DNA of 46,972 nt from a virus: IMG/VR virus record IMGVR_UViG_3300047319_000536, positions 1 to 46,972 of that record, one strand, 5' to 3'. The notes below the pieces were generated by a model that was not told the origin of the DNA, did not search any database, and saw only the letters and a program-made list of their open reading frames with translations. Of the stretch, positions 1 to 46,972 are shown in pieces (position 1 is the stretch's first letter; every line of letters starts with the position of its first letter). The translations under genes were made by a program, and so were the position numbers.

Positions 1-291
1 CCAGGATGTCGCTCTCCTCGGCCAGCGCCGGGAAGTCGATCTTGCGCCACAGCTTGGCTTCGTCGACGTTGTAGTACGGGTTGCGCTCGTCGATCAGCCG
101 GCCGACCAGGTCGTCCTCGTTCCACCGGGTCTGGATGATGACAATGGTGCCGGTGGCATCCATCAGCCGGGTGCGCAGCACCTGCAGCCACCACTGCCAT
201 AGCTTCTCGCGCACCAGCACGCTGTCGGCCTCGACGCGATCCTTGAGCGGATCATCCAACAAAATACAATGCGCGCCGCGGCCGGTGATCG
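1..291. repeat. Left copy of imperfect contig-end overlap
   Basis: These 291 bases align without gaps to 46682-46972. Bases 1-127 are identical; the remaining 164 carry 18 substitutions. Both copies lie in the same part of the large terminase gene, and when translated the differences are silent except one Leu/Ile change. Joining the ends by dropping one copy leaves an open terminase frame, so this is best read as circular-genome overlap carrying strain variation, not a phage terminal repeat. Confidence 0.9.
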
Positions 292-781
292 AGCTTCCGC
301 GGCCGACCGCAAACACCACGCCGCCCCTCGAGGTCTCGACGCGGTTGACGGCACTGGCGCCGATCTTGATCTCGACGCCAGGAAACACCTGGCTGTAGTG
401 CGGCGACACCATGATGTCGCGGACCTTGCGGCCGAGATCCCAGGAATAATGCTCGTTGTAGGTGGCGACGATGATCGAGCGATCGGGATGGCGACCGACA
501 TACCAGGCCGGAAACATCGCGGACGCCAGCGTGGTCTTGCCCATGCGGGGGCCCATCGTCATCATCAGCCGGCGGTAGTCGCCGCGCTCGACCTCCTCCA
601 GCGCAGCCCCGATCACCCGGTGAAAGCGCTGCGGCTGGTACAGCGAGCGCTCCGGATCCTCCTCGAAGTTCGGGTTCGGCATCATCAGTTGCGTGAACGC
701 AATCAGATCCGAGCGCGCAGCGAGGATGGCTCGCTTGCGACGCAACAGCGTCAGATAGCGCTCGTCAGTAACCGTTCCCAT
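1..781 (-). CDS. terL: Large terminase subunit, N-terminal part (cut by contig end)
   Basis: ATPase half of the packaging motor that pumps DNA into the prohead through the portal. Translation from the ATG at 781 gives a Walker A motif GPRMGKT at about residues 77-83 and a Walker B segment CILLDDP at about 172-178, typical of phage TerL proteins of the type that carry PPRHGKS-like loops. The frame runs off base 1. It continues in the fragment ending at 45891: 781 bases here plus 791 bases from 46681 to 45891 make exactly 524 codons. The start overlaps the preceding small gene by 17 bp. The start was chosen because it is the first ATG in frame; the overlap suggests coupling. TerL identity is firm; the left/right join is inferred from frame and overlap. 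Confidence 0.95.
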   Translation of the reverse strand, partial: MGTVTDERYLTLLRRKRAILAARSDLIAFTQLMMPNPNFEEDPERSLYQPQRFHRVIGAALEEVERGDYRRLMMTMGPRMGKTTLASAMFPAWYVGRHPDRSIIVATYNEHYSWDLGRKVRDIMVSPHYSQVFPGVEIKIGASAVNRVETSRGGVVFAVGRGSSITGRGAHCILLDDPLKDRVEADSVLVREKLWQWWLQVLRTRLMDATGTIVIIQTRWNEDDLVGRLIDERNPYYNVDEAKLWRKIDFPALAEESDIL

Positions 782-1004
782 CACTGCCGCCGTGCTTGGT
801 GACATGCATCGGCACGTCGGGGATCTTGGTGATCTTGGCGCGCGGTGCTTGGGCTGTGACCACCTCGGGCGCCACCGCCTGCGGGCCCGACACCGGCGAG
901 GTGTGGTGGGTGTAGTTGTCCTGAGTCTTGGACACCGGCGGCGGCTTTGCCGTCGGCAGCGGTCTGATCGGGGTCAGCGGTGGGGCGCGGGTTAGTTTGG
1001 CCAT
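765..1004 (-). CDS. Small proline-rich protein upstream of TerL
   Basis: A 79-aa protein rich in Pro, Thr, Lys and Val with no recognisable fold. It sits between the 594-aa protein and TerL and overlaps the TerL start by 17 bp. Its ATG has an AGGAGGAGC site just upstream. The position is where T7-like phages often keep a small terminase or spanin gene, but the sequence has neither a helix-turn-helix nor a membrane segment, so neither role is supported. Function unknown; the reading frame itself looks real because of its ribosome site and tight spacing. Confidence 0.6.
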   Translation of the reverse strand: MAKLTRAPPLTPIRPLPTAKPPPVSKTQDNYTHHTSPVSGPQAVAPEVVTAQAPRAKITKIPDVPMHVTKHGGSDGNGY

Positions 1005-1016
1005 GGGCTCCTCCTG

Positions 1017-2801
1017 TTACGAGCGTTGATCCTGTTGTTCGGGTAGCGCACCGCGCGACATCATGCTGGCGCCGAGTGCGCTTCCGAGCCCGGCGGTGCC
1101 GGCCAGCACGCCGGCGCCGATCTCGCCCTTGAGCACCTTGTCGCGGGCGAGCTCGGGCGAGATGCCGAGCCGGCGCGCCGCCTTCTCGATCTGTTGCGTC
1201 AAGAGCTCGAGCTTGGGCGCGCCGATCGGCGAGGTGACGCCGGTCTGCGGCGCACCGGTGCCCCACAATCTCGCCTGCGCCGGCACCGCCTCGAGACCGA
1301 GCTTGCGTGCGACCTGTTCCCTGAACCAGGGCGTCAGCGAGTTGTATTCCGGCCGGCTCCAGGAGGCCGGCGCCGAGGTGCGCCCTTCGCGCAGATCGGA
1401 CAGCCCCAGGATGCGCGAGAAGTGTGCGTCGCCGACCGGGAAGCGGGTCTGGAAGCCGGTCTGCGGCACGCCGCTCGCCAGCACATAGGGCACGATCTTC
1501 GGCCGATCGCTCGCATGGATGCCGGTCTGTAGGTATTTCTCCATCGGGTTGGCGTGCGACGTCAGGTGGCTCAGATGGCCGGCGATGTAGCGCATGTCCT
1601 CCGGGAAGTCGGCCATGGTGCGAGCGTCTTGCGCCATGCCGCCATACTTGACGAAGTCATCCCAGCGCCCCTGGTTGGACAGCCAGTGTGCGGCACCGCC
1701 GCGCTGGATCTCGTCGAGCACCTCCGACGAAGCAGAGGCCGCGCCGGTCAGCGTGTTCCATTTGCGATACATCTGGATCGCATCCTGGGTGCCGACCAGG
1801 CTCTCGAGGTGCTTGAACGCCGGATCCATGACGTACCAGGCATCCATCGCGCGCAGGCCTGGATACTTGCCGCCCTCTGCCAGGATGTCGATCAGCCGCT
1901 GGGTGTTCTGCGGCGTTGTCACCTGGTCGGCGATCGCCGCACCCTCCGGGTTGGCAACCTGGTTGACATTGGGCACGTCCCAGCCGACCCGGCCGCGGCC
2001 GATGTCCTGGAGATCCTCGCGCGTCACGCCAAACAGGCGCTTCATCATCGGGTTCTCCGGCGCCACCTGGGCGTTGGCCTGGGCGGCCATATCGCGCGGG
2101 TTGCGATAGATGCCGGGGAACATCATCCGGATCGGATCGGCGACCGTCTGCACATAGGGGTTCGGCGGGTTGGCGAGGCCGGCGTTGCCGGATTTCGGCG
2201 TGCTGCCAGAATAATTGTATTTGATGAAATCGGGGACCGGGCTCGAGGGCCCGCGCTGGGTCAGGTTGAGATCCTCGGCCAGCGTCCTGGTCGGCAGCGC
2301 TGCCTTGGCCGCGCGCGCCAGCTGGTAGGCATTCGGCGCCGGCGCCGGCGAGGCTGCTCCCTGCACGGTCATGCCGAGCTGCTGGGCGAGCGTGCCTGGC
2401 TGCACCAGCTTGCTGGTGGCGATCTGCGTCGCGGCAGGAGCTGCTGCAGCTCCAGTCGCCGCGATCTTCGTCGCCAGCCCACCGCCCGAGCTCGCCATTG
2501 CGACACTCGTCGCCTTGTCGACGTCCTCCTGGGTGATGTTGCCCATCGGCAACCTGGCGATCACCTCCGGCCCGCGCAGCTCGCCAAACGGCGCATTGAG
2601 CTGCACGGTGCCGGCCGGAGGTTGCGGCGACAGCACACTCGATCGCGTCAACAGCGCGGACAGACCGGCGTTGGGATCGACCGGCGCCGTCGGCATCGGC
2701 TCGGTCGGCGGCGTCCACAGCTTTGCCCCGCGCAGCTTGTCCCACGGCAGGCCGTTGGCGACAGTGGCACCGAGCGAGGCAGCGAGACCTTCATCGGCCA
2801 T
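1017..2801 (-). CDS. 594-aa virion-associated protein candidate
   Basis: A long protein with an Ala/Pro-rich first third (roughly residues 1-200) and a more globular C-terminal part. The middle has a segment WYVMDPAFKHLESLVG followed by a Ser-rich SxxSEVLDEIQRGG stretch, which resembles a domain I know from phage structural proteins (DUF7178-like: aromatic WY, then a TSP-type loop); the match is by eye and weak. The end has a Gly/Ala hydrophobic segment (GAGVLAGTAGLGSALGAS). The start at 2801 is preferred over the upstream GTG-type extension because AGGGGC lies seven bases before it and it overlaps the ART gene by only 11 bp. Its place beside the ART-like gene suggests both are delivered or built into the virion. 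Confidence 0.7.
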   Translation of the reverse strand: MADEGLAASLGATVANGLPWDKLRGAKLWTPPTEPMPTAPVDPNAGLSALLTRSSVLSPQPPAGTVQLNAPFGELRGPEVIARLPMGNITQEDVDKATSVAMASSGGGLATKIAATGAAAAPAATQIATSKLVQPGTLAQQLGMTVQGAASPAPAPNAYQLARAAKAALPTRTLAEDLNLTQRGPSSPVPDFIKYNYSGSTPKSGNAGLANPPNPYVQTVADPIRMMFPGIYRNPRDMAAQANAQVAPENPMMKRLFGVTREDLQDIGRGRVGWDVPNVNQVANPEGAAIADQVTTPQNTQRLIDILAEGGKYPGLRAMDAWYVMDPAFKHLESLVGTQDAIQMYRKWNTLTGAASASSEVLDEIQRGGAAHWLSNQGRWDDFVKYGGMAQDARTMADFPEDMRYIAGHLSHLTSHANPMEKYLQTGIHASDRPKIVPYVLASGVPQTGFQTRFPVGDAHFSRILGLSDLREGRTSAPASWSRPEYNSLTPWFREQVARKLGLEAVPAQARLWGTGAPQTGVTSPIGAPKLELLTQQIEKAARRLGISPELARDKVLKGEIGAGVLAGTAGLGSALGASMMSRGALPEQQDQRS

Positions 2802-3729
2802 TGTGTTGCCCCTGGGTTGCGAGCGTGCCGGCGGTGAGCGCACCGAGCCCGTAGATCGACGATCGCCAATTGGCGGGGTCGAAGATCCGGTACTCGATCG
2901 TGTCGCGCGTGCCGGCGTTGCCGAGATGGATGGCGCCGTCGAAGCCGTGCTTCTTCAGCAGCTCGATCTCATGCGGGTCATCGAGGTAGCGGTAGGTGTC
3001 GAAATAGAGGTTCTTCAGCTGCTCGGGCTCATGCTGCAGCAGCTCGACGACGTTGTTGTATTTGTGCGCGTAGTTTTCTTCCCAGTTGTTGGTGTTGCGG
3101 ATGTGCGGGTCGAATTTTTCGGCGATGCGCCGCGCCTCGGCAGTGCCGAGTTTTTGCTCCAGGTGCCCCAGCTCGATATACGGATCGTCTTTGGCCACGA
3201 TGATCGGGTTCTCGATCTTGACATGACCTGGCGTGACCCGCGGCGCCTGGACCCTCATCCGGGGATCGTTTGGCTCCATCGCATAAAGGTTGGCGGCCTC
3301 CTGGTCGCCGAAGGACAGGCTGCTCAGTTTTGACTGAAATTGCTGGCCAGGCACTGGCTCGCCATGCTCGCCGCGATAGACCACCTCGGGCAGGCCTTCC
3401 GGCGTCCGCACCTTGCTCTGGCCAAACCAGGCCGCAACGTCGGGTGGCGGCGTGCGGCGGATCGGGCCGGCGCCGAGCACAGCACCACCACCGCGCACGC
3501 CGGCGATCGCGCCGGTGCCCATCGGCAGCGTCGCCGCCTCGAGCGCGGGACCAGGATCATATTGACCGGTCTGGCTGTAGGTCTGCGCGTTCTCGATGTT
3601 GCGCTTGGCGAGCTCGCCGAGCCAGTTGTAGGCAGCGCCCAGCACATTGCCCAGGCCAGACGGCTGTCCCGCCATCTCACCTGGACTCCCGGTGCCATAG
3701 GGCAGCCGCGCCTGGTCGCCTTCATCCAT
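2791..3729 (-). CDS. ADP-ribosyltransferase-like protein
   Basis: A 312-aa protein whose second half looks like an ADP-ribosyltransferase (ART) fold of the R-S-E class. The expected elements occur in order: Arg119 in VVYRGEHG, a Ser motif around residues 136-141 (LSSLSFGD), then KHGFDGAIHLGN at 260-271 and Glu279 in TIEYRIFDP, the typical ending of phage and polymorphic-toxin ART domains. Such enzymes move ADP-ribose from NAD+ onto host targets. The first 100 residues are Gly/Ala-rich and may anchor it to the particle. It lies in the late operon, with a one-base overlap with the preceding glycine-rich gene and an 11-bp overlap with the following gene, so it is probably made late and could be injected. 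Activity and target are inferred. Confidence 0.7.
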   Translation of the reverse strand: MDEGDQARLPYGTGSPGEMAGQPSGLGNVLGAAYNWLGELAKRNIENAQTYSQTGQYDPGPALEAATLPMGTGAIAGVRGGGAVLGAGPIRRTPPPDVAAWFGQSKVRTPEGLPEVVYRGEHGEPVPGQQFQSKLSSLSFGDQEAANLYAMEPNDPRMRVQAPRVTPGHVKIENPIIVAKDDPYIELGHLEQKLGTAEARRIAEKFDPHIRNTNNWEENYAHKYNNVVELLQHEPEQLKNLYFDTYRYLDDPHEIELLKKHGFDGAIHLGNAGTRDTIEYRIFDPANWRSSIYGLGALTAGTLATQGQHNGR

Positions 3730-4790
3730 CAGCTATTGCCTCCCCAGGTGCCGTAGCCGCCACCGCCGTTAACCGGCGCGCCATAGATGTCAAAACCAGG
3801 GACTACGCCGGCGCCAGCGCCGAAGCCGGTGCCAGAGGCGTCAAAGCCAGCGCCTGGCATGCCGGGGAAAACGCCCCAGGGATCGTTGACGTTAGACGAG
3901 CCTGGTCCGATGTTGGGCCATGGCGTGCCGCCATAGCTCTGGAACGGGTTGTAGTAGGTGTTGAACGGATCGTTGGTCTGGCCGACCTTGACGCGCTGCA
4001 GACCGGGATCAAAGCTGGGCTGCTGCTGGATCGATGCGGCGAACGGATTGCTGCCGCCGCCGAAGAAATCCGAGCCGCCGTAGCCGCCGCCGTAGAGGCC
4101 CTGGCCGCCGGTATAGCCGGCGCCGGCACCTCCGGCCGAATAATAGGAAGCGTCCCAGGGTTGCTGGGACGGCGCGAGGCCGCCAGACGCCGCCGCGCCA
4201 CCGGGCATCGAGCCGCCGGTCTCCGCATTGTATCCGGCCAGCGCCGCCTGCTGGGCCGCGGTCATGCCGAACGGACTGACGACGCCTGACGCGCCTTGCG
4301 CCGTCGGCAGTGGGATGCCTTTCGAGCCGAAATATTTGTAGAGCAATTCATCCTGGGTTGGCGCCCGCGCCGCCGGTGCAGCGGGTGCAGCGGGTGCCGG
4401 TGCCGGCGCCGTCATCGCGTCGCCTAATCCGCCACCACCGCCACCACCTCGACTGCCCTGCATGGAAGCCAGCCACTGGTTTGCCGCTGTCGGCCCGACG
4501 ATGCTGCTGAACCCGCGCCAGTCGCTGTCGCTCATGCCGAAGGCCTGGTAGCCGAGACCACCGCCACCGCCCCAGGCCGGCTGTGCCGCCGGCTGCGGTG
4601 CCGGCTGCGGTGCTGCCCACGATGGCTGCGCGGCCGGCTGTGAATACTGCATAGCCTGCTGGGCACCCCACTGCGGGGACATGTTGTACATCTGCGCAAA
4701 TTGTTGACCGAGGCCAGGGTCTCCGGCTGGCTGATCGGGGATGTCGATGCCGCCGCCGCCCTCGTCGCCTGAACTGGCAAAGATCCGCAT
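3729..4790 (-). CDS. Glycine/glutamine/proline-rich late protein
   Basis: A 353-aa low-complexity protein dominated by Gly, Ala, Pro, Gln and Tyr, with many GGG runs and repeated Ala-Gln-Pro motifs in residues 50-75. The C-terminal third carries Tyr/Phe/Trp-rich repeats such as NPFxxYGG and DPWGVFPG. No enzymatic motif is visible. A strong AGGAGG lies eight bases before the ATG, and its stop overlaps the ART start. Composition resembles flexible linker or aggregation-prone virion proteins. Late-operon position supports a structural or injected role, but the function is unknown. Confidence 0.7.
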   Translation of the reverse strand: MRIFASSGDEGGGGIDIPDQPAGDPGLGQQFAQMYNMSPQWGAQQAMQYSQPAAQPSWAAPQPAPQPAAQPAWGGGGGLGYQAFGMSDSDWRGFSSIVGPTAANQWLASMQGSRGGGGGGGLGDAMTAPAPAPAAPAAPAARAPTQDELLYKYFGSKGIPLPTAQGASGVVSPFGMTAAQQAALAGYNAETGGSMPGGAAASGGLAPSQQPWDASYYSAGGAGAGYTGGQGLYGGGYGGSDFFGGGSNPFAASIQQQPSFDPGLQRVKVGQTNDPFNTYYNPFQSYGGTPWPNIGPGSSNVNDPWGVFPGMPGAGFDASGTGFGAGAGVVPGFDIYGAPVNGGGGYGTWGGNS

Positions 4791-4802
4791 GGATGCCTCC
4801 TA

Positions 4803-4967
4803 TCAGTGTATCCCGGCGACGCGACCGAGACCGCCGATCAGCTCAGACGCGATCCAGAACGCGATCGCCATCGGCAACAGACCCCAGGGACCGGCGGCCG
4901 GGATCCGCATCGCGACGCAAGCGAGCACAAAGGCAAACACCAGCAGGATCAGACCAAGGTTTTGCAT
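4803..4967 (-). CDS. 54-aa two-segment membrane protein (holin or antiholin candidate)
   Basis: A short frame with a near-perfect AGGAGGTCATC site before its ATG. The product begins with a hydrophobic stretch (LGLILLVFAFVLACVAM, about residues 4-20), has a short turn rich in Pro and Gly, and a second hydrophobic stretch (LLPMAIAFWIASELIGGL, about 30-47). It sits close downstream of the endolysin in the same operon. This looks like a small class II-type holin or a partner of the lysis system; a second small membrane protein, upstream of the endolysin, is the other candidate. It ends 12 bases before the next gene's start. Confidence 0.65.
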   Translation of the reverse strand: MQNLGLILLVFAFVLACVAMRIPAAGPWGLLPMAIAFWIASELIGGLGRVAGIH

Positions 4968-4976
4968 GATGACCTC

Positions 4977-5225
4977 CTATCCGCGGATGAAGCGGCGCGG
5001 TGGCAGCTCCGGTGGCTTCGGCGGTTCTGTCGGGGCGACCGGTCGCAGCGGCAGCGGTGGCGTCGGCATCACGCCGGGCGGCATGCCTGGCACCGGTGCA
5101 GCTGCACCAGGCGGCGCCATCTGCGGCGGCGCCACACCAGGCGGCGGCGCCATTGGACCAGCGGCCGGCAGCGGCCCAGGTGGCTTGATCGGCAATTTTC
5201 CTTTCGGGGGTGGTGGTCTGGCCAT
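4977..5225 (-). CDS. 82-aa proline-rich protein
   Basis: Over a third of the residues are proline, in PPxP and APPxG patterns, with a basic start (MARPPPPKGK) and a basic end (PPRRFIRG). The start at 5225 is preferred over longer in-frame starts because GGAGG sits seven bases upstream and the stop of the endolysin is one base away. The extended polyproline composition recalls periplasm-spanning linkers of o-spanin or TonB type, but it has no lipobox or membrane segment. Function unknown. Confidence 0.6.
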   Translation of the reverse strand: MARPPPPKGKLPIKPPGPLPAAGPMAPPPGVAPPQMAPPGAAAPVPGMPPGVMPTPPLPLRPVAPTEPPKPPELPPRRFIRG

Positions 5226-5226
5226 G

Positions 5227-5814
5227 TCAGTCCTCCTTCGGTGGGTCGACCGCTTGCGGCATCGGCGCGATCGCAGGACCAGCGCCTGGATCCGCCTTGC
5301 CGTCGTAGTTTTCATCGGTGATGTTCTGGAACAGCAGCGACTCCGAGGCGCGGCGCCGCACCAGGCCGGCGAGCACCTTGCCGTTGGCCTTATTCCACTT
5401 TGGAAATTCGGCAGCTGCGCCGGTGCCGCCCTCGTCCTCGCTCCAGGAGCCGAAGTCGCCGCGGTTCACGCACTTCAACAAAGTTGACTTGGCTAAATTG
5501 CCCTCGCCGACGTTGTATGTGAACGACGTCAGGGCGTCGAACTGCCACGGCTCCAGCTCGATGGTGACGTGCTTGCGCACCGCGGCCTCAAACTTTTCCA
5601 TGTCGTGAAGGAAAGCGCTGTCGCACTGCGCCCTGGACCACACCGTGTCAGCCTTGATCGGGTGATTGTGCTCCGACGTCGTGCCCCATCCGATGGTCCT
5701 GACGCCGGCGGGGCACAGATATGATTTGTATTTGCCCTGGTGCGGTTGCAGGCAGCCTTCAAAATGCTTGACCAGATTGGCGCCGGCCGGCGTCAGTGAG
5801 AGATCCTCGTTCAT
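5227..5814 (-). CDS. Endolysin, GH24 muramidase
   Basis: A 195-aa lysozyme of the T4/P22/P1 Lyz family that cuts the glycan backbone of peptidoglycan at lysis. The fold signature is clear: Glu19 in KHFEGC, then PAGVRTIGWGTT, and FTYNVGEG further on. The usual catalytic Asp is replaced by Cys34 with Thr40 six residues on, as in the E-C-T triad of P1 Lyz; the spacing between Glu19 and Cys34 is longer than normal by about six residues. There is no N-terminal signal or SAR segment, so a holin should be needed for release. The ATG at 5814 overlaps the upstream holin-like gene (ATGA); GGAGAGG lies eight bases upstream. The last 25 residues are a Pro/Asp-rich tail. Confidence 0.93.
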   Translation of the reverse strand: MNEDLSLTPAGANLVKHFEGCLQPHQGKYKSYLCPAGVRTIGWGTTSEHNHPIKADTVWSRAQCDSAFLHDMEKFEAAVRKHVTIELEPWQFDALTSFTYNVGEGNLAKSTLLKCVNRGDFGSWSEDEGGTGAAAEFPKWNKANGKVLAGLVRRRASESLLFQNITDENYDGKADPGAGPAIAPMPQAVDPPKED

Positions 5815-5987
5815 TTGATGCACCTCTCCAGGATCTTGTCGCGGCGCTCGACCGCGTCGGAAACCTCATGCAGGGTGTAGGTGAACCCCGCCAGCACCGC
5901 GATGTTGACGATCAGGATCGCCAGCACAAACGGCGTCGCCCGCATCGTCTCGATGACCTGCTTGGCGACATCGGCGGGGACGTTCAT
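5811..5987 (-). CDS. 58-aa single-span holin-like protein
   Basis: A short protein with a polar N-terminus, one strong membrane segment (PFVLAILIVNIAVLAGFTYTL, split here at about residues 19-39) and a charged tail (DAVERRDKILERCIK). It overlaps both neighbours through ATGA, placing it directly before the endolysin. One-span small proteins with a charged C-tail in this position are common putative holins of alphaproteobacterial phages. Assignment rests on topology and context. Confidence 0.65.
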   Translation of the reverse strand: MNVPADVAKQVIETMRATPFVLAILIVNIAVLAGFTYTLHEVSDAVERRDKILERCIK

Positions 5988-6265
5988 GCAGCGCCTTTCA
6001 TCTTGTCGACAAAGTCACCCATCGACAGCGGCGGTTGACCCTCGATCGCGCGCAGCCGGTTCTCATGGTCGTACAGCACGGTGGTCTCTGGCTGTGCCTG
6101 CGGTGGCGGGATCTCAGGTTCAATATACGGATCCGGCACGCCGCCCTTGGCGAGCCAGTCCTGATACTCGACCCAGTCGCGGTTGGCGGGATCGTCCGGA
6201 ATGCAGGCCCCGTCGGCGGTGCGGATCACGGAGGCGTCGGTTGCGGTGAGTTGATAGTCGGCCAT
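5984..6265 (-). CDS. Tail-fibre-associated small protein (XkdW/chaperone-like)
   Basis: A 93-aa protein directly following the tail fibre gene, sharing one base with its stop. The segment VIRTADGACIPDDPANRDW followed by YQDWLAKGG is the hallmark of small proteins found after phage tail fibres (patterns such as DGAxIPxDxxNxDWxxYxxWL), often thought to help fibre assembly or form the tip. A Pro-rich linker (residues 50-60) leads to a short helical C-terminus. Role inferred from family and position. Confidence 0.75.
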   Translation of the reverse strand: MADYQLTATDASVIRTADGACIPDDPANRDWVEYQDWLAKGGVPDPYIEPEIPPPQAQPETTVLYDHENRLRAIEGQPPLSMGDFVDKMKGAA

Positions 6266-8241
6266 CAGACGAACCTCGCATCCATCAGGTAATAGCCACC
6301 CCCCGCCGCCGTTTGCATGAACAGCGTTGCATTGCCGGCAATCAGCACGGCACTCGCGACAGCCGCCCCGTTGATAGACAGACCGTCCTGCGTTGCCACG
6401 AGCCCCCCGCCGCTTAGGTTGGTCACAGCCCCATTTGCATTTGCAAGACCGAATGATCCGCTGGTGATGATCGTGGGGATCGCGCGCATCTGGACCGGAA
6501 AATCCATGATCGCACCGGAGGCGCTGGTCGTGTTGTAGACCTGCAACGTAGCCAATACTTGATTTGGATTGAAAACACGTTTGTAGCAATACCGCATGCA
6601 CGTCAGCAGTTCCTGATCGTAGGGCCGCATGACCAATGGCGAGCGGGCGGCTGACGGAGCCTCGATGCCGGGGAGGACGACGACGCCGGTGATGCGGAAC
6701 ACATCCGTTGTCGCGGCGACTGCGTTCACCTGCCCCGGCGCGGCAATGTAATTGGCTCCGTACCAGGTGTTGGCGGCCGGAGCGACAAAAGTTGATCCGG
6801 CCGCCATCGGGAAAGCCAGGCTCAATCCCGACGTATTGTCCTTGGCCCATGTCCCGACCGTGTCGCCGGGAACGGTGATGGTCTTGTACTCCATCGCCGT
6901 GGAGACATTCTGCGTGTAGGTAGCAGTATAGCTGCGGCTGGCCGCACCGTTGCGCACACTCACGCTATAGGTTCCGGTCCTTGTATGGGCGGTCCAGAAA
7001 CCGATCGTGATGGGCATGGCACCGGCCGCCCCCCACCCGAGCCTCGCCACCCGGTAGCCCTCGATGAAATGGTACAGCGTGATGATGTCGCTCGCAGCCA
7101 TCGCGGCTTGCGCGGTCGTCACCGAGATCGCCAGCAGACTGGGAAAACCATTATTGTTCCAGGGAAACTGCTGAACCGAAAAGTTGGCTGTCACCGCCCC
7201 CGCTTTCTGGAAATACCAGAGATCGACCGGGTAGCCTGAGACGCCAATTCCTGTGCCGGGGTTCTGCTGGTTGACCTCCATGCCGCCATTGATCTGCATG
7301 CCTGAGTAGGCCATCGCGTCGAACGGCGCCGCAAAGGTTGCTCCGGCGACGGTCGGCTTGTTGAGAAAATCGACGATGCCGGTGGCGCGGGCAATGGTGA
7401 GCGGGGTGTCGAGAGAGCCGCCACCATCGGCGTAACGCTGCAGGGCAAAGTCACTGCCGACGTTGCCACCACTCTCGGCGGCGCTGTTGCCCATCAACAT
7501 CAGCCAGCGTGAAAGGCCGCCAGTCTGGCCATAGAGCTGGTTGCCGACCCCCGACGCCGGCTTGTTCAGGAACAGCGCCGCGGCGCCGGCGGCTGGTGAG
7601 ATGGTGAGAGGGGCGCCGACGAAGTTGAACTTGCTGCCATCGTAGGCCAGATAGCAGGTGCCGCTGTTGCCGAAATAGTAGGTGCCGGTGGTGCCGCTAA
7701 AGCCGCTGTAGATGGCAGCAGCATCGACCAGGAACGGCCCACCCACAAGATGGAAATTGTTGCCGTCGAAGTTCAGATTTTTGGTGGCGAGATTGCCAAA
7801 ATAGATCGCCCCCGTATTGGTGGTGTTCCACCCTACCCCCAGCCATTGACCTGCTGTTACGATACCGACACCTGTGAGCGTGCCGTTTACAGTCAGGCCG
7901 CCGGTCACGGTGTCGCCGGCCTTGGCGACGAAGGTGCCGCTCACAGCACCCTCCATCGTGACCGCATTCCAGTTTGCCGGCGTGAAGGCGCCCGGCCCGT
8001 TGGCGGCCTTGGCGCAATACTGCAGGCCGGCGTTGATCACATAATCGCCGATCGCGTAGATCGCGCGGGCGTCGAAGAAGCGCACGCCGAGCAGCGGCTC
8101 CGGCGTGCCGAGTGTCGCGGACGCCGCATCGCCGACGGCGATCTGGCGGTTGGCGGTGTTGACCGCGATCTCGCCCGGCTCGAGCGTGGCAAACGCGGTG
8201 GCGGGATTACTCGATCGGCGGTGGCGGTACTGGCTGGTCAT
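6265..8241 (-). CDS. Tail fibre / receptor-binding protein
   Basis: A 658-aa protein. The N-terminus (about residues 8-50) has the fibre-start pattern ATAFATLEPGEIAVNTANRQ seen in many tail fibres. Residues 45-110 contain a carbohydrate-module-like segment (IYAIGDYVINAGLQYCAK). A repetitive beta-rich shaft follows with recurring GTYYFGN and AIYFGN motifs, consistent with a trimeric beta-helix. From about residue 310 on a conserved domain found at the end of many phage fibres is seen (INGGMEVNQQNPGTG ... CMRYCYKRV), which probably forms the receptor-binding head. It is the largest gene of the left block. Host specificity is likely set here. Confidence 0.88.
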   Translation of the reverse strand: MTSQYRHRRSSNPATAFATLEPGEIAVNTANRQIAVGDAASATLGTPEPLLGVRFFDARAIYAIGDYVINAGLQYCAKAANGPGAFTPANWNAVTMEGAVSGTFVAKAGDTVTGGLTVNGTLTGVGIVTAGQWLGVGWNTTNTGAIYFGNLATKNLNFDGNNFHLVGGPFLVDAAAIYSGFSGTTGTYYFGNSGTCYLAYDGSKFNFVGAPLTISPAAGAAALFLNKPASGVGNQLYGQTGGLSRWLMLMGNSAAESGGNVGSDFALQRYADGGGSLDTPLTIARATGIVDFLNKPTVAGATFAAPFDAMAYSGMQINGGMEVNQQNPGTGIGVSGYPVDLWYFQKAGAVTANFSVQQFPWNNNGFPSLLAISVTTAQAAMAASDIITLYHFIEGYRVARLGWGAAGAMPITIGFWTAHTRTGTYSVSVRNGAASRSYTATYTQNVSTAMEYKTITVPGDTVGTWAKDNTSGLSLAFPMAAGSTFVAPAANTWYGANYIAAPGQVNAVAATTDVFRITGVVVLPGIEAPSAARSPLVMRPYDQELLTCMRYCYKRVFNPNQVLATLQVYNTTSASGAIMDFPVQMRAIPTIITSGSFGLANANGAVTNLSGGGLVATQDGLSINGAAVASAVLIAGNATLFMQTAAGGGYYLMDARFV

Positions 8242-8254
8242 TTCAAGCCCTCAA

Positions 8255-8632
8255 TCAGGTGTACCTGGGTGGTCGGAAACGATGACGTGCGACTCGGCTC
8301 TGGATCTCCGGATCGACGATGAAGTTGCCGCTGTAGACGATCGGCCGCCCTGGTGAGACCGGCTGCGGCGTTGGCGAAGGCTCGTTGACGGCAGGATGAT
8401 CATGATCCTCTTCCGTCACCGGCCTGCTTTCTGCTGCCTCCGGCGCTACCGGATGCAGCGTGTCGTAATCCTGTTTGGTCTGCTCCGCGGTGTTGTTGGC
8501 GACCGCGGTGCCGTGCAATCCGATGAACACGTTGAGCGGCCCGTCGAAGGTCGCGGGATCCGGTGGCACGCCGCGCAGATTGATGCGCGGCGGACGTGGA
8601 TCGATCGGCTCGTCGACGGGCCACTTGCTCAT
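8255..8632 (-). CDS. 125-aa hypothetical protein
   Basis: An acidic then basic protein with many Pro and Asp residues; no domain recognised. The N-terminus (PIDPRPPRINLRG) and the central VFIGLHGTAVANNTAEQ region may be folded; the middle is His/Asp/Glu-rich, and the end is basic (VARHRFRPPRYT). ATGA overlap with the upstream lysine-rich gene argues for coordinated expression. It lies between the appendage genes and the fibre gene, so a minor structural role is possible. Confidence 0.6.
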   Translation of the reverse strand: MSKWPVDEPIDPRPPRINLRGVPPDPATFDGPLNVFIGLHGTAVANNTAEQTKQDYDTLHPVAPEAAESRPVTEEDHDHPAVNEPSPTPQPVSPGRPIVYSGNFIVDPEIQSRVARHRFRPPRYT

Positions 8633-8979
8633 TTCTTCTCCGGCTGCGGCTGCGGCTGTGCCGCTGGCGCCGGCGGGGTGTCGGGCGGCTGTCCCATCGG
8701 ATCGGGATGCGGATCAGTGCCGGTCGCCGGCTTGCCGTGAGGATCCGGTGCCTGCTTGGTCACTTCCGCGTGCTTCTTCTCGGTCTCTTTGGCTTCGTCG
8801 TGATCGTCGTCGTCGTGCTTCTTGCTGGTCATGCGGGTGCTCCTCTTCTTCCTGGTCGGTGGCTTGCGCGTTTTCTTCACCGCGACCTTGCGGTGCGCGG
8901 CGCTCTTTTTCGGTGACGGGCGCCTGGCCTTGGCCTTTGCCGTTACCGCCTTACTTTTTGCCTTCACTCGACTTGCCAT
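8629..8979 (-). CDS. Lysine-rich histone-H1-like protein
   Basis: A 116-aa protein with two opposite halves. Residues 1-50 are very basic, with KAKSKAVTAKAKARRPSPKK-type runs like bacterial histone-H1-like or AlgP-type tails. Residues 51-75 turn acidic (KKHDDDDHDEAKE), and the rest is Pro/Gln-rich (PAPAAQPQPQPEKK). The ATG at 8979 has AGGAGAG before it and lies inside the upstream gene by 29 bp; the next ATG within the frame (MTSKKHDD) would remove the basic half. It could bind packaged or host DNA. No known fold is needed for this; function is inferred from composition only. Confidence 0.6.
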   Translation of the reverse strand: MASRVKAKSKAVTAKAKARRPSPKKSAAHRKVAVKKTRKPPTRKKRSTRMTSKKHDDDDHDEAKETEKKHAEVTKQAPDPHGKPATGTDPHPDPMGQPPDTPPAPAAQPQPQPEKK

Positions 8980-9397
8980 GCTTGTCTCTCCTGGCTGCTG
9001 TTGCTGCGGCCCCACCTGGATCAACAAACGTGAAATCCAAAGGTGCCGATCGCGCCGGACCGTTGCGGACGGTGACCGGGACCACGGCCGGCGCAAACAG
9101 GCTCGGCCGCACCCCGGTCGAGACCTCGGTGTCGGAGATCATCGTGGTGGGTTCGTCATTGGCGCCGAACACGATGACGCTGGATGGCGTGAAGCCGGTG
9201 CCGGTGATGACGAGATCAATATCGGCAGCGCCCGACTCGGCGGTGTCGGGGGTCAGCGCGGAGATGGTGGGCGCCGAGGCCTGCAGCTCGCTCGCATCCT
9301 CGACGATCGCCGGCACCTCGCCGCCTTTGACGGTGACGTTGGCGGGACCGGAGATCACCAGGTTCTTGCCCCTCGGTACTTCGTAATGCACGCCCAT
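8951..9397 (-). CDS. IPT/TIG (Ig-like) domain protein
   Basis: A 148-aa protein. The central part (residues 44-130) has the IPT/TIG pattern: PTISALTPDTAESGAADIDL, then VITGTGFTPSSVIVFG, then VRNGPARSAPLDF. These Ig-like domains decorate phage capsids or tails and can stick to cell-surface glycans. It has a GGAGAG site eight bases before ATG. Position between collagen-like and lysine-rich genes supports a virion decoration or appendage. Confidence 0.8.
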   Translation of the reverse strand: MGVHYEVPRGKNLVISGPANVTVKGGEVPAIVEDASELQASAPTISALTPDTAESGAADIDLVITGTGFTPSSVIVFGANDEPTTMISDTEVSTGVRPSLFAPAVVPVTVRNGPARSAPLDFTFVDPGGAAATAARRDKHGKSSEGKK

Positions 9398-9409
9398 GTT
9401 GCTCTCCTG

Positions 9410-9814
9410 TTAAAAGGTGCCGCCGTCGATCACGGCGCCGACGGTCGGCACCCAGATGTTGTTGCGGCGGCCGTAGATGGTGCCGTCGGCCGGCGCGTCG
9501 GCGAAGGTGCCGCCGGTGGCGCCCTGGATGCCCTGCGGTCCCTGGATGCCGGGAATACCTTGCGGGCCGGCCGGGCCTGGCACGCCCTGGATGCCCTGCG
9601 CCCCTGGGCCGCCGGTCGGGCCGACATCGCCCTTCGGGCCCTGGCTGCCGACGTCGCCTTTCGGGCCGACCGGACCTGGCGGACCCGAGCCGATCGCAAA
9701 GGCGGTTGGGATCACGCGACCGTTGCCGGAGACCGCGGTCGCCTGGATGGTCTCGGCCGGATCTGCGTCGTCGGTCGAGGGCACCCATAGCGCGAGGCGG
9801 GCGTTTTGTGTCAT
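9410..9814 (-). CDS. Collagen-like tail appendage protein
   Basis: A 134-aa protein. Residues 1-43 are a short head ([20 protein letters not shown]), residues 44-100 form about 19 uninterrupted Gly-X-Y triplets rich in Pro, Lys and Asp, and residues 101-134 are a C-terminal cap with a pattern ([14 protein letters not shown]) common at the end of phage collagen-like fibres. Collagen triplets form rigid trimers. It overlaps the upstream 469-aa gene by ATGA, so the two probably form one appendage. Confidence 0.85.
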
Positions 9815-11220
9815 CGGGTCAGGACCGCGTTGGAATACCAAAGCACCCAGAAGTGGCTGCCGAGCAGCGGCGCCTTCGCCATCACCAGCGAGGCGCCACT
9901 GGCGTTGTAGTCGACCCCGGGCTCCTGGATCACGCCATCGAGCGAGACCTGCAGCTGCGCGCCATTGGTGACGTTGACCGGCTGGTTGCCCAGCGTCGGG
10001 TGGGTGTAGGTCATCGAGAAGGTGGTGGTGGTGCCATCGGGCGGCGACGGGTTCAGGATGCCCTTGAAGGAATTGACCGCACCGGGCGCCAGCTGGCTTG
10101 CCGGCACCAAGAGATCCCACTGCACGATCGAGTTGATCGAGGCGGGAATGTTGAGCGTCAGTTTTGAGTTGGTGATGTCGATGGTGTAGTCGGTCACCGC
10201 GACCAGGCGGACGCCATTGAGATGGACGTCGCTCGAGCTCTGTCCGACCACCGGCGTGTGGCCGTTACTGTCGGCGCCAGAGAACACGGTCTGTCCCGCG
10301 GTCGCGACATAGACGTAGGTCGACTGGTAGCCCGGGGTCAGCACATAGGGCGAGACCCAGGCGCCGCCGTTCCAGACATAGAGCTGCTGCGCCGTGGTGT
10401 CGTAATAGAACGAGCCGACCGCGAGCGGGTTTGGTGCCTTGACACCGGTCGACGGATTGGTGGTGCCAGGCGCCGGCGGATAGGCCCAGGCGCCGAGGTA
10501 GTAGAAATTCCAGCCGCCGACCAGTTGGCCTGCATAGATCGCCCACCACTTCGCCGACCACAGCCCGCCCATGCCACCCATGCCCTGGACCGGCTGGTAG
10601 TACAGCCCATGGCCGAAAGGCGTGCCGGAGATGTAGGCCGGCGCCTGGGTGGAGTCGACGACGGGGCCGGCGAGATACTCGGCCCAGGCCGCCGCCATCT
10701 CCTGGTCGGTCTCGGCATTGGTTGCCTGCACCTGGGCATAGTTCGCCCAATTTTCCGCGTCACTGGTTTGCGCGTCGACGGCGGCGTCGAGTGCGGTGAT
10801 CTGGTCGGCACGTTCGTCAACGATCTGTTTTGCCGCGTTGACCGCAGAAAGAAATTGCGCGGCACTCACGGCCGCGCGCTCGGCGTCCTGGGCGCGCAGG
10901 TGGATCTCCCGCGCGGTGTCGCGCGTCGTGGCCGCGGCGTCGATCGCACTATGCGCGTTCTGGATCACGCGCTGCTCGAGCTCGTCGATCTCGCCGCGGG
11001 AGTGTCTGAGCTCGAGCGCGAGCTGGTCGGCGCCGACCGATTGATTTTTCAATTTGCCGTCGGCGCGGCGGATCTCGCCCAAGGCTTGTTGGGTCGAGTG
11101 GATGGCCTCGATCAGGTTCTGGATCTGGACGTCGAGGCGGTCGCCGGGAAACGGCGCGCGCGGATTTTTGGCGTGATCGGCAAAGGAAAATGAGCGGCTC
11201 GGCCGCACCAGGGCAGGCAT
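9811..11220 (-). CDS. Tail appendage protein with coiled-coil stem
   Basis: A 469-aa protein that opens the leftward late block. Residues 25-170 are heptad-rich and alanine/glutamate-rich (for example [20 protein letters not shown]), consistent with a trimeric coiled coil. The middle is Trp/Tyr/Gly-rich with a WNGGAWV-type carbohydrate-like repeat. The last 150 residues show two similar beta modules, ending with [17 protein letters not shown] and [12 protein letters not shown], a module frequent in fibre and baseplate proteins of short-tailed phages. Likely an adaptor or fibre. No clear ribosome site was seen at the ATG; the next in-frame ATG is far inside. Confidence 0.78.
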
Positions 11221-11412
11221 CGCGGATGCGTGATGCGCTTCCCTTTTGCGAGCCGGAAGCGGGGCTGGGCCTGCCGGGGCCGTTACGAGCAGCGCGATTT
11301 ATGGCACCGGAACCGGCAAAAAGCAAAAGGCGTGTCAAATCGCCCCCTTGCCATCGTCGCCGGCATTGTTCATTTTTTGTGCATGTGGGAACAAGCGGCA
11401 ACGGGGAGCACG
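11221..11412. promoter_or_regulatory. Divergent start region between late block and early operon
   Basis: This 192-bp gap separates the leftward tail genes from the rightward HTH operon and must hold start signals for both. It includes a minus-strand TTGACA (plus bases 11333-11338 read tgtcaa) without a convincing -10 at the right distance, and an AT-rich stretch near 11365-11378 upstream of the HTH gene. No firm promoter can be called by eye. Confidence 0.4.
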
Positions 11413-11760
11413 ATGGCGAGACGGACAATTATCGGTTTGGGACCAACGACTTTGCCGCTGAAGCCGCTCGGCTCGATCGGCACCGTGGTGCGGACCCTGG
11501 GCGGCACCAACGAGGTGGCACGATCGCTCGGGATCTCGTCGTCGCATGTCTCGAACTGGCGCAAGCGGGGCAAGATCCCGGCCAAATATTACCTGGTGAT
11601 CCGCGAGCTCTTAGCCGAGCAAGGCTTCGAGCCGGCGACGCGGGTGTTCAATTTTGAAAAACGGGTGCGGCAAAAGCGGCGGCCGGTGTACTGCGACTTT
11701 GACCCCAGCAACGTGATCTGGATGGACTTCCGCCGGCGCAAGGTCCGCCTGGCCGCCTGA
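11413..11760 (+). CDS. Cro/YdaS-like HTH regulator, paralogue of 18977-19213
   Basis: A 115-aa DNA-binding protein. Residues 21-60 show a helix-turn-helix: LGGTNEVARSLGISSSHVSN, then WRKRGKIPAKYY, a pattern found in Cro/YdaS-type phage regulators. The same IPxKYY signature occurs in the leftward regulator at 18977-19213. The start at 11413 was chosen because GGGGAGC precedes it and the longer frame upstream has non-coding-like composition. The C-terminal basic tail (residues 80-115) is extra. As first gene of the rightward operon it probably controls the early switch. Confidence 0.8.
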   Translation: MARRTIIGLGPTTLPLKPLGSIGTVVRTLGGTNEVARSLGISSSHVSNWRKRGKIPAKYYLVIRELLAEQGFEPATRVFNFEKRVRQKRRPVYCDFDPSNVIWMDFRRRKVRLAA

Positions 11761-11769
11761 TCATCCCCC

Positions 11770-11804
11770 TTGACGTTTTCCACGGTGTTCAGATTATGTG
11801 AACA
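11770..11804 (+). promoter_or_regulatory. Promoter with overlapping operator dyad
   Basis: TTGACG at 11770-11775 is followed after 16 bases by GATTAT (11792-11797), a plausible -35/-10 pair for the gene starting at 11832. A perfect inverted repeat TGTTCA (11786-11791) / TGAACA (11799-11804) with a 7-base spacer covers the -10, as expected of a repressor operator. The bound protein is not known; the HTH product just upstream is the obvious candidate. Confidence 0.6.
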
Positions 11805-11831
11805 GTGTGGGACAACCAGGAGGAGACCAGG

Positions 11832-12515
11832 ATGGCAAAAGAGCCAGAGACCGTCGATCATTTTCGACTGACCATCAACCGATTGACGCCGCAGCAGCTC
11901 GGCGTCGTGATCGCCGATCTCGCCAAGCGCGAGATCTTCGACATCAGGCCGGAGCTGATCACCGATGTCGTCACCTTCAACCGCAAGACGTCGCATGCGG
12001 TGAAGGCCGAGGACTTCCTGATTGACTGGATGGCCGATCATCCGGAGTTTCGGGCCCGCGATGCGATCGCCCATTTTCGCGAGGCCGGCCGCACCGACGG
12101 AAGTGGCCACACCGCGTTGCGGGTGCTGTGCGAGAAAAAGCTGCTGCGCAAACTGGGTGAAGGTCGGTATTCGGCGATCGCCGTCAAGCATCAGCCGAAG
12201 GGACTGAAGGCGGCGCGGAAGGCGGCGGCAAAGCAGACACGCCATGAGGTCGATCACCGCACCTTCATCCTGCGCACGGCGAGCCGCAATCACTCGCGCT
12301 TCAACACCGCCTGGATGAAAAAGCAGTTCACGGCCGACGGCCGCAAGTGGGCCGCGGTGTCGCCGACGATCGCGGCACTGCTGAAGCGGAAATTGATCAA
12401 GCGGGTCGCCGAGTCGGAGTATGTGCTGCTGGAGAAGGCGAAGAAGGCGGCGAAGAAAAAGCCGGTGACCAATGGCGCGTTCATCCCGGAAGTAGTGGAG
12501 GCCGCGCATGGCTAA
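11832..12515 (+). CDS. Protein with two winged-helix-like modules
   Basis: A 227-aa protein. Two segments of similar layout can be seen: residues 60-120 (AEDFLIDWMADHPEFRARDA ... LCEKKLLRKLGEGRYSAI) and residues 138-200 (RTFILRTASRNHSRFNTAWM ... ALLKRKLIKRVAESEYVLL), each with helices followed by a KLGEGRY-like wing. It is joined by a Lys/Ala-rich linker. This suggests a tandem winged-helix DNA-binding protein. AGGAGGAG lies upstream of ATG and it overlaps the next HTH gene by eight bases. Function in the early operon is unknown but regulatory is likely. Confidence 0.7.
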   Translation: MAKEPETVDHFRLTINRLTPQQLGVVIADLAKREIFDIRPELITDVVTFNRKTSHAVKAEDFLIDWMADHPEFRARDAIAHFREAGRTDGSGHTALRVLCEKKLLRKLGEGRYSAIAVKHQPKGLKAARKAAAKQTRHEVDHRTFILRTASRNHSRFNTAWMKKQFTADGRKWAAVSPTIAALLKRKLIKRVAESEYVLLEKAKKAAKKKPVTNGAFIPEVVEAAHG

Positions 12516-12873
12516 GGGCAATGGCTCGATGTGGCTGACGCGGTCCTACAATTTCGTCGACAAGGATCCGGAGATCGACAAATTCCGCACCCTGTTCCAG
12601 AACGAGCGCAAGCTGTTCCGCGAGACTGACCTGGCGGTGCTGGCCGGGTTGAGCGCGTCGACGGTCAAGAACATGTTCGGCGGCAAGACCGCGCGGCCGC
12701 AGCATGCGACGTTCGCCAAGATGGCGGCGGCGATGGGCTACGAATATCAGTTGGCGCGCGAGGCGGCGCCGAATTACGAGGTGGAGCTGCCGACGGCGCG
12801 CGAGCAGTTCAAGGCGCACAAGGCGCGGCTGAAACGGCTACGCGAGCGGGAGGAAAAGCGGAGGAAGAAATGA
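12508..12873 (+). CDS. XRE-type HTH protein
   Basis: A 121-aa protein. Residues 33-75 form an XRE-like helix-turn-helix: RETDLAVLAGLSASTVKNMF, then GGKTARPQHATFAKMAAAMG. The last 30 residues are a strongly basic helix with many Arg/Lys/Glu. It overlaps the previous gene by eight bases and the next by ATGA. Such proteins are typical Cro or repressor relatives; which operator it reads is unknown. Confidence 0.8.
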   Translation: MAKGNGSMWLTRSYNFVDKDPEIDKFRTLFQNERKLFRETDLAVLAGLSASTVKNMFGGKTARPQHATFAKMAAAMGYEYQLAREAAPNYEVELPTAREQFKAHKARLKRLREREEKRRKK

Positions 12874-13028
12874 CCACCGACATCGTCAACATGACCATCA
12901 ACGAGCTGGTTAAGGCGATCGTCAAACGACCGGCCGCCGAGCAGTATGACCTGGCGTTCAAGGTGGCTGAGAACATCGGCTACCGGCTAGTCCCCGTCGA
13001 GCGCGAGGGAGGAAGAAATGACCTATGA
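12870..13028 (+). CDS. 52-aa hypothetical protein
   Basis: A short helical product beginning MTTDIVNMTINELVKAIVK, started by an ATGA overlap with the XRE gene and preceded by GGAGGAAG. Its end overlaps the next gene by 11 bp. No domain recognised; the overlap pattern and ribosome site support that it is translated. Confidence 0.55.
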   Translation: MTTDIVNMTINELVKAIVKRPAAEQYDLAFKVAENIGYRLVPVEREGGRNDL

Positions 13029-13248
13029 GGACTACGTCAACGGCGTGATGGAGCGTGAAACCTGTTTGCGCGCGATGATCGCGGCCTCGCTGACCCAAAA
13101 TTCCGGCGATGGCTGGTTGCTGAAGGCCTATCACTACATGACCAGTCGCGACGTCGGCGGCGACGAGGCGATCGAGGCGCTGTCGAGCGTCGTCGACGAG
13201 GTGATTGCGAGGAAACATGCCAAAGGGTCGAGCAACACCCAATTATAA
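13018..13248 (+). CDS. 76-aa hypothetical protein
   Basis: A mixed-charge, mostly helical protein (for example MTYEDYVNGVMERETCLRAM) with a GGGAGGAAGAA site just before its ATG. It overlaps its neighbours on both sides (11 and 32 bp) within the rightward operon. No family recognised. Confidence 0.65.
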   Translation: MTYEDYVNGVMERETCLRAMIAASLTQNSGDGWLLKAYHYMTSRDVGGDEAIEALSSVVDEVIARKHAKGSSNTQL

Positions 13249-13396
13249 ATTCCGGCTGCTGTGCAGGCGCTGCAACAGCTATCTATGGACGTCGCTGACC
13301 TGCAGCGGCGGGTCGGACATCCCGGTGCTGAAATGCGAGAAGTGCGACAATTCCGCCAATCACCTGGACGAGAGCGATGATGACAAGACTGACTGA
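13217..13396 (+). CDS. 59-aa zinc-ribbon protein
   Basis: Two cysteine pairs, CRRC (residues 15-18) and CEKC (about 40-43), separated by about 20 residues with a further Cys between, form a likely zinc ribbon. The C-terminus is acidic (LDESDDDKTD). GAGGA lies four bases before the ATG. Small zinc ribbons in phage early operons often modulate host transcription or bind nucleic acid, but no specific match is seen. Confidence 0.65.
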   Translation: MPKGRATPNYKFRLLCRRCNSYLWTSLTCSGGSDIPVLKCEKCDNSANHLDESDDDKTD

Positions 13397-13571
13397 ACGC
13401 CGGCTCGAGGCGATTGAAGAAGCGCTGCGGGCCCGGCTCGCCGGCGAGATCGAGGACGTTGGCCGGCTCGAGGTCGAGGACTACCGTGCCGCGCTGCGCT
13501 GGACGCAGGAGCGACTGACAAAGCGGGAGCTGAGATATGTTGAGCAAGCAAGCGATCGCCGCCCTGGTTGA
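13377..13571 (+). CDS. 64-aa helical protein
   Basis: A charged, Arg/Glu-rich protein (LTERRLEAIEEALRARLAGE) likely to be one or two amphipathic helices. Starts at ATG ATG; either could be used. It overlaps the zinc-ribbon gene by 20 bp and the next gene by 35 bp. No known family. Confidence 0.6.
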   Translation: MMTRLTERRLEAIEEALRARLAGEIEDVGRLEVEDYRAALRWTQERLTKRELRYVEQASDRRPG

Positions 13572-14091
13572 GCTCGAGGCCGGCGCGAAAATGAACTGCC
13601 TGCACACGGTGGCGCGCGAATTGATCGCGGAAGGCCTGGCGTTCGACGGCTGGGGCCAGCTCGAGATCACCGAGGCGGGACGACGGGCGGCGCGATCGGC
13701 TCCGGAGCTGACGCTGCAGCGCTATCGCAATTTCGGCGTCGACGATCCGAATTATGCAAATTTGCATGGCGGAGAGACAGCCTTTGAGACGCCTGGCGAC
13801 TCGCACCCGGCGCCGATCGATGCGGAGACTGCGCTCAACGCGCTGCCGCGGGTCAGTGTCGCCGAAGGCTTCGCCAGGCGCAGCGGGCATGCGACGCCCG
13901 ACCCCGACGCCGCCGACCAGGTCGACCGCAACAAGCCGACGCTGAAGCCGGCAATCGAGATGGCCGGGGTAGCGTGGTCGCGAGAGCGGGCCGTGAAGGC
14001 GGCCGGCGTCGCTAACGGCGTGGTCGGCACCTGGGTCGACCAGCAGTGGATCCAGGCCTTCCTGCTGGCCTACGAGGCGGTCGATGAGTGA
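13537..14091 (+). CDS. 184-aa hypothetical early protein
   Basis: The first 50 residues resemble a winged-helix or helical domain (AIAALVELEAGAKMNCLHTV, then GLAFDGWGQLEITEAGRRAA), as in proteins that read out start/stop of duplexed ends, but the match is not firm. The middle is Pro/Asp-rich and the end has an Ala/Val/Trp-rich helix. GGGAG precedes the ATG. Unknown function. Confidence 0.65.
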   Translation: MLSKQAIAALVELEAGAKMNCLHTVARELIAEGLAFDGWGQLEITEAGRRAARSAPELTLQRYRNFGVDDPNYANLHGGETAFETPGDSHPAPIDAETALNALPRVSVAEGFARRSGHATPDPDAADQVDRNKPTLKPAIEMAGVAWSRERAVKAAGVANGVVGTWVDQQWIQAFLLAYEAVDE

Positions 14092-14398
14092 GCTCTCAAG
14101 CCGCGAGGCAATCGCGCGGATCATCGACCCGCGTATTTTCAAAATGGATGAAGATTGCGCTAATCAATACACCACCGATGGCATCAAGGAAGCACTGAGG
14201 AAAGCCGACGCAATCCTCGCCCATGGTGCTGCCCAAACACCACTCGCCGCGCTGGTCCGCGAATGGCGCTGTGCGCAGCAGGCGATCGATGCGATGACGG
14301 TCAAACAACGGCGGGCGGATCATGCGCCGCTGGACCGGCTGGTCGCCGCGCACCAGGCGCTGATCGCCTATGCTGACGATCACCTGACCAGAAAATGA
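14084..14398 (+). CDS. 104-aa hypothetical protein
   Basis: Begins MSELSSREAIARIIDPRIF and includes EALRKADAILAHGA; this start pattern (IARII(D/C)P, ADAIL) is common among small phage and prophage proteins of unknown function. Overlaps the preceding gene by eight bases. A second helical half (LVREWRCAQQAIDAM) may dimerise. No activity can be assigned. Confidence 0.7.
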   Translation: MSELSSREAIARIIDPRIFKMDEDCANQYTTDGIKEALRKADAILAHGAAQTPLAALVREWRCAQQAIDAMTVKQRRADHAPLDRLVAAHQALIAYADDHLTRK

Positions 14399-14481
14399 AC
14401 CAGCAACAGCGTCAGCGTCGAGAGCGCGATGATGGTGGCGATGACGATCCACAGCGGCAGCTCATCAAGAGGCGTGGTCAT
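14380..14481 (-). CDS. 33-aa single-span membrane peptide (tentative, antisense)
   Basis: A minus-strand frame that fills almost exactly the gap between two plus-strand genes (14398 and 14480). The peptide starts MTTPLDELPLW and continues as one hydrophobic helix, IVIATIIALSTLTLLLV, ending HFLVR. Third codon positions are mostly G or C, as in real genes here. No good ribosome site was seen, so it may be chance; it is reported because a helix this clean is unusual for a non-coding strand. Confidence 0.35.
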   Translation of the reverse strand: MTTPLDELPLWIVIATIIALSTLTLLLVHFLVR

Positions 14482-14662
14482 GCGGCTGGTCTCAACATTC
14501 CACCACGGCGGCTTTGCCTCCGGGATCCGATACCTCAGCGAGAGAGAGGCAATCAGGCTCGGCCGGCAAAGTATGAAATCACCCGTCGTCGCTCACACCA
14601 TCATCACCGAAATCGACGGCGGCCGCATCATATTCGAGGCCGGCAGAGCTCCGAAAAAGTGA
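14480..14662 (+). CDS. 60-aa hypothetical protein
   Basis: A small protein beginning MRLVSTFHHGGFASGIRYLS, with a Ser/Arg-rich middle and an Ile-rich strand region (HTIITEIDGGRIIFEAG). An AGAGG precedes the ATG. Its stop codon lies inside a direct repeat shared with the next gene's end. Function unknown. Confidence 0.5.
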   Translation: MRLVSTFHHGGFASGIRYLSEREAIRLGRQSMKSPVVAHTIITEIDGGRIIFEAGRAPKK

Positions 14663-14835
14663 AATTTTGGCGGGGAGGGTCAATGTTGCCAGCCGTTCGG
14701 TATGCCGTGGTCTATCGCTTACACTGGATCGACCTGTTCAACGACAGCGCAGGCGTATGGCTGTTTAGCTGGTTCGACCCGGAGGCGTACAGCATCTGGC
14801 GAACTCCGGATGAGTGAAATTTTGGCGGGGAGGGT
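14659..14835. repeat. Direct repeat of 22 bp at gene ends
   Basis: The 22-base word at 14659-14680 recurs exactly at 14814-14835. It holds a TGA stop codon, an AT-rich TTTT and a purine-rich GGCGGGGAGGG. Upstream bases are also similar (CTCCG.A..A). The first copy ends one small gene and provides the ribosome site for the next; the second copy ends the last gene of the operon. Confidence 0.85.
14683..14817 (+). CDS. 44-aa aromatic-rich protein
   Basis: A short Trp/Tyr/Phe-rich product (for example YRLHWIDLFNDSAGVWLFSW) with GGGGAGGG four bases before the ATG. A longer frame starting at 14395 reaches the same stop, but its first 96 residues have the Arg/His-rich look of an unused frame. Last gene of the rightward operon; function unknown. 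Confidence 0.5.
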   Translation: MLPAVRYAVVYRLHWIDLFNDSAGVWLFSWFDPEAYSIWRTPDE

Positions 14836-15135
14836 TGCGGCCTCGCCGGCTGCGATCGAGAGGGGGTGCCAGGGGGCGGGTCGGGGTCCGGATCGAGCCC
14901 ATCCCCTTGGAAGCGCTGGCTTTTCCGGCCTGGCCGCCGAGCCTGGCCGAGGCCCCTTCCTTCCAGTGGATTATCCAGTGAGGCCAGGGATCGGATACAG
15001 ACCGCTGATCGATCAATGACTTAGCTGCCAAATGTGGATCCTGGCCCAGGATTCCCCAGGTGCCCAGGCCGCGGAAGGAGTTGGGGATCGCTCGTTGTGG
15101 GACGAGAGAACGGCCTGGGCGGCCCCAGGATGCGC
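14836..15135. other. Convergent intergenic region beside the TerS-like gene
   Basis: About 300 bases between the ends of the rightward operon and the leftward replication operon. No gene is convincing here: a minus-strand frame from a TTG at 15139 is Arg/Pro/Ser-rich and unlike neighbours. It has a G-rich patch (14865-14885), CCAGTGG/CCAGTGA words at 14963-14981, and a 13-base match (14970-14982) to the region before the integrase gene (23691-23703). No clear terminator hairpin with a T run was seen. Being next to a TerS-like gene, it could hold a packaging start site. Confidence 0.4.
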
Positions 15136-15363
15136 TCAAATCGATCCAGGCGTCAATCTGGCTATTTCGGCGTCGAGCTCATCCACGGTCAGCTCTGTCG
15201 ATCGGCGGCCCCTTCCAGGCGCCTCCTCCGCGAAGAACTCCATCAGGGTGCGGCCGGCCGAGGCCTTCGCCGCGGCCGACGCTGCCGGATCACGCAGCAC
15301 CGCTCGCATGGCCTCCCGCACCTCATCCCGGAGTGACTGGATTGAGTTTTCGTCGTTTGCCAT
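15136..15363 (-). CDS. Small terminase-like protein
   Basis: A 75-aa protein with the layout of minimal phage small-terminase proteins: an N-terminal helix (SIQSLRDEVREAMRAVLRD), the segment DPAASAAAKASAGRTLMEFF (a pattern common in these proteins: D-P-x(4)AAxxxAxRTL), and an end helix STELTVDELDAEIARL. Small terminases choose the DNA start for TerL. A perfect AGGAGG lies seven bases before the ATG. It sits at the end of the replication operon, far from terL on the linear map. It overlaps the upstream Cys/His gene by 41 bp. Assignment by pattern only. Confidence 0.6.
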   Translation of the reverse strand: MANDENSIQSLRDEVREAMRAVLRDPAASAAAKASAGRTLMEFFAEEAPGRGRRSTELTVDELDAEIARLTPGSI

Positions 15364-15577
15364 GTTTTGCCTCCTGGACCTTGCGCTGTGCCTGGAATGC
15401 CCGGCCGCCGTGATACTGACAGACCGGCACACCCTTCATCGCGACCTGGCGGCACTGTCGATCGGTGCCGCGAACGAGCGCGACGCACAGCCGTCTATTC
15501 CGTCGACCAGGCAATAGTCCCTCTTTTCTCATAGCTGCCTTCCAGGCGGCATTACCGCTGCCTCTGGTTAGACCCAT
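15323..15577 (-). CDS. 84-aa Cys/His protein with CxxHGG motif
   Basis: A basic protein with C-x(10)-C-x(10)-CQYHGG spacing (residues about 31-58): RRLCVALVRG, then RQCRQVAMKG, then VPVCQYHGG. This CxxHGG signature is common in small phage proteins found beside small-terminase genes and probably binds zinc. AGGAGG lies six bases before the ATG at 15577, favouring it over the GTG two codons upstream. The arrangement supports a role with the neighbouring TerS-like protein. Confidence 0.65.
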   Translation of the reverse strand: MGLTRGSGNAAWKAAMRKEGLLPGRRNRRLCVALVRGTDRQCRQVAMKGVPVCQYHGGRAFQAQRKVQEAKHGKRRKLNPVTPG

Positions 15578-15591
15578 TTTCACCTCCTCTT

Positions 15592-15699
15592 TGTCCGGAC
15601 ACCGGACAGACTCTCCCCTTTTAAGGGGGGAGAGATTGTCCGTCCGGTTGAGTGTCGCTGGACTGTCCGGTTATGTCCGGCTTTGTCCGGCTTGTCCGG
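15592..15699. repeat. Iteron-like TGTCCGG array
   Basis: TGTCCGG starts at 15664, 15674, 15684 and 15693 (steps 10, 10, 9). Further copies are at 15592 and, inverted, at 15602-15608, with a variant at 15637. Additional copies lie inside the helicase gene at 15784, 15842 and 15851, with TGTCCGA at 15799. Helical phasing suggests a protein binds the same face of DNA repeatedly, as at replication iterons. The array covers the 3' end of the helicase gene and the gap after it. Confidence 0.7.
15611..15634. other. Strong hairpin in the helicase / Cys-His gap
   Basis: CTCTCCCC (15611-15618) pairs perfectly with GGGGAGAG (15627-15634) around an 8-base loop. It lies in the 93-bp gap between the helicase stop and the next gene. 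Neither side has the T run of a factor-independent terminator, so an RNA processing, attenuation or stabilising role is more likely. Confidence 0.6.
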
Positions 15700-16789
15700 C
15701 TATCCAAACCTGATCCTGCCAAATGCCAATGATATGAGCAGCTTGCAGCTCGGAAACAGCTCTTCGGAACGCCTTCGACTTACTGTCCGGCTTGTCGCTG
15801 TCCGAGATTGTGCCGGCATCACAATACGACCTCCAGTCAATTGTCCGGGCTGTCCGGGTGCCTGGCGGGATCCTGGATGTTGCAGAAGGTATTGATCCCA
15901 TGTCGTTAATTGTCTCGGCCAGCATCGTGAGTGCTACTCGCGCGGTGGGTGATACTTTGCCTTTGGTGCCACCGAAGTTGTCCCCACTTTCGAGCTCCCG
16001 GATGACGCACGAAGTGATCGGATCGCCATCATCATCGACTCCCAATTGCACCAACTCCAGGCGCGACCGTAGCACCTCGCCCTCGAGCCCGTCCTTCATG
16101 TGCTCCACTGTCACGATGATGTTGTTGGCCTCATCCCGCTTGACGGCCAGCTGGGCGTCGCAGGCGCCGGTCAGGGAGGTGTGCCCGCGCGGTCTGGAGC
16201 CATCGACGCCACAATGGTGCACGATGATCACGACGCACCCAAAGGCTTCCCTGATGGCGTCAGCAGCCCTGACATACTTACCCATGTCCTCGTCATTGCT
16301 CTCGCTGCCGACCAGGCTCCGATTGAGCGTGTCGAGCACCACCACCGCCGGCGTCGCCACCTGGGCCCGAATAGCCGCGATCAGCAACCGGTGATCGGCG
16401 ATCAGGTCCATCACGGTCGGCACCAGGTAGAACGGCGCCTCGACGATCGCGTGCTGTCTCCTAAAGGCCTCGGCTCGAGCTCTGAACCCATCGGCCCCCT
16501 CAAAGGCACAATACACCACCGACCCAGGCGCAACCCGGTGTGAACGATACTCCCACCCCATCGCCACATGCATCACCAGGTCGAAGGTCCAGAACGATTT
16601 GCCGCATTTCGGTGGGCCCCACACCACCACCAGGCCGACCCGCGGGATCAATCCTTTCACCAGGTACACCGAGACATGCCCAGGCTGCAGCTCGACAAAC
16701 GGGATCAGCCGAAACCGCTGCCGGTCCTTGAGCGACACCACACGATCGATCGGCACGAACCCTTCCTCGAAACCATCATTGTCGGCCAC
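15671..16789 (-). CDS. RepA-like replicative helicase (AAA_25/RecA fold)
   Basis: A 372-aa NTPase. Walker A GPPKCGKS lies at about residues 58-65 after VGLVVVW; Walker B is VVVLDTLNR; a later VVIIVHHCG is the usual sensor segment of the RSF1010 RepA / AAA_25 group. These hexameric enzymes unwind DNA at phage and plasmid origins. A GTG at 16789 with GGAGGG six bases upstream is the preferred start, overlapping the primase gene by 14 bp; ATG at 16807 is an alternative. The C-terminal 100 residues vary and their coding DNA holds TGTCCGG repeats, recalling lambda, whose origin lies inside a replication gene. Confidence 0.85.
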   Translation of the reverse strand: MADNDGFEEGFVPIDRVVSLKDRQRFRLIPFVELQPGHVSVYLVKGLIPRVGLVVVWGPPKCGKSFWTFDLVMHVAMGWEYRSHRVAPGSVVYCAFEGADGFRARAEAFRRQHAIVEAPFYLVPTVMDLIADHRLLIAAIRAQVATPAVVVLDTLNRSLVGSESNDEDMGKYVRAADAIREAFGCVVIIVHHCGVDGSRPRGHTSLTGACDAQLAVKRDEANNIIVTVEHMKDGLEGEVLRSRLELVQLGVDDDGDPITSCVIRELESGDNFGGTKGKVSPTARVALTMLAETINDMGSIPSATSRIPPGTRTARTIDWRSYCDAGTISDSDKPDSKSKAFRRAVSELQAAHIIGIWQDQVWIAGQAGQSRT

Positions 16790-17696
16790 AGCGATCCCTC
16801 CACACATCGGCAGGATCCCAGCCCTCACGTTCCGGCACCTTGACCAGCACGCTCCGCTCATGCGTCTGCCACCATCGATCGCGACACAGACGCGCAGCAC
16901 GCAAGCCGGCGACGTCATGATCGGCCCAGATGATCAGGCCGTCGAGCGCCTCGTCGAACATCGGCAGCCGCTCGACAGCTCCGGCCGATCCCAGCGCCCA
17001 CACCGGCGCCTGGTCCATGCCTGGCTTTGGCTGCTCCACCATCGCAAACACCGACAGCGCGCTCTCGAGCCCCTCGGTGACGTTGAGCAGACACGGCATG
17101 TCGATGCGGCTGTAGATGCCCAGCATCATCGCGGCGTGGCTCACCGGCCCCAGCATCATGGTCCCGTCTTTGCGATCGTCAACCAGGTAGATCCGCTGTA
17201 CCGCCTGGACGATCGATGGCGTCACCAGGTCGCGCATCACCATCACGATCGCAGGCTGCACCGCCTTGCCGCGCGGGCACTGAGGATGAAACCGGATGTC
17301 CTCGAATTGCCTGGCAACCGACCAGATGTCGCGGCTCTCGAGATAGCGCTGCGCCATCGTGCCGTGACACAGGATCGCATCGTCAAAGATCCTGCGCGCC
17401 CGATCGCGCATCGCGAGCGCATCCGTTTCATGTGAAACCTTAGCCGCTGTCTGTGTCTGTCGATCTCTGTCTGTATCGGAAGCACGTCCTTCCCACAGGC
17501 CGCGCCGCCTGAGCGCGGCGATGATCTCGACCGGCGAACATTGCGCCGACAGACATCTCACCTGCACCGCACCGGTCTTGCCTTCAAAAATGATGCAGCT
17601 CGGCTGTTCGTCATCATGCGCGGGGCAGCACACCTTCCACTGCCGGCCGTATTTCTTTTTGGCTCCAAGCGCACGGGCGAGCTGCTCTGCATTCAT
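16776..17696 (-). CDS. Primase with CHC2-like zinc finger and Toprim domain
   Basis: A 306-aa protein. Residues 23-55 form a zinc-binding site: CCPAH (Cys24, His27), then Cys48 and Cys53. After a linker (70-95) comes a catalytic part with Toprim signatures: Glu208 in VTEGLESALS and Asp259/Asp261 in IIWADHDVAG. This is the domain pair of DnaG-like phage primases (DUF7146/Toprim_3 group), which lay RNA primers for DNA synthesis. It is followed directly by the helicase, a typical primase-helicase pair. The linker region is coded by a TGTC repeat array that gives a DTDRDRQTQT sequence. Confidence 0.9.
   Translation of the reverse strand: MNAEQLARALGAKKKYGRQWKVCCPAHDDEQPSCIIFEGKTGAVQVRCLSAQCSPVEIIAALRRRGLWEGRASDTDRDRQTQTAAKVSHETDALAMRDRARRIFDDAILCHGTMAQRYLESRDIWSVARQFEDIRFHPQCPRGKAVQPAIVMVMRDLVTPSIVQAVQRIYLVDDRKDGTMMLGPVSHAAMMLGIYSRIDMPCLLNVTEGLESALSVFAMVEQPKPGMDQAPVWALGSAGAVERLPMFDEALDGLIIWADHDVAGLRAARLCRDRWWQTHERSVLVKVPEREGWDPADVWRDRCGRQ
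17447..17474. repeat. Phased CTGT repeats inside primase gene
   Basis: CTGT starts at 17447, 17457 and 17467, with extra copies at 17451 and 17471: two words per 10-bp turn. The repeats fall in the primase linker, where they are read as alternating Asp, Arg, Gln and Thr. The same word and spacing recur in intergenic DNA at 23.6 and 25.0 kb. Confidence 0.65.
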
Positions 17697-18148
17697 GCGG
17701 TGCCTCCCGCATGCCTGGCGTTAACAGCCATCTTGTCGTGCCAGAGCCGATGGCACTTGCGGCACAGATACGACACCGGCCAATGCATCGCATCCTCACC
17801 AAACACGCTCCAGGGTGCCCAATGGTGCAGCTCGACACCACTGACCTCGTCGCCACAGGCCTCGCAGGCCGGCAGCTCCCAGGAGCGCGCGAACGCCGCA
17901 CGATCGGCATACTCCATCGTCAGGGGATCCAGCTTGGCGTGCGCAATCGCGCCACCACAGCAGCGACCGCACACCTCGCAATAGATCTTGTATTGCTTGA
18001 CACCGTTCTGTGCGACCAGGGCCCTGACCGCGTAGCGCCGATTGCAGCCGCACATCGCCCAGCCATAGGCATACTTGCCCCAGCCACGCTGCCGCAGCTC
18101 AGCGAGATCAAACGTCAGTGGTTGCTGCAGCCGATCGGTGGCGCTCAT
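17693..18148 (-). CDS. HNH-type zinc protein / endonuclease
   Basis: A protein of about 151 residues. The C-terminal part reads CEACG, then VELHHWAPW, then CRKCHRLWH: two zinc-binding Cys pairs flanking an HH motif and a final His, the layout of the HNH fold. The N-terminal half has another Cys set (CGCNRR and CEVCGRCCG), suggesting a second zinc site. HNH proteins in this place may nick DNA for replication or packaging. The start is ATG at 18148 (one-base overlap with the preceding stop) or GTG at 18151. It overlaps the primase ATG by four bases. Confidence 0.8.
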   Translation of the reverse strand: MSATDRLQQPLTFDLAELRQRGWGKYAYGWAMCGCNRRYAVRALVAQNGVKQYKIYCEVCGRCCGGAIAHAKLDPLTMEYADRAAFARSWELPACEACGDEVSGVELHHWAPWSVFGEDAMHWPVSYLCRKCHRLWHDKMAVNARHAGGTA

Positions 18149-18537
18149 CACTCACCTGTCCTTTCGGACAATGTCCCAAGGGACAATGACACTGTGTCGC
18201 AGCCAGGTCGGGGCGCGACGATCCACCGGTGCGCTTCCTTACCCGATCGATTGACACCGCGGCCCTGGTTCATGATCCAACCCCTGCAGCGCAGCTCGGA
18301 GACCCGCGGCCGGATCGTGAGGACGCTCTCATCGAGCGCGGCCGCAATCTCATCGGCGGTGTGACCTGGATGCCGGCAGATGAAGTCATAGACCAGCTTG
18401 CGCAGGCGCCCGGCCAACGGCTCCATCGCCTCGGCTGCTTCGCGCGAGGTCTCACCCTCCTTGAACCCAGGCGCGTGCGGATACCGAGCGGCATAGTCGA
18501 ACAGGTCAGGATCATCGTCATCATCATCGGGGCACAT
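18148..18537 (-). CDS. Winged-helix protein
   Basis: A 129-aa protein. The start is acidic (PDDDDDDPDLFDYA), and residues 40-90 give a winged helix: LRKLVYDFICRHPGHTADEI, then AAALDESVLTIRPRVSELRC, then RGWIMNQG. Similar small winged-helix proteins occur next to phage replication genes and can act as initiators or helicase loaders. The ATG at 18537 shares its A with the VRR-NUC stop. Its last 15 residues are encoded by a cluster of palindromes. Confidence 0.75.
   Translation of the reverse strand: MCPDDDDDDPDLFDYAARYPHAPGFKEGETSREAAEAMEPLAGRLRKLVYDFICRHPGHTADEIAAALDESVLTIRPRVSELRCRGWIMNQGRGVNRSGKEAHRWIVAPRPGCDTVSLSLGTLSERTGE
18157..18198. promoter_or_regulatory. Cluster of palindromes at the end of the winged-helix gene
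   Basis: Three dyads lie end to end: TGTCC-TTTC-GGACA (18157-18170), TGTCCC-AA-GGGACA (18172-18185) and GACAC-T-GTGTC (18188-18198). The second has the same 6+2+6 geometry as the operators at 27.2 kb, with TGTC half-sites. They sit inside coding sequence, just before the HNH gene. Confidence 0.55.
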
Positions 18538-18953
18538 CACTGCACCTCGATGGTTGAAGGAAGGATGCCGAGGCTCTTCAGCGTCGCCACCGCATCGTCG
18601 AACGAGTCGGTGACCAGCACTGCAAAGCCGCACACGGCGAGATGCGCGATCACGTCGGCCTGGTCGTCACTGACCCGACCCGACCCCTTGCGCTTCAGCT
18701 CGAGGAAAAACATCCGGCTGTCGCGACCGGCAAAAATGAAATCCGGCCAGCCAGGCATCACGCCCATCCGCTTCAGCCGGGCGCCGGTGATCGGATCACG
18801 GTTCTCGCCCATCGGCAGGTGGGTCCAGCGCCAGGACGGCGAGCCCCACCGCTTCAACAGATCGGCGATCATGCAGTGAGTCGCGTATTCCTTCGCCGAT
18901 GGTGCGCGCACCCCACGTTGTCGCTTGCCTCTAAACAACGACAATTGCCGCAC
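18537..18953 (-). CDS. VRR-NUC domain nuclease
   Basis: A 138-aa protein of the VRR-NUC (PD-(D/E)XK) family, as in FAN1-type and stand-alone phage nucleases. Catalytic residues are visible: Asp71 in MPGWPDFIF and Glu85-x-Lys87 in FFLELKRKG, followed by a conserved Ser-Asp-Asp-Gln helix. Such nucleases act on branched DNA in replication or repair. It is second in the leftward operon and overlaps the winged-helix gene. Length fits the stand-alone phage form. Confidence 0.88.
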   Translation of the reverse strand: MRQLSLFRGKRQRGVRAPSAKEYATHCMIADLLKRWGSPSWRWTHLPMGENRDPITGARLKRMGVMPGWPDFIFAGRDSRMFFLELKRKGSGRVSDDQADVIAHLAVCGFAVLVTDSFDDAVATLKSLGILPSTIEVQ

Positions 18954-18976
18954 AGACGTCTCCGCACGTTTTTTAC

Positions 18977-19213
18977 TTATGCCGATTTGCGGAAGTCACC
19001 GAGAAAACCGAACAGCTCCAGCGGCGCGTAGTAGCCCTTGTCCTCCAGCGCCACCTTGAGGATGAAGTAGTATTTTGGAGGGATCCTGGCGTGCTTGCCT
19101 GGACGTTTCCAGTTGCACACGCCACTGGCGAGACACCCGGTCAGCCGCGCCGCCTGCGCCGGCCCACCCAGCGCCTTGATGATTTCATCGACAGTCCAGA
19201 CCGGCTGCAGCAT
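18977..19213 (-). CDS. Cro/YdaS-like HTH regulator opening the replication operon
   Basis: A 78-aa DNA-binding protein with WTVDEIIKALGGPAQAARLT, then SGVCNWKRPG, then ARIPPKYYFILKVALEDKGY. The order LGG..A..L....V.NW.....IP.KYY matches the rightward regulator at 11413-11760, so the two are paralogues. The start ATG at 19213 has no clear ribosome site; an in-frame GTG 4 codons upstream is another option. It probably controls its own operon and the divergent recombination operon. Confidence 0.75.
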   Translation of the reverse strand: MLQPVWTVDEIIKALGGPAQAARLTGCLASGVCNWKRPGKHARIPPKYYFILKVALEDKGYYAPLELFGFLGDFRKSA

Positions 19214-19596
19214 GGCACTCACGACGGTTGATTTTGTTTTTCGCCGTCGCACACCAGCGCCGCACATCTAGAACAGCGCGCGCAGAAAACGCAAATTTCA
19301 CAGACAAACACAGACAGAGCTAGACAGCGCAACATGTTGCAGACACGCACAGACAACGGAAAACAGTTCCAAAAAAAATCACAAAAAATGAGCTTGAATT
19401 TTCTGAATGCCGGGATCAATCTCCCGCCCCGTCACGCCACCGTAGACGTGACACATGAGCGATCCGGTTGTGCGACGGTTCCCTCATCAAGACTTCGACG
19501 GCAACATTTTAGTCGACAACACGCGCGACCCCACGAACGACCAAACCACCAAGCCCGTTGTGCTGACGAGATCTCAACTCGCCAGGAGGGAATGCC
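19214..19596. promoter_or_regulatory. Divergent control region with phased AGACA repeats
   Basis: This 383-bp gap separates the leftward replication operon from the rightward recombination operon. AGACA (complement of TGTCT) starts at 19302, 19312, 19322, 19341 and 19351, in phase with 10-bp turns. A perfect 12-base palindrome GCAACATGTTGC (19329-19340) sits among them. An AT-rich stretch is at 19355-19405. A frame starting at 19455 could encode a short leader peptide but is weak. This is the likely early switch region. Confidence 0.65.
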
Positions 19597-20409
19597 ATGT
19601 TCAGTGCCGTCGATCGCGCCGGCTACCTCGGCGCCAGCGATATGCCATGGATCATGGGCGACAAGAAGCCGCCCGAGATCCTGCGCTGGTGGGAATGCAA
19701 GGTCGGCCTCAGAGAACAGGATCCGCCCAATTGGGCGATGCGGCTCGGCTCGCTCGTCGGTGACGCCATCGTCGACGAGTACGAGCGCTCCAACCTGGGC
19801 GCCGGCAACCTCATCACCCGGCGCCAGGAAGTGGTGCCCTCGCCGCTCAACGATCGGTTCCGATCGACGCTCGACGGTTTCATGGCTTCGCGCAACGCGG
19901 TGATCGAGGCCAAGTTTGCCTCCCCCTTCATGAGCCGCGACACCCTGTTCAGCTATTACTATCCGCAAGTCGCAATGCAGATGCACTGCACCGATGCGTC
20001 GACCGGGTTCCTGGTGATCGCGCAAGGCACCAACGATCCGATCGAGATCGAGTGCGTGCGCAGCCAGGAGTATGAGGACGAGCTCCTGGTGCGCTGCGCG
20101 GCGATGCTGCTCTCGATGGACACCATGTGCCCACCGGTCGATGTGCCGGCGCCGGTGATCGTGCCGCCGGAGAGATGGCGCACCATCAACCTGCTCGACG
20201 TCAACGTCACACCGCCCAACTGGGCGGCCGCGCTGACCTACGAGCTCGCCACCTATGAGTTCACCCGCAAGGATGCCGAGACCCACGAACTCGCCGGCAA
20301 GGTCGCCAAGGAGCTGGTGCCCGACGACGTCGGCCGCGTGATCGCCCCCGACCACATCATCGCCCGCAATAAAAAGGGCTCGCTCGCCATCACCCGGAGA
20401 ACGTCATGA
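19597..20409 (+). CDS. YqaJ-family (lambda exonuclease-like) recombinase
   Basis: A 270-aa exonuclease that trims double-stranded ends to give single strands for annealing. Signs: the N-terminal GASDMPWIMG motif, Asp93 in STLDGFM, Glu104-x-Lys106 in VIEAKFAS, and a Tyr/Gln-rich YYYPQVAMQMHC segment, all in lambda Exo/YqaJ order. AGGAGGGAATGCC precedes the ATG. It overlaps the Erf gene by ATGA, so both are made together as a phage recombination pair. Confidence 0.9.
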   Translation: MFSAVDRAGYLGASDMPWIMGDKKPPEILRWWECKVGLREQDPPNWAMRLGSLVGDAIVDEYERSNLGAGNLITRRQEVVPSPLNDRFRSTLDGFMASRNAVIEAKFASPFMSRDTLFSYYYPQVAMQMHCTDASTGFLVIAQGTNDPIEIECVRSQEYEDELLVRCAAMLLSMDTMCPPVDVPAPVIVPPERWRTINLLDVNVTPPNWAAALTYELATYEFTRKDAETHELAGKVAKELVPDDVGRVIAPDHIIARNKKGSLAITRRTS

Positions 20410-21248
20410 ACATTCCAACCACCAACACCGCGCCTCCCGGCCTGCCCGACATCATCGGCCGCGCCGCGGCCGATCCATCGATCGACATCGACAAGCTGCA
20501 GCGACTCCTCGACATGCAGGAGGCTGGCGAGATCCGCGCCGGCGACAAGGCCTTCACCGCCGCACACGCCGCGGCCGAGGCCGAGATGGAGACCATCAAC
20601 ACCGATGCCAACAATCCGCAGACCCGGTCGAAGTATGCCACCTTCGCCCAGGTCGATCGCGCCGCGCGGCCGATCTACACCAAACACGGTTTTGCCATCT
20701 CGTTTACCACCGAGCCGATGGGCACGCCGGAGTCGCTGCTGGTGGTCGGCACGCTGTCGCATCGCCAGGGCGGATCCCGCCGCTACCAGGTGCCGGTGCC
20801 GATCGTCACCAAGGGTTTCAAGGGCACCGAGATGATGACGCCGATCCACGCCACCATGGCGTCGATCTCCTACGGCAAGCGCAACCTCGAAATCATGATG
20901 TTTAACCTGGCGATCGGTGAGGACACCGACGGCAATGCACCCAGGCAGGCGCCGCGGCCGCCGCCCAGGGAGCACGTCGACCCGCAGACCGGCGAGGTCA
21001 CCACCACGGCAACAGTCGAGCCGATGGCTCACCAGACGCCCGGCATGATCGAGTGGCTCGCCGACGACAATTGGGCGAGCTGGGGTTATCGCTTCCTGGC
21101 GCACCTGCGCACGGCGAACAGCGCCGACGAGGTGCAGCAGTGGGAGGATCTCAACAAGTCGACACTCGACATGATGAGCACCGACAAGCCGGCCTCGCGC
21201 GCCAATCTGCGCGCCTCCGTCACCGCGTTCCGGAAAGGCTTTGCCTGA
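20406..21248 (+). CDS. erf: Erf-family single-strand annealing protein
   Basis: A 280-aa protein with the ERF core at residues 60-175: YATFAQVDRAARPIYTKHGF, then AISFTTEP, then TPIHATMASISYGKR. Erf proteins coat single-stranded DNA and anneal matching strands, and help circularise genomes. The C-terminal part (after a Pro-rich linker near residues 180-200) is a separate helical region. Partner of the exonuclease just upstream. Confidence 0.9.
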   Translation: MNIPTTNTAPPGLPDIIGRAAADPSIDIDKLQRLLDMQEAGEIRAGDKAFTAAHAAAEAEMETINTDANNPQTRSKYATFAQVDRAARPIYTKHGFAISFTTEPMGTPESLLVVGTLSHRQGGSRRYQVPVPIVTKGFKGTEMMTPIHATMASISYGKRNLEIMMFNLAIGEDTDGNAPRQAPRPPPREHVDPQTGEVTTTATVEPMAHQTPGMIEWLADDNWASWGYRFLAHLRTANSADEVQQWEDLNKSTLDMMSTDKPASRANLRASVTAFRKGFA

Positions 21249-21631
21249 TGCGCTGGACGCCCACCCGATCCGGCCTGATCCCGTTCGACCTGCCGGCGCG
21301 CGAGTTTCTCAAAGGCCTCAAGTCAGCCGAGCCGATCGAGCTCGAGGCGCTGCATCCGCGCGACATGTTTGAGCACCGCAAGATCTTTGCCCAGATCGCC
21401 GAGCTGGCGAAGGCCCTGGGCCGCGATCCGGAGCGGGTCCGCGCCGAGCTCCTGTTCAAGACTGGAAATTTTCAGCACCTCGGCGAGATGAGCGGAAAAA
21501 CCTTGATCTGTGTCAACTCCATGAGCCGCAAACACATGACGGACCATGAGCTGCACGCCTTCTGGGATGACGCCCAGCAGATCATCGAGACCGAGCTGCT
21601 GCCGCAGATCCGATCACTCGAGCCAGGGTGA
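21248..21631 (+). CDS. 127-aa DUF1367-like phage protein
   Basis: Begins MRWTPTRSGLIPFDLPAREF and contains RDMFEHRKIFAQIAELAKAL followed by LLFKTGNFQ and a helical end (HELHAFWDDAQQIIETELLP). The layout, with an HRKIFA-like segment after a KxG/Pro-rich start, resembles the DUF1367 proteins of lambdoid phages found near recombination genes. Starts with a one-base overlap with the Erf stop. Function unknown; family match by eye. Confidence 0.6.
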   Translation: MRWTPTRSGLIPFDLPAREFLKGLKSAEPIELEALHPRDMFEHRKIFAQIAELAKALGRDPERVRAELLFKTGNFQHLGEMSGKTLICVNSMSRKHMTDHELHAFWDDAQQIIETELLPQIRSLEPG

Positions 21632-21704
21632 CCTGGTTCGGGTTGGTCCGAAGCCCCGCCGCGTCGTCGCACAAGCGATTGCAGCGGGGTGGAGGACCAA
21701 AGCA

Positions 21705-21842
21705 ATGACCTGCAGGTGGTCTCCATGGCGCCTGCTGGCTGTCCGCGCCTCGCCGTTCAAAGGCCCCCTGCTGGCGGCGAGGCGATGGACCAACAGAGGG
21801 AGTGCAACATGCCGGAATACAACAATGGCCACGACGCCGTAG
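21705..21842 (+). CDS. 45-aa small protein (tentative)
   Basis: A short frame in the gap after the DUF1367-like gene with a GGAGGA site eight bases before its ATG. The product is Arg/Trp/Ala-rich (MTCRWSPWRLLAVRASPFKG) and has no family. Its end overlaps the next gene by 34 bp. It is listed because the ribosome site is good and the 177-bp gap is otherwise empty. Confidence 0.3.
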   Translation: MTCRWSPWRLLAVRASPFKGPLLAARRWTNRGSATCRNTTMATTP

Positions 21843-22213
21843 AACTCGACGAGCTCGCCGGCCGCGATGCCCAGCGCATCGCCGCACGCAATCCACTACC
21901 AGGCCTGACACAGTCGCAGCGCGTGATCGAGCCGAGCAGCAACAAGGAGCCGCCGTCGCAGTCGTCGCATGACAAGATGCTGGATGCGGTCGACCGCATC
22001 GCCGATCAATGGATCGCGCAGCTCGAGGCTGTCCGCGTCAATACCCAGATCATCGAGCAGATGGTGCTGACCGCCGTCAACAAGGTGAAGCACGATCTGA
22101 CCGAGCTGCAGCTGCTCGGCGCCGCGGTGACACAGGAGGCGAAGCGCGGTGAAGAGGTCTGCCACCAGCTCACCGGCAAGATCAAGCAAGTGCTGGAAGG
22201 CCGCGCACCGTGA
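21809..22213 (+). CDS. 134-aa hypothetical protein
   Basis: An acidic start (MPEYNNGHDAVELDELAGRD) is followed by a Ser/Gln-rich linker and a long helical C-half (DAVDRIADQWIAQLEAVRVN through VCHQLTGKIKQVLEG), probably a coiled coil. The ATG at 21809 has GAGGGAG six bases upstream. Located in the recombination operon; function unknown. Confidence 0.65.
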   Translation: MPEYNNGHDAVELDELAGRDAQRIAARNPLPGLTQSQRVIEPSSNKEPPSQSSHDKMLDAVDRIADQWIAQLEAVRVNTQIIEQMVLTAVNKVKHDLTELQLLGAAVTQEAKRGEEVCHQLTGKIKQVLEGRAP

Positions 22214-22494
22214 CCACCTCGAGGCGATACGCCGCTTTGCGCTGGTGGGATCTGCACGGCCAGGATCCCGCCCTGGTGCTGCTCGGCAAGCGGCCGACCT
22301 CGCGCATGAACCGGCTGATGGCGCGCGAGGGACAACTGGTCAGGATCCCGCGCGATCGCTGGCTCCTGACCCAGGCCGGCCGCGATGTGCTGGCAACCAG
22401 GCGACAACGAAGGAAGAAGCGAGATGCAACAGCTGAACCGCAAGATCGAGAACATCGAGATGCCGGACAACATCCGCCGGCTGCCGATCGATGA
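22210..22494 (+). CDS. 94-aa small basic protein, GTG start
   Basis: Starts at a GTG overlapping the previous stop (GTGA). The first 70 residues look like a winged-helix-like unit: RYAALRWWDLHGQDP, then RMNRLMAREGQLVRI, then PRDRWLLTQAGRDVL. The C-terminal 25 residues overlap the next gene and may not be conserved. Likely DNA-binding, but no firm family. Confidence 0.5.
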   Translation: MTTSRRYAALRWWDLHGQDPALVLLGKRPTSRMNRLMAREGQLVRIPRDRWLLTQAGRDVLATRRQRRKKRDATAEPQDREHRDAGQHPPAADR

Positions 22495-23074
22495 CCGCGG
22501 CTATCCCATCCCCTGGTTCGTGCCGACCGTCGACGGCAAGCCGGAGTTTCGCGCGATGGACCCGGAAAAGTTCGGCATCGCGGTGCGGCTGAAACGCTGC
22601 TGGCTGTGCGGCCAGCCGCTCGGCGTTCACATGTGCTTTCCGATCGGCCCGATGTGCATGGTGACGCGAACGATCGGCGAGCCGCCATCGCACCACCAGT
22701 GTGCGCTCTATGGCGTCAAGGCCTGCCCGTTCCTGACCCAGCCCAGGATGCGCCGCAACGAGAAGGATCTGCCGGCGGACGCCGAATATGCGGAGGGTGC
22801 AATCCTGCGCAACCCCGGCGTGATCGCGCTCTACACCACCAAGACCTACAAGATCCTGCGGCTGACCAGGTCGATCCTGTTCCAGCTCGGTGAGCCCGAG
22901 CGCCAGCCGGAATATTTCTGCGAGGGGCGCCAGGCCACGCGCGAGGAGATCATGGCCTCGATCGACAGTGGCCTGCCGCTGCTCCGCAAGGATGCCGAGC
23001 AATACGACGGCGCCGAAGGCCTGGCCGAGCTCACCAGGTCGATCGGCCGTGCCATGACGCTGGTGCCGGCATGA
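22424..23074 (+). CDS. 216-aa Cys-rich conserved phage protein
   Basis: Contains IDDRGYPIPWFVPTVDGKPE at residues 20-40, then a Cys cluster CWLCGQPLG, CFPIGPMC and HHQCALYGVKACPF, probably a zinc-binding core. A helical C-half follows. Proteins with this layout (PVD.rGYPVPWFV, C.vCG..lg) occur in many temperate phages and their role is unknown. GGAAGAAG precedes the ATG at 22424, which lies within the end of the previous gene. Confidence 0.7.
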   Translation: MQQLNRKIENIEMPDNIRRLPIDDRGYPIPWFVPTVDGKPEFRAMDPEKFGIAVRLKRCWLCGQPLGVHMCFPIGPMCMVTRTIGEPPSHHQCALYGVKACPFLTQPRMRRNEKDLPADAEYAEGAILRNPGVIALYTTKTYKILRLTRSILFQLGEPERQPEYFCEGRQATREEIMASIDSGLPLLRKDAEQYDGAEGLAELTRSIGRAMTLVPA

Positions 23075-23283
23075 GGAAGCTCAAAACACTCCCCGTCCCG
23101 CCGCCCGAGCGGCTGTCGCTGACGGCGGACGAGGCCTCCGGTCTCACCGGCATCGCCGCCGGCAAGATCCGCGAGCTGTGCAAACAGGGTAAGCTGCCAC
23201 ACGTCAGGCTCGGCCGCCGCATCATCATCCGGCGCGTCGACCTGGAGACCTTCGTCGACCCGAGCAGGAGGGCAGCGGAATAA
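23071..23283 (+). CDS. Excisionase-like MerR/HTH_17 protein
   Basis: A 70-aa protein with a small winged helix: SLTADEASGLTGIAAGKIRE, then LCKQGKLPHVRLGRRIIIRR, then VDLETFVD. This is the HTH_17/excisionase pattern used by phage Xis proteins to bend attachment-site DNA and steer the integrase to excision. It overlaps the preceding gene by ATGA and is followed by the attP-like region and integrase, which supports the call. A regulatory role is also possible. Confidence 0.75.
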   Translation: MRKLKTLPVPPPERLSLTADEASGLTGIAAGKIRELCKQGKLPHVRLGRRIIIRRVDLETFVDPSRRAAE

Positions 23284-23527
23284 GCCGGGGACACTTTCGA
23301 CGGCCAGCGGGAGGGTCGAGGAAAGGAAGCCAGCCTGCGGCCCCGGCACCCGACAGGGGCATACTCCGTTCAAGGCTGGCGACTCTCGCACTTATAAAGT
23401 TGGCAATTCACTGGACGACGCCAGCGGTATCATTGTCCCCTAGATATGGTAGACCAGTGAATTATCTTTTTCATTCAAATCGCGCATTGATTGTTGAGTC
23501 GCATCAATGCTTTAAGGGCATAGTGCA

Positions 23528-23550
23528 AATCCCGTCATGGGATTACTTTT
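23528..23550 (+). terminator. Hairpin terminator after the recombination operon
   Basis: AATCCC (23528-23533) and GGGATT (23539-23544) pair around a 5-base loop and are followed by ACTTTT. A short factor-independent terminator for the rightward operon ending at 23283 is likely; the stem is only six pairs and the T run short. Confidence 0.55.
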
Positions 23551-23555
23551 GAGCG

Positions 23556-23680
23556 CTGTCCTGCTCTGTAGACCTCTGTCCAGCTCTGTCTATGTTGAAG
23601 AAACGCCTGCGCTGCAGCGGTTTCTTGCTCTGTCTACCTTTGTAGATCTCTGTCTGTATCTGTCAGTGATTGTCCAGTGA
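23556..23680. repeat. Two helically phased TGTC arrays flanking a dyad
   Basis: CTGT starts at 23556, 23566, 23576 and 23586, exactly 10 bp apart. After a gap, TGT starts at 23631, 23641, 23651, 23661 and 23671, again every 10 bp. The commonest form is CTCTGTC. Between them is an imperfect dyad, AAGAAAC..CTGC-gct-GCAG..GTTTCTT (23598-23626). Nine near-repeats in strict phase are hard to explain by chance. Confidence 0.8.
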
Positions 23681-23758
23681 CTTCCATAGAATTATCCAGT
23701 GAGCTAAAAAGCGGTCTGGAAAAATCCTACACCGGGATTTCACATTGGGATCGCTGAT

Positions 23759-25015
23759 ATGGCTAAGGAAAAACTGAACGCAAAAAAGCTGACCTCGCTC
23801 AAGTCTGGCGTGAACGCCGACGGCAAACCGATCGATTTCGAGCACTCCGACGGCGGCGGGCTCTACCTGGTCGCGACCGCGGGCGGCAACCACCGCTGGC
23901 TCTTCAAGTTTCAATGGGAAGGCAAGACCAGGCGCATGGGGCTCGGCTCGCTCGACCTGGTGTCGGCAGACCAGGCGCGCGAGCTGGCACGCGAGGCGCG
24001 CAAGCGGGCGCACTACGGCATCAACCCGATGGTCGAGCGTCCCGGCGAGGAGCTCGAGCGTGGCAACTCACCGACCTTCAAGACCTTCGTCGCGGAGATC
24101 CGCCCGGTCGTCGCCTCCGGCATTTCGGAGATCTCGATCAAGCGCTGGGATCTCGGCATGAACGTCTACGCGAAGCCGCTGCACGATCTGAAGATCGCCA
24201 CCATCACCCGGCAGCAGGTGGTCAACTGCCTGCGCCCGATCTGGCTCGACATCCCGGTCGCCGCCAAGAAATTCCAGACCCAGCTGCATGACCTGTTCGT
24301 CCGCGCGATCGCCGCCGACAAGCTGCCTGCTACCGCACCCAACCCGGCCGACTGGACCTTCCTGAAGAAGCTGTTGGACCAGCAGCCCGACCAGGAAGGC
24401 GGGCACCGCTCGCTGCCCTACACCGCGCTGCCGGCGGTCTGGCCGCGCCTGGTCGACATCGACAGCATGGCCTCGCTGGCCGCGCAGTGGATCATCCTGA
24501 CCGGAGTCCGCACCGGCGAGGCGCGCCAGGCCCGCAAGGACCAGGTCGACCTCGAGGCCGGCATCTGGCACATCCCCGGCAAGGTGATGAAGAACGGCAA
24601 GCCGGCGGACGTGACGCTGTCGCGCCAGGCGATCGCGGTGGCGCGCAAGGCCTTGGCGCTGCAGGCCAGCGTGCGCCTGGAGACGCCGCTGCTGTTCCCC
24701 GGCAAGCGGGCAAGCGAGATGCTGAACCAGAACACGGTGCTGTTCCTGTTCCAGAACCAGCTCGAGCTCGACGCCACCACCCACGGTTTCCGGTCCTCGT
24801 TCCGCTCCTGGGGCGGCGACCAGAAAGGCATCGAGCGCGATGTGCTCGAGCACTGCCTGCACCATCTGCTCGGCGACGCTGCCGAGATGGCCTACAACAA
24901 GGCCGAGCAGCGCGAGAAGCGCCAGGAGGTCATGCAGGCCTGGGCCGACTACGTCACCGGCGTGACGCCGCCGGCGATCCGGCGCCGGCCCGACCTCAAG
25001 GTGGTCGCTGCCTAA
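23759..25015 (+). CDS. int: Tyrosine-recombinase integrase, P4 type
   Basis: A 418-aa integrase that joins attP and attB. Residues 1-95 form the DUF4102-type N-terminal arm-binding domain (GGGLYLVATAGGNHRWLFKF, then MGLGS). The catalytic residues are in place: Arg251 in LTGVRTGEARQ, a Lys in the GKVMKNGKP hairpin, His342 and Arg345 in HGFRSSFRSW, His368/His369 in CLHHLLG, and nucleophile Tyr379 in MAYNKAEQ. Length is normal for the P4 group. Upstream are the xis-like gene and arrayed repeats; downstream a terminator. It shows the phage is temperate. Confidence 0.95.
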   Translation: MAKEKLNAKKLTSLKSGVNADGKPIDFEHSDGGGLYLVATAGGNHRWLFKFQWEGKTRRMGLGSLDLVSADQARELAREARKRAHYGINPMVERPGEELERGNSPTFKTFVAEIRPVVASGISEISIKRWDLGMNVYAKPLHDLKIATITRQQVVNCLRPIWLDIPVAAKKFQTQLHDLFVRAIAADKLPATAPNPADWTFLKKLLDQQPDQEGGHRSLPYTALPAVWPRLVDIDSMASLAAQWIILTGVRTGEARQARKDQVDLEAGIWHIPGKVMKNGKPADVTLSRQAIAVARKALALQASVRLETPLLFPGKRASEMLNQNTVLFLFQNQLELDATTHGFRSSFRSWGGDQKGIERDVLEHCLHHLLGDAAEMAYNKAEQREKRQEVMQAWADYVTGVTPPAIRRRPDLKVVAA

Positions 25016-25036
25016 AAAAATATGCAGGCCGTCTCT

Positions 25037-25064
25037 ACAGACAGAGACAGACAGAGACAGACAG
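25037..25064. repeat. Tandem 10-bp ACAGAGACAG repeat after integrase
   Basis: The unit ACAGAGACAG occurs twice in tandem at 25041-25060 and is flanked by partial units, giving AGACA at 25039, 25049 and 25059 plus 25045 and 25055. It is the reverse complement of the TGTCTCTGT words before the integrase and in the primase gene, and lies directly before the integrase terminator. Confidence 0.75.
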
Positions 25065-25066
25065 AA

Positions 25067-25097
25067 AAACCCGGCCCCGCGGCCGGGTTTACTTTTT
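25067..25097 (+). terminator. Integrase terminator
   Basis: AAACCCGGCC (25067-25076) and GGCCGGGTTT (25081-25090) form a perfect 10-bp stem with a CCGC loop, followed by ACTTTTT. This is a strong factor-independent terminator 52 bases after the integrase stop. Confidence 0.9.
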
Positions 25098-25122
25098 GTG
25101 AACTCGGCGAGATCATTTGCGC

Positions 25123-25482
25123 ATGCGTCATCGCCTGTTGATCCTCTCCGCAGCCCTCTGGTGCGCGTTCGGCATCGCCGCCGGGACTATGCGCTCGGCC
25201 GAGGAAACCGCACCGGCGCCGCTCCTGGAGTCACCGGAGCCGGTCCTGGTCGAGATCCTGGCCAAGGCCGATCGGCTGCCGCTGGCGCCGGCGCTGGCGA
25301 TCACCGACCGCTGGCTCGATGCGCCAGCCGAGAGAAGCGACGAGCTGGTGCTGGTGACCCCTCAAATCGACCCGCGAAAATTAACAAGCCCCGCAAAGCC
25401 ACGCCGGCGCGACGTCTGCGCGCGCCACGGCATGCACAAGCAGATCACCCGCGGCGGCCGCTCCTGGAGATGCCGGCGATGA
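25123..25482 (+). CDS. 119-aa secreted or periplasmic small protein
   Basis: A signal peptide is visible: MRHRLLILSAALWCAFGIAA followed by a small-residue cleavage region. The middle is Pro/Glu/Leu-rich, and the end is basic with a Cys/His set (DVCARHGMHKQITRGGRSWR, then CRR) that may bind metal. The ATG at 25123 is chosen over a TTG two codons before. It overlaps the next gene by ATGA. Similar secreted small proteins with a CARHGM-type end are seen in alphaproteobacterial prophages; role unknown, possibly a lysogenic trait. Confidence 0.65.
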   Translation: MRHRLLILSAALWCAFGIAAGTMRSAEETAPAPLLESPEPVLVEILAKADRLPLAPALAITDRWLDAPAERSDELVLVTPQIDPRKLTSPAKPRRRDVCARHGMHKQITRGGRSWRCRR

Positions 25483-26336
25483 GCCTGAGCCCCCTGGTGC
25501 GCTACGAGGACGAGATCATGCGGAGGTTCAATGCCGGCCAGTCGACGCTGGAGATCGCGACCCACCTCTATGAGCATGCGGTCGGGCCGATCGACAGGAA
25601 CCACCGCGAAAAAGACATCGACACCATCATCGACCTGTTGCACCGCTTCCTGGCCAACCCGCTTGCGGCGCGGCGGGCCTACCAGGCCGAGCAGGAGCAG
25701 CAGCAGGAGCACCAGGCAAGTATTGCCGCCAGGAAGGCCAAGCTGGCCCTGCAGCGCGCCCGGCAAAAGGCCGAGCGCGAGCGCGAGGAGGAGCGGATCC
25801 GAGAACTCGCCGAGAGTCGCCGCCGGCACTTTGAGGAGGAGTGCGCCAAGGTGCCAGCCTGGCGCGATCGCAACTGGGAAGAGGTGCTGCCCACCTGGCT
25901 GGCTGTTCAGCAGCACGCCTGGTGCCGACACATGGCAGCGCGGCGGATGCGGCAGGCCGGCCTCACCCTGGAACAGATCGGCTACCGCTTCCGCGTCAGC
26001 AAGGAGCGGGCGCGGCAGATGGCGCAAAAGGCGCAGCGCTACGAGAACAATCCGCACGGCAACAAGTCGCCGCTCGAGCGGTGGCTAAAGCACACGGTGT
26101 CGTTTGAAACACGCTGGCAGGACTATGCGGACCCAAGCGACCGCAGACGGGCTCGACGAGCGCTGAAGGTGGTCGAGGTCTGGACCGGCCTGGCAACCGT
26201 GCCGCGGTGCTCGGCCGCCGAGCACCGGACCTGGGAACTGTATTACGCAATGCGAGGCGATCATGAACAAGAAAGCCATCACCACCATCAGCGACCACGA
26301 CATGGAGCAGCTGCAGCTGCTGGCCACGATGAATAA
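25479..26336 (+). CDS. 285-aa coiled-coil protein with sigma-like HTH
   Basis: The N-terminus (YEDEIMRRFNAGQSTLEIAT) resembles an HTH of the type found in small phage activators. Residues 60-130 are a long Gln/Glu/Arg-rich coiled coil. Residues 150-185 include RMRQAGLTLEQIGYRFRVSK followed by ERARQMAQKAQR, very like the region 4 helix-turn-helix of sigma factors that reads -35 boxes. It may be a phage transcription factor. The C-terminal end overlaps the RHH gene and is His/Arg-rich. Start at 25479 (ATGA overlap) is preferred to 25470. Confidence 0.7.
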   Translation: MSLSPLVRYEDEIMRRFNAGQSTLEIATHLYEHAVGPIDRNHREKDIDTIIDLLHRFLANPLAARRAYQAEQEQQQEHQASIAARKAKLALQRARQKAEREREEERIRELAESRRRHFEEECAKVPAWRDRNWEEVLPTWLAVQQHAWCRHMAARRMRQAGLTLEQIGYRFRVSKERARQMAQKAQRYENNPHGNKSPLERWLKHTVSFETRWQDYADPSDRRRARRALKVVEVWTGLATVPRCSAAEHRTWELYYAMRGDHEQESHHHHQRPRHGAAAAAGHDE

Positions 26337-26403
26337 GGTCAAGCTGTCCGAGCTGCTGCGCTGGATCATTCGCGCGTACCTCGATGGCAGGAAGCTGCCA
26401 TGA
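26263..26403 (+). CDS. 46-aa ribbon-helix-helix protein
   Basis: A very small frame: MNKKAITTISDHDMEQLQLL, then ATMNKVKLSELLRWIIRAYL, then DGRKLP. The beta strand followed by two helices (TTIS, then HDMEQLQLLATM, then KLSELLRWIIRAYL) is the CopG/Arc/MetJ fold, which binds DNA as dimers at short repeated sites. It lies within the end of the HTH gene and overlaps the DnaA-like gene by ATGA. Such proteins recognise closely spaced direct repeats, so it is a candidate for the phased TGTC arrays. Confidence 0.65.
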   Translation: MNKKAITTISDHDMEQLQLLATMNKVKLSELLRWIIRAYLDGRKLP

Positions 26404-26765
26404 CGCCCAGGGAAATCACCAGGGCGACGATCGCCGAGATCGCCGCACGGCACGGCACCACGCCCGAGGAGCTGATCAGCCACCGCCGCCCGAAGCGGCT
26501 GCTGCGCGCCAGGATGGAGCTGGCGCAGGCCTTGGCCAGCCGCGGCTGGAACGGGCCACAGATCGGCACCGCGATGAACCGCGACTACACCGTGGTCTAT
26601 TTCTACCTCGGCAACACCAAGAAGAAGCCGAGCCCGCGCTCGCTGGCGACGCCGGCCGCGCCACCGCCGCCCGAACCCAAGCCCGCGCCTAAATCCAGGC
26701 CACGGCGCCCTGGCGGCCGGGTGCCCTATGCCGGCTGGGATCCACGCGAGAGGGGATGGTCATGA
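26400..26765 (+). CDS. DnaA domain IV-like protein
   Basis: A 121-aa protein. Residues 5-75 resemble the DNA-binding domain IV of the DnaA initiator: ITRATIAEIAARHGTTPEEL, then RRLLRARMEL-type helix (RPKRLLRARMELAQALAS), then WNGPQIGTAMNRDYTVVYFY, where NRDYTVV stands for the GRDHTTV signature. It lacks an ATPase domain. The last 45 residues are Pro/Arg-rich. Stand-alone DnaA-C proteins in phages may compete for host origin boxes or act at a phage origin. Confidence 0.75.
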   Translation: MTPREITRATIAEIAARHGTTPEELISHRRPKRLLRARMELAQALASRGWNGPQIGTAMNRDYTVVYFYLGNTKKKPSPRSLATPAAPPPPEPKPAPKSRPRRPGGRVPYAGWDPRERGWS

Positions 26766-27127
26766 CAGTCGAATATTCGGTCTACAAGGATCTCTGCCGC
26801 CTGGCGGTCGAGCGCTGCCGTGAAGCGGCACTGCGCACCGGCGCGCTGTTCGACGACGACCAGCAGATGGCCGGCCTGCTGGTCTCGATCGCGGCCGACC
26901 TGGTGCATGGCGCCGCCACTTACCTGGAGCACGCCGTCGGCGAGGCCGACCTCGACGCCGACGAGGCGATGGCGATGGTGGTCTCCGGCCTGATCCTCTC
27001 CCTCGGCGAGCCTGCGATCGACCGTGGCAGCAAAAAATTGGAGGCCCGAAAGCGTGACGGAAAAGCCACATATTCCATACAACCTGGAAGTGCGCGGGCC
27101 TCCAAATCCAACCCAAAAAAGGGCTAG
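26762..27127 (+). CDS. 121-aa hypothetical helical protein
   Basis: A mostly helical protein (YKDLCRLAVERCREAALRTG and GLLVSIAADLVHGAATYLEH), with an acidic middle and a basic tail (KSNPKKG). The ATG at 26762 overlaps the preceding stop (ATGA) and has GAGAGGGG upstream. No family recognised. It ends the operon that begins at 25123. Confidence 0.65.
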   Translation: MTVEYSVYKDLCRLAVERCREAALRTGALFDDDQQMAGLLVSIAADLVHGAATYLEHAVGEADLDADEAMAMVVSGLILSLGEPAIDRGSKKLEARKRDGKATYSIQPGSARASKSNPKKG

Positions 27128-27215
27128 ATTGCATTAGCGAGTCACCGGCGCGTTATTTTTCCGATCTGATATTCAGACATGCAGAAAAAATGCGCCCCTC
27201 AGCGGGCTCCCTAGC

Positions 27216-27286
27216 GTGTCAAGTGACACTAGAGTGATACTATGGTCTAATGCCGAGTGTCATTTGACACTAGTGTCGATTGAGAC
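27216..27286 (+). promoter_or_regulatory. Sigma-70-like promoter with three operator dyads
   Basis: -35 GTGACA (27223-27228), a 17-base spacer and -10 TCTAAT (27246-27251) give a good promoter for the gene at 27334. Operator 1, GTGTCA-AG-TGACAC (27216-27229), covers the -35. Operator 2, GTGTCA-TT-TGACAC (27257-27270), covers the expected start of transcription. A weaker copy, GTGTCG-AT-TGAGAC (27273-27286), follows. Centres are 41 and 16 bp apart. This is a textbook repressor-controlled promoter; the small HTH at 27788 is one candidate regulator. Confidence 0.75.
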
Positions 27287-27333
27287 TAGTACAGCCTCAC
27301 CGGGTCGCTGGTGACCCCGCAATGGAGACTGCA

Positions 27334-27783
27334 ATGCCCAAGATCAACTACCTCGTCCGCTCTTCCGCCGGCGCCATCGTCGGCACCCACTCGAGCCACC
27401 GCACCTACACCCACGCCCTGGTGGTGCGCCCGCTGGATGGTCCGTCCCGAGTCTCAACCTGGTGCGGCAGCCTCGACCTGGCGCGCAAGGCATCCACCCA
27501 GCGCCAGTACACCTGGAACGCCGCACACGTCGAGATCATGCCGGTCGAGATCGAGGCGCCGAAGAGCCACAAGCCGGCGATCGACGTCGCCGCCCTCAAG
27601 CCTGAGGTCGTTTGCGCAGACAAGTCGAACTGCTCGTTTATGGATTGGTGGCGTTTGTTCAACGCCCACCTCCGCGCCGAGAAATGGGGCGAGGCCGGCT
27701 ACCGCGATGCCAAGGATCTCTATGAGGAAGGCCTGTATCCCGATCAGGCAGCTGATGCCCACATCAAGTTTTGGAAGGCCTGA
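27334..27783 (+). CDS. 149-aa hypothetical protein behind the operator promoter
   Basis: Starts MPKINYLVRSSAGAIVGTHS, with GGAG six bases before ATG. The first half is a beta-rich Arg/Ser segment; the second has a Trp-rich helix (SFMDWWRLFNAHLRAEKWGE) and an acidic end (LYEEGLYPDQAADAHIKFWK). No family recognised. It is the first gene after a strongly controlled promoter, so may be a lysogeny or immunity function. Confidence 0.65.
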   Translation: MPKINYLVRSSAGAIVGTHSSHRTYTHALVVRPLDGPSRVSTWCGSLDLARKASTQRQYTWNAAHVEIMPVEIEAPKSHKPAIDVAALKPEVVCADKSNCSFMDWWRLFNAHLRAEKWGEAGYRDAKDLYEEGLYPDQAADAHIKFWKA

Positions 27784-27787
27784 CCCC

Positions 27788-27967
27788 ATGTCAAAACGCG
27801 ATTTCCTCGCCGCCATCAAGCGGCTCGGCTACACGCCGCACGATGCCCATGAGCTGCTCGGCATCTCGCGTTCGTCCGCCTTCCGGATCGCTGCCGGCAC
27901 CTCCAAGGTGCCGGCGGTGGTCGCCAAGCTGCTCGAGATGTACGAGCGTCACGGGGTGCCGAAATGA
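27788..27967 (+). CDS. 59-aa Cro-like HTH protein
   Basis: A minimal DNA-binding protein: MSKRDFLAAIKRLGYTPHDA, then HELLGISRSSAFRIAAGTSK, then VPAVVAKLLEMYERHG. The order fits a lambda-Cro-size XRE helix-turn-helix (AHELLGISRSSAFRIA). It follows the 149-aa gene by four bases and overlaps the next by ATGA. It may bind the GTGTCA dyads upstream of its own operon. Confidence 0.7.
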   Translation: MSKRDFLAAIKRLGYTPHDAHELLGISRSSAFRIAAGTSKVPAVVAKLLEMYERHGVPK

Positions 27968-28119
27968 AATGGATGGTCGTGGCCTTCGACGGCGGCACCA
28001 GGGTCGTGTTTTACGAGCGGACCCGCCGTGCTGCCGATCGCCGGCGCCAGGAGATGATCGCCGACGATCACTGGGACGACGTCGTCGTCCTGCCGGCGAC
28101 GGTTGACGCCTGGCGTTAA
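27964..28119 (+). CDS. 51-aa small protein
   Basis: Starts MKWMVVAFDGGTRVVFYERT with an ATGA overlap, and has an Arg-rich middle and acidic/hydrophobic end (DDHWDDVVVLPATVDAW). No domain recognised. Last rightward gene; its stop overlaps the stop of the convergent zinc protein by four bases. Confidence 0.55.
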   Translation: MKWMVVAFDGGTRVVFYERTRRAADRRRQEMIADDHWDDVVVLPATVDAWR

Positions 28120-28334
28120 CTTTTTCTGCATGATCTCCGGGATCTGAAAAAATTTTTGGGGCGGGCAAGCAATTGCCCGCCTTTTTCCTTGTAGTCGTAC
28201 TCATCCATGGTCGGACCAGGGCAGGAGCATTCGGCATAGTCGATGCCGCACACCGGACAGTTGCCGTCCTCGTCACAGTCGGCCGAGAACACTACCGGGC
28301 GCCAGCCCTTACTCGCCGCCGCCGAGCCCGCCAT
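28116..28334 (-). CDS. 72-aa zinc-ribbon protein ending the late block
   Basis: Contains CDEDGNCPVCGIDYAECSC, a Cys-rich zinc-binding stretch, followed by an acidic segment and a basic end (NFFRSRRSCRKS). The ATG at 28334 lies within the last codons of the 856-aa gene (26-bp overlap). The convergent terminator at 28160 falls inside its 3' half. Function unknown. Confidence 0.6.
   Translation of the reverse strand: MAGSAAASKGWRPVVFSADCDEDGNCPVCGIDYAECSCPGPTMDEYDYKEKGGQLLARPKNFFRSRRSCRKS
28160..28186. terminator. Strong terminator between convergent transcripts
   Basis: GGCGGGCAA (28160-28168) and TTGCCCGCC (28173-28181) form a perfect 9-bp stem with a GCAA loop and TTTTT after it on the plus strand. 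On the minus strand the stem is followed by CCAAAAATTTTTTC, so it could stop both directions. It ends the rightward early set and possibly the leftward late block. Confidence 0.88.
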
Positions 28335-30879
28335 CAAACCCTCCGAGCGACCAGCCACCCCAGGCCGGCGTGCTGTTCCAGTCGGGCCAGGTCGGCGGTG
28401 GCTGCGGGGAAGCCGGCACCTCCAATGGTGCAGCACCCTGGACCCCCATCATGGCGATCGGGTTGCCCTGGCTCGCCTCCATCATCATCTGCGGCGACAC
28501 CCCAGGCATGGTCAGCGCGCCACCTGGGCCTGGCACGGTCGGACCACCTGGTGCGCCCGGCATCGGCGGCGCCACCTGGGACGGCAGCTGCACCGGCTGC
28601 GCTCCTGGCGGTGACTGCAGCGATGGCGCCCGCTCCTGGTCCTTGACCGCATTCTCCAGCGCCTTGGCGATCTCCGGGGTGATCTGCTGCCCCCTCCCCA
28701 CGTTGACGCCAGCAGCAACGCCTGGCTGCGGCGGTGGTGGTGGCGCGTTGGCGCCGGCGGTGTTCGGGGAGAACCCCGACGGTGCCCCAGGCTGGCCGGT
28801 GTGCTGCTGGAAATAGGCGCCGGTGTCCTTGTCCATGTAGTCGTGCATCTGCATGTAGCGTGCCTCCGCCGCATCCGGTGTCGGATAGGACGGGAACTTG
28901 TCTAGACCCTGCGCCTTGGCGCGGGCAACCGCCTCGTCGACCGGGATGATCTTGCCGTCGTAGACGGTCGGGATGTTGTAGCTCTTGCCATCGATGTCGA
29001 CGTTGGCCTGGTACAGCGTCGAGCGTGAGCCATCCGGATTGTCGACGCCGCCTTTGCCGTAAAGGTTGCCCAGGTGGCGATCGTACAGCGCTCGCTCCTC
29101 GGGCGTCATGTTGAGCTCGGTCTGCGCCGCGTTGCGGTTCTCCGTCCGCGGTCCTGGTTGCGGCAGCGGCACGTCGCCAGGCGTGCCAGGTGGCGTCCTG
29201 GAGCGTGCCGAGAAGTCGGTGGCATCGGAGGTGCCGATGTCGCTGCGCTTGCCAGGCGCCGGCGCAGGCTCCCTCAGCACCTTCTCGGCGTCCTGGCGGG
29301 TGAAACCAAACTTGTTGAACAGCGGCTCGGCCCGCGACATGAACATGCTGCCGGTCCAACCGCTGGCCATCTCGCGCGGCGTGCTGCCCTGGTACTGCGA
29401 CGGGATCTGCGCGAGATCTTCCTTGGTGAGGAACGTGTTGAACGGCCGATCGACGATCGCACGCGCAGCGTTGACGCCGGTCTTGGGTGGCGGCATGGGG
29501 GCTGCTGCCTGGGGCGCCTGCGGAGGCGCCTGGGGAGTCGGTCGCGGCGGGGGCGCCTGCGGTGGGGGTGGCTGTGGCGCGCTTTCCTGGGGCTGCGCTG
29601 CAGGCTGGGCAGGCGGTTGAGCTGCTCCCGGCTGGATCGACATGTTGGTGGCGGTCGCGTTCGGTCCTGGCGGCTGGACCTTGTCGACGGTGTCGACGAA
29701 GCCACCCGACGGCGGCAACGGCATCGCCTCCTTGTTGAGCCAGGTCGGCGGCTCGGAAGGCTGCGCCGGGGTCGGTGCTGCCTGGGCTGGGCCGGCGACC
29801 TGGGTGGTGGCAGGCTTCTCGGCTGCCTGGGCGGCGGTCGTTTTGGCATGCCAGTCCTGGGTCAGCTCGACGTTCTGCTTGCCGTGAACGTCGGGCCGCA
29901 CATCCTTGCGGGTGAAGGTCTCGCCATTGCCGGCGGTCCAGGTGTGGGTCGAGTTGGTCTTGGCGTTGGCGGCGACCGCGCCCGATGCGTTGTCGGTCGC
30001 CAGGTTGCTGACGTTGCTGCCGCCCTTCGCCGCGCGGTCCATGTCGGCATAGACCTGCGCCTTGAACTGCGGATCGCTGCGCAGCCGGGCGATCGCCTTG
30101 GCATAACCGCCGTCCTTAAACGGCGCATAATAATTCGGATCCAGCACCGCATCGAGCGAGGGGATGCCGCGGCTGACGCCGCGGTTGAGTGCGGACTCGG
30201 CCAGCGCCGTGCGCGCGGTGGCGTCGCCACCCTCCTCGGCGACCATCAGCGCCGCCATCTTTTCTTTCAGCGCCGGGTTGGCATCGAGCTGCGCCGCATA
30301 TTGCTTGCGCTGATCGGCGAGCGTCGAACTCTCGGCCGGCCCCTGCGGAGGCTTCTCGACCCCGGTGACGCCGCCGGTCGTCTTGTCCTGCTGGGTCATG
30401 TAGGCCCGTGCCGCCGGCGAGCCCGGCATGGCCTTCGACGCATCGACGCCTGGCTGCAGGCCTGGGATCAGCTGCTGCGGCTGGTACGGCGCCGGCCGCT
30501 GACCCTGCTGCGCCTGGAGCAGCCGCTGCTGCAGCTGCTGGATGCCGCTACCCTTGGCGCCCAGGATGCCCTGCAGCACCGCGCCCAGCGTGTTGTCGCT
30601 CTTCCATTTCTCCGGCGTCGGCACGCCTGGGCGGTTCGGCAGCGTAAACGGCGTCTTGAGTGCCTCGCCAGGTGTGACGTTGACGCCCTTCGGCGCCAGG
30701 GATCCCGCCAGGTTGGCAAGGATGCTCTCGATCGACAGCATCGGCGCCGGAGCGGCCTGCGGCGCCTGCACACCCTGCGGCTGCTGCGCCGGATCGCCGA
30801 GCCCGATCTGCGGTGCGTTGGCCAGGAGTCGCTGCCGCTGCTGGTCGCGCTCGATCGCCTGGTCATCCATGTAGGCCAT
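28309..30879 (-). CDS. 856-aa ejection-type protein with putative cell-wall hydrolase domain
   Basis: Last large gene of the late block. Residues 1-190 and 330-480 are Pro/Gln/Ala-rich linkers. Residues 205-320 look folded: KEKMAALMVAEEGGDATART, then ALAESALNRGVSRGIPSLDA, then DPNYYAPFKDG, a pattern close to SleB/transglycosylase-like wall hydrolases of virions. A second domain at about 640-710 reads YNIPTVYDGKIIPVDEA, then FPSYPTPDAAEARYMQMHDY, a motif common in phage virion proteins. It occupies the place of T7 gp16, the ejection protein that opens peptidoglycan. The C-terminus is again Gly/Pro-rich. Confidence 0.7.
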   Translation of the reverse strand: MAYMDDQAIERDQQRQRLLANAPQIGLGDPAQQPQGVQAPQAAPAPMLSIESILANLAGSLAPKGVNVTPGEALKTPFTLPNRPGVPTPEKWKSDNTLGAVLQGILGAKGSGIQQLQQRLLQAQQGQRPAPYQPQQLIPGLQPGVDASKAMPGSPAARAYMTQQDKTTGGVTGVEKPPQGPAESSTLADQRKQYAAQLDANPALKEKMAALMVAEEGGDATARTALAESALNRGVSRGIPSLDAVLDPNYYAPFKDGGYAKAIARLRSDPQFKAQVYADMDRAAKGGSNVSNLATDNASGAVAANAKTNSTHTWTAGNGETFTRKDVRPDVHGKQNVELTQDWHAKTTAAQAAEKPATTQVAGPAQAAPTPAQPSEPPTWLNKEAMPLPPSGGFVDTVDKVQPPGPNATATNMSIQPGAAQPPAQPAAQPQESAPQPPPPQAPPPRPTPQAPPQAPQAAAPMPPPKTGVNAARAIVDRPFNTFLTKEDLAQIPSQYQGSTPREMASGWTGSMFMSRAEPLFNKFGFTRQDAEKVLREPAPAPGKRSDIGTSDATDFSARSRTPPGTPGDVPLPQPGPRTENRNAAQTELNMTPEERALYDRHLGNLYGKGGVDNPDGSRSTLYQANVDIDGKSYNIPTVYDGKIIPVDEAVARAKAQGLDKFPSYPTPDAAEARYMQMHDYMDKDTGAYFQQHTGQPGAPSGFSPNTAGANAPPPPPQPGVAAGVNVGRGQQITPEIAKALENAVKDQERAPSLQSPPGAQPVQLPSQVAPPMPGAPGGPTVPGPGGALTMPGVSPQMMMEASQGNPIAMMGVQGAAPLEVPASPQPPPTWPDWNSTPAWGGWSLGGFDGGLGGGE

Positions 30880-30882
30880 GGC

Positions 30883-32919
30883 TCACGGTCTCCGCTGTTG
30901 GCTCGCTGCGGCATTCAGTGCTGCGACCAGGTCGCTGATGCTGGTGGGCGAGCCGGCCGGCCGCGGGCCGCCGGCGAGCGCGTTGAGCGCGGTCGGGCTC
31001 TGCAGCATGCGCGCCCGCAGGCTACTGATCGGCATCTGCGCATAGGCTCCGACCACACGCCCCGCCGTGCCGGCGCCGGGGATGCCGGTGGCGTGGCCGA
31101 GCGCGCCACCGATCTCGCTGCCGGTGATGGCACGCGCAGCGCCGTGGGCGATCGGCCCCACGGTGCGGCCGAGTCCGGTCTGGCTGGTCGGGTAGTCGAA
31201 CGATCGCGCCAGCGTCGAGACATCGTTGACGCTGCCTGCTTGCGGGCCGGCGATCACGTCGCGTGCCTCGGGATGGATGCGGTCCCACTGGTTGGCGAAA
31301 TTGATCGGCCCCCGCGCGCCTGCGGTGTTGAGGGTCTGGTTGCCCATGCGTCGCAGATAGTCGCCAAAGACGCTGTCGAGCGCCGGGTTGCCGGTCGCCT
31401 GCAGCATGCGCAGCCGGCCAGGGTTCTGCTCGCCGCCCTGCAGATAGCTGTAGGCGGCCGATGGCTCGCGGCCGGCAACATCGGTGAGCTGCTCATGCGG
31501 GCCGCCCTCACCCATGATGCCGGCGGTGCGCGCTTGCGCGTTGTTGAACCGCTCGGCCGGGACGCCCTGGTTGACTGCGGCGTCGCGCATCGCGCCGGTG
31601 GTGGCGTCGTAGATCTGCCCGGCGAAGCGACCAGGCACCGGGTCGTAGTTCTGGCTGCGCTCGCGCAACGCGGTGCGCCAGTCCTTGACCCGTTCATACG
31701 GCACATCGGTCGAGAGGATGTTGCCCTCCGGATCCCTGGGCAGCATCTGGCGCAGCGTGCCGATGCGGGCATCGATCGGCGCCGCGGTGCCAGGGTCGGT
31801 CTGGTTGCGCAGCCGCTCCATCGCCGCCAGCACGCCGGAGATGTCGGCCGGCGATCGCGGGCCGACCTGGTTCATCAGCGATTGCTGGCCGGCGGAAGAG
31901 ATGTTGCCGAGCTCCTGCGCGCCACCCCTCGCGACCTCGGCGACGTTGTAACCGATCGAGCCGCGGGTCGGCTCCGGATCGGTCGAGCCGCGGGCCGCAG
32001 CTGCGCGATCGAGTGCAGAGGCGATGTCCTCGCGCGCGCCGGTGCGCCTGTCGTTGATGTAGCCCATCGCGCCGGGCCGGTTGGCGAGTGCCCGTTCCCG
32101 CATCTGGATTGACTCGTTGCCGAGCATGCCGGCGGTCGGCGTCACGCCCTGGCGTGCGGCTGCGGCTGCGATCTCGGCGGCGTTGTCGTTGCCCTGGCCG
32201 CGATAGCGCCAGTCGGTGTAGCGCGCCGGCAGCTCGCCGGCCTTGCTGGCCGCGGTGGCGCCAAACAGCGAGCCGAGCAGCTGCCCGGTCTGCGGATCCC
32301 AGCCGAATTTTTCGGCGAGTGCCTGGCCGGCATGGCCGCCATAATGCGAGGCGATGGTGGGCGCCGCGGTGGTTCTGGTGAACGCCCTGAGTGCCGGCAT
32401 GATTGCTTCAATCGCGGTCGGCGCCGCACCGGCAGCGCGCGCGATCGAGCTGGCACCACCACCGAGCAGTGCGCTGGCGCCGCCCTCGAGCAGCTGACGG
32501 GTAGTCGAGGCGTCGGCCGGCAGCTCCTTGCCGAATGTCCGGTTCAGCATCTGGCCGAGAGAGGGTGCCTCCTTGTTGTCCTCCGGCCGCACGCCGGCCA
32601 TGCCCCAGGAGGGCAGGTTCTTGCTGGCACGCACGCCGGCATTGCCGATCGCCGTCAAAATATCGGGGATGCCAGCCACCGCCCCCACACCGATGCGTGT
32701 GGCGGTATTGCCGGCGCTGTTGGGATCGTTCGGCGCGCTGTCCACGCCGGTGCCGGAGCCGATCGGGATGCCCTGGTCGCTGTAGGCATAGGGCTCGGCC
32801 GGCCTCGCGTCGCCGCCGGTCAGCTTGCGATACTCGTCCGACATGGTGACAAAGTCGGGCGAGCCAGCCTTGTCCTGGTTCTTGTCGATCCAGCCCTTGA
32901 TCTGTTCTGCGGTCGCCAT
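30883..32919 (-). CDS. 678-aa internal virion / DNA-ejection protein candidate
   Basis: The start MATAEQIKGWIDKNQDKAGS resembles N-termini of phage ejection proteins. Long Ala/Gly-rich stretches with short amphipathic helices follow (ALLGGGASSIARAAGAAPTA), then an Arg/Asp-rich mostly helical middle and a Gly/Ala segment (SEIGGALGHATGIPGAG) that could insert in membranes. No enzyme motif. It lies between a gp15-like and a gp16-like position and is only 3 bases from the 856-aa gene. Confidence 0.65.
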   Translation of the reverse strand: MATAEQIKGWIDKNQDKAGSPDFVTMSDEYRKLTGGDARPAEPYAYSDQGIPIGSGTGVDSAPNDPNSAGNTATRIGVGAVAGIPDILTAIGNAGVRASKNLPSWGMAGVRPEDNKEAPSLGQMLNRTFGKELPADASTTRQLLEGGASALLGGGASSIARAAGAAPTAIEAIMPALRAFTRTTAAPTIASHYGGHAGQALAEKFGWDPQTGQLLGSLFGATAASKAGELPARYTDWRYRGQGNDNAAEIAAAAARQGVTPTAGMLGNESIQMRERALANRPGAMGYINDRRTGAREDIASALDRAAAARGSTDPEPTRGSIGYNVAEVARGGAQELGNISSAGQQSLMNQVGPRSPADISGVLAAMERLRNQTDPGTAAPIDARIGTLRQMLPRDPEGNILSTDVPYERVKDWRTALRERSQNYDPVPGRFAGQIYDATTGAMRDAAVNQGVPAERFNNAQARTAGIMGEGGPHEQLTDVAGREPSAAYSYLQGGEQNPGRLRMLQATGNPALDSVFGDYLRRMGNQTLNTAGARGPINFANQWDRIHPEARDVIAGPQAGSVNDVSTLARSFDYPTSQTGLGRTVGPIAHGAARAITGSEIGGALGHATGIPGAGTAGRVVGAYAQMPISSLRARMLQSPTALNALAGGPRPAGSPTSISDLVAALNAAASQQRRP

Positions 32920-32930
32920 CGCTGCGCACC

Positions 32931-34544
32931 TTATCGGTTGAGGATCTCATCTACCCTGGGGTTGGTGGATGTCTGCGGCTGCTGCGGCTGCTGCGGTTGC
33001 TGCGCCCGCTGGTTCATGATCCGGATGATCTCGTCGCGGTTGTAGTTGATCGGCGCCATCGTTGGCGGGATCACCTCGTCGGGATTGAGCCCGACCGCCG
33101 GCGCCACCTTGGTCCGGTAGTAATTCTCGATCATGTCCTTGCTCGAGCGGTACTCGTCGAGCCGGTTCTTCAGCGTGTCGATGATCTGCAGCCGCACCTG
33201 CGGATCCATCGAGCCGCCGCCGGTGACCAGCTTGTTGTACTGACCGAGAATGCTCTGCGGCACCGTGCCGGATGTCGAGACCAGTTTCTGCTCGCTCTCG
33301 CGCACCACCGAGCCGGGGTCCATCAGCTTGGCAAACGCATAGATGATGTTGATGTCCTCCTGGTTGTTCGGGTTCTGCGCTGACTTGATCGCGGAGTTGA
33401 ACAGCGGCACCGTCGTGTTCCAGTCGGAGAATTGCTGGGTGTTGGCGATCTCCTTGCGCAGCTCGGCCGGGTTGGCCGGCCCCCTGGAGATGACGCGCGT
33501 TGCGTTGGGATTGACGGCGGCCTGCGGCGGCACGATCGGCGCCGGCTCATCGGGCGTCAGCGGCTGCACCGGCGGCGGCTCACCTGGCCGCGGCTGCGGC
33601 TGCAGATGGGCGCCTCGCGCATAGTCCTGGGTCAGCTGGAACATCGGCATCATTGACGGTGGGATCGGCTTGGCGCGGATCTCCTTCTCGACCAGGCGAC
33701 CGCCCTCGGTCTCGGTGACGCGCGACGGCGGATAGGCGACGTCGAACAGCTTGCCGGCGAGCTGCGCCTCCTCCTCGGTCATGTGACCGCGCGCCGCGCT
33801 GTCCTTGCGGATCTTGTCCAGGCTCTGCAGCGCCACCGCATCGGTCCCGGTGCCAAACGGATTGTTCGGTGTGGTCGACGCCGGCCCGGTCGCCAGCACG
33901 GTCTCGCCAGGCTTGAGGTTGAACGGCTGGCCGGCGATGTCGCGTTTGAAATCCTGGGTGAGAATGCTGCGCCCGGTCGGCTGGCCGTCGGCGCCGATCA
34001 CCGCCAGGTTATGCGCCGCCGGGATCTTGGCCTCCTCCGCGGTCGGGAATTTGCCGGTGGTGAGGAACTGGGTCTCCGCCTTTCCCGCAGCCGTGGTCGG
34101 CACGCCGGCCGCGGCGACCGAGCCATAGCCGAGCTGCGGCGCCCATTGCGACGGGTCTTTGAGGATGGTTGCCTGACCGCCGGCGATCGCCAGCTTGCGC
34201 CGGGCCTCGGCCATCGCCTGGGCGCGGGGGTCGGTGTACTGCAGATCGACACTCGGGATGCCGGCGGTGTCGGCCGGGTTAGAGGGATCGCCGATCATCG
34301 GACCTGGCGCGGTGTAATCGGTCGGCGCCACATAGGCCTGCGGCACCGCCGCGTCGAGCGCGCCGCTGGCCTTGACGCCGGCGTCCCACATCTGGCTCTC
34401 GCGGGCCCGCTTCTCGCGCGCCGTCTTGATGGCTTCGACCTGGGCGATGTTCGACAGCGCCTCGCCCGGCGCCGCGTTCATCTGCTTCGTGAAGTTGGAG
34501 AAGATATTTCCCCAGCTCGGATCCTCGACCCACGTCGTACCCAT
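32931..34544 (-). CDS. 537-aa internal virion protein (gp15-position)
   Basis: Begins MGTTWVEDPSWGNIFSNFTK, then QMNAAPGEALSNIAQVEAIK, a helical start typical of podovirus internal proteins. The rest mixes helices with Pro-rich loops (residues 310-350) and ends in a Gln/Pro run. Lies directly after the gp14-like gene. By order it corresponds to T7 gp15, an ejected protein; sequence similarity is not evident. Confidence 0.65.
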   Translation of the reverse strand: MGTTWVEDPSWGNIFSNFTKQMNAAPGEALSNIAQVEAIKTAREKRARESQMWDAGVKASGALDAAVPQAYVAPTDYTAPGPMIGDPSNPADTAGIPSVDLQYTDPRAQAMAEARRKLAIAGGQATILKDPSQWAPQLGYGSVAAAGVPTTAAGKAETQFLTTGKFPTAEEAKIPAAHNLAVIGADGQPTGRSILTQDFKRDIAGQPFNLKPGETVLATGPASTTPNNPFGTGTDAVALQSLDKIRKDSAARGHMTEEEAQLAGKLFDVAYPPSRVTETEGGRLVEKEIRAKPIPPSMMPMFQLTQDYARGAHLQPQPRPGEPPPVQPLTPDEPAPIVPPQAAVNPNATRVISRGPANPAELRKEIANTQQFSDWNTTVPLFNSAIKSAQNPNNQEDINIIYAFAKLMDPGSVVRESEQKLVSTSGTVPQSILGQYNKLVTGGGSMDPQVRLQIIDTLKNRLDEYRSSKDMIENYYRTKVAPAVGLNPDEVIPPTMAPINYNRDEIIRIMNQRAQQPQQPQQPQTSTNPRVDEILNR

Positions 34545-34553
34545 CGCCTTACC

Positions 34554-35252
34554 TCATGCCATGAACATGCTCGACGCCATCGCCTTGCCGAGACCGGAGC
34601 CGGCCATCTGGGCGCCGGCTGCCGAGAGACCGCCAAGCGCACTGCCGCCGCCATATTGCACGATCTTGATCGGCTCGACGCCCTTCGCCACGCCATACGC
34701 CGCCTGGGCGCCAGTGCGCTCGTCAGAGGCCTGGCGGATGTCCTGGCCGGCGGTGTTGAAAATGGTGTTGGCGCGGTTGGTCAAACCAAATTGCGAGCCG
34801 CCATAGGATTGCACCGCGGCCAGCGCCTGGATGCGAGCGCGGGCTTCCTGGGCCGCCTGCTGGATCTGCTGCTGGATGTTGGCGGCGACGCCTGGCGCGG
34901 TGCCCTGCTGGCCACTGAGCATGCGATCGTTGAGGGTCTGCTTCTTGCCCTCGGCCATGTCTTTGGTTTCTTGCGGCGTCAGCGCTGACGTCAGCCGCGC
35001 CTGCTCGTTGGTCTGCGCCTGCTTCTGCTTGCCCGCCGTCAACTCGCCGAGCGCACCCTCGCGCGCGGCCTCGGCGTTCTTGCGCAGCGCCTCGTCCTGC
35101 GCCAGGTAGTCCTGGCTTTGCCGGCGCTGGTACGCCACCCAGGCGTCGTTGGCCTGGTTCTGCTGATTGACCATGTCCTGCTGGGCAGAATAGTTCGCGA
35201 CCGCCATACCGACCGACAGTCCCAGGCCAATGATTGAGATCGGATCGCACAT
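34554..35252 (-). CDS. gp14-like internal virion protein
   Basis: A 232-aa protein starting MCDPISIIGLGLSVGMAVAN followed by a long helical, Gln/Ala/Glu-rich region (NQQNQANDAWVAYQRRQSQD). T7 gp14 has the same plan: MC plus a short hydrophobic start, then an amphipathic helix, and it is ejected into the outer membrane to start the DNA channel. The C-terminus is Gly/Ala-rich. Position after the MGGK genes and before larger ejection proteins agrees. Confidence 0.78.
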   Translation of the reverse strand: MCDPISIIGLGLSVGMAVANYSAQQDMVNQQNQANDAWVAYQRRQSQDYLAQDEALRKNAEAAREGALGELTAGKQKQAQTNEQARLTSALTPQETKDMAEGKKQTLNDRMLSGQQGTAPGVAANIQQQIQQAAQEARARIQALAAVQSYGGSQFGLTNRANTIFNTAGQDIRQASDERTGAQAAYGVAKGVEPIKIVQYGGGSALGGLSAAGAQMAGSGLGKAMASSMFMA

Positions 35253-35261
35253 GGGTTTCTC

Positions 35262-35921
35262 TTACGTCTGTTGACTGGTGACGGCGCTGCCGCCGGCGAG
35301 CGGGTTGTTCGGGTTGATGCCGCCGCCGAGCATCTGGTTGGCACTGTAGGCACCATAGACCGGCGACAATGCCGAGCCGAGCCCGATCGCCACCGGCTGG
35401 AAGGCGTTGGCGAGCGGCGTCAGGTTCGGTTGCGACAGCTGCGCGTTGCCGACCGCGGTTGCCGCGGTGTTGGCGGCGACCGTCGGATCCTCGGTCGCAT
35501 AGAGCTGGTTGTAGGCCTGCTGTTGCTGGCTCGCGATCGACTGCCGCAGCGCTGCGGTGTCGGTGTCGGCCTTGGCGGCGACGCCGGCCTGGTTGACGGC
35601 GTTCTGCTTCTCCAACAGGCTTTGCGCGTAGCCGGCCGCGGTCGATCGCAAGGTGCCGGCGCGGGCGAGATCATAGGTCATGCCCTGCTTGGCCTTGTCG
35701 TACTGGTCGGCGAGCTGCGGCTGGGTGTAGTCGAGTTCGGCCTTGTTGTACTTGTTGTAGAAGTCGTCGCCGAAATTGCTTGGACCAAACAGGCTGTCGA
35801 TCGCGCTCTTGCCCTGGTCGAGCCGCGCCTGGCGCAGGTTCTCCTTGTCCTTGGCCTCCTGCGCCTGCTGCATCTCGAAAGCGACCATCTGATTATTGGA
35901 TGGCCCTGATTTACCGCCCAT
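35262..35921 (-). CDS. MGGK family member 4 (219 aa, helical)
   Basis: Begins MGGKSGPSNNQMVAFEMQQA and ends SAVTSQQT. The middle is a helical Gln/Ala-rich region (KENLRQARLDQGKSAIDSLF, then NKYNKAELDYTQPQLADQYD), unlike the other three, which are low complexity. The shared MGGK start and TQ-type end suggest a common terminal function. It is next to the gp14-like protein and may be a virion partner. Confidence 0.7.
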   Translation of the reverse strand: MGGKSGPSNNQMVAFEMQQAQEAKDKENLRQARLDQGKSAIDSLFGPSNFGDDFYNKYNKAELDYTQPQLADQYDKAKQGMTYDLARAGTLRSTAAGYAQSLLEKQNAVNQAGVAAKADTDTAALRQSIASQQQQAYNQLYATEDPTVAANTAATAVGNAQLSQPNLTPLANAFQPVAIGLGSALSPVYGAYSANQMLGGGINPNNPLAGGSAVTSQQT

Positions 35922-35930
35922 GATCTGTCC

Positions 35931-36266
35931 TCACGTTTGCGTCGTCTGCAGGCTGCTCTTCTTCAAGTTGGAAGGCTGCAGATCCGGCCGGTTATTCCAG
36001 TAGCCTGGCGGCGCCAGCACCGAGTCGCCGAGGGCTGCGCCGGTGTTCTTCGAGCCCGCGGTGTCGTTGTTCGGTGTAGCGGCGACTGGCGTCGGCGCGG
36101 TCGCCGCGGCTGCCGCCTTCTGGGTGTCGATGCTTTGCTGGTAGCCGGAAAGGTCGACCGGCGTGGTCGCGGCCAGCGTCGCCTTCGCCTGCTCCGGCGT
36201 GGCGTATCCCGATGTGTCCATTGGCTGGGCGTAATAGTCGCCGCCACCGCCGCCTTTGCCGCCCAT
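35931..36266 (-). CDS. MGGK family member 3 (111 aa)
   Basis: Begins MGGKGGGGGDYYAQPMDTSG and ends LQTTQT. Middle is Ala/Pro/Thr-rich, and the motif ALGDSVLAPPGYW occurs near residue 85, matching LGGSVMAPPNYW and LGGTVISPPKYW of members 2 and 1. Small gaps of about 9 bases separate it from neighbours. Probably a duplicated late protein; no known fold. Confidence 0.7.
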   Translation of the reverse strand: MGGKGGGGGDYYAQPMDTSGYATPEQAKATLAATTPVDLSGYQQSIDTQKAAAAATAPTPVAATPNNDTAGSKNTGAALGDSVLAPPGYWNNRPDLQPSNLKKSSLQTTQT

Positions 36267-36275
36267 CGCGTGCTC

Positions 36276-36743
36276 CTACTGTGACGTCGTGATGTTGCCC
36301 CTGGTGCGGCCGGTCGAGGTCGATTGACCGAGCCCGCCGACCCAGTAATTCGGTGGCGCCATTACCGAGCCGCCGAGCACGTCGCCGGAACTGGGGCCCT
36401 GGGTGCCGCCGGTGTTGCCTGGCGCCGGATTACCGGCCGCCGTCGGCTGTGGGACCGGACCGCCGGCAGAGGCTGCGGGTCCGCTCGGCGCCGGTGGCGC
36501 CACCTCGGGCGCCGGGGCCGGAGCCGCGGGTGCCGGCGCATCGGCGAACGCGGCAGGCGCCGCCTGGGGCGCTGCGGCGGGTGCTGGTGCCGGGTCTGCC
36601 GGCGCCGACATGAAGCCATTAGCGGCGACCGCATTGTAATAGGCCGCATCGGTCTGCAGCCGGCGAGGATCGATGCCGCGCGAGATCAGTGCCTGTTCGG
36701 AATACTGTCCGCCACCGCCACCGCCACCATCTTTGCCGCCCAT
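36276..36743 (-). CDS. MGGK family member 2 (155 aa)
   Basis: Begins MGGKDGGGGGGGQYSEQALI. Residues 40-105 are almost wholly Ala and Pro. The C-terminal motif VLGGSVMAPPNYWVGGLGQ (near residue 120) is followed by a Thr/Arg tail ending TTSQ. Clearly paralogous to members 1 and 3. Function unknown; late position suggests a virion component. Confidence 0.7.
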   Translation of the reverse strand: MGGKDGGGGGGGQYSEQALISRGIDPRRLQTDAAYYNAVAANGFMSAPADPAPAPAAAPQAAPAAFADAPAPAAPAPAPEVAPPAPSGPAASAGGPVPQPTAAGNPAPGNTGGTQGPSSGDVLGGSVMAPPNYWVGGLGQSTSTGRTRGNITTSQ

Positions 36744-36754
36744 GATCTGATCCT

Positions 36755-37258
36755 TCAGGTTTGCGTGTTCTGCATCTTGCCGTACTGACCGAGCCCACCA
36801 ATCCAGTATTTGGGCGGGCTGATCACGGTGCCGCCAAGCTGGTCACCGATGCCGCCGGTGGTCGCCGGCGGCGGGTTGTCTTTTGCCGATGGCTGCGCGA
36901 TCGCAGACCCAGGTCCGGTCGGATCCGGTCCTGGCGGGATCGCGGCTGGCGGCGGTGGCTGGTCCACTGGCGGCGGCGTCGTATCGATCGGAGCCGGGGC
37001 TGCGACTGGTGGCGCGGCTTGCGGAGCCGCTGCTGCCATAGGCGCCGGCGTGTCGACCGCGGCTTGCGGCTGCGCTGCGGCGAGCTGGGCGCCATAGAGA
37101 TCGAGCACATGCGGCCCGTCCTCCGGCGACCCGGAATAGGGCCCGCTGTTGGCATAGGGGCCAGCACCGCCAAACGCCAGCGCCGACGGCCCATCGGTCG
37201 GCGAGCCCGAGGTCGGACCGATGTTTGCGGCACCACCGCCGCCATCCTTGCCACCCAT
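36755..37258 (-). CDS. MGGK family member 1 (167 aa)
   Basis: Begins MGGKDGGGGAANIGPTSGSP, then repeats of SGSPxDGP (two copies, near residues 16-24 and 38-46), a Pro/Ala-rich middle and the motif QLGGTVISPPKYWIGGLGQ near residue 140; ends MQNTQT. The start at 37258 shares its A with the GNAT stop and is preferred because it aligns with the other MGGK starts. Longest of the three low-complexity members. Confidence 0.7.
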   Translation of the reverse strand: MGGKDGGGGAANIGPTSGSPTDGPSALAFGGAGPYANSGPYSGSPEDGPHVLDLYGAQLAAAQPQAAVDTPAPMAAAAPQAAPPVAAPAPIDTTPPPVDQPPPPAAIPPGPDPTGPGSAIAQPSAKDNPPPATTGGIGDQLGGTVISPPKYWIGGLGQYGKMQNTQT

Positions 37259-37764
37259 CACAGCACCTTCCTGAAAATCATCCCGACCGGTGTCGCACCG
37301 AAATGCCGGCCCACCATGTTCATCAGACTGTTTTGCGCCGGCAGCCCCGAGGCGATCGGGAAGTTCATCACCTTGCAGCCGTCGGCGCGCGCCATCTCGA
37401 TTGCGAGCGCGACCAGGCGCCGGCCGAGGTCGGTGCGCTTCAGCCGCGGCAGCACATAGGTCTCGTCCATCACCGCGATCGGATCGGTGTAAGCCGCGTA
37501 GACGTGATAGCTGCAGATCCCGACCAGCTCGTCCTGGTCGAACGCCAGCGCATGCGGCGCGTAGCCGTTGCCGATCGCCATCGTCAGATAGCCGATCGCG
37601 CCCTGCTTCTTGAAGCGCAGCACCTCCGACCACGGGGTCAGATGGAAAAACATTTCCAGAAAGTCAGCGACCTTCGGAACGTCCTCCACCTTGCCGAGCC
37701 GCACCTCAATGTGCGGCGTGGCGGTACGTCTCGGGGTGCGCAGTTCGCGCGCCTGCATGTTCAT
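37258..37764 (-). CDS. GNAT-family acetyltransferase
   Basis: A 168-aa protein with the GNAT order: VRLGKVEDVPKVADFLEMFF, a central strand DELVGICSYHVYA, then VLPRLKRTDLGRRLVALAIE where the acetyl-CoA loop would be (R/Q-x-x-G-x-G/R relaxed to RTDLGRR), then AQNSLMNMVGRHFGATPVG. It may acetylate a host or virion protein. It overlaps the gp13-like gene by 59 bp. A start further in is possible since the ribosome site is weak. Confidence 0.78.
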   Translation of the reverse strand: MNMQARELRTPRRTATPHIEVRLGKVEDVPKVADFLEMFFHLTPWSEVLRFKKQGAIGYLTMAIGNGYAPHALAFDQDELVGICSYHVYAAYTDPIAVMDETYVLPRLKRTDLGRRLVALAIEMARADGCKVMNFPIASGLPAQNSLMNMVGRHFGATPVGMIFRKVL

Positions 37765-38224
37765 CTGCCAACCACCTGTATGAAATAAAATCCTCGCCTG
37801 CCGTGCCGTAGCGCCGCATCACGCCTTCCGGCTCGGCGCCGATCAGATCCATGAAGCGCCCGACATCCTCGCGCCCGGCGAGCGCCGCCGCCTCGACGCG
37901 GTGGAAGCCGGCCTGCACCAGGTACGGAATGATAAAGCCGCGGATGTGATGCAGCATCGGCAGCAGCGCCAGGCCCCACTGGTCGGTGCCGAAGGCAAAG
38001 CCGGCGCCGACATTCGGTCGACGCTGCACCATGCCCCAGATCGCCACCGGACCGGCCTCGATCTCGTAAGCGCAGAACGCAAACACCTTGTGCCGGATCA
38101 GGATGTCGGGCAGCCGATCGAGATCGGTGTCGGCCGCCATCATCTCCAACAGATCGACCTCGCGCAGATTGTGGAGCACGGCGCGGATCATGCCGCGATC
38201 GGCGGATGTGATCTCGATCGGCAT
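37706..38224 (-). CDS. T7 gp13-like internal virion protein (DUF2833-type)
   Basis: A 172-aa protein with a GNAT-like core. Signs: FAFCAYEIEAGPVAIWGMVQ, then GFHRVEAAALAGREDVGRFM, and RRYGTAGEDFISYRWL near the end, the pattern of phage gp13/DUF2833 proteins, which help early stages of particle formation in T7. The ATG shares its A with the stop of the preceding tail-hub gene. Position after the tail genes matches T7 order. Confidence 0.75.
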   Translation of the reverse strand: MPIEITSADRGMIRAVLHNLREVDLLEMMAADTDLDRLPDILIRHKVFAFCAYEIEAGPVAIWGMVQRRPNVGAGFAFGTDQWGLALLPMLHHIRGFIIPYLVQAGFHRVEAAALAGREDVGRFMDLIGAEPEGVMRRYGTAGEDFISYRWLADEHAGARTAHPETYRHAAH

Positions 38225-39615
38225 CAGCCGCTCTCCCCGACTGAGTAATGCACCACCAGGTTCGACAGCGTCTGCGGCCCCGCCACCTGCGAGCGCAGCC
38301 GCAGCGACATGTGCGTGGAGTGACCATCGAGCGCGATGATACCTTGCGCAAAGGTCGGCCCGTTGAAGGCGCCGACATAGTCCTCGGCGGTCTCGTCCTC
38401 GATGTTGAACGCCGCATAGACATCCCACGGCACGCCGGCGCAGGTGGCGTCGAGCGCGGTGAACGTCTTGGCGGTTGCCGTATCGGTGCCGGCGTGAAAA
38501 GGGAACTCAAGCTCCACAAAGCAGTCGTCGTAGACCGGGCCCTCGGCCGAGATGCCGCCATAGGCATAGACCTGGTTGGCGTCGTCGCGCACCACGATGT
38601 GGTTCTGATGCACCGCCGCGGCGGTGATGGTGAAACCGGGATCATACTCCGACCAGGCGGTGATCTTCGGCCCAGGGAACGCCGACAGGATGTAGATGCG
38701 ATCGGGCAGGATGATCCAGAAACGCCCGGTGACCGGCTGCAGGATCGCGATCGTGCCGCTCATCCAGTCCTCGCCTTTGGAGCGGAACAGATCCTGGATG
38801 ATCGGATCGAGCGGTGAGCCGATGTCGGAGACCGCGGCCGCCAGCGAGGCGTTCCTGGCGCGCAGCGAGCGGATGCCGCTCGGCGCGATATACATCACGT
38901 CACCCGAGCCGTACTGCATCACGCTGCGCCAGGCCACGGTGCCGGCTTGCCGCAGCGTCTGCACATACTGGTTCTTCAAAGGATCCGGATCGGTCAGCCA
39001 GAGCTGGGTCGCGGTCTTACTCATGATCGCGAGGTTGTTGTAGTAGACCTCGAGCGCCACGCAGTTGGTCATGTCGCTGTCCTCGAGCGACAGATCGATC
39101 GAGCCCGAGCCGGTGCCGGTCCAGTCGGCAGCGTTGCCGACGGCCGAGAAGTAGAGCGTGCTGGCCCCGACGGTGTACATCTTGGTCTTGTAGGTGCGGC
39201 AGTAGAAACCGTTGGCGGCCGGCAGATTGACGCCATCGTAGAACCGCATCACGGTGCCGGCGGCGTCGGTCCACAGGATGCAAAACACCTTGTTGTCGAA
39301 CAGGTCGGTGTCAATGATCTCATGGATCGTCGGCGTCGCCTGGCCGAGCACGCCGACCGACCAGATGCCCGACGGCGGCTCGGTCTTGTAGGGGCCGTTT
39401 GGCCCGAACGTGTAGAGCTTCTGGTTGACCTCGATCAATCCCTTGGTCGCCGGGTCGACAGTCCAGAACGGCACGAAAGCCATCCTTTTTTCGACCTCTC
39501 CACCCGGCGTGATGTGGGCGTTGATCATCGATCGCAGCGTGCCGGCCGGCGCCGTCAATGACGAGCGGCGAAGGTCGAGCCCGGCGGCGAAGTCTGTGAT
39601 CGTGAAATACGGCAT
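38224..39615 (-). CDS. Tail hub / nozzle protein (T7 gp12- or P22 gp10-like)
   Basis: A 463-aa beta-rich protein. The N-terminus (TAPAGTLRSMINAHITPGGE, then VEKRMAFVPFW) is like short-tail tubular proteins. Central repeats (LYFSAVGNAADWTG, VALEVYYNNLAIMSKTATQL, MYIAPSGIRSLRA) are those of the beta-propeller stabilisation proteins that close the portal channel. It acts in the tail, holding DNA after packaging. Size fits P22 gp10 better than T7 gp12. Confidence 0.82.
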   Translation of the reverse strand: MPYFTITDFAAGLDLRRSSLTAPAGTLRSMINAHITPGGEVEKRMAFVPFWTVDPATKGLIEVNQKLYTFGPNGPYKTEPPSGIWSVGVLGQATPTIHEIIDTDLFDNKVFCILWTDAAGTVMRFYDGVNLPAANGFYCRTYKTKMYTVGASTLYFSAVGNAADWTGTGSGSIDLSLEDSDMTNCVALEVYYNNLAIMSKTATQLWLTDPDPLKNQYVQTLRQAGTVAWRSVMQYGSGDVMYIAPSGIRSLRARNASLAAAVSDIGSPLDPIIQDLFRSKGEDWMSGTIAILQPVTGRFWIILPDRIYILSAFPGPKITAWSEYDPGFTITAAAVHQNHIVVRDDANQVYAYGGISAEGPVYDDCFVELEFPFHAGTDTATAKTFTALDATCAGVPWDVYAAFNIEDETAEDYVGAFNGPTFAQGIIALDGHSTHMSLRLRSQVAGPQTLSNLVVHYSVGESG

Positions 39616-39624
39616 GACCGCACC

Positions 39625-40368
39625 TCACCCTGGGATGTAGTCGATGTACGGGATCCTGCGCCCGCCGCGATCGGGGTCGACGCCATGGATCTGGTTGCCA
39701 CCCATGTTGTAGTTGCCGCGTTTGTCGGCCCCCTGGTCCTGCAGCAGCCGGCGCAGATAGTTCTGCGCCTTGGTCAGTTTCATCGGCGCGCCTTCGGATT
39801 TTTGCACCGCGAGCATTTCGGCGGCGGCGAACAGGATGATCGCCTCGGAGTCGAGGATGCAGGTGTCGGTGTCAGCGATCAGCGGATTGAGCGGCGCCTG
39901 GCCGTCGAACCGGATCACCATGCCGTCGGTTGCCGGCGACGGGATCAGCTCGAATTGACCGGTCGGCTTGGTGATCGGCTGGGCGCCGGTGAAATCCATC
40001 CCGACCACGTTGCGCCAGCGCACCGGCGTGCCCTGCTGGACGCCGCTCGGCGGGATCATCCACGGCTTGATGCCGTACAGCATCTCCTGCCACTGCGACG
40101 AAGTGGTCGGCGCGATATAGATCCGCTTGATCTGGTCGAAGGCCATCGCGCCGGGATAGTCGTACAGCGCCTGGCCCTGCTCGAGCGGCATGTCGAGCCA
40201 GATCTGCAAATGCTGCCAGGTATAGGCGTCCCACAGCTCGCGCTGCTGCCGCGCCAGCATCAGGTCCATGCTCTGCTGCGCTTGCACCCCTTGCGCCGGG
40301 TTGAGGCTGGTGCCGGTCTCGGCGCGCAGCTGACGGCGCAGATCGAGCAGCTGCACACCGAGCGGCAT
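39625..40368 (-). CDS. Head-tail adaptor (T7 gp11- or P22 gp4-like)
   Basis: A 247-aa protein; LLDLRRQLRAETGTSLNPAQ at the N-terminus and LARQQRELWDAYTWQHLQIW are the usual start of podovirus adaptors, a helical N-term that docks under the portal. A beta-rich middle (GQFELIPSPATDGMVIRFDG) and a helical end with YLRRLLQDQG follow. The pair with the 463-aa hub protein makes the short tail. It is followed by the hub gene with nine bases between. Confidence 0.78.
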   Translation of the reverse strand: MPLGVQLLDLRRQLRAETGTSLNPAQGVQAQQSMDLMLARQQRELWDAYTWQHLQIWLDMPLEQGQALYDYPGAMAFDQIKRIYIAPTTSSQWQEMLYGIKPWMIPPSGVQQGTPVRWRNVVGMDFTGAQPITKPTGQFELIPSPATDGMVIRFDGQAPLNPLIADTDTCILDSEAIILFAAAEMLAVQKSEGAPMKLTKAQNYLRRLLQDQGADKRGNYNMGGNQIHGVDPDRGGRRIPYIDYIPG

Positions 40369-40369
40369 T

Positions 40370-40834
40370 TCAGGCCTCCTTCGTCGGAGGCTCTGCCGGC
40401 GTTGGCCGCATGTGGCGGCCAGGCTTCATCACCGCCGTGGTCGACGGCACCACCTTGGCGGTCTCGTCGTCATCGTCCTCGTCGTCACCATTGGTTGGCG
40501 GGTGAACCCTGGTCGACGACGGGCCGCCCTCGACGTAAGTCGGCAGCTGCTCGTCGCCGGTCATCAGCAATTCCATCCGGAAGTTGCGACCGGGGAAGCA
40601 GGCCTCGACCACGCGCGGACCGTAGATCTGAACCAGGCGCTGCTTCTCCTGGCCGACCCAACACTCGCCGATCGAGACCGGCACGACGTCCATCACGTTC
40701 TCTTCGCCGTGCAGCTGCATCAGCACCTGCACCTCGGGCCAGGTCAGTGGGTTGAACTGGTCATAGACCACGGTGTGGCAATTCTGACCGGACAGATTGA
40801 TCCGGCATCTGCAGTAGTGGATCTTGCTCGCCAT
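40370..40834 (-). CDS. 154-aa capsid-associated protein candidate
   Basis: Starts MASKIHYCRCRINLSGQNCH with a Cys-rich head; the middle reads LTWPEVQVLMQLHGEENVMD and IYGPRVVEACFPGRNFRMEL, with an acidic end region (DDEDDDDETAKVV) and basic C-tail. Position directly after the capsid gene suggests a head decoration or completion protein. AAAGGA precedes the ATG at 40834, chosen because longer frames run into the capsid terminator spacer. No family known to me. Confidence 0.6.
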   Translation of the reverse strand: MASKIHYCRCRINLSGQNCHTVVYDQFNPLTWPEVQVLMQLHGEENVMDVVPVSIGECWVGQEKQRLVQIYGPRVVEACFPGRNFRMELLMTGDEQLPTYVEGGPSSTRVHPPTNGDDEDDDDETAKVVPSTTAVMKPGRHMRPTPAEPPTKEA

Positions 40835-40896
40835 TGGTCGTCCTTTAAGGTTATCCGGAGCGCGGGAAAGCGAGGGCAAACCCGCGCCCCGTCCGA

Positions 40897-42018
40897 TCAG
40901 GCAATATCGATGACCGCCGCGCTGTTGAGGCGCCGCGCACACAATTGCCCGGTCGAGGTGAGCGACCGATAGAGGACATACTTGTCCGGCGTCCGGTCGG
41001 GGGAATGCTGGTGCCGCCACTCGTCCTGCATCGCGACCAAATAGAGGTCGCGGCTGTCGTACCAGTAGCAGCGCTTGGCCTTGCCGAGCGCATCCAGCGT
41101 CGGGTCGTACTCGAAGTCAGTGCCCATGTAGGAGATCTGACCGACCGAGACGTCCTTGCCGCCGGAGAACCCGGTCATCGAGTAGTTGCCATTGGCGCGG
41201 AGTTCGGTCTCCAGTGCGGACAACCAGCTCGAGCCGCAGAACGCCGTGTTCGGCTTGCCACCATACCTGGTCAGCTGCCGATACTCGTTCTGCAAGAGCG
41301 TGATCAGCGCCCCGCCATTGGTGGTGGCAGAGGTGATCGGACCACCGCCCCAGGCCGCTTTTGCCGGCGTGCCGGTCACCGCAGCGCCCATGGCCGCGGT
41401 GTAGGCGCGGTTGCGCCACCAGGTTTTTGCCGTCCGATCGATGCCGGCGACGATACCGATCGTCGGATCATCGGTGATCAGTGCCGCCATGCCGGCGAGC
41501 GCCTTCGGATCCGCGCTGCCGTTGGTCCACAGCAGGTTGTTCATGCCGCGGGCATATTGCTCGCTCATGTCCTGCAGCGCGTCGTCGAGGATGCCGACCA
41601 GGACGGTGTCGTCGCGGCCGGAATGCTCGGTGGTGCGCGAGTCATCGGCGCCGCTGTCGACCACGGTGATGCCGTCGCTCTTCAGCTCACTGTGGGTGAG
41701 CATGATGCCGAGATGCATTTCCTTCCAGGGGAAGATCGCCTGGGTCAGGTTCGCCGGCGTGTAGTAGGTCACCACGTCGTCGAGTTGATAGCCGACCACC
41801 TGGTCGGCGGTGCCGGGGGCTGCGGTGTTGCCGAAGTCACCCTTCACGCTGATGATGATGTTGCCCTTGCCACCAGGGAACGTCTTTTTCTTCGACTCCA
41901 TCGATGCCAGGAGAGGTTTCTCCTGGATGGCCTCTTGGAAGGCGCTGCCCTTATTCAGCCACCAGTCGAGGGCAGCGGTCGTGATGTGGTTGAGAAGTGG
42001 TGCCGTATAGGTCGGCAT
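40897..42018 (-). CDS. Major capsid protein
   Basis: A 373-aa protein. A helical start (PLLNHITTAALDWWLNKGSA) is followed by a mixed alpha/beta fold with the spine region ARGMNNLLWTNGSADPKALA and an end that includes YWYDSRDLYLVAMQDEWRHQ, consistent with an HK97-fold major capsid protein of podoviruses. It follows the scaffold gene at 18 bases. The size (about 40 kDa) suits the main shell protein and it is the only candidate near the portal. Confidence 0.85.
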   Translation of the reverse strand: MPTYTAPLLNHITTAALDWWLNKGSAFQEAIQEKPLLASMESKKKTFPGGKGNIIISVKGDFGNTAAPGTADQVVGYQLDDVVTYYTPANLTQAIFPWKEMHLGIMLTHSELKSDGITVVDSGADDSRTTEHSGRDDTVLVGILDDALQDMSEQYARGMNNLLWTNGSADPKALAGMAALITDDPTIGIVAGIDRTAKTWWRNRAYTAAMGAAVTGTPAKAAWGGGPITSATTNGGALITLLQNEYRQLTRYGGKPNTAFCGSSWLSALETELRANGNYSMTGFSGGKDVSVGQISYMGTDFEYDPTLDALGKAKRCYWYDSRDLYLVAMQDEWRHQHSPDRTPDKYVLYRSLTSTGQLCARRLNSAAVIDIA

Positions 42019-42036
42019 GTCGGTGTGCCTCTAAAA

Positions 42037-43110
42037 TCAGAGGCGCGCGCTCTCCCGTGCTTGCTTGACCACGTCGAGCAAGGATTTCGGCTCCGGCGTC
42101 ACGCCTGCGGTTCTGCCAGTGCTGCTCGGGGTTCGCGATGTCGGGCGTCTCTGAGGCGCCCAGCGGACAAAATCCGCATTCACACGTCGCAAGGCCTCTT
42201 CGGCGATCTTGACGGCATGATCAGGTGACTGCGGTACGCCCTGTTCGCGCACCACCGCCCACATCGTGTTCTGAACAGCGTTTTTCTTCGCCGCATAATC
42301 CGGATCGGCCCGCATGATCTGAGTCTCCCAGGCGTTGACGGTGTCCGTGACTTGCCTGGCCAGATACGCGCGCTGCTGCTGTTGCTGGGTCACCTGCGAC
42401 GTCTGGGCATATTGCTGGAACGCCTGTTGCTGGCGCGCCGCGTTGGTCTGGGCCATCGCACGGTCCATGCGCTCTTTCGAGTGCATGGCCGCAGCTTGCG
42501 TCGTCATGTGACCTTGCTGGACCGCCTGTTGCAGGTCTTGCGGCAACGAGACGCCGAGATACTCTTCCGCCAGTTTCATGTAAGGCTTGACGCCCTCATA
42601 GAACGTGCGGAAGTCACCGCGACGCATCGCGCTCGCCAGCTCCAGGGTCATCAGGAAATCATCGCGCGAGATGTCGTTGGCGCGAAGATAGTTGGTGACC
42701 TGGTCGGCAGCCTGTGCGCTCGGCTCGATCGCCTTCAACCGCTGTACTTCACCCGACAGCTTCTCGCGCTGCCGGGTCAGCTTGTTGATGCGGCGCTTTG
42801 CCGTTTTTCCGTATTTGGCCAGCTCGTCAGCGGTGACCTCGTCAGGTAGCTCGGGGTCATCTTCTGAAGCTGGTCGATCCTTTGCGACTTGGGCGGGCGA
42901 GGCCCCTGGACCATCGCGGTCCGCTTCCTCGTCGGGTGGCTGACGCAATTCGGGGACCGCGCGCTGCACCGCCTCGAGGAGGCTTTCCTTGGTTTCGCCT
43001 TGTTGGGATTGTTCGCCTGGCGAGGGCGCGTGATCGCCGGCACCTGGCGAGGGTGCAGTATCGCCGGAAGGCAATGCAGGCTCGGTCGCAAGCAGCTGGT
43101 CGTCAGCCAT
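42037..43110 (-). CDS. Scaffolding protein
   Basis: A 357-aa protein. It has a disordered acidic N-terminus (Pro/Asp/Glu-rich, residues 1-95), a basic Lys/Arg coil (AKRRINKLTRQREKLSGEVQ), a long helical body rich in Gln (QQQAFQQYAQTSQVTQQQQQ) and a basic C-terminus (SLLDVVKQARESARL), matching T7 gp9/P22 gp8-like scaffolds that guide prohead assembly and then leave. Between portal and capsid genes, as expected. Confidence 0.82.
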   Translation of the reverse strand: MADDQLLATEPALPSGDTAPSPGAGDHAPSPGEQSQQGETKESLLEAVQRAVPELRQPPDEEADRDGPGASPAQVAKDRPASEDDPELPDEVTADELAKYGKTAKRRINKLTRQREKLSGEVQRLKAIEPSAQAADQVTNYLRANDISRDDFLMTLELASAMRRGDFRTFYEGVKPYMKLAEEYLGVSLPQDLQQAVQQGHMTTQAAAMHSKERMDRAMAQTNAARQQQAFQQYAQTSQVTQQQQQRAYLARQVTDTVNAWETQIMRADPDYAAKKNAVQNTMWAVVREQGVPQSPDHAVKIAEEALRRVNADFVRWAPQRRPTSRTPSSTGRTAGVTPEPKSLLDVVKQARESARL

Positions 43111-43200
43111 CAGCTAACTCCCGAGCGGTCCACATTTCCCCTTCAGGTTCCGCAATACGCCGAAAACGCACACCGGCGTTATTAAGAAAAAATGCATGCC

Positions 43201-45897
43201 TCACATCGGCGGCGGCATTCCGCCTGGCGATGGATGCGGCCGCGGCGGCGGCACGCCACCGAGCTGGCCCGCCGCATCGGGCGGACCACCTGGTGCCGGA
43301 CCGCCGGGGCTCGGTGCATTCGGCGCGCCGTGCGGACCTTGGGCTGCTCCTGGTCCGGCGCCGGCGCCCGGCATGATCGGACCGGCAGGACCGCCGGCAC
43401 CACCGCCCTGCGCCATGCCGTTCATGGCGACGATCGAGGGCAGCGCGCTCTTGAACGCCTGGGTGAGATCGAGACGATCGTCCAGGCGTCGCAAGACGTC
43501 CTTCGCCAGGAACTCGGGATCAATGCCTGGCAGCTGGATCAACAGCGGGTAGAGCCGCTGCGCGTTGGCAATGTCCTGCGCCTGGTTCGGCCGGCCCATG
43601 CTGCCGGCCTCGATCTCCAGCAGGATCTCGTTGGCGATGTCCTGGGCGTCGGGGTTCATCGGCCACACCGCGCCGCGGCCGACCACCTTCTTGACGCGGT
43701 CCTGGCTCATCTCGCGCAGCAGGATCTGGCCGCCATGGCGCGCGATCTGGGTCAGCAGGTCGTTGAGATCGTCGATGTTGGACCCCATCGAGGTCATGCG
43801 CGAGCTTTCAGCGATCTGCGATTGCGTCGCCGTCGTCGACGAGGTGCCGCCGAGGTTGGCCTCCTGGATCCCGGTGGTGCGCAGGATGTCCTCGTAGACC
43901 GGATTGACCTCGTACAGGTTCGGATCAACCCCTGGGCCGGCATAGGCCTGCAGCAGCTGCTTGATGTCCTGGTTCGGCTGCAGCGCGTTGAACTCGATCA
44001 GGTCATTGGCCTTGCGATTGACCAGCTTGTCCTTGTCGTCGTCGTCGAGCGCACCAGAGACGGAGGCGACGAACGGTCGTGCCGCGATACGCTGCTCCTT
44101 CAGGCCTTCACGGCATCTGTTGTACTCGAGCTGCATGTCGCGCATCAGCCGGACATCCGACGGCGGGTAGAGTTCGCGCTCGTCCTCGACCGAATTGAAC
44201 ATCAGCGCATACCAGGGATAGAACCGCTCGGTGTAGATGTCGGGCGAGGCCGGGTCGCGCAAAAACTCGGAGTAGCCATCGCAGACCACATAGACCAGGC
44301 CGTCCTTGCGGTTGTAGATCTCCCACACGATCGCGCTCTTGCTCTGCCGATCGTCCCAGCCCCAGTCCTTGCCGCTGCCGCCGTCGCCGGTCCAGTCGCG
44401 GGTCATCGCCACCGGGTCGGCGCCGCCAGAGTCGTTGACCGAATACTCGTTGCAATGGCCACGGACGTCGACGCCGTAGATCTCCTCGATCTCATGTGGC
44501 GACAGCACGAACTCCTCGCAGACCCAGTCTGCGGCGACCCAGTTCTTCAGGTCGAGGCATTTGACGTCGGGAATGATCCGGGTCGACAGCGGATAGTCGA
44601 ACGTCAGCCCCTCGCGGGCGACGATGTTTTGCTCCTGCGCCATATCGCCGAGCAACAGCCGGAGCTGCTCGGCCTCCTTGTCCTCGCCATCGGTGATGTC
44701 GTCGGCCTGGTCGGCGGCGAGTCGCTCCAGGGTGCCGAGCCGCTCACTGGCATCGGCAATGCCCTTCTCCATGTCGGGCCGCTCTTCCATCACCCGCTCG
44801 TAGCCGAGCTTGACGTAGGCCACGCCATTGGTGACGGCGCGCCGCACCGTCATTTTCATCATCGCCTTGAACGGGTGCGGCTGGTTGTCGATCTCGTAGC
44901 TGTAGAGCAGCTCGAGCGTGCGCGCGAGCTTGTCCATCATCTGGTTCTCGCTCTTCACCCGAGCGGCATCCATCATGATGTCCATGCCGCTGCCGACCGC
45001 CTGCGCCATCATCGGCGAGACGCCGGGGACGGCGGCGCCGGCCGCAGCGCCCATCGCCGAGCTCATCTGATCGCCGAGACCTGGCGGCCCCTGCATGCTT
45101 CCTGGGATCGGACCGGCGCCCATCGCCGGCATGGTGGCGCCGCCCAGCGTCGCGCCCACGGCTCCGCTGATCGCGTTGATGTTGCCACCCGGTGCGGGAG
45201 GCCCGCCCATCGGCGGCATCCCTGGAGGCGCCCCAGGCATTCCTGGCGGCATCCCAGGCGGACCACCCATCGGTGGCGGCGCCGGCGGACCGCCACCCAT
45301 CAGCTGATCGATCGTCACCGACGGCTGGCCGCCGGTTTGCCCGCCGGTTGCCATCGGCATCGCGCCCGAGATCACGCCCTGCATCGAGGACAGCATGCCG
45401 CCGAGCTGCGGCGGTGGCTGTTGCCCCATCGCCACCTGCTGCTGCATCTGCTGCATCATCATGCCGGCGGATTGCATCAGCTGGTTCAGCGTGGTCTGGC
45501 TCTCGTCCCAGCTGGTGGCGTTGAGCCGCTCGCGCCGCTTCGCCACCGCCTTCGGATTTTTCGCGTAGAGGAACGCGGTCTTTTGCGCGACCAGGCGCAG
45601 CGTCAGATTGGCGACGTAGCGGCGATCATCCTTCTCCTTCGACCACTGCTTGCCGAAGGTAAATTCCTGATCCTCGCGCATGCGTTTGAACGCCGGATCC
45701 CAGAACCGCTTGGCGTGCTTGACGCGCGAGGTCCAGGCCGACACCAGCCGCTTGCGCCGCTCCGGCGGATCCGGCATGTCGCGCGGCATCGCATTGGGCT
45801 GCCCGGTCGACGGGTTGATGTCGGGACCGCCGCTTTGATCGGGAGAGCCCTCGCCCATCATGCCCATCATCGCATCGCCGAATGATGTATCTACCAT
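43201..45897 (-). CDS. Portal protein with Met/Gly/Pro-rich insertion
   Basis: An 898-aa portal, larger than common podovirus portals. The recognisable core has RLVSAWTSRVKHAKRFWDPA at the start, then FTFGKQWSKEKDDRRYVANL, and after the insertion TVRRAVTNGVAYVKLGYERV, and SSTTATQSQIAESSRMTSMG with GGQILLREMSQDRV for the stem/crown region. Residues about 135-300 hold a Met/Gln/Gly/Pro insert (PPGMPPGMPGAPPGMPPMGG). The last 75 residues are also Gly/Pro-rich. The dodecamer forms the DNA gate. It overlaps the terL stop by seven bases. Confidence 0.85.
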   Translation of the reverse strand: MVDTSFGDAMMGMMGEGSPDQSGGPDINPSTGQPNAMPRDMPDPPERRKRLVSAWTSRVKHAKRFWDPAFKRMREDQEFTFGKQWSKEKDDRRYVANLTLRLVAQKTAFLYAKNPKAVAKRRERLNATSWDESQTTLNQLMQSAGMMMQQMQQQVAMGQQPPPQLGGMLSSMQGVISGAMPMATGGQTGGQPSVTIDQLMGGGPPAPPPMGGPPGMPPGMPGAPPGMPPMGGPPAPGGNINAISGAVGATLGGATMPAMGAGPIPGSMQGPPGLGDQMSSAMGAAAGAAVPGVSPMMAQAVGSGMDIMMDAARVKSENQMMDKLARTLELLYSYEIDNQPHPFKAMMKMTVRRAVTNGVAYVKLGYERVMEERPDMEKGIADASERLGTLERLAADQADDITDGEDKEAEQLRLLLGDMAQEQNIVAREGLTFDYPLSTRIIPDVKCLDLKNWVAADWVCEEFVLSPHEIEEIYGVDVRGHCNEYSVNDSGGADPVAMTRDWTGDGGSGKDWGWDDRQSKSAIVWEIYNRKDGLVYVVCDGYSEFLRDPASPDIYTERFYPWYALMFNSVEDERELYPPSDVRLMRDMQLEYNRCREGLKEQRIAARPFVASVSGALDDDDKDKLVNRKANDLIEFNALQPNQDIKQLLQAYAGPGVDPNLYEVNPVYEDILRTTGIQEANLGGTSSTTATQSQIAESSRMTSMGSNIDDLNDLLTQIARHGGQILLREMSQDRVKKVVGRGAVWPMNPDAQDIANEILLEIEAGSMGRPNQAQDIANAQRLYPLLIQLPGIDPEFLAKDVLRRLDDRLDLTQAFKSALPSIVAMNGMAQGGGAGGPAGPIMPGAGAGPGAAQGPHGAPNAPSPGGPAPGGPPDAAGQLGGVPPPRPHPSPGGMPPPM

Positions 45898-46972
45898 CCC
45901 TGCTGGCTCCTCGGGTCGCCTCGGCCTTCCCTCCTCCGTGTCTGTTCCTTCATGTCCCGGAACGTGCCCACTACCACATCGGGCTCCGGCGGCTTGATCC
46001 GGGTGCGGCCATGCATCTTGGCCAGGCCCAGACCGATCAGGCTCATCGCGTCGACAAAGTCATCCTTGGCGCCGTGCGGAAATTTCAGGATCTCGTCCTG
46101 GGCGTCGGCCCACCACCGCGTGAACGCCGGAAAGTGAACCATCCGCATCGAGGTGCGCGCCTGGATCGCCTGGGCGCGCTGCTGCTTGTCGACCGCCGGG
46201 TTGATCGGGTCGATCGCACAGAAGGTCTGCTTCTCGACCATGCGCTTGCGCAGGAAAGGCCCGATCGACTTGTTGATGGCGCCACCCTCGGCCCACCAGA
46301 ATTGCGGTTTGTATCTTTTCATCAGGTCGATCATGCTCTCGACCGCCTTCTGGCTGTCGAGCCGCATCCAGACCACGTCCGGCATGATCCAGATGTGATC
46401 CTGCTCGTCGACGCCGACCACCATCAGGCAGCTCTTGTCGGCGTTCTTCTCGATCGAGACCGCATGATCGCTCGCCGCATAGAACCGCATCTTGTGATGC
46501 GCCGGCATCTCGTCCATGCGGTTGTACGGCACCAGGTCGACGTTGCGGAAGAACGCACCCTCCTTCGGCGACGGCCGGCCCTGGTAGAGCGCCCCGAAAC
46601 CGCGCGGGTCGGAGTTGCGGATCTCCTCGAGATATTTTTTCGGAAACCGCTCCGGCCATAGCGACTCGCCCTCGGCGCGGCCCAGGATGTCGCTCTCCTC
46701 GGCCAGCGCCGGGAAGTCGATCTTGCGCCACAGCTTGGCTTCGTCGACGTTGTAGTACGGGTTGCGCTCGTCGATCAGCCGGCCGACCAGGTCGTCCTCG
46801 TTCCACCGCGTTTGTATGATGACAATGGTGCCGGTGGCATCCATGAGCCGGGTGCGTAGCACCTGCAGCCACCACTGCCATAGTTTCTCGCGCACCAGGA
46901 CGGAGTCGGCCTCGACGCGGTCCTTGATCGGGTCATCGAGCAGGATGCAGTGCGCGCCGCGGCCGGTGATCG
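45891..46972 (-). CDS. terL: Large terminase subunit, C-terminal part (cut by contig end)
   Basis: Holds the end of the ATPase domain and the RNase H-like nuclease of TerL, which cuts packaged DNA. The acidic nuclease residues are visible: Asp in YAASDHAVSI, Glu in FWWAEGGA, and Asp in KDDFVDAMSLIG. Its frame runs off base 46972 and overlaps the left fragment by 291 bases of alternative sequence. The joined protein is 523 residues, normal for this group. It ends seven bases inside the portal start. Confidence 0.95.
   Translation of the reverse strand, partial: ITGRGAHCILLDDPIKDRVEADSVLVREKLWQWWLQVLRTRLMDATGTIVIIQTRWNEDDLVGRLIDERNPYYNVDEAKLWRKIDFPALAEESDILGRAEGESLWPERFPKKYLEEIRNSDPRGFGALYQGRPSPKEGAFFRNVDLVPYNRMDEMPAHHKMRFYAASDHAVSIEKNADKSCLMVVGVDEQDHIWIMPDVVWMRLDSQKAVESMIDLMKRYKPQFWWAEGGAINKSIGPFLRKRMVEKQTFCAIDPINPAVDKQQRAQAIQARTSMRMVHFPAFTRWWADAQDEILKFPHGAKDDFVDAMSLIGLGLAKMHGRTRIKPPEPDVVVGTFRDMKEQTRRREGRGDPRSQQGW
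46682..46972. repeat. Right copy of imperfect contig-end overlap
   Basis: Aligned to 1-291. The copy differs at 18 positions, all beyond the first 127 bases, so the two ends come from closely related but not identical genomes or copies. Differences sit mostly at third codon positions. Confidence 0.9.

Follow-up and report, generated by a model that had tools for sequence, protein, structure and literature searches.

What binds a short word that recurs at 10-bp steps upstream of a phage integrase gene, and where would the recombination site lie in relation to it? This question is raised by the stretch between the xis-like and int genes of the DNA analysed here (IMG/VR record IMGVR_UViG_3300047319_000536; the whole stretch of 46,972 nucleotides is called the window below), in which two groups of such words are separated by an imperfect dyad. 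The features discussed are collected in Table 1.

Table 1. Positions in the window, strand and basis of the features at the integrase locus and of related arrays
Feature	Positions	Strand	Basis
Three CTGTC boxes, 10-bp steps, within primase-like ORF; weak	17447..17471	+	word positions
Five GACA boxes sharing a single 10-bp register, centred on dyad CAACATGTTG	19301..19356	-	word positions, lag-10 scan (stretch 19340)
HTH_17 winged-helix protein, 70 aa, predicted excisionase (RDF)	23071..23283	+	Pfam HTH_17, 8.9e-12
CCAGTGA, candidate Int arm-type site (P arm)	23408..23414	-	copy clustering
CCAGTGA, candidate Int arm-type site (P arm)	23454..23460	+	copy clustering
Predicted att core region, starting with hairpin AATCCCGTCATGGGATT (23528-23544)	23528..23556		analogy only
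Block 1: four CTGT(C/A) boxes, 10-bp steps, predicted RDF boxes	23556..23595	+	phasing, shuffles; layout like KplE1 TorI boxes
Imperfect dyad AAGAAACGCCTGCGCTGCAGCGGTTTCTT between blocks; possible host-protein site	23598..23626		similar sites in related elements and at two conserved loci of the Bradyrhizobium chromosome
Block 2: five (C/T)TGT(C/A) boxes, 10-bp steps, predicted RDF boxes	23630..23675	+	phasing, shuffles, survey of integrase loci
CCAGTGA, candidate Int arm-type site (P' arm)	23674..23680	+	copy clustering
CCAGTGA, candidate Int arm-type site (P' arm)	23696..23702	+	copy clustering
Tyrosine integrase, 418 aa, PF13356 arm-binding and PF00589 catalytic domains	23759..25015	+	domain search
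Three ACAGACAGAG boxes, 10-bp steps, just past int, same word inverted	25037..25065	-	third-ranked lag-10 stretch of the window (25036 in the scan)

Phased repeats and flanking genes

The phased repeats are a genuine, statistically strong feature. Four CTGT words (23556, 23566, 23576 and 23586) and five TGT words (23631, 23641, 23651, 23661 and 23671) lie exactly where a first, sequence-only reading of this DNA had placed them. Block 1 reads CTGTCCTGCT CTGTAGACCT CTGTCCAGCT CTGTCTATG from 23556, and block 2, past the dyad, reads CTGTCTACCT TTGTAGATCT CTGTCTGTAT CTGTCAGTGA TTGTCC from 23630. The same reading had put all nine words into a single 10-bp phase, which holds inside each block and fails across the two, as the step from block 1 to block 2, last box to first box, is 44 bp (4 mod 10). 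Relative to int, the four boxes are found at -203 to -173 and the five start at -129. All nine words have the same orientation, so they form no symmetric arrangement about the dyad, and no phased copies of the word were found left of 23556 within the intergenic region. Scoring the phasing against shuffles, which had been proposed together with these positions, placed both blocks far above shuffled sequence, with a lag-10 self-identity of 0.56 on one side of the dyad and 0.53 on the other versus 0.28-0.29 (p about 0.0005 each). A lag-10 identity scan of the whole 47-kb window ranked the two blocks first and second, and none of 1000 shuffles of the intergenic region held one 3-mer in phased runs of at least four plus at least five.

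The claim that the word appears in the same phase elsewhere was also borne out, with further arrays in the primase-like ORF, on the minus strand in an intergenic region at 19.3 kb, and inverted just past int. The intergenic array lies between the divergent genes for a 96-aa protein (18977-19267, minus) and a YqaJ-type recombinase (19597, plus), and is a candidate early-promoter operator upstream of recombination genes. Below the two blocks, the lag-10 ranking continued with 25036, 15642 (a TGTCCGG(C/T)T variant) and then 19340. The stretch 15642-15703, which carries TGTCCGG(C/T)T at ~10-bp steps, is possibly a variant array; it adjoins a terminator-like hairpin and lies near the 3' end of a helicase-like gene (minus strand, 15671-16918). 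Palindromic AGTGTCA..TGACACT repeats at 27222-27290, upstream of 27280, look like repressor operators.

The PF13356 integrase is transcribed away from the att region, and its residues R251, K278, H342, R345, H369 and Y379 are invariant in the alignment. The closest solved structure to the HTH_17 protein is the Tn916 excisionase (E=0.0027), and matches were found to PHROG excisionase families (PHROG_66 excisionase, 2.5e-4). Judged by this similarity, it is the most likely candidate binder of the arrays; a 46-aa RHH-like protein is the second candidate. Four of the eight CCAGTGA copies in the window lie within one 295-bp stretch (as a gauge, 27 of 2000 shuffles hold some 7-mer at least four times), a clustering suggestive of CCAGTGA being likelier Int arm sites than the CTGT words. 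No tRNA was found in the window.

Searches revealed no close relatives of the integrase in the phage and plasmid records covered, and single-protein pattern scans of viral and genome contigs likewise detected no close integrases. Direct DNA similarity to the window was not found in phages, and a scan of viral contigs for the fourfold CTGT pattern gave no matches with a related integrase beside them. The major capsid protein (40897-42018 in the window; loci L210-L289) links the phage to a large soil phage clade (80-93% identity). An integrase of the PF13356 kind was present in only two of the 26 capsid-clade records checked, G002 (53% identical) and G001 (33%).

Related integrase loci and known excision systems

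A survey of the 300 bp upstream of 80 related PF13356-type integrase genes, whose loci are not all independent, showed lag 10 as the top periodicity in 35, compared with 16 of 367 control stretches taken from the same loci as the integrases. Two phased runs of one word were displayed by 19 of 83 loci (shuffled mean 0.1); in these 19, the gap between the runs modulo 10 was always 2-6 and mostly 3 or 4. The box words vary by element and include CTGTC, TCCCG, GTCGCA, TCTAC and TTCGCC, among others. A first phasing test of 4-mers in 130-bp windows at eight distant integrase loci had revealed no clear array; the lag-10 test on 80 loci is more sensitive. No correlation of box word with RDF or Int identity was obtainable from the 18 usable loci, which were too few and too divergent. 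Six loci (L122, L209, L208, L202, L422 and L412) have a second class of repeat next to int at 12-bp steps. Its word recurs beyond the array in four of the six (L122, L209, L208 and L202), which the 10-bp word does not, and by this pattern the 12-bp class is likely to represent Int arm sites.

The closest parallel is provided by KplE1 (CPS-53) of E. coli, in which mutational work mapped the TorI excisionase sites of attL: there are five, grouped into two blocks that are bordered by the argW core on one side and by the P' sites of IntS on the other (PMC2951348). In the MG1655 sequence, the box words GTTCG, GTCCG / GTTCG, GTTCG, GATCG are found at -154, -134 / -91, -81, -71 from intS, with steps that are multiples of 10 bp within blocks (block I1;2 being -154, -134) and 43 bp between blocks. 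IntS carries the same PF13356 domain as the window integrase. The window has these elements of a KplE1/TorI-type module: a PF13356 integrase pointing away from att, a winged-HTH excisionase gene (by sequence similarity) and two blocks of 10-bp-stepped boxes, separated by 44 instead of 43 bp. In contrast to the window with its nine CTGTC-type boxes, KplE1 has five sites with the words GTTCG/GATCG/GTCCG; its core is the tRNA gene argW, whereas the window core is placed by analogy only, and a Bradyrhizobium-related dyad in the gap is a feature of the window.

RDF operators are generally direct repeats one helix turn apart that are bound cooperatively, and phage 186 has five such operators at attP and seven between the early promoters pR-pL (PMC7498355). 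Phage 186 Apl and Cox of the P2 family resemble the window in their helix-turn direct repeats at attP and again near early promoters (PMC7498355). The seven plus five Apl sites are of six base pairs, whereas the window has an HTH_17 protein and another word and number of boxes. ICEMlSym of strain R7A, a rhizobial element, has five Int arm motifs; its winged-helix RDF, RdfS, forms filaments and binds attP and promoters (PMC11963761). A winged-helix RDF is also predicted in the window; however, no common box motif was found for RdfS, and the Int arm consensus of ICEMlSym is TGKTGGTATC.

Position of the crossover and the dyad between the blocks

Comparison of G218 with empty sites in other Bradyrhizobium genomes showed that host homology stops at CATCACC, 62 bp left of the dyad centre. 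This junction lies within a terminator-like hairpin, and a second copy of GACCGGCATCACC, at a distance of 13.7 kb, leads into the remainder of the host hairpin. The 13.7-kb element with its mapped attL/attR (L440:836-14528) sits in the hairpin downstream of a DsbA/HCCA-isomerase-like gene. It contains four plus three TCCCG boxes and an HTH_17 gene beside int; both arrays lie between the mapped crossover and int, and the rest of the element has no phased run of at least three. In G199, a tRNA-Arg 3' end, the likely core, lies about 67 bp left of the dyad. Because dyad and phased arrays sit between junction and int in G218 and G199, the dyad is read there as a P' arm site.

No convincing match to an attB or prophage junction of the phage itself was found in 259 Bradyrhizobium genomes or in 392 of the family, and searches with 73-bp and 71-bp stretches gave chance-level matches or none; the core is therefore placed by analogy. 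It is predicted just left of block 1, with the hairpin AATCCCGTCATGGGATT as the best candidate, because this is the same relative place as the G218 crossover and the G199 tRNA end.

The imperfect dyad that the sequence-only reading had noticed is present, with arms AAGAAAC...GTTTCTT plus CGCTGCAGCG and 22 of 29 positions symmetric. The xis-int gap of G002 holds GCAAGAAACCGCTGCGGCACAG, the reverse complement of the window dyad except for two middle positions, and in G001 a phased array comes after a related dyad (17/22). A genome scan with the dyad core detected a Bradyrhizobium contig carrying the dyad sequence of G002, and a wider search revealed the motif AAGAAA(C/G)CGCTGCGGCACAGGC at conserved Bradyrhizobium loci: one directly after the gene of a small membrane protein and in front of the ar45 sRNA / ornithine decarboxylase (speF) region, the other about 300 bp downstream of gatB. 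Further copies adjoin integrases or an excisionase-like gene (L382, L416, L436 and L357). The conserved motif AAGAAASCGCTGCGGCACAGGC was seen at L387:1501, L363:1508, L344:842 and homologous loci (gatB-downstream / ar45/speF-upstream).

These copies at conserved chromosomal loci and beside integrases had given rise to an early attB idea for the dyad. The dyad was favoured as recombination core since the window shares GCAAGAAACCGCTGC with G002 and with the Bradyrhizobium contig, and was dropped because the G218 crossover lies elsewhere; by the same analogy, strand exchange in the window is unlikely to take place at the dyad. An RNA terminator was also rejected, with folding z-scores of +0.5 to -2.3 and values close to zero for G002, for G218 and for one of the gatB-locus copies. 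As an RNA hairpin is not favoured in most conserved copies, we prefer a site acting at the DNA level, which may be bound by a host DNA-binding protein.

Predicted excisionase boxes and alternative readings of the arrays

Taken together, we consider it likely that 23556-23680 is the integrase-side (P') arm of attP and that its nine words are boxes of the phage's own excisionase (RDF), probably the HTH_17 protein. The words are read as RDF boxes and not as Int arm sites because their KplE1 equivalents bind TorI and because another, int-proximal word flanks the array in several relatives and, as CCAGTGA, in the window. One winged-helix monomer would occupy each box, side by side on one helical face, giving two short filaments of four and five boxes split by the 44-bp step with the dyad. 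By bending the arm, the filament would allow integrase to assemble for excision from its positions on the core just left of block 1 and on outer arm sites (probably CCAGTGA), and it may also repress the int promoter directly downstream. The same excisionase could act at the further array in the early promoter region, as do Apl and Cox in P2-like phages. A point against this reading is that the arrays past int and in the primase-like ORF exceed the needs of a minimal excisionase. The layout is best read as a well-preserved further example of the known KplE1/Apl-type RDF boxes in attP.

The sequence-only reading had proposed an attP with arm sites. Its attP part is supported by the flanking xis-like and PF13356 integrase genes and by the KplE1 attL geometry, whereas the words are probably not Int arm sites and the dyad is probably not the core. 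Were the integrase N-terminal domain to bind the CTGT words around a core cut at the dyad, one could point to the 29-bp dyad between the boxes and its likeness to an 11+7+11 core, to the conservation of this dyad in G002 with its 53% identical integrase, and to PF13356 being an arm-binding domain. We regard this arrangement as unlikely: the crossover of G218 is 62 bp from the equivalent dyad and the likely core of G199 is the tRNA-Arg end, the dyad motif also turns up at two chromosomal loci that lack an integrase, arm sites are better matched by a second word that is repeated on each outer side, and the equivalent KplE1 boxes bind TorI (PMC2951348). Nor does the box word of G218 flank the mapped crossover there, its arrays being on the int side only; the window crossover is placed by analogy. 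That the arrays are operators of a repressor or early regulator unrelated to recombination, which include the int promoter by chance, appears very unlikely. It would account for the same phased word in the 19.3-kb intergenic region, past int and at 17.4 kb; however, two blocks with a 10n+3/4 gap directly in front of the gene are a trait of the PF13356 integrase class, each element having its own word, and arrays at early promoters are already covered by RDFs with a dual role (PMC7498355).

The sequence-only reading had also considered a ParR/RHH-type centromere, for which the 46-aa RHH-like protein encoded at 26263-26403 would be the binder, and the presence of this small ORF is in keeping with it. 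parC-like centromeres also consist of two clusters of about 11-bp direct repeats, a likeness that speaks for such a site. Nevertheless, this is highly improbable, as the RHH-like gene is 2.6 kb distant and is not preceded by an array (no CTGTC in the 165 bp upstream), its product has no Pfam match, G218 shares the layout with none of its ten scanned proteins being RHH, and the layout is explained by KplE1.

Beyond the predicted RDF boxes of the window, split RDF-box arrays with a 10n+3/4 gap could be a general, largely unrecognised rule for PF13356 integrases, combined with a Bradyrhizobium-associated gap site AAGAAASCGCTGCGGCACAGGCG.. (29 bp) that is bound by a host protein as an architectural factor substituting for IHF, also at the gatB-downstream and ar45/ornithine decarboxylase-upstream loci; we consider this wider proposal rather doubtful. 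Among what emerged alongside, the regularity across the survey and the conserved dyad hold the greater interest. Motif searches do poorly with excisionase boxes, whose sequence varies; the layout alone can reveal them, as two blocks with 10-bp steps that lie about 43-44 bp from each other in front of an integrase. From such a layout rule, RDF specificity and the att core could be predicted directly for many prophages and islands without mapped sites, and the conserved gap dyad hints at a possible new rhizobial host factor in phage excision.
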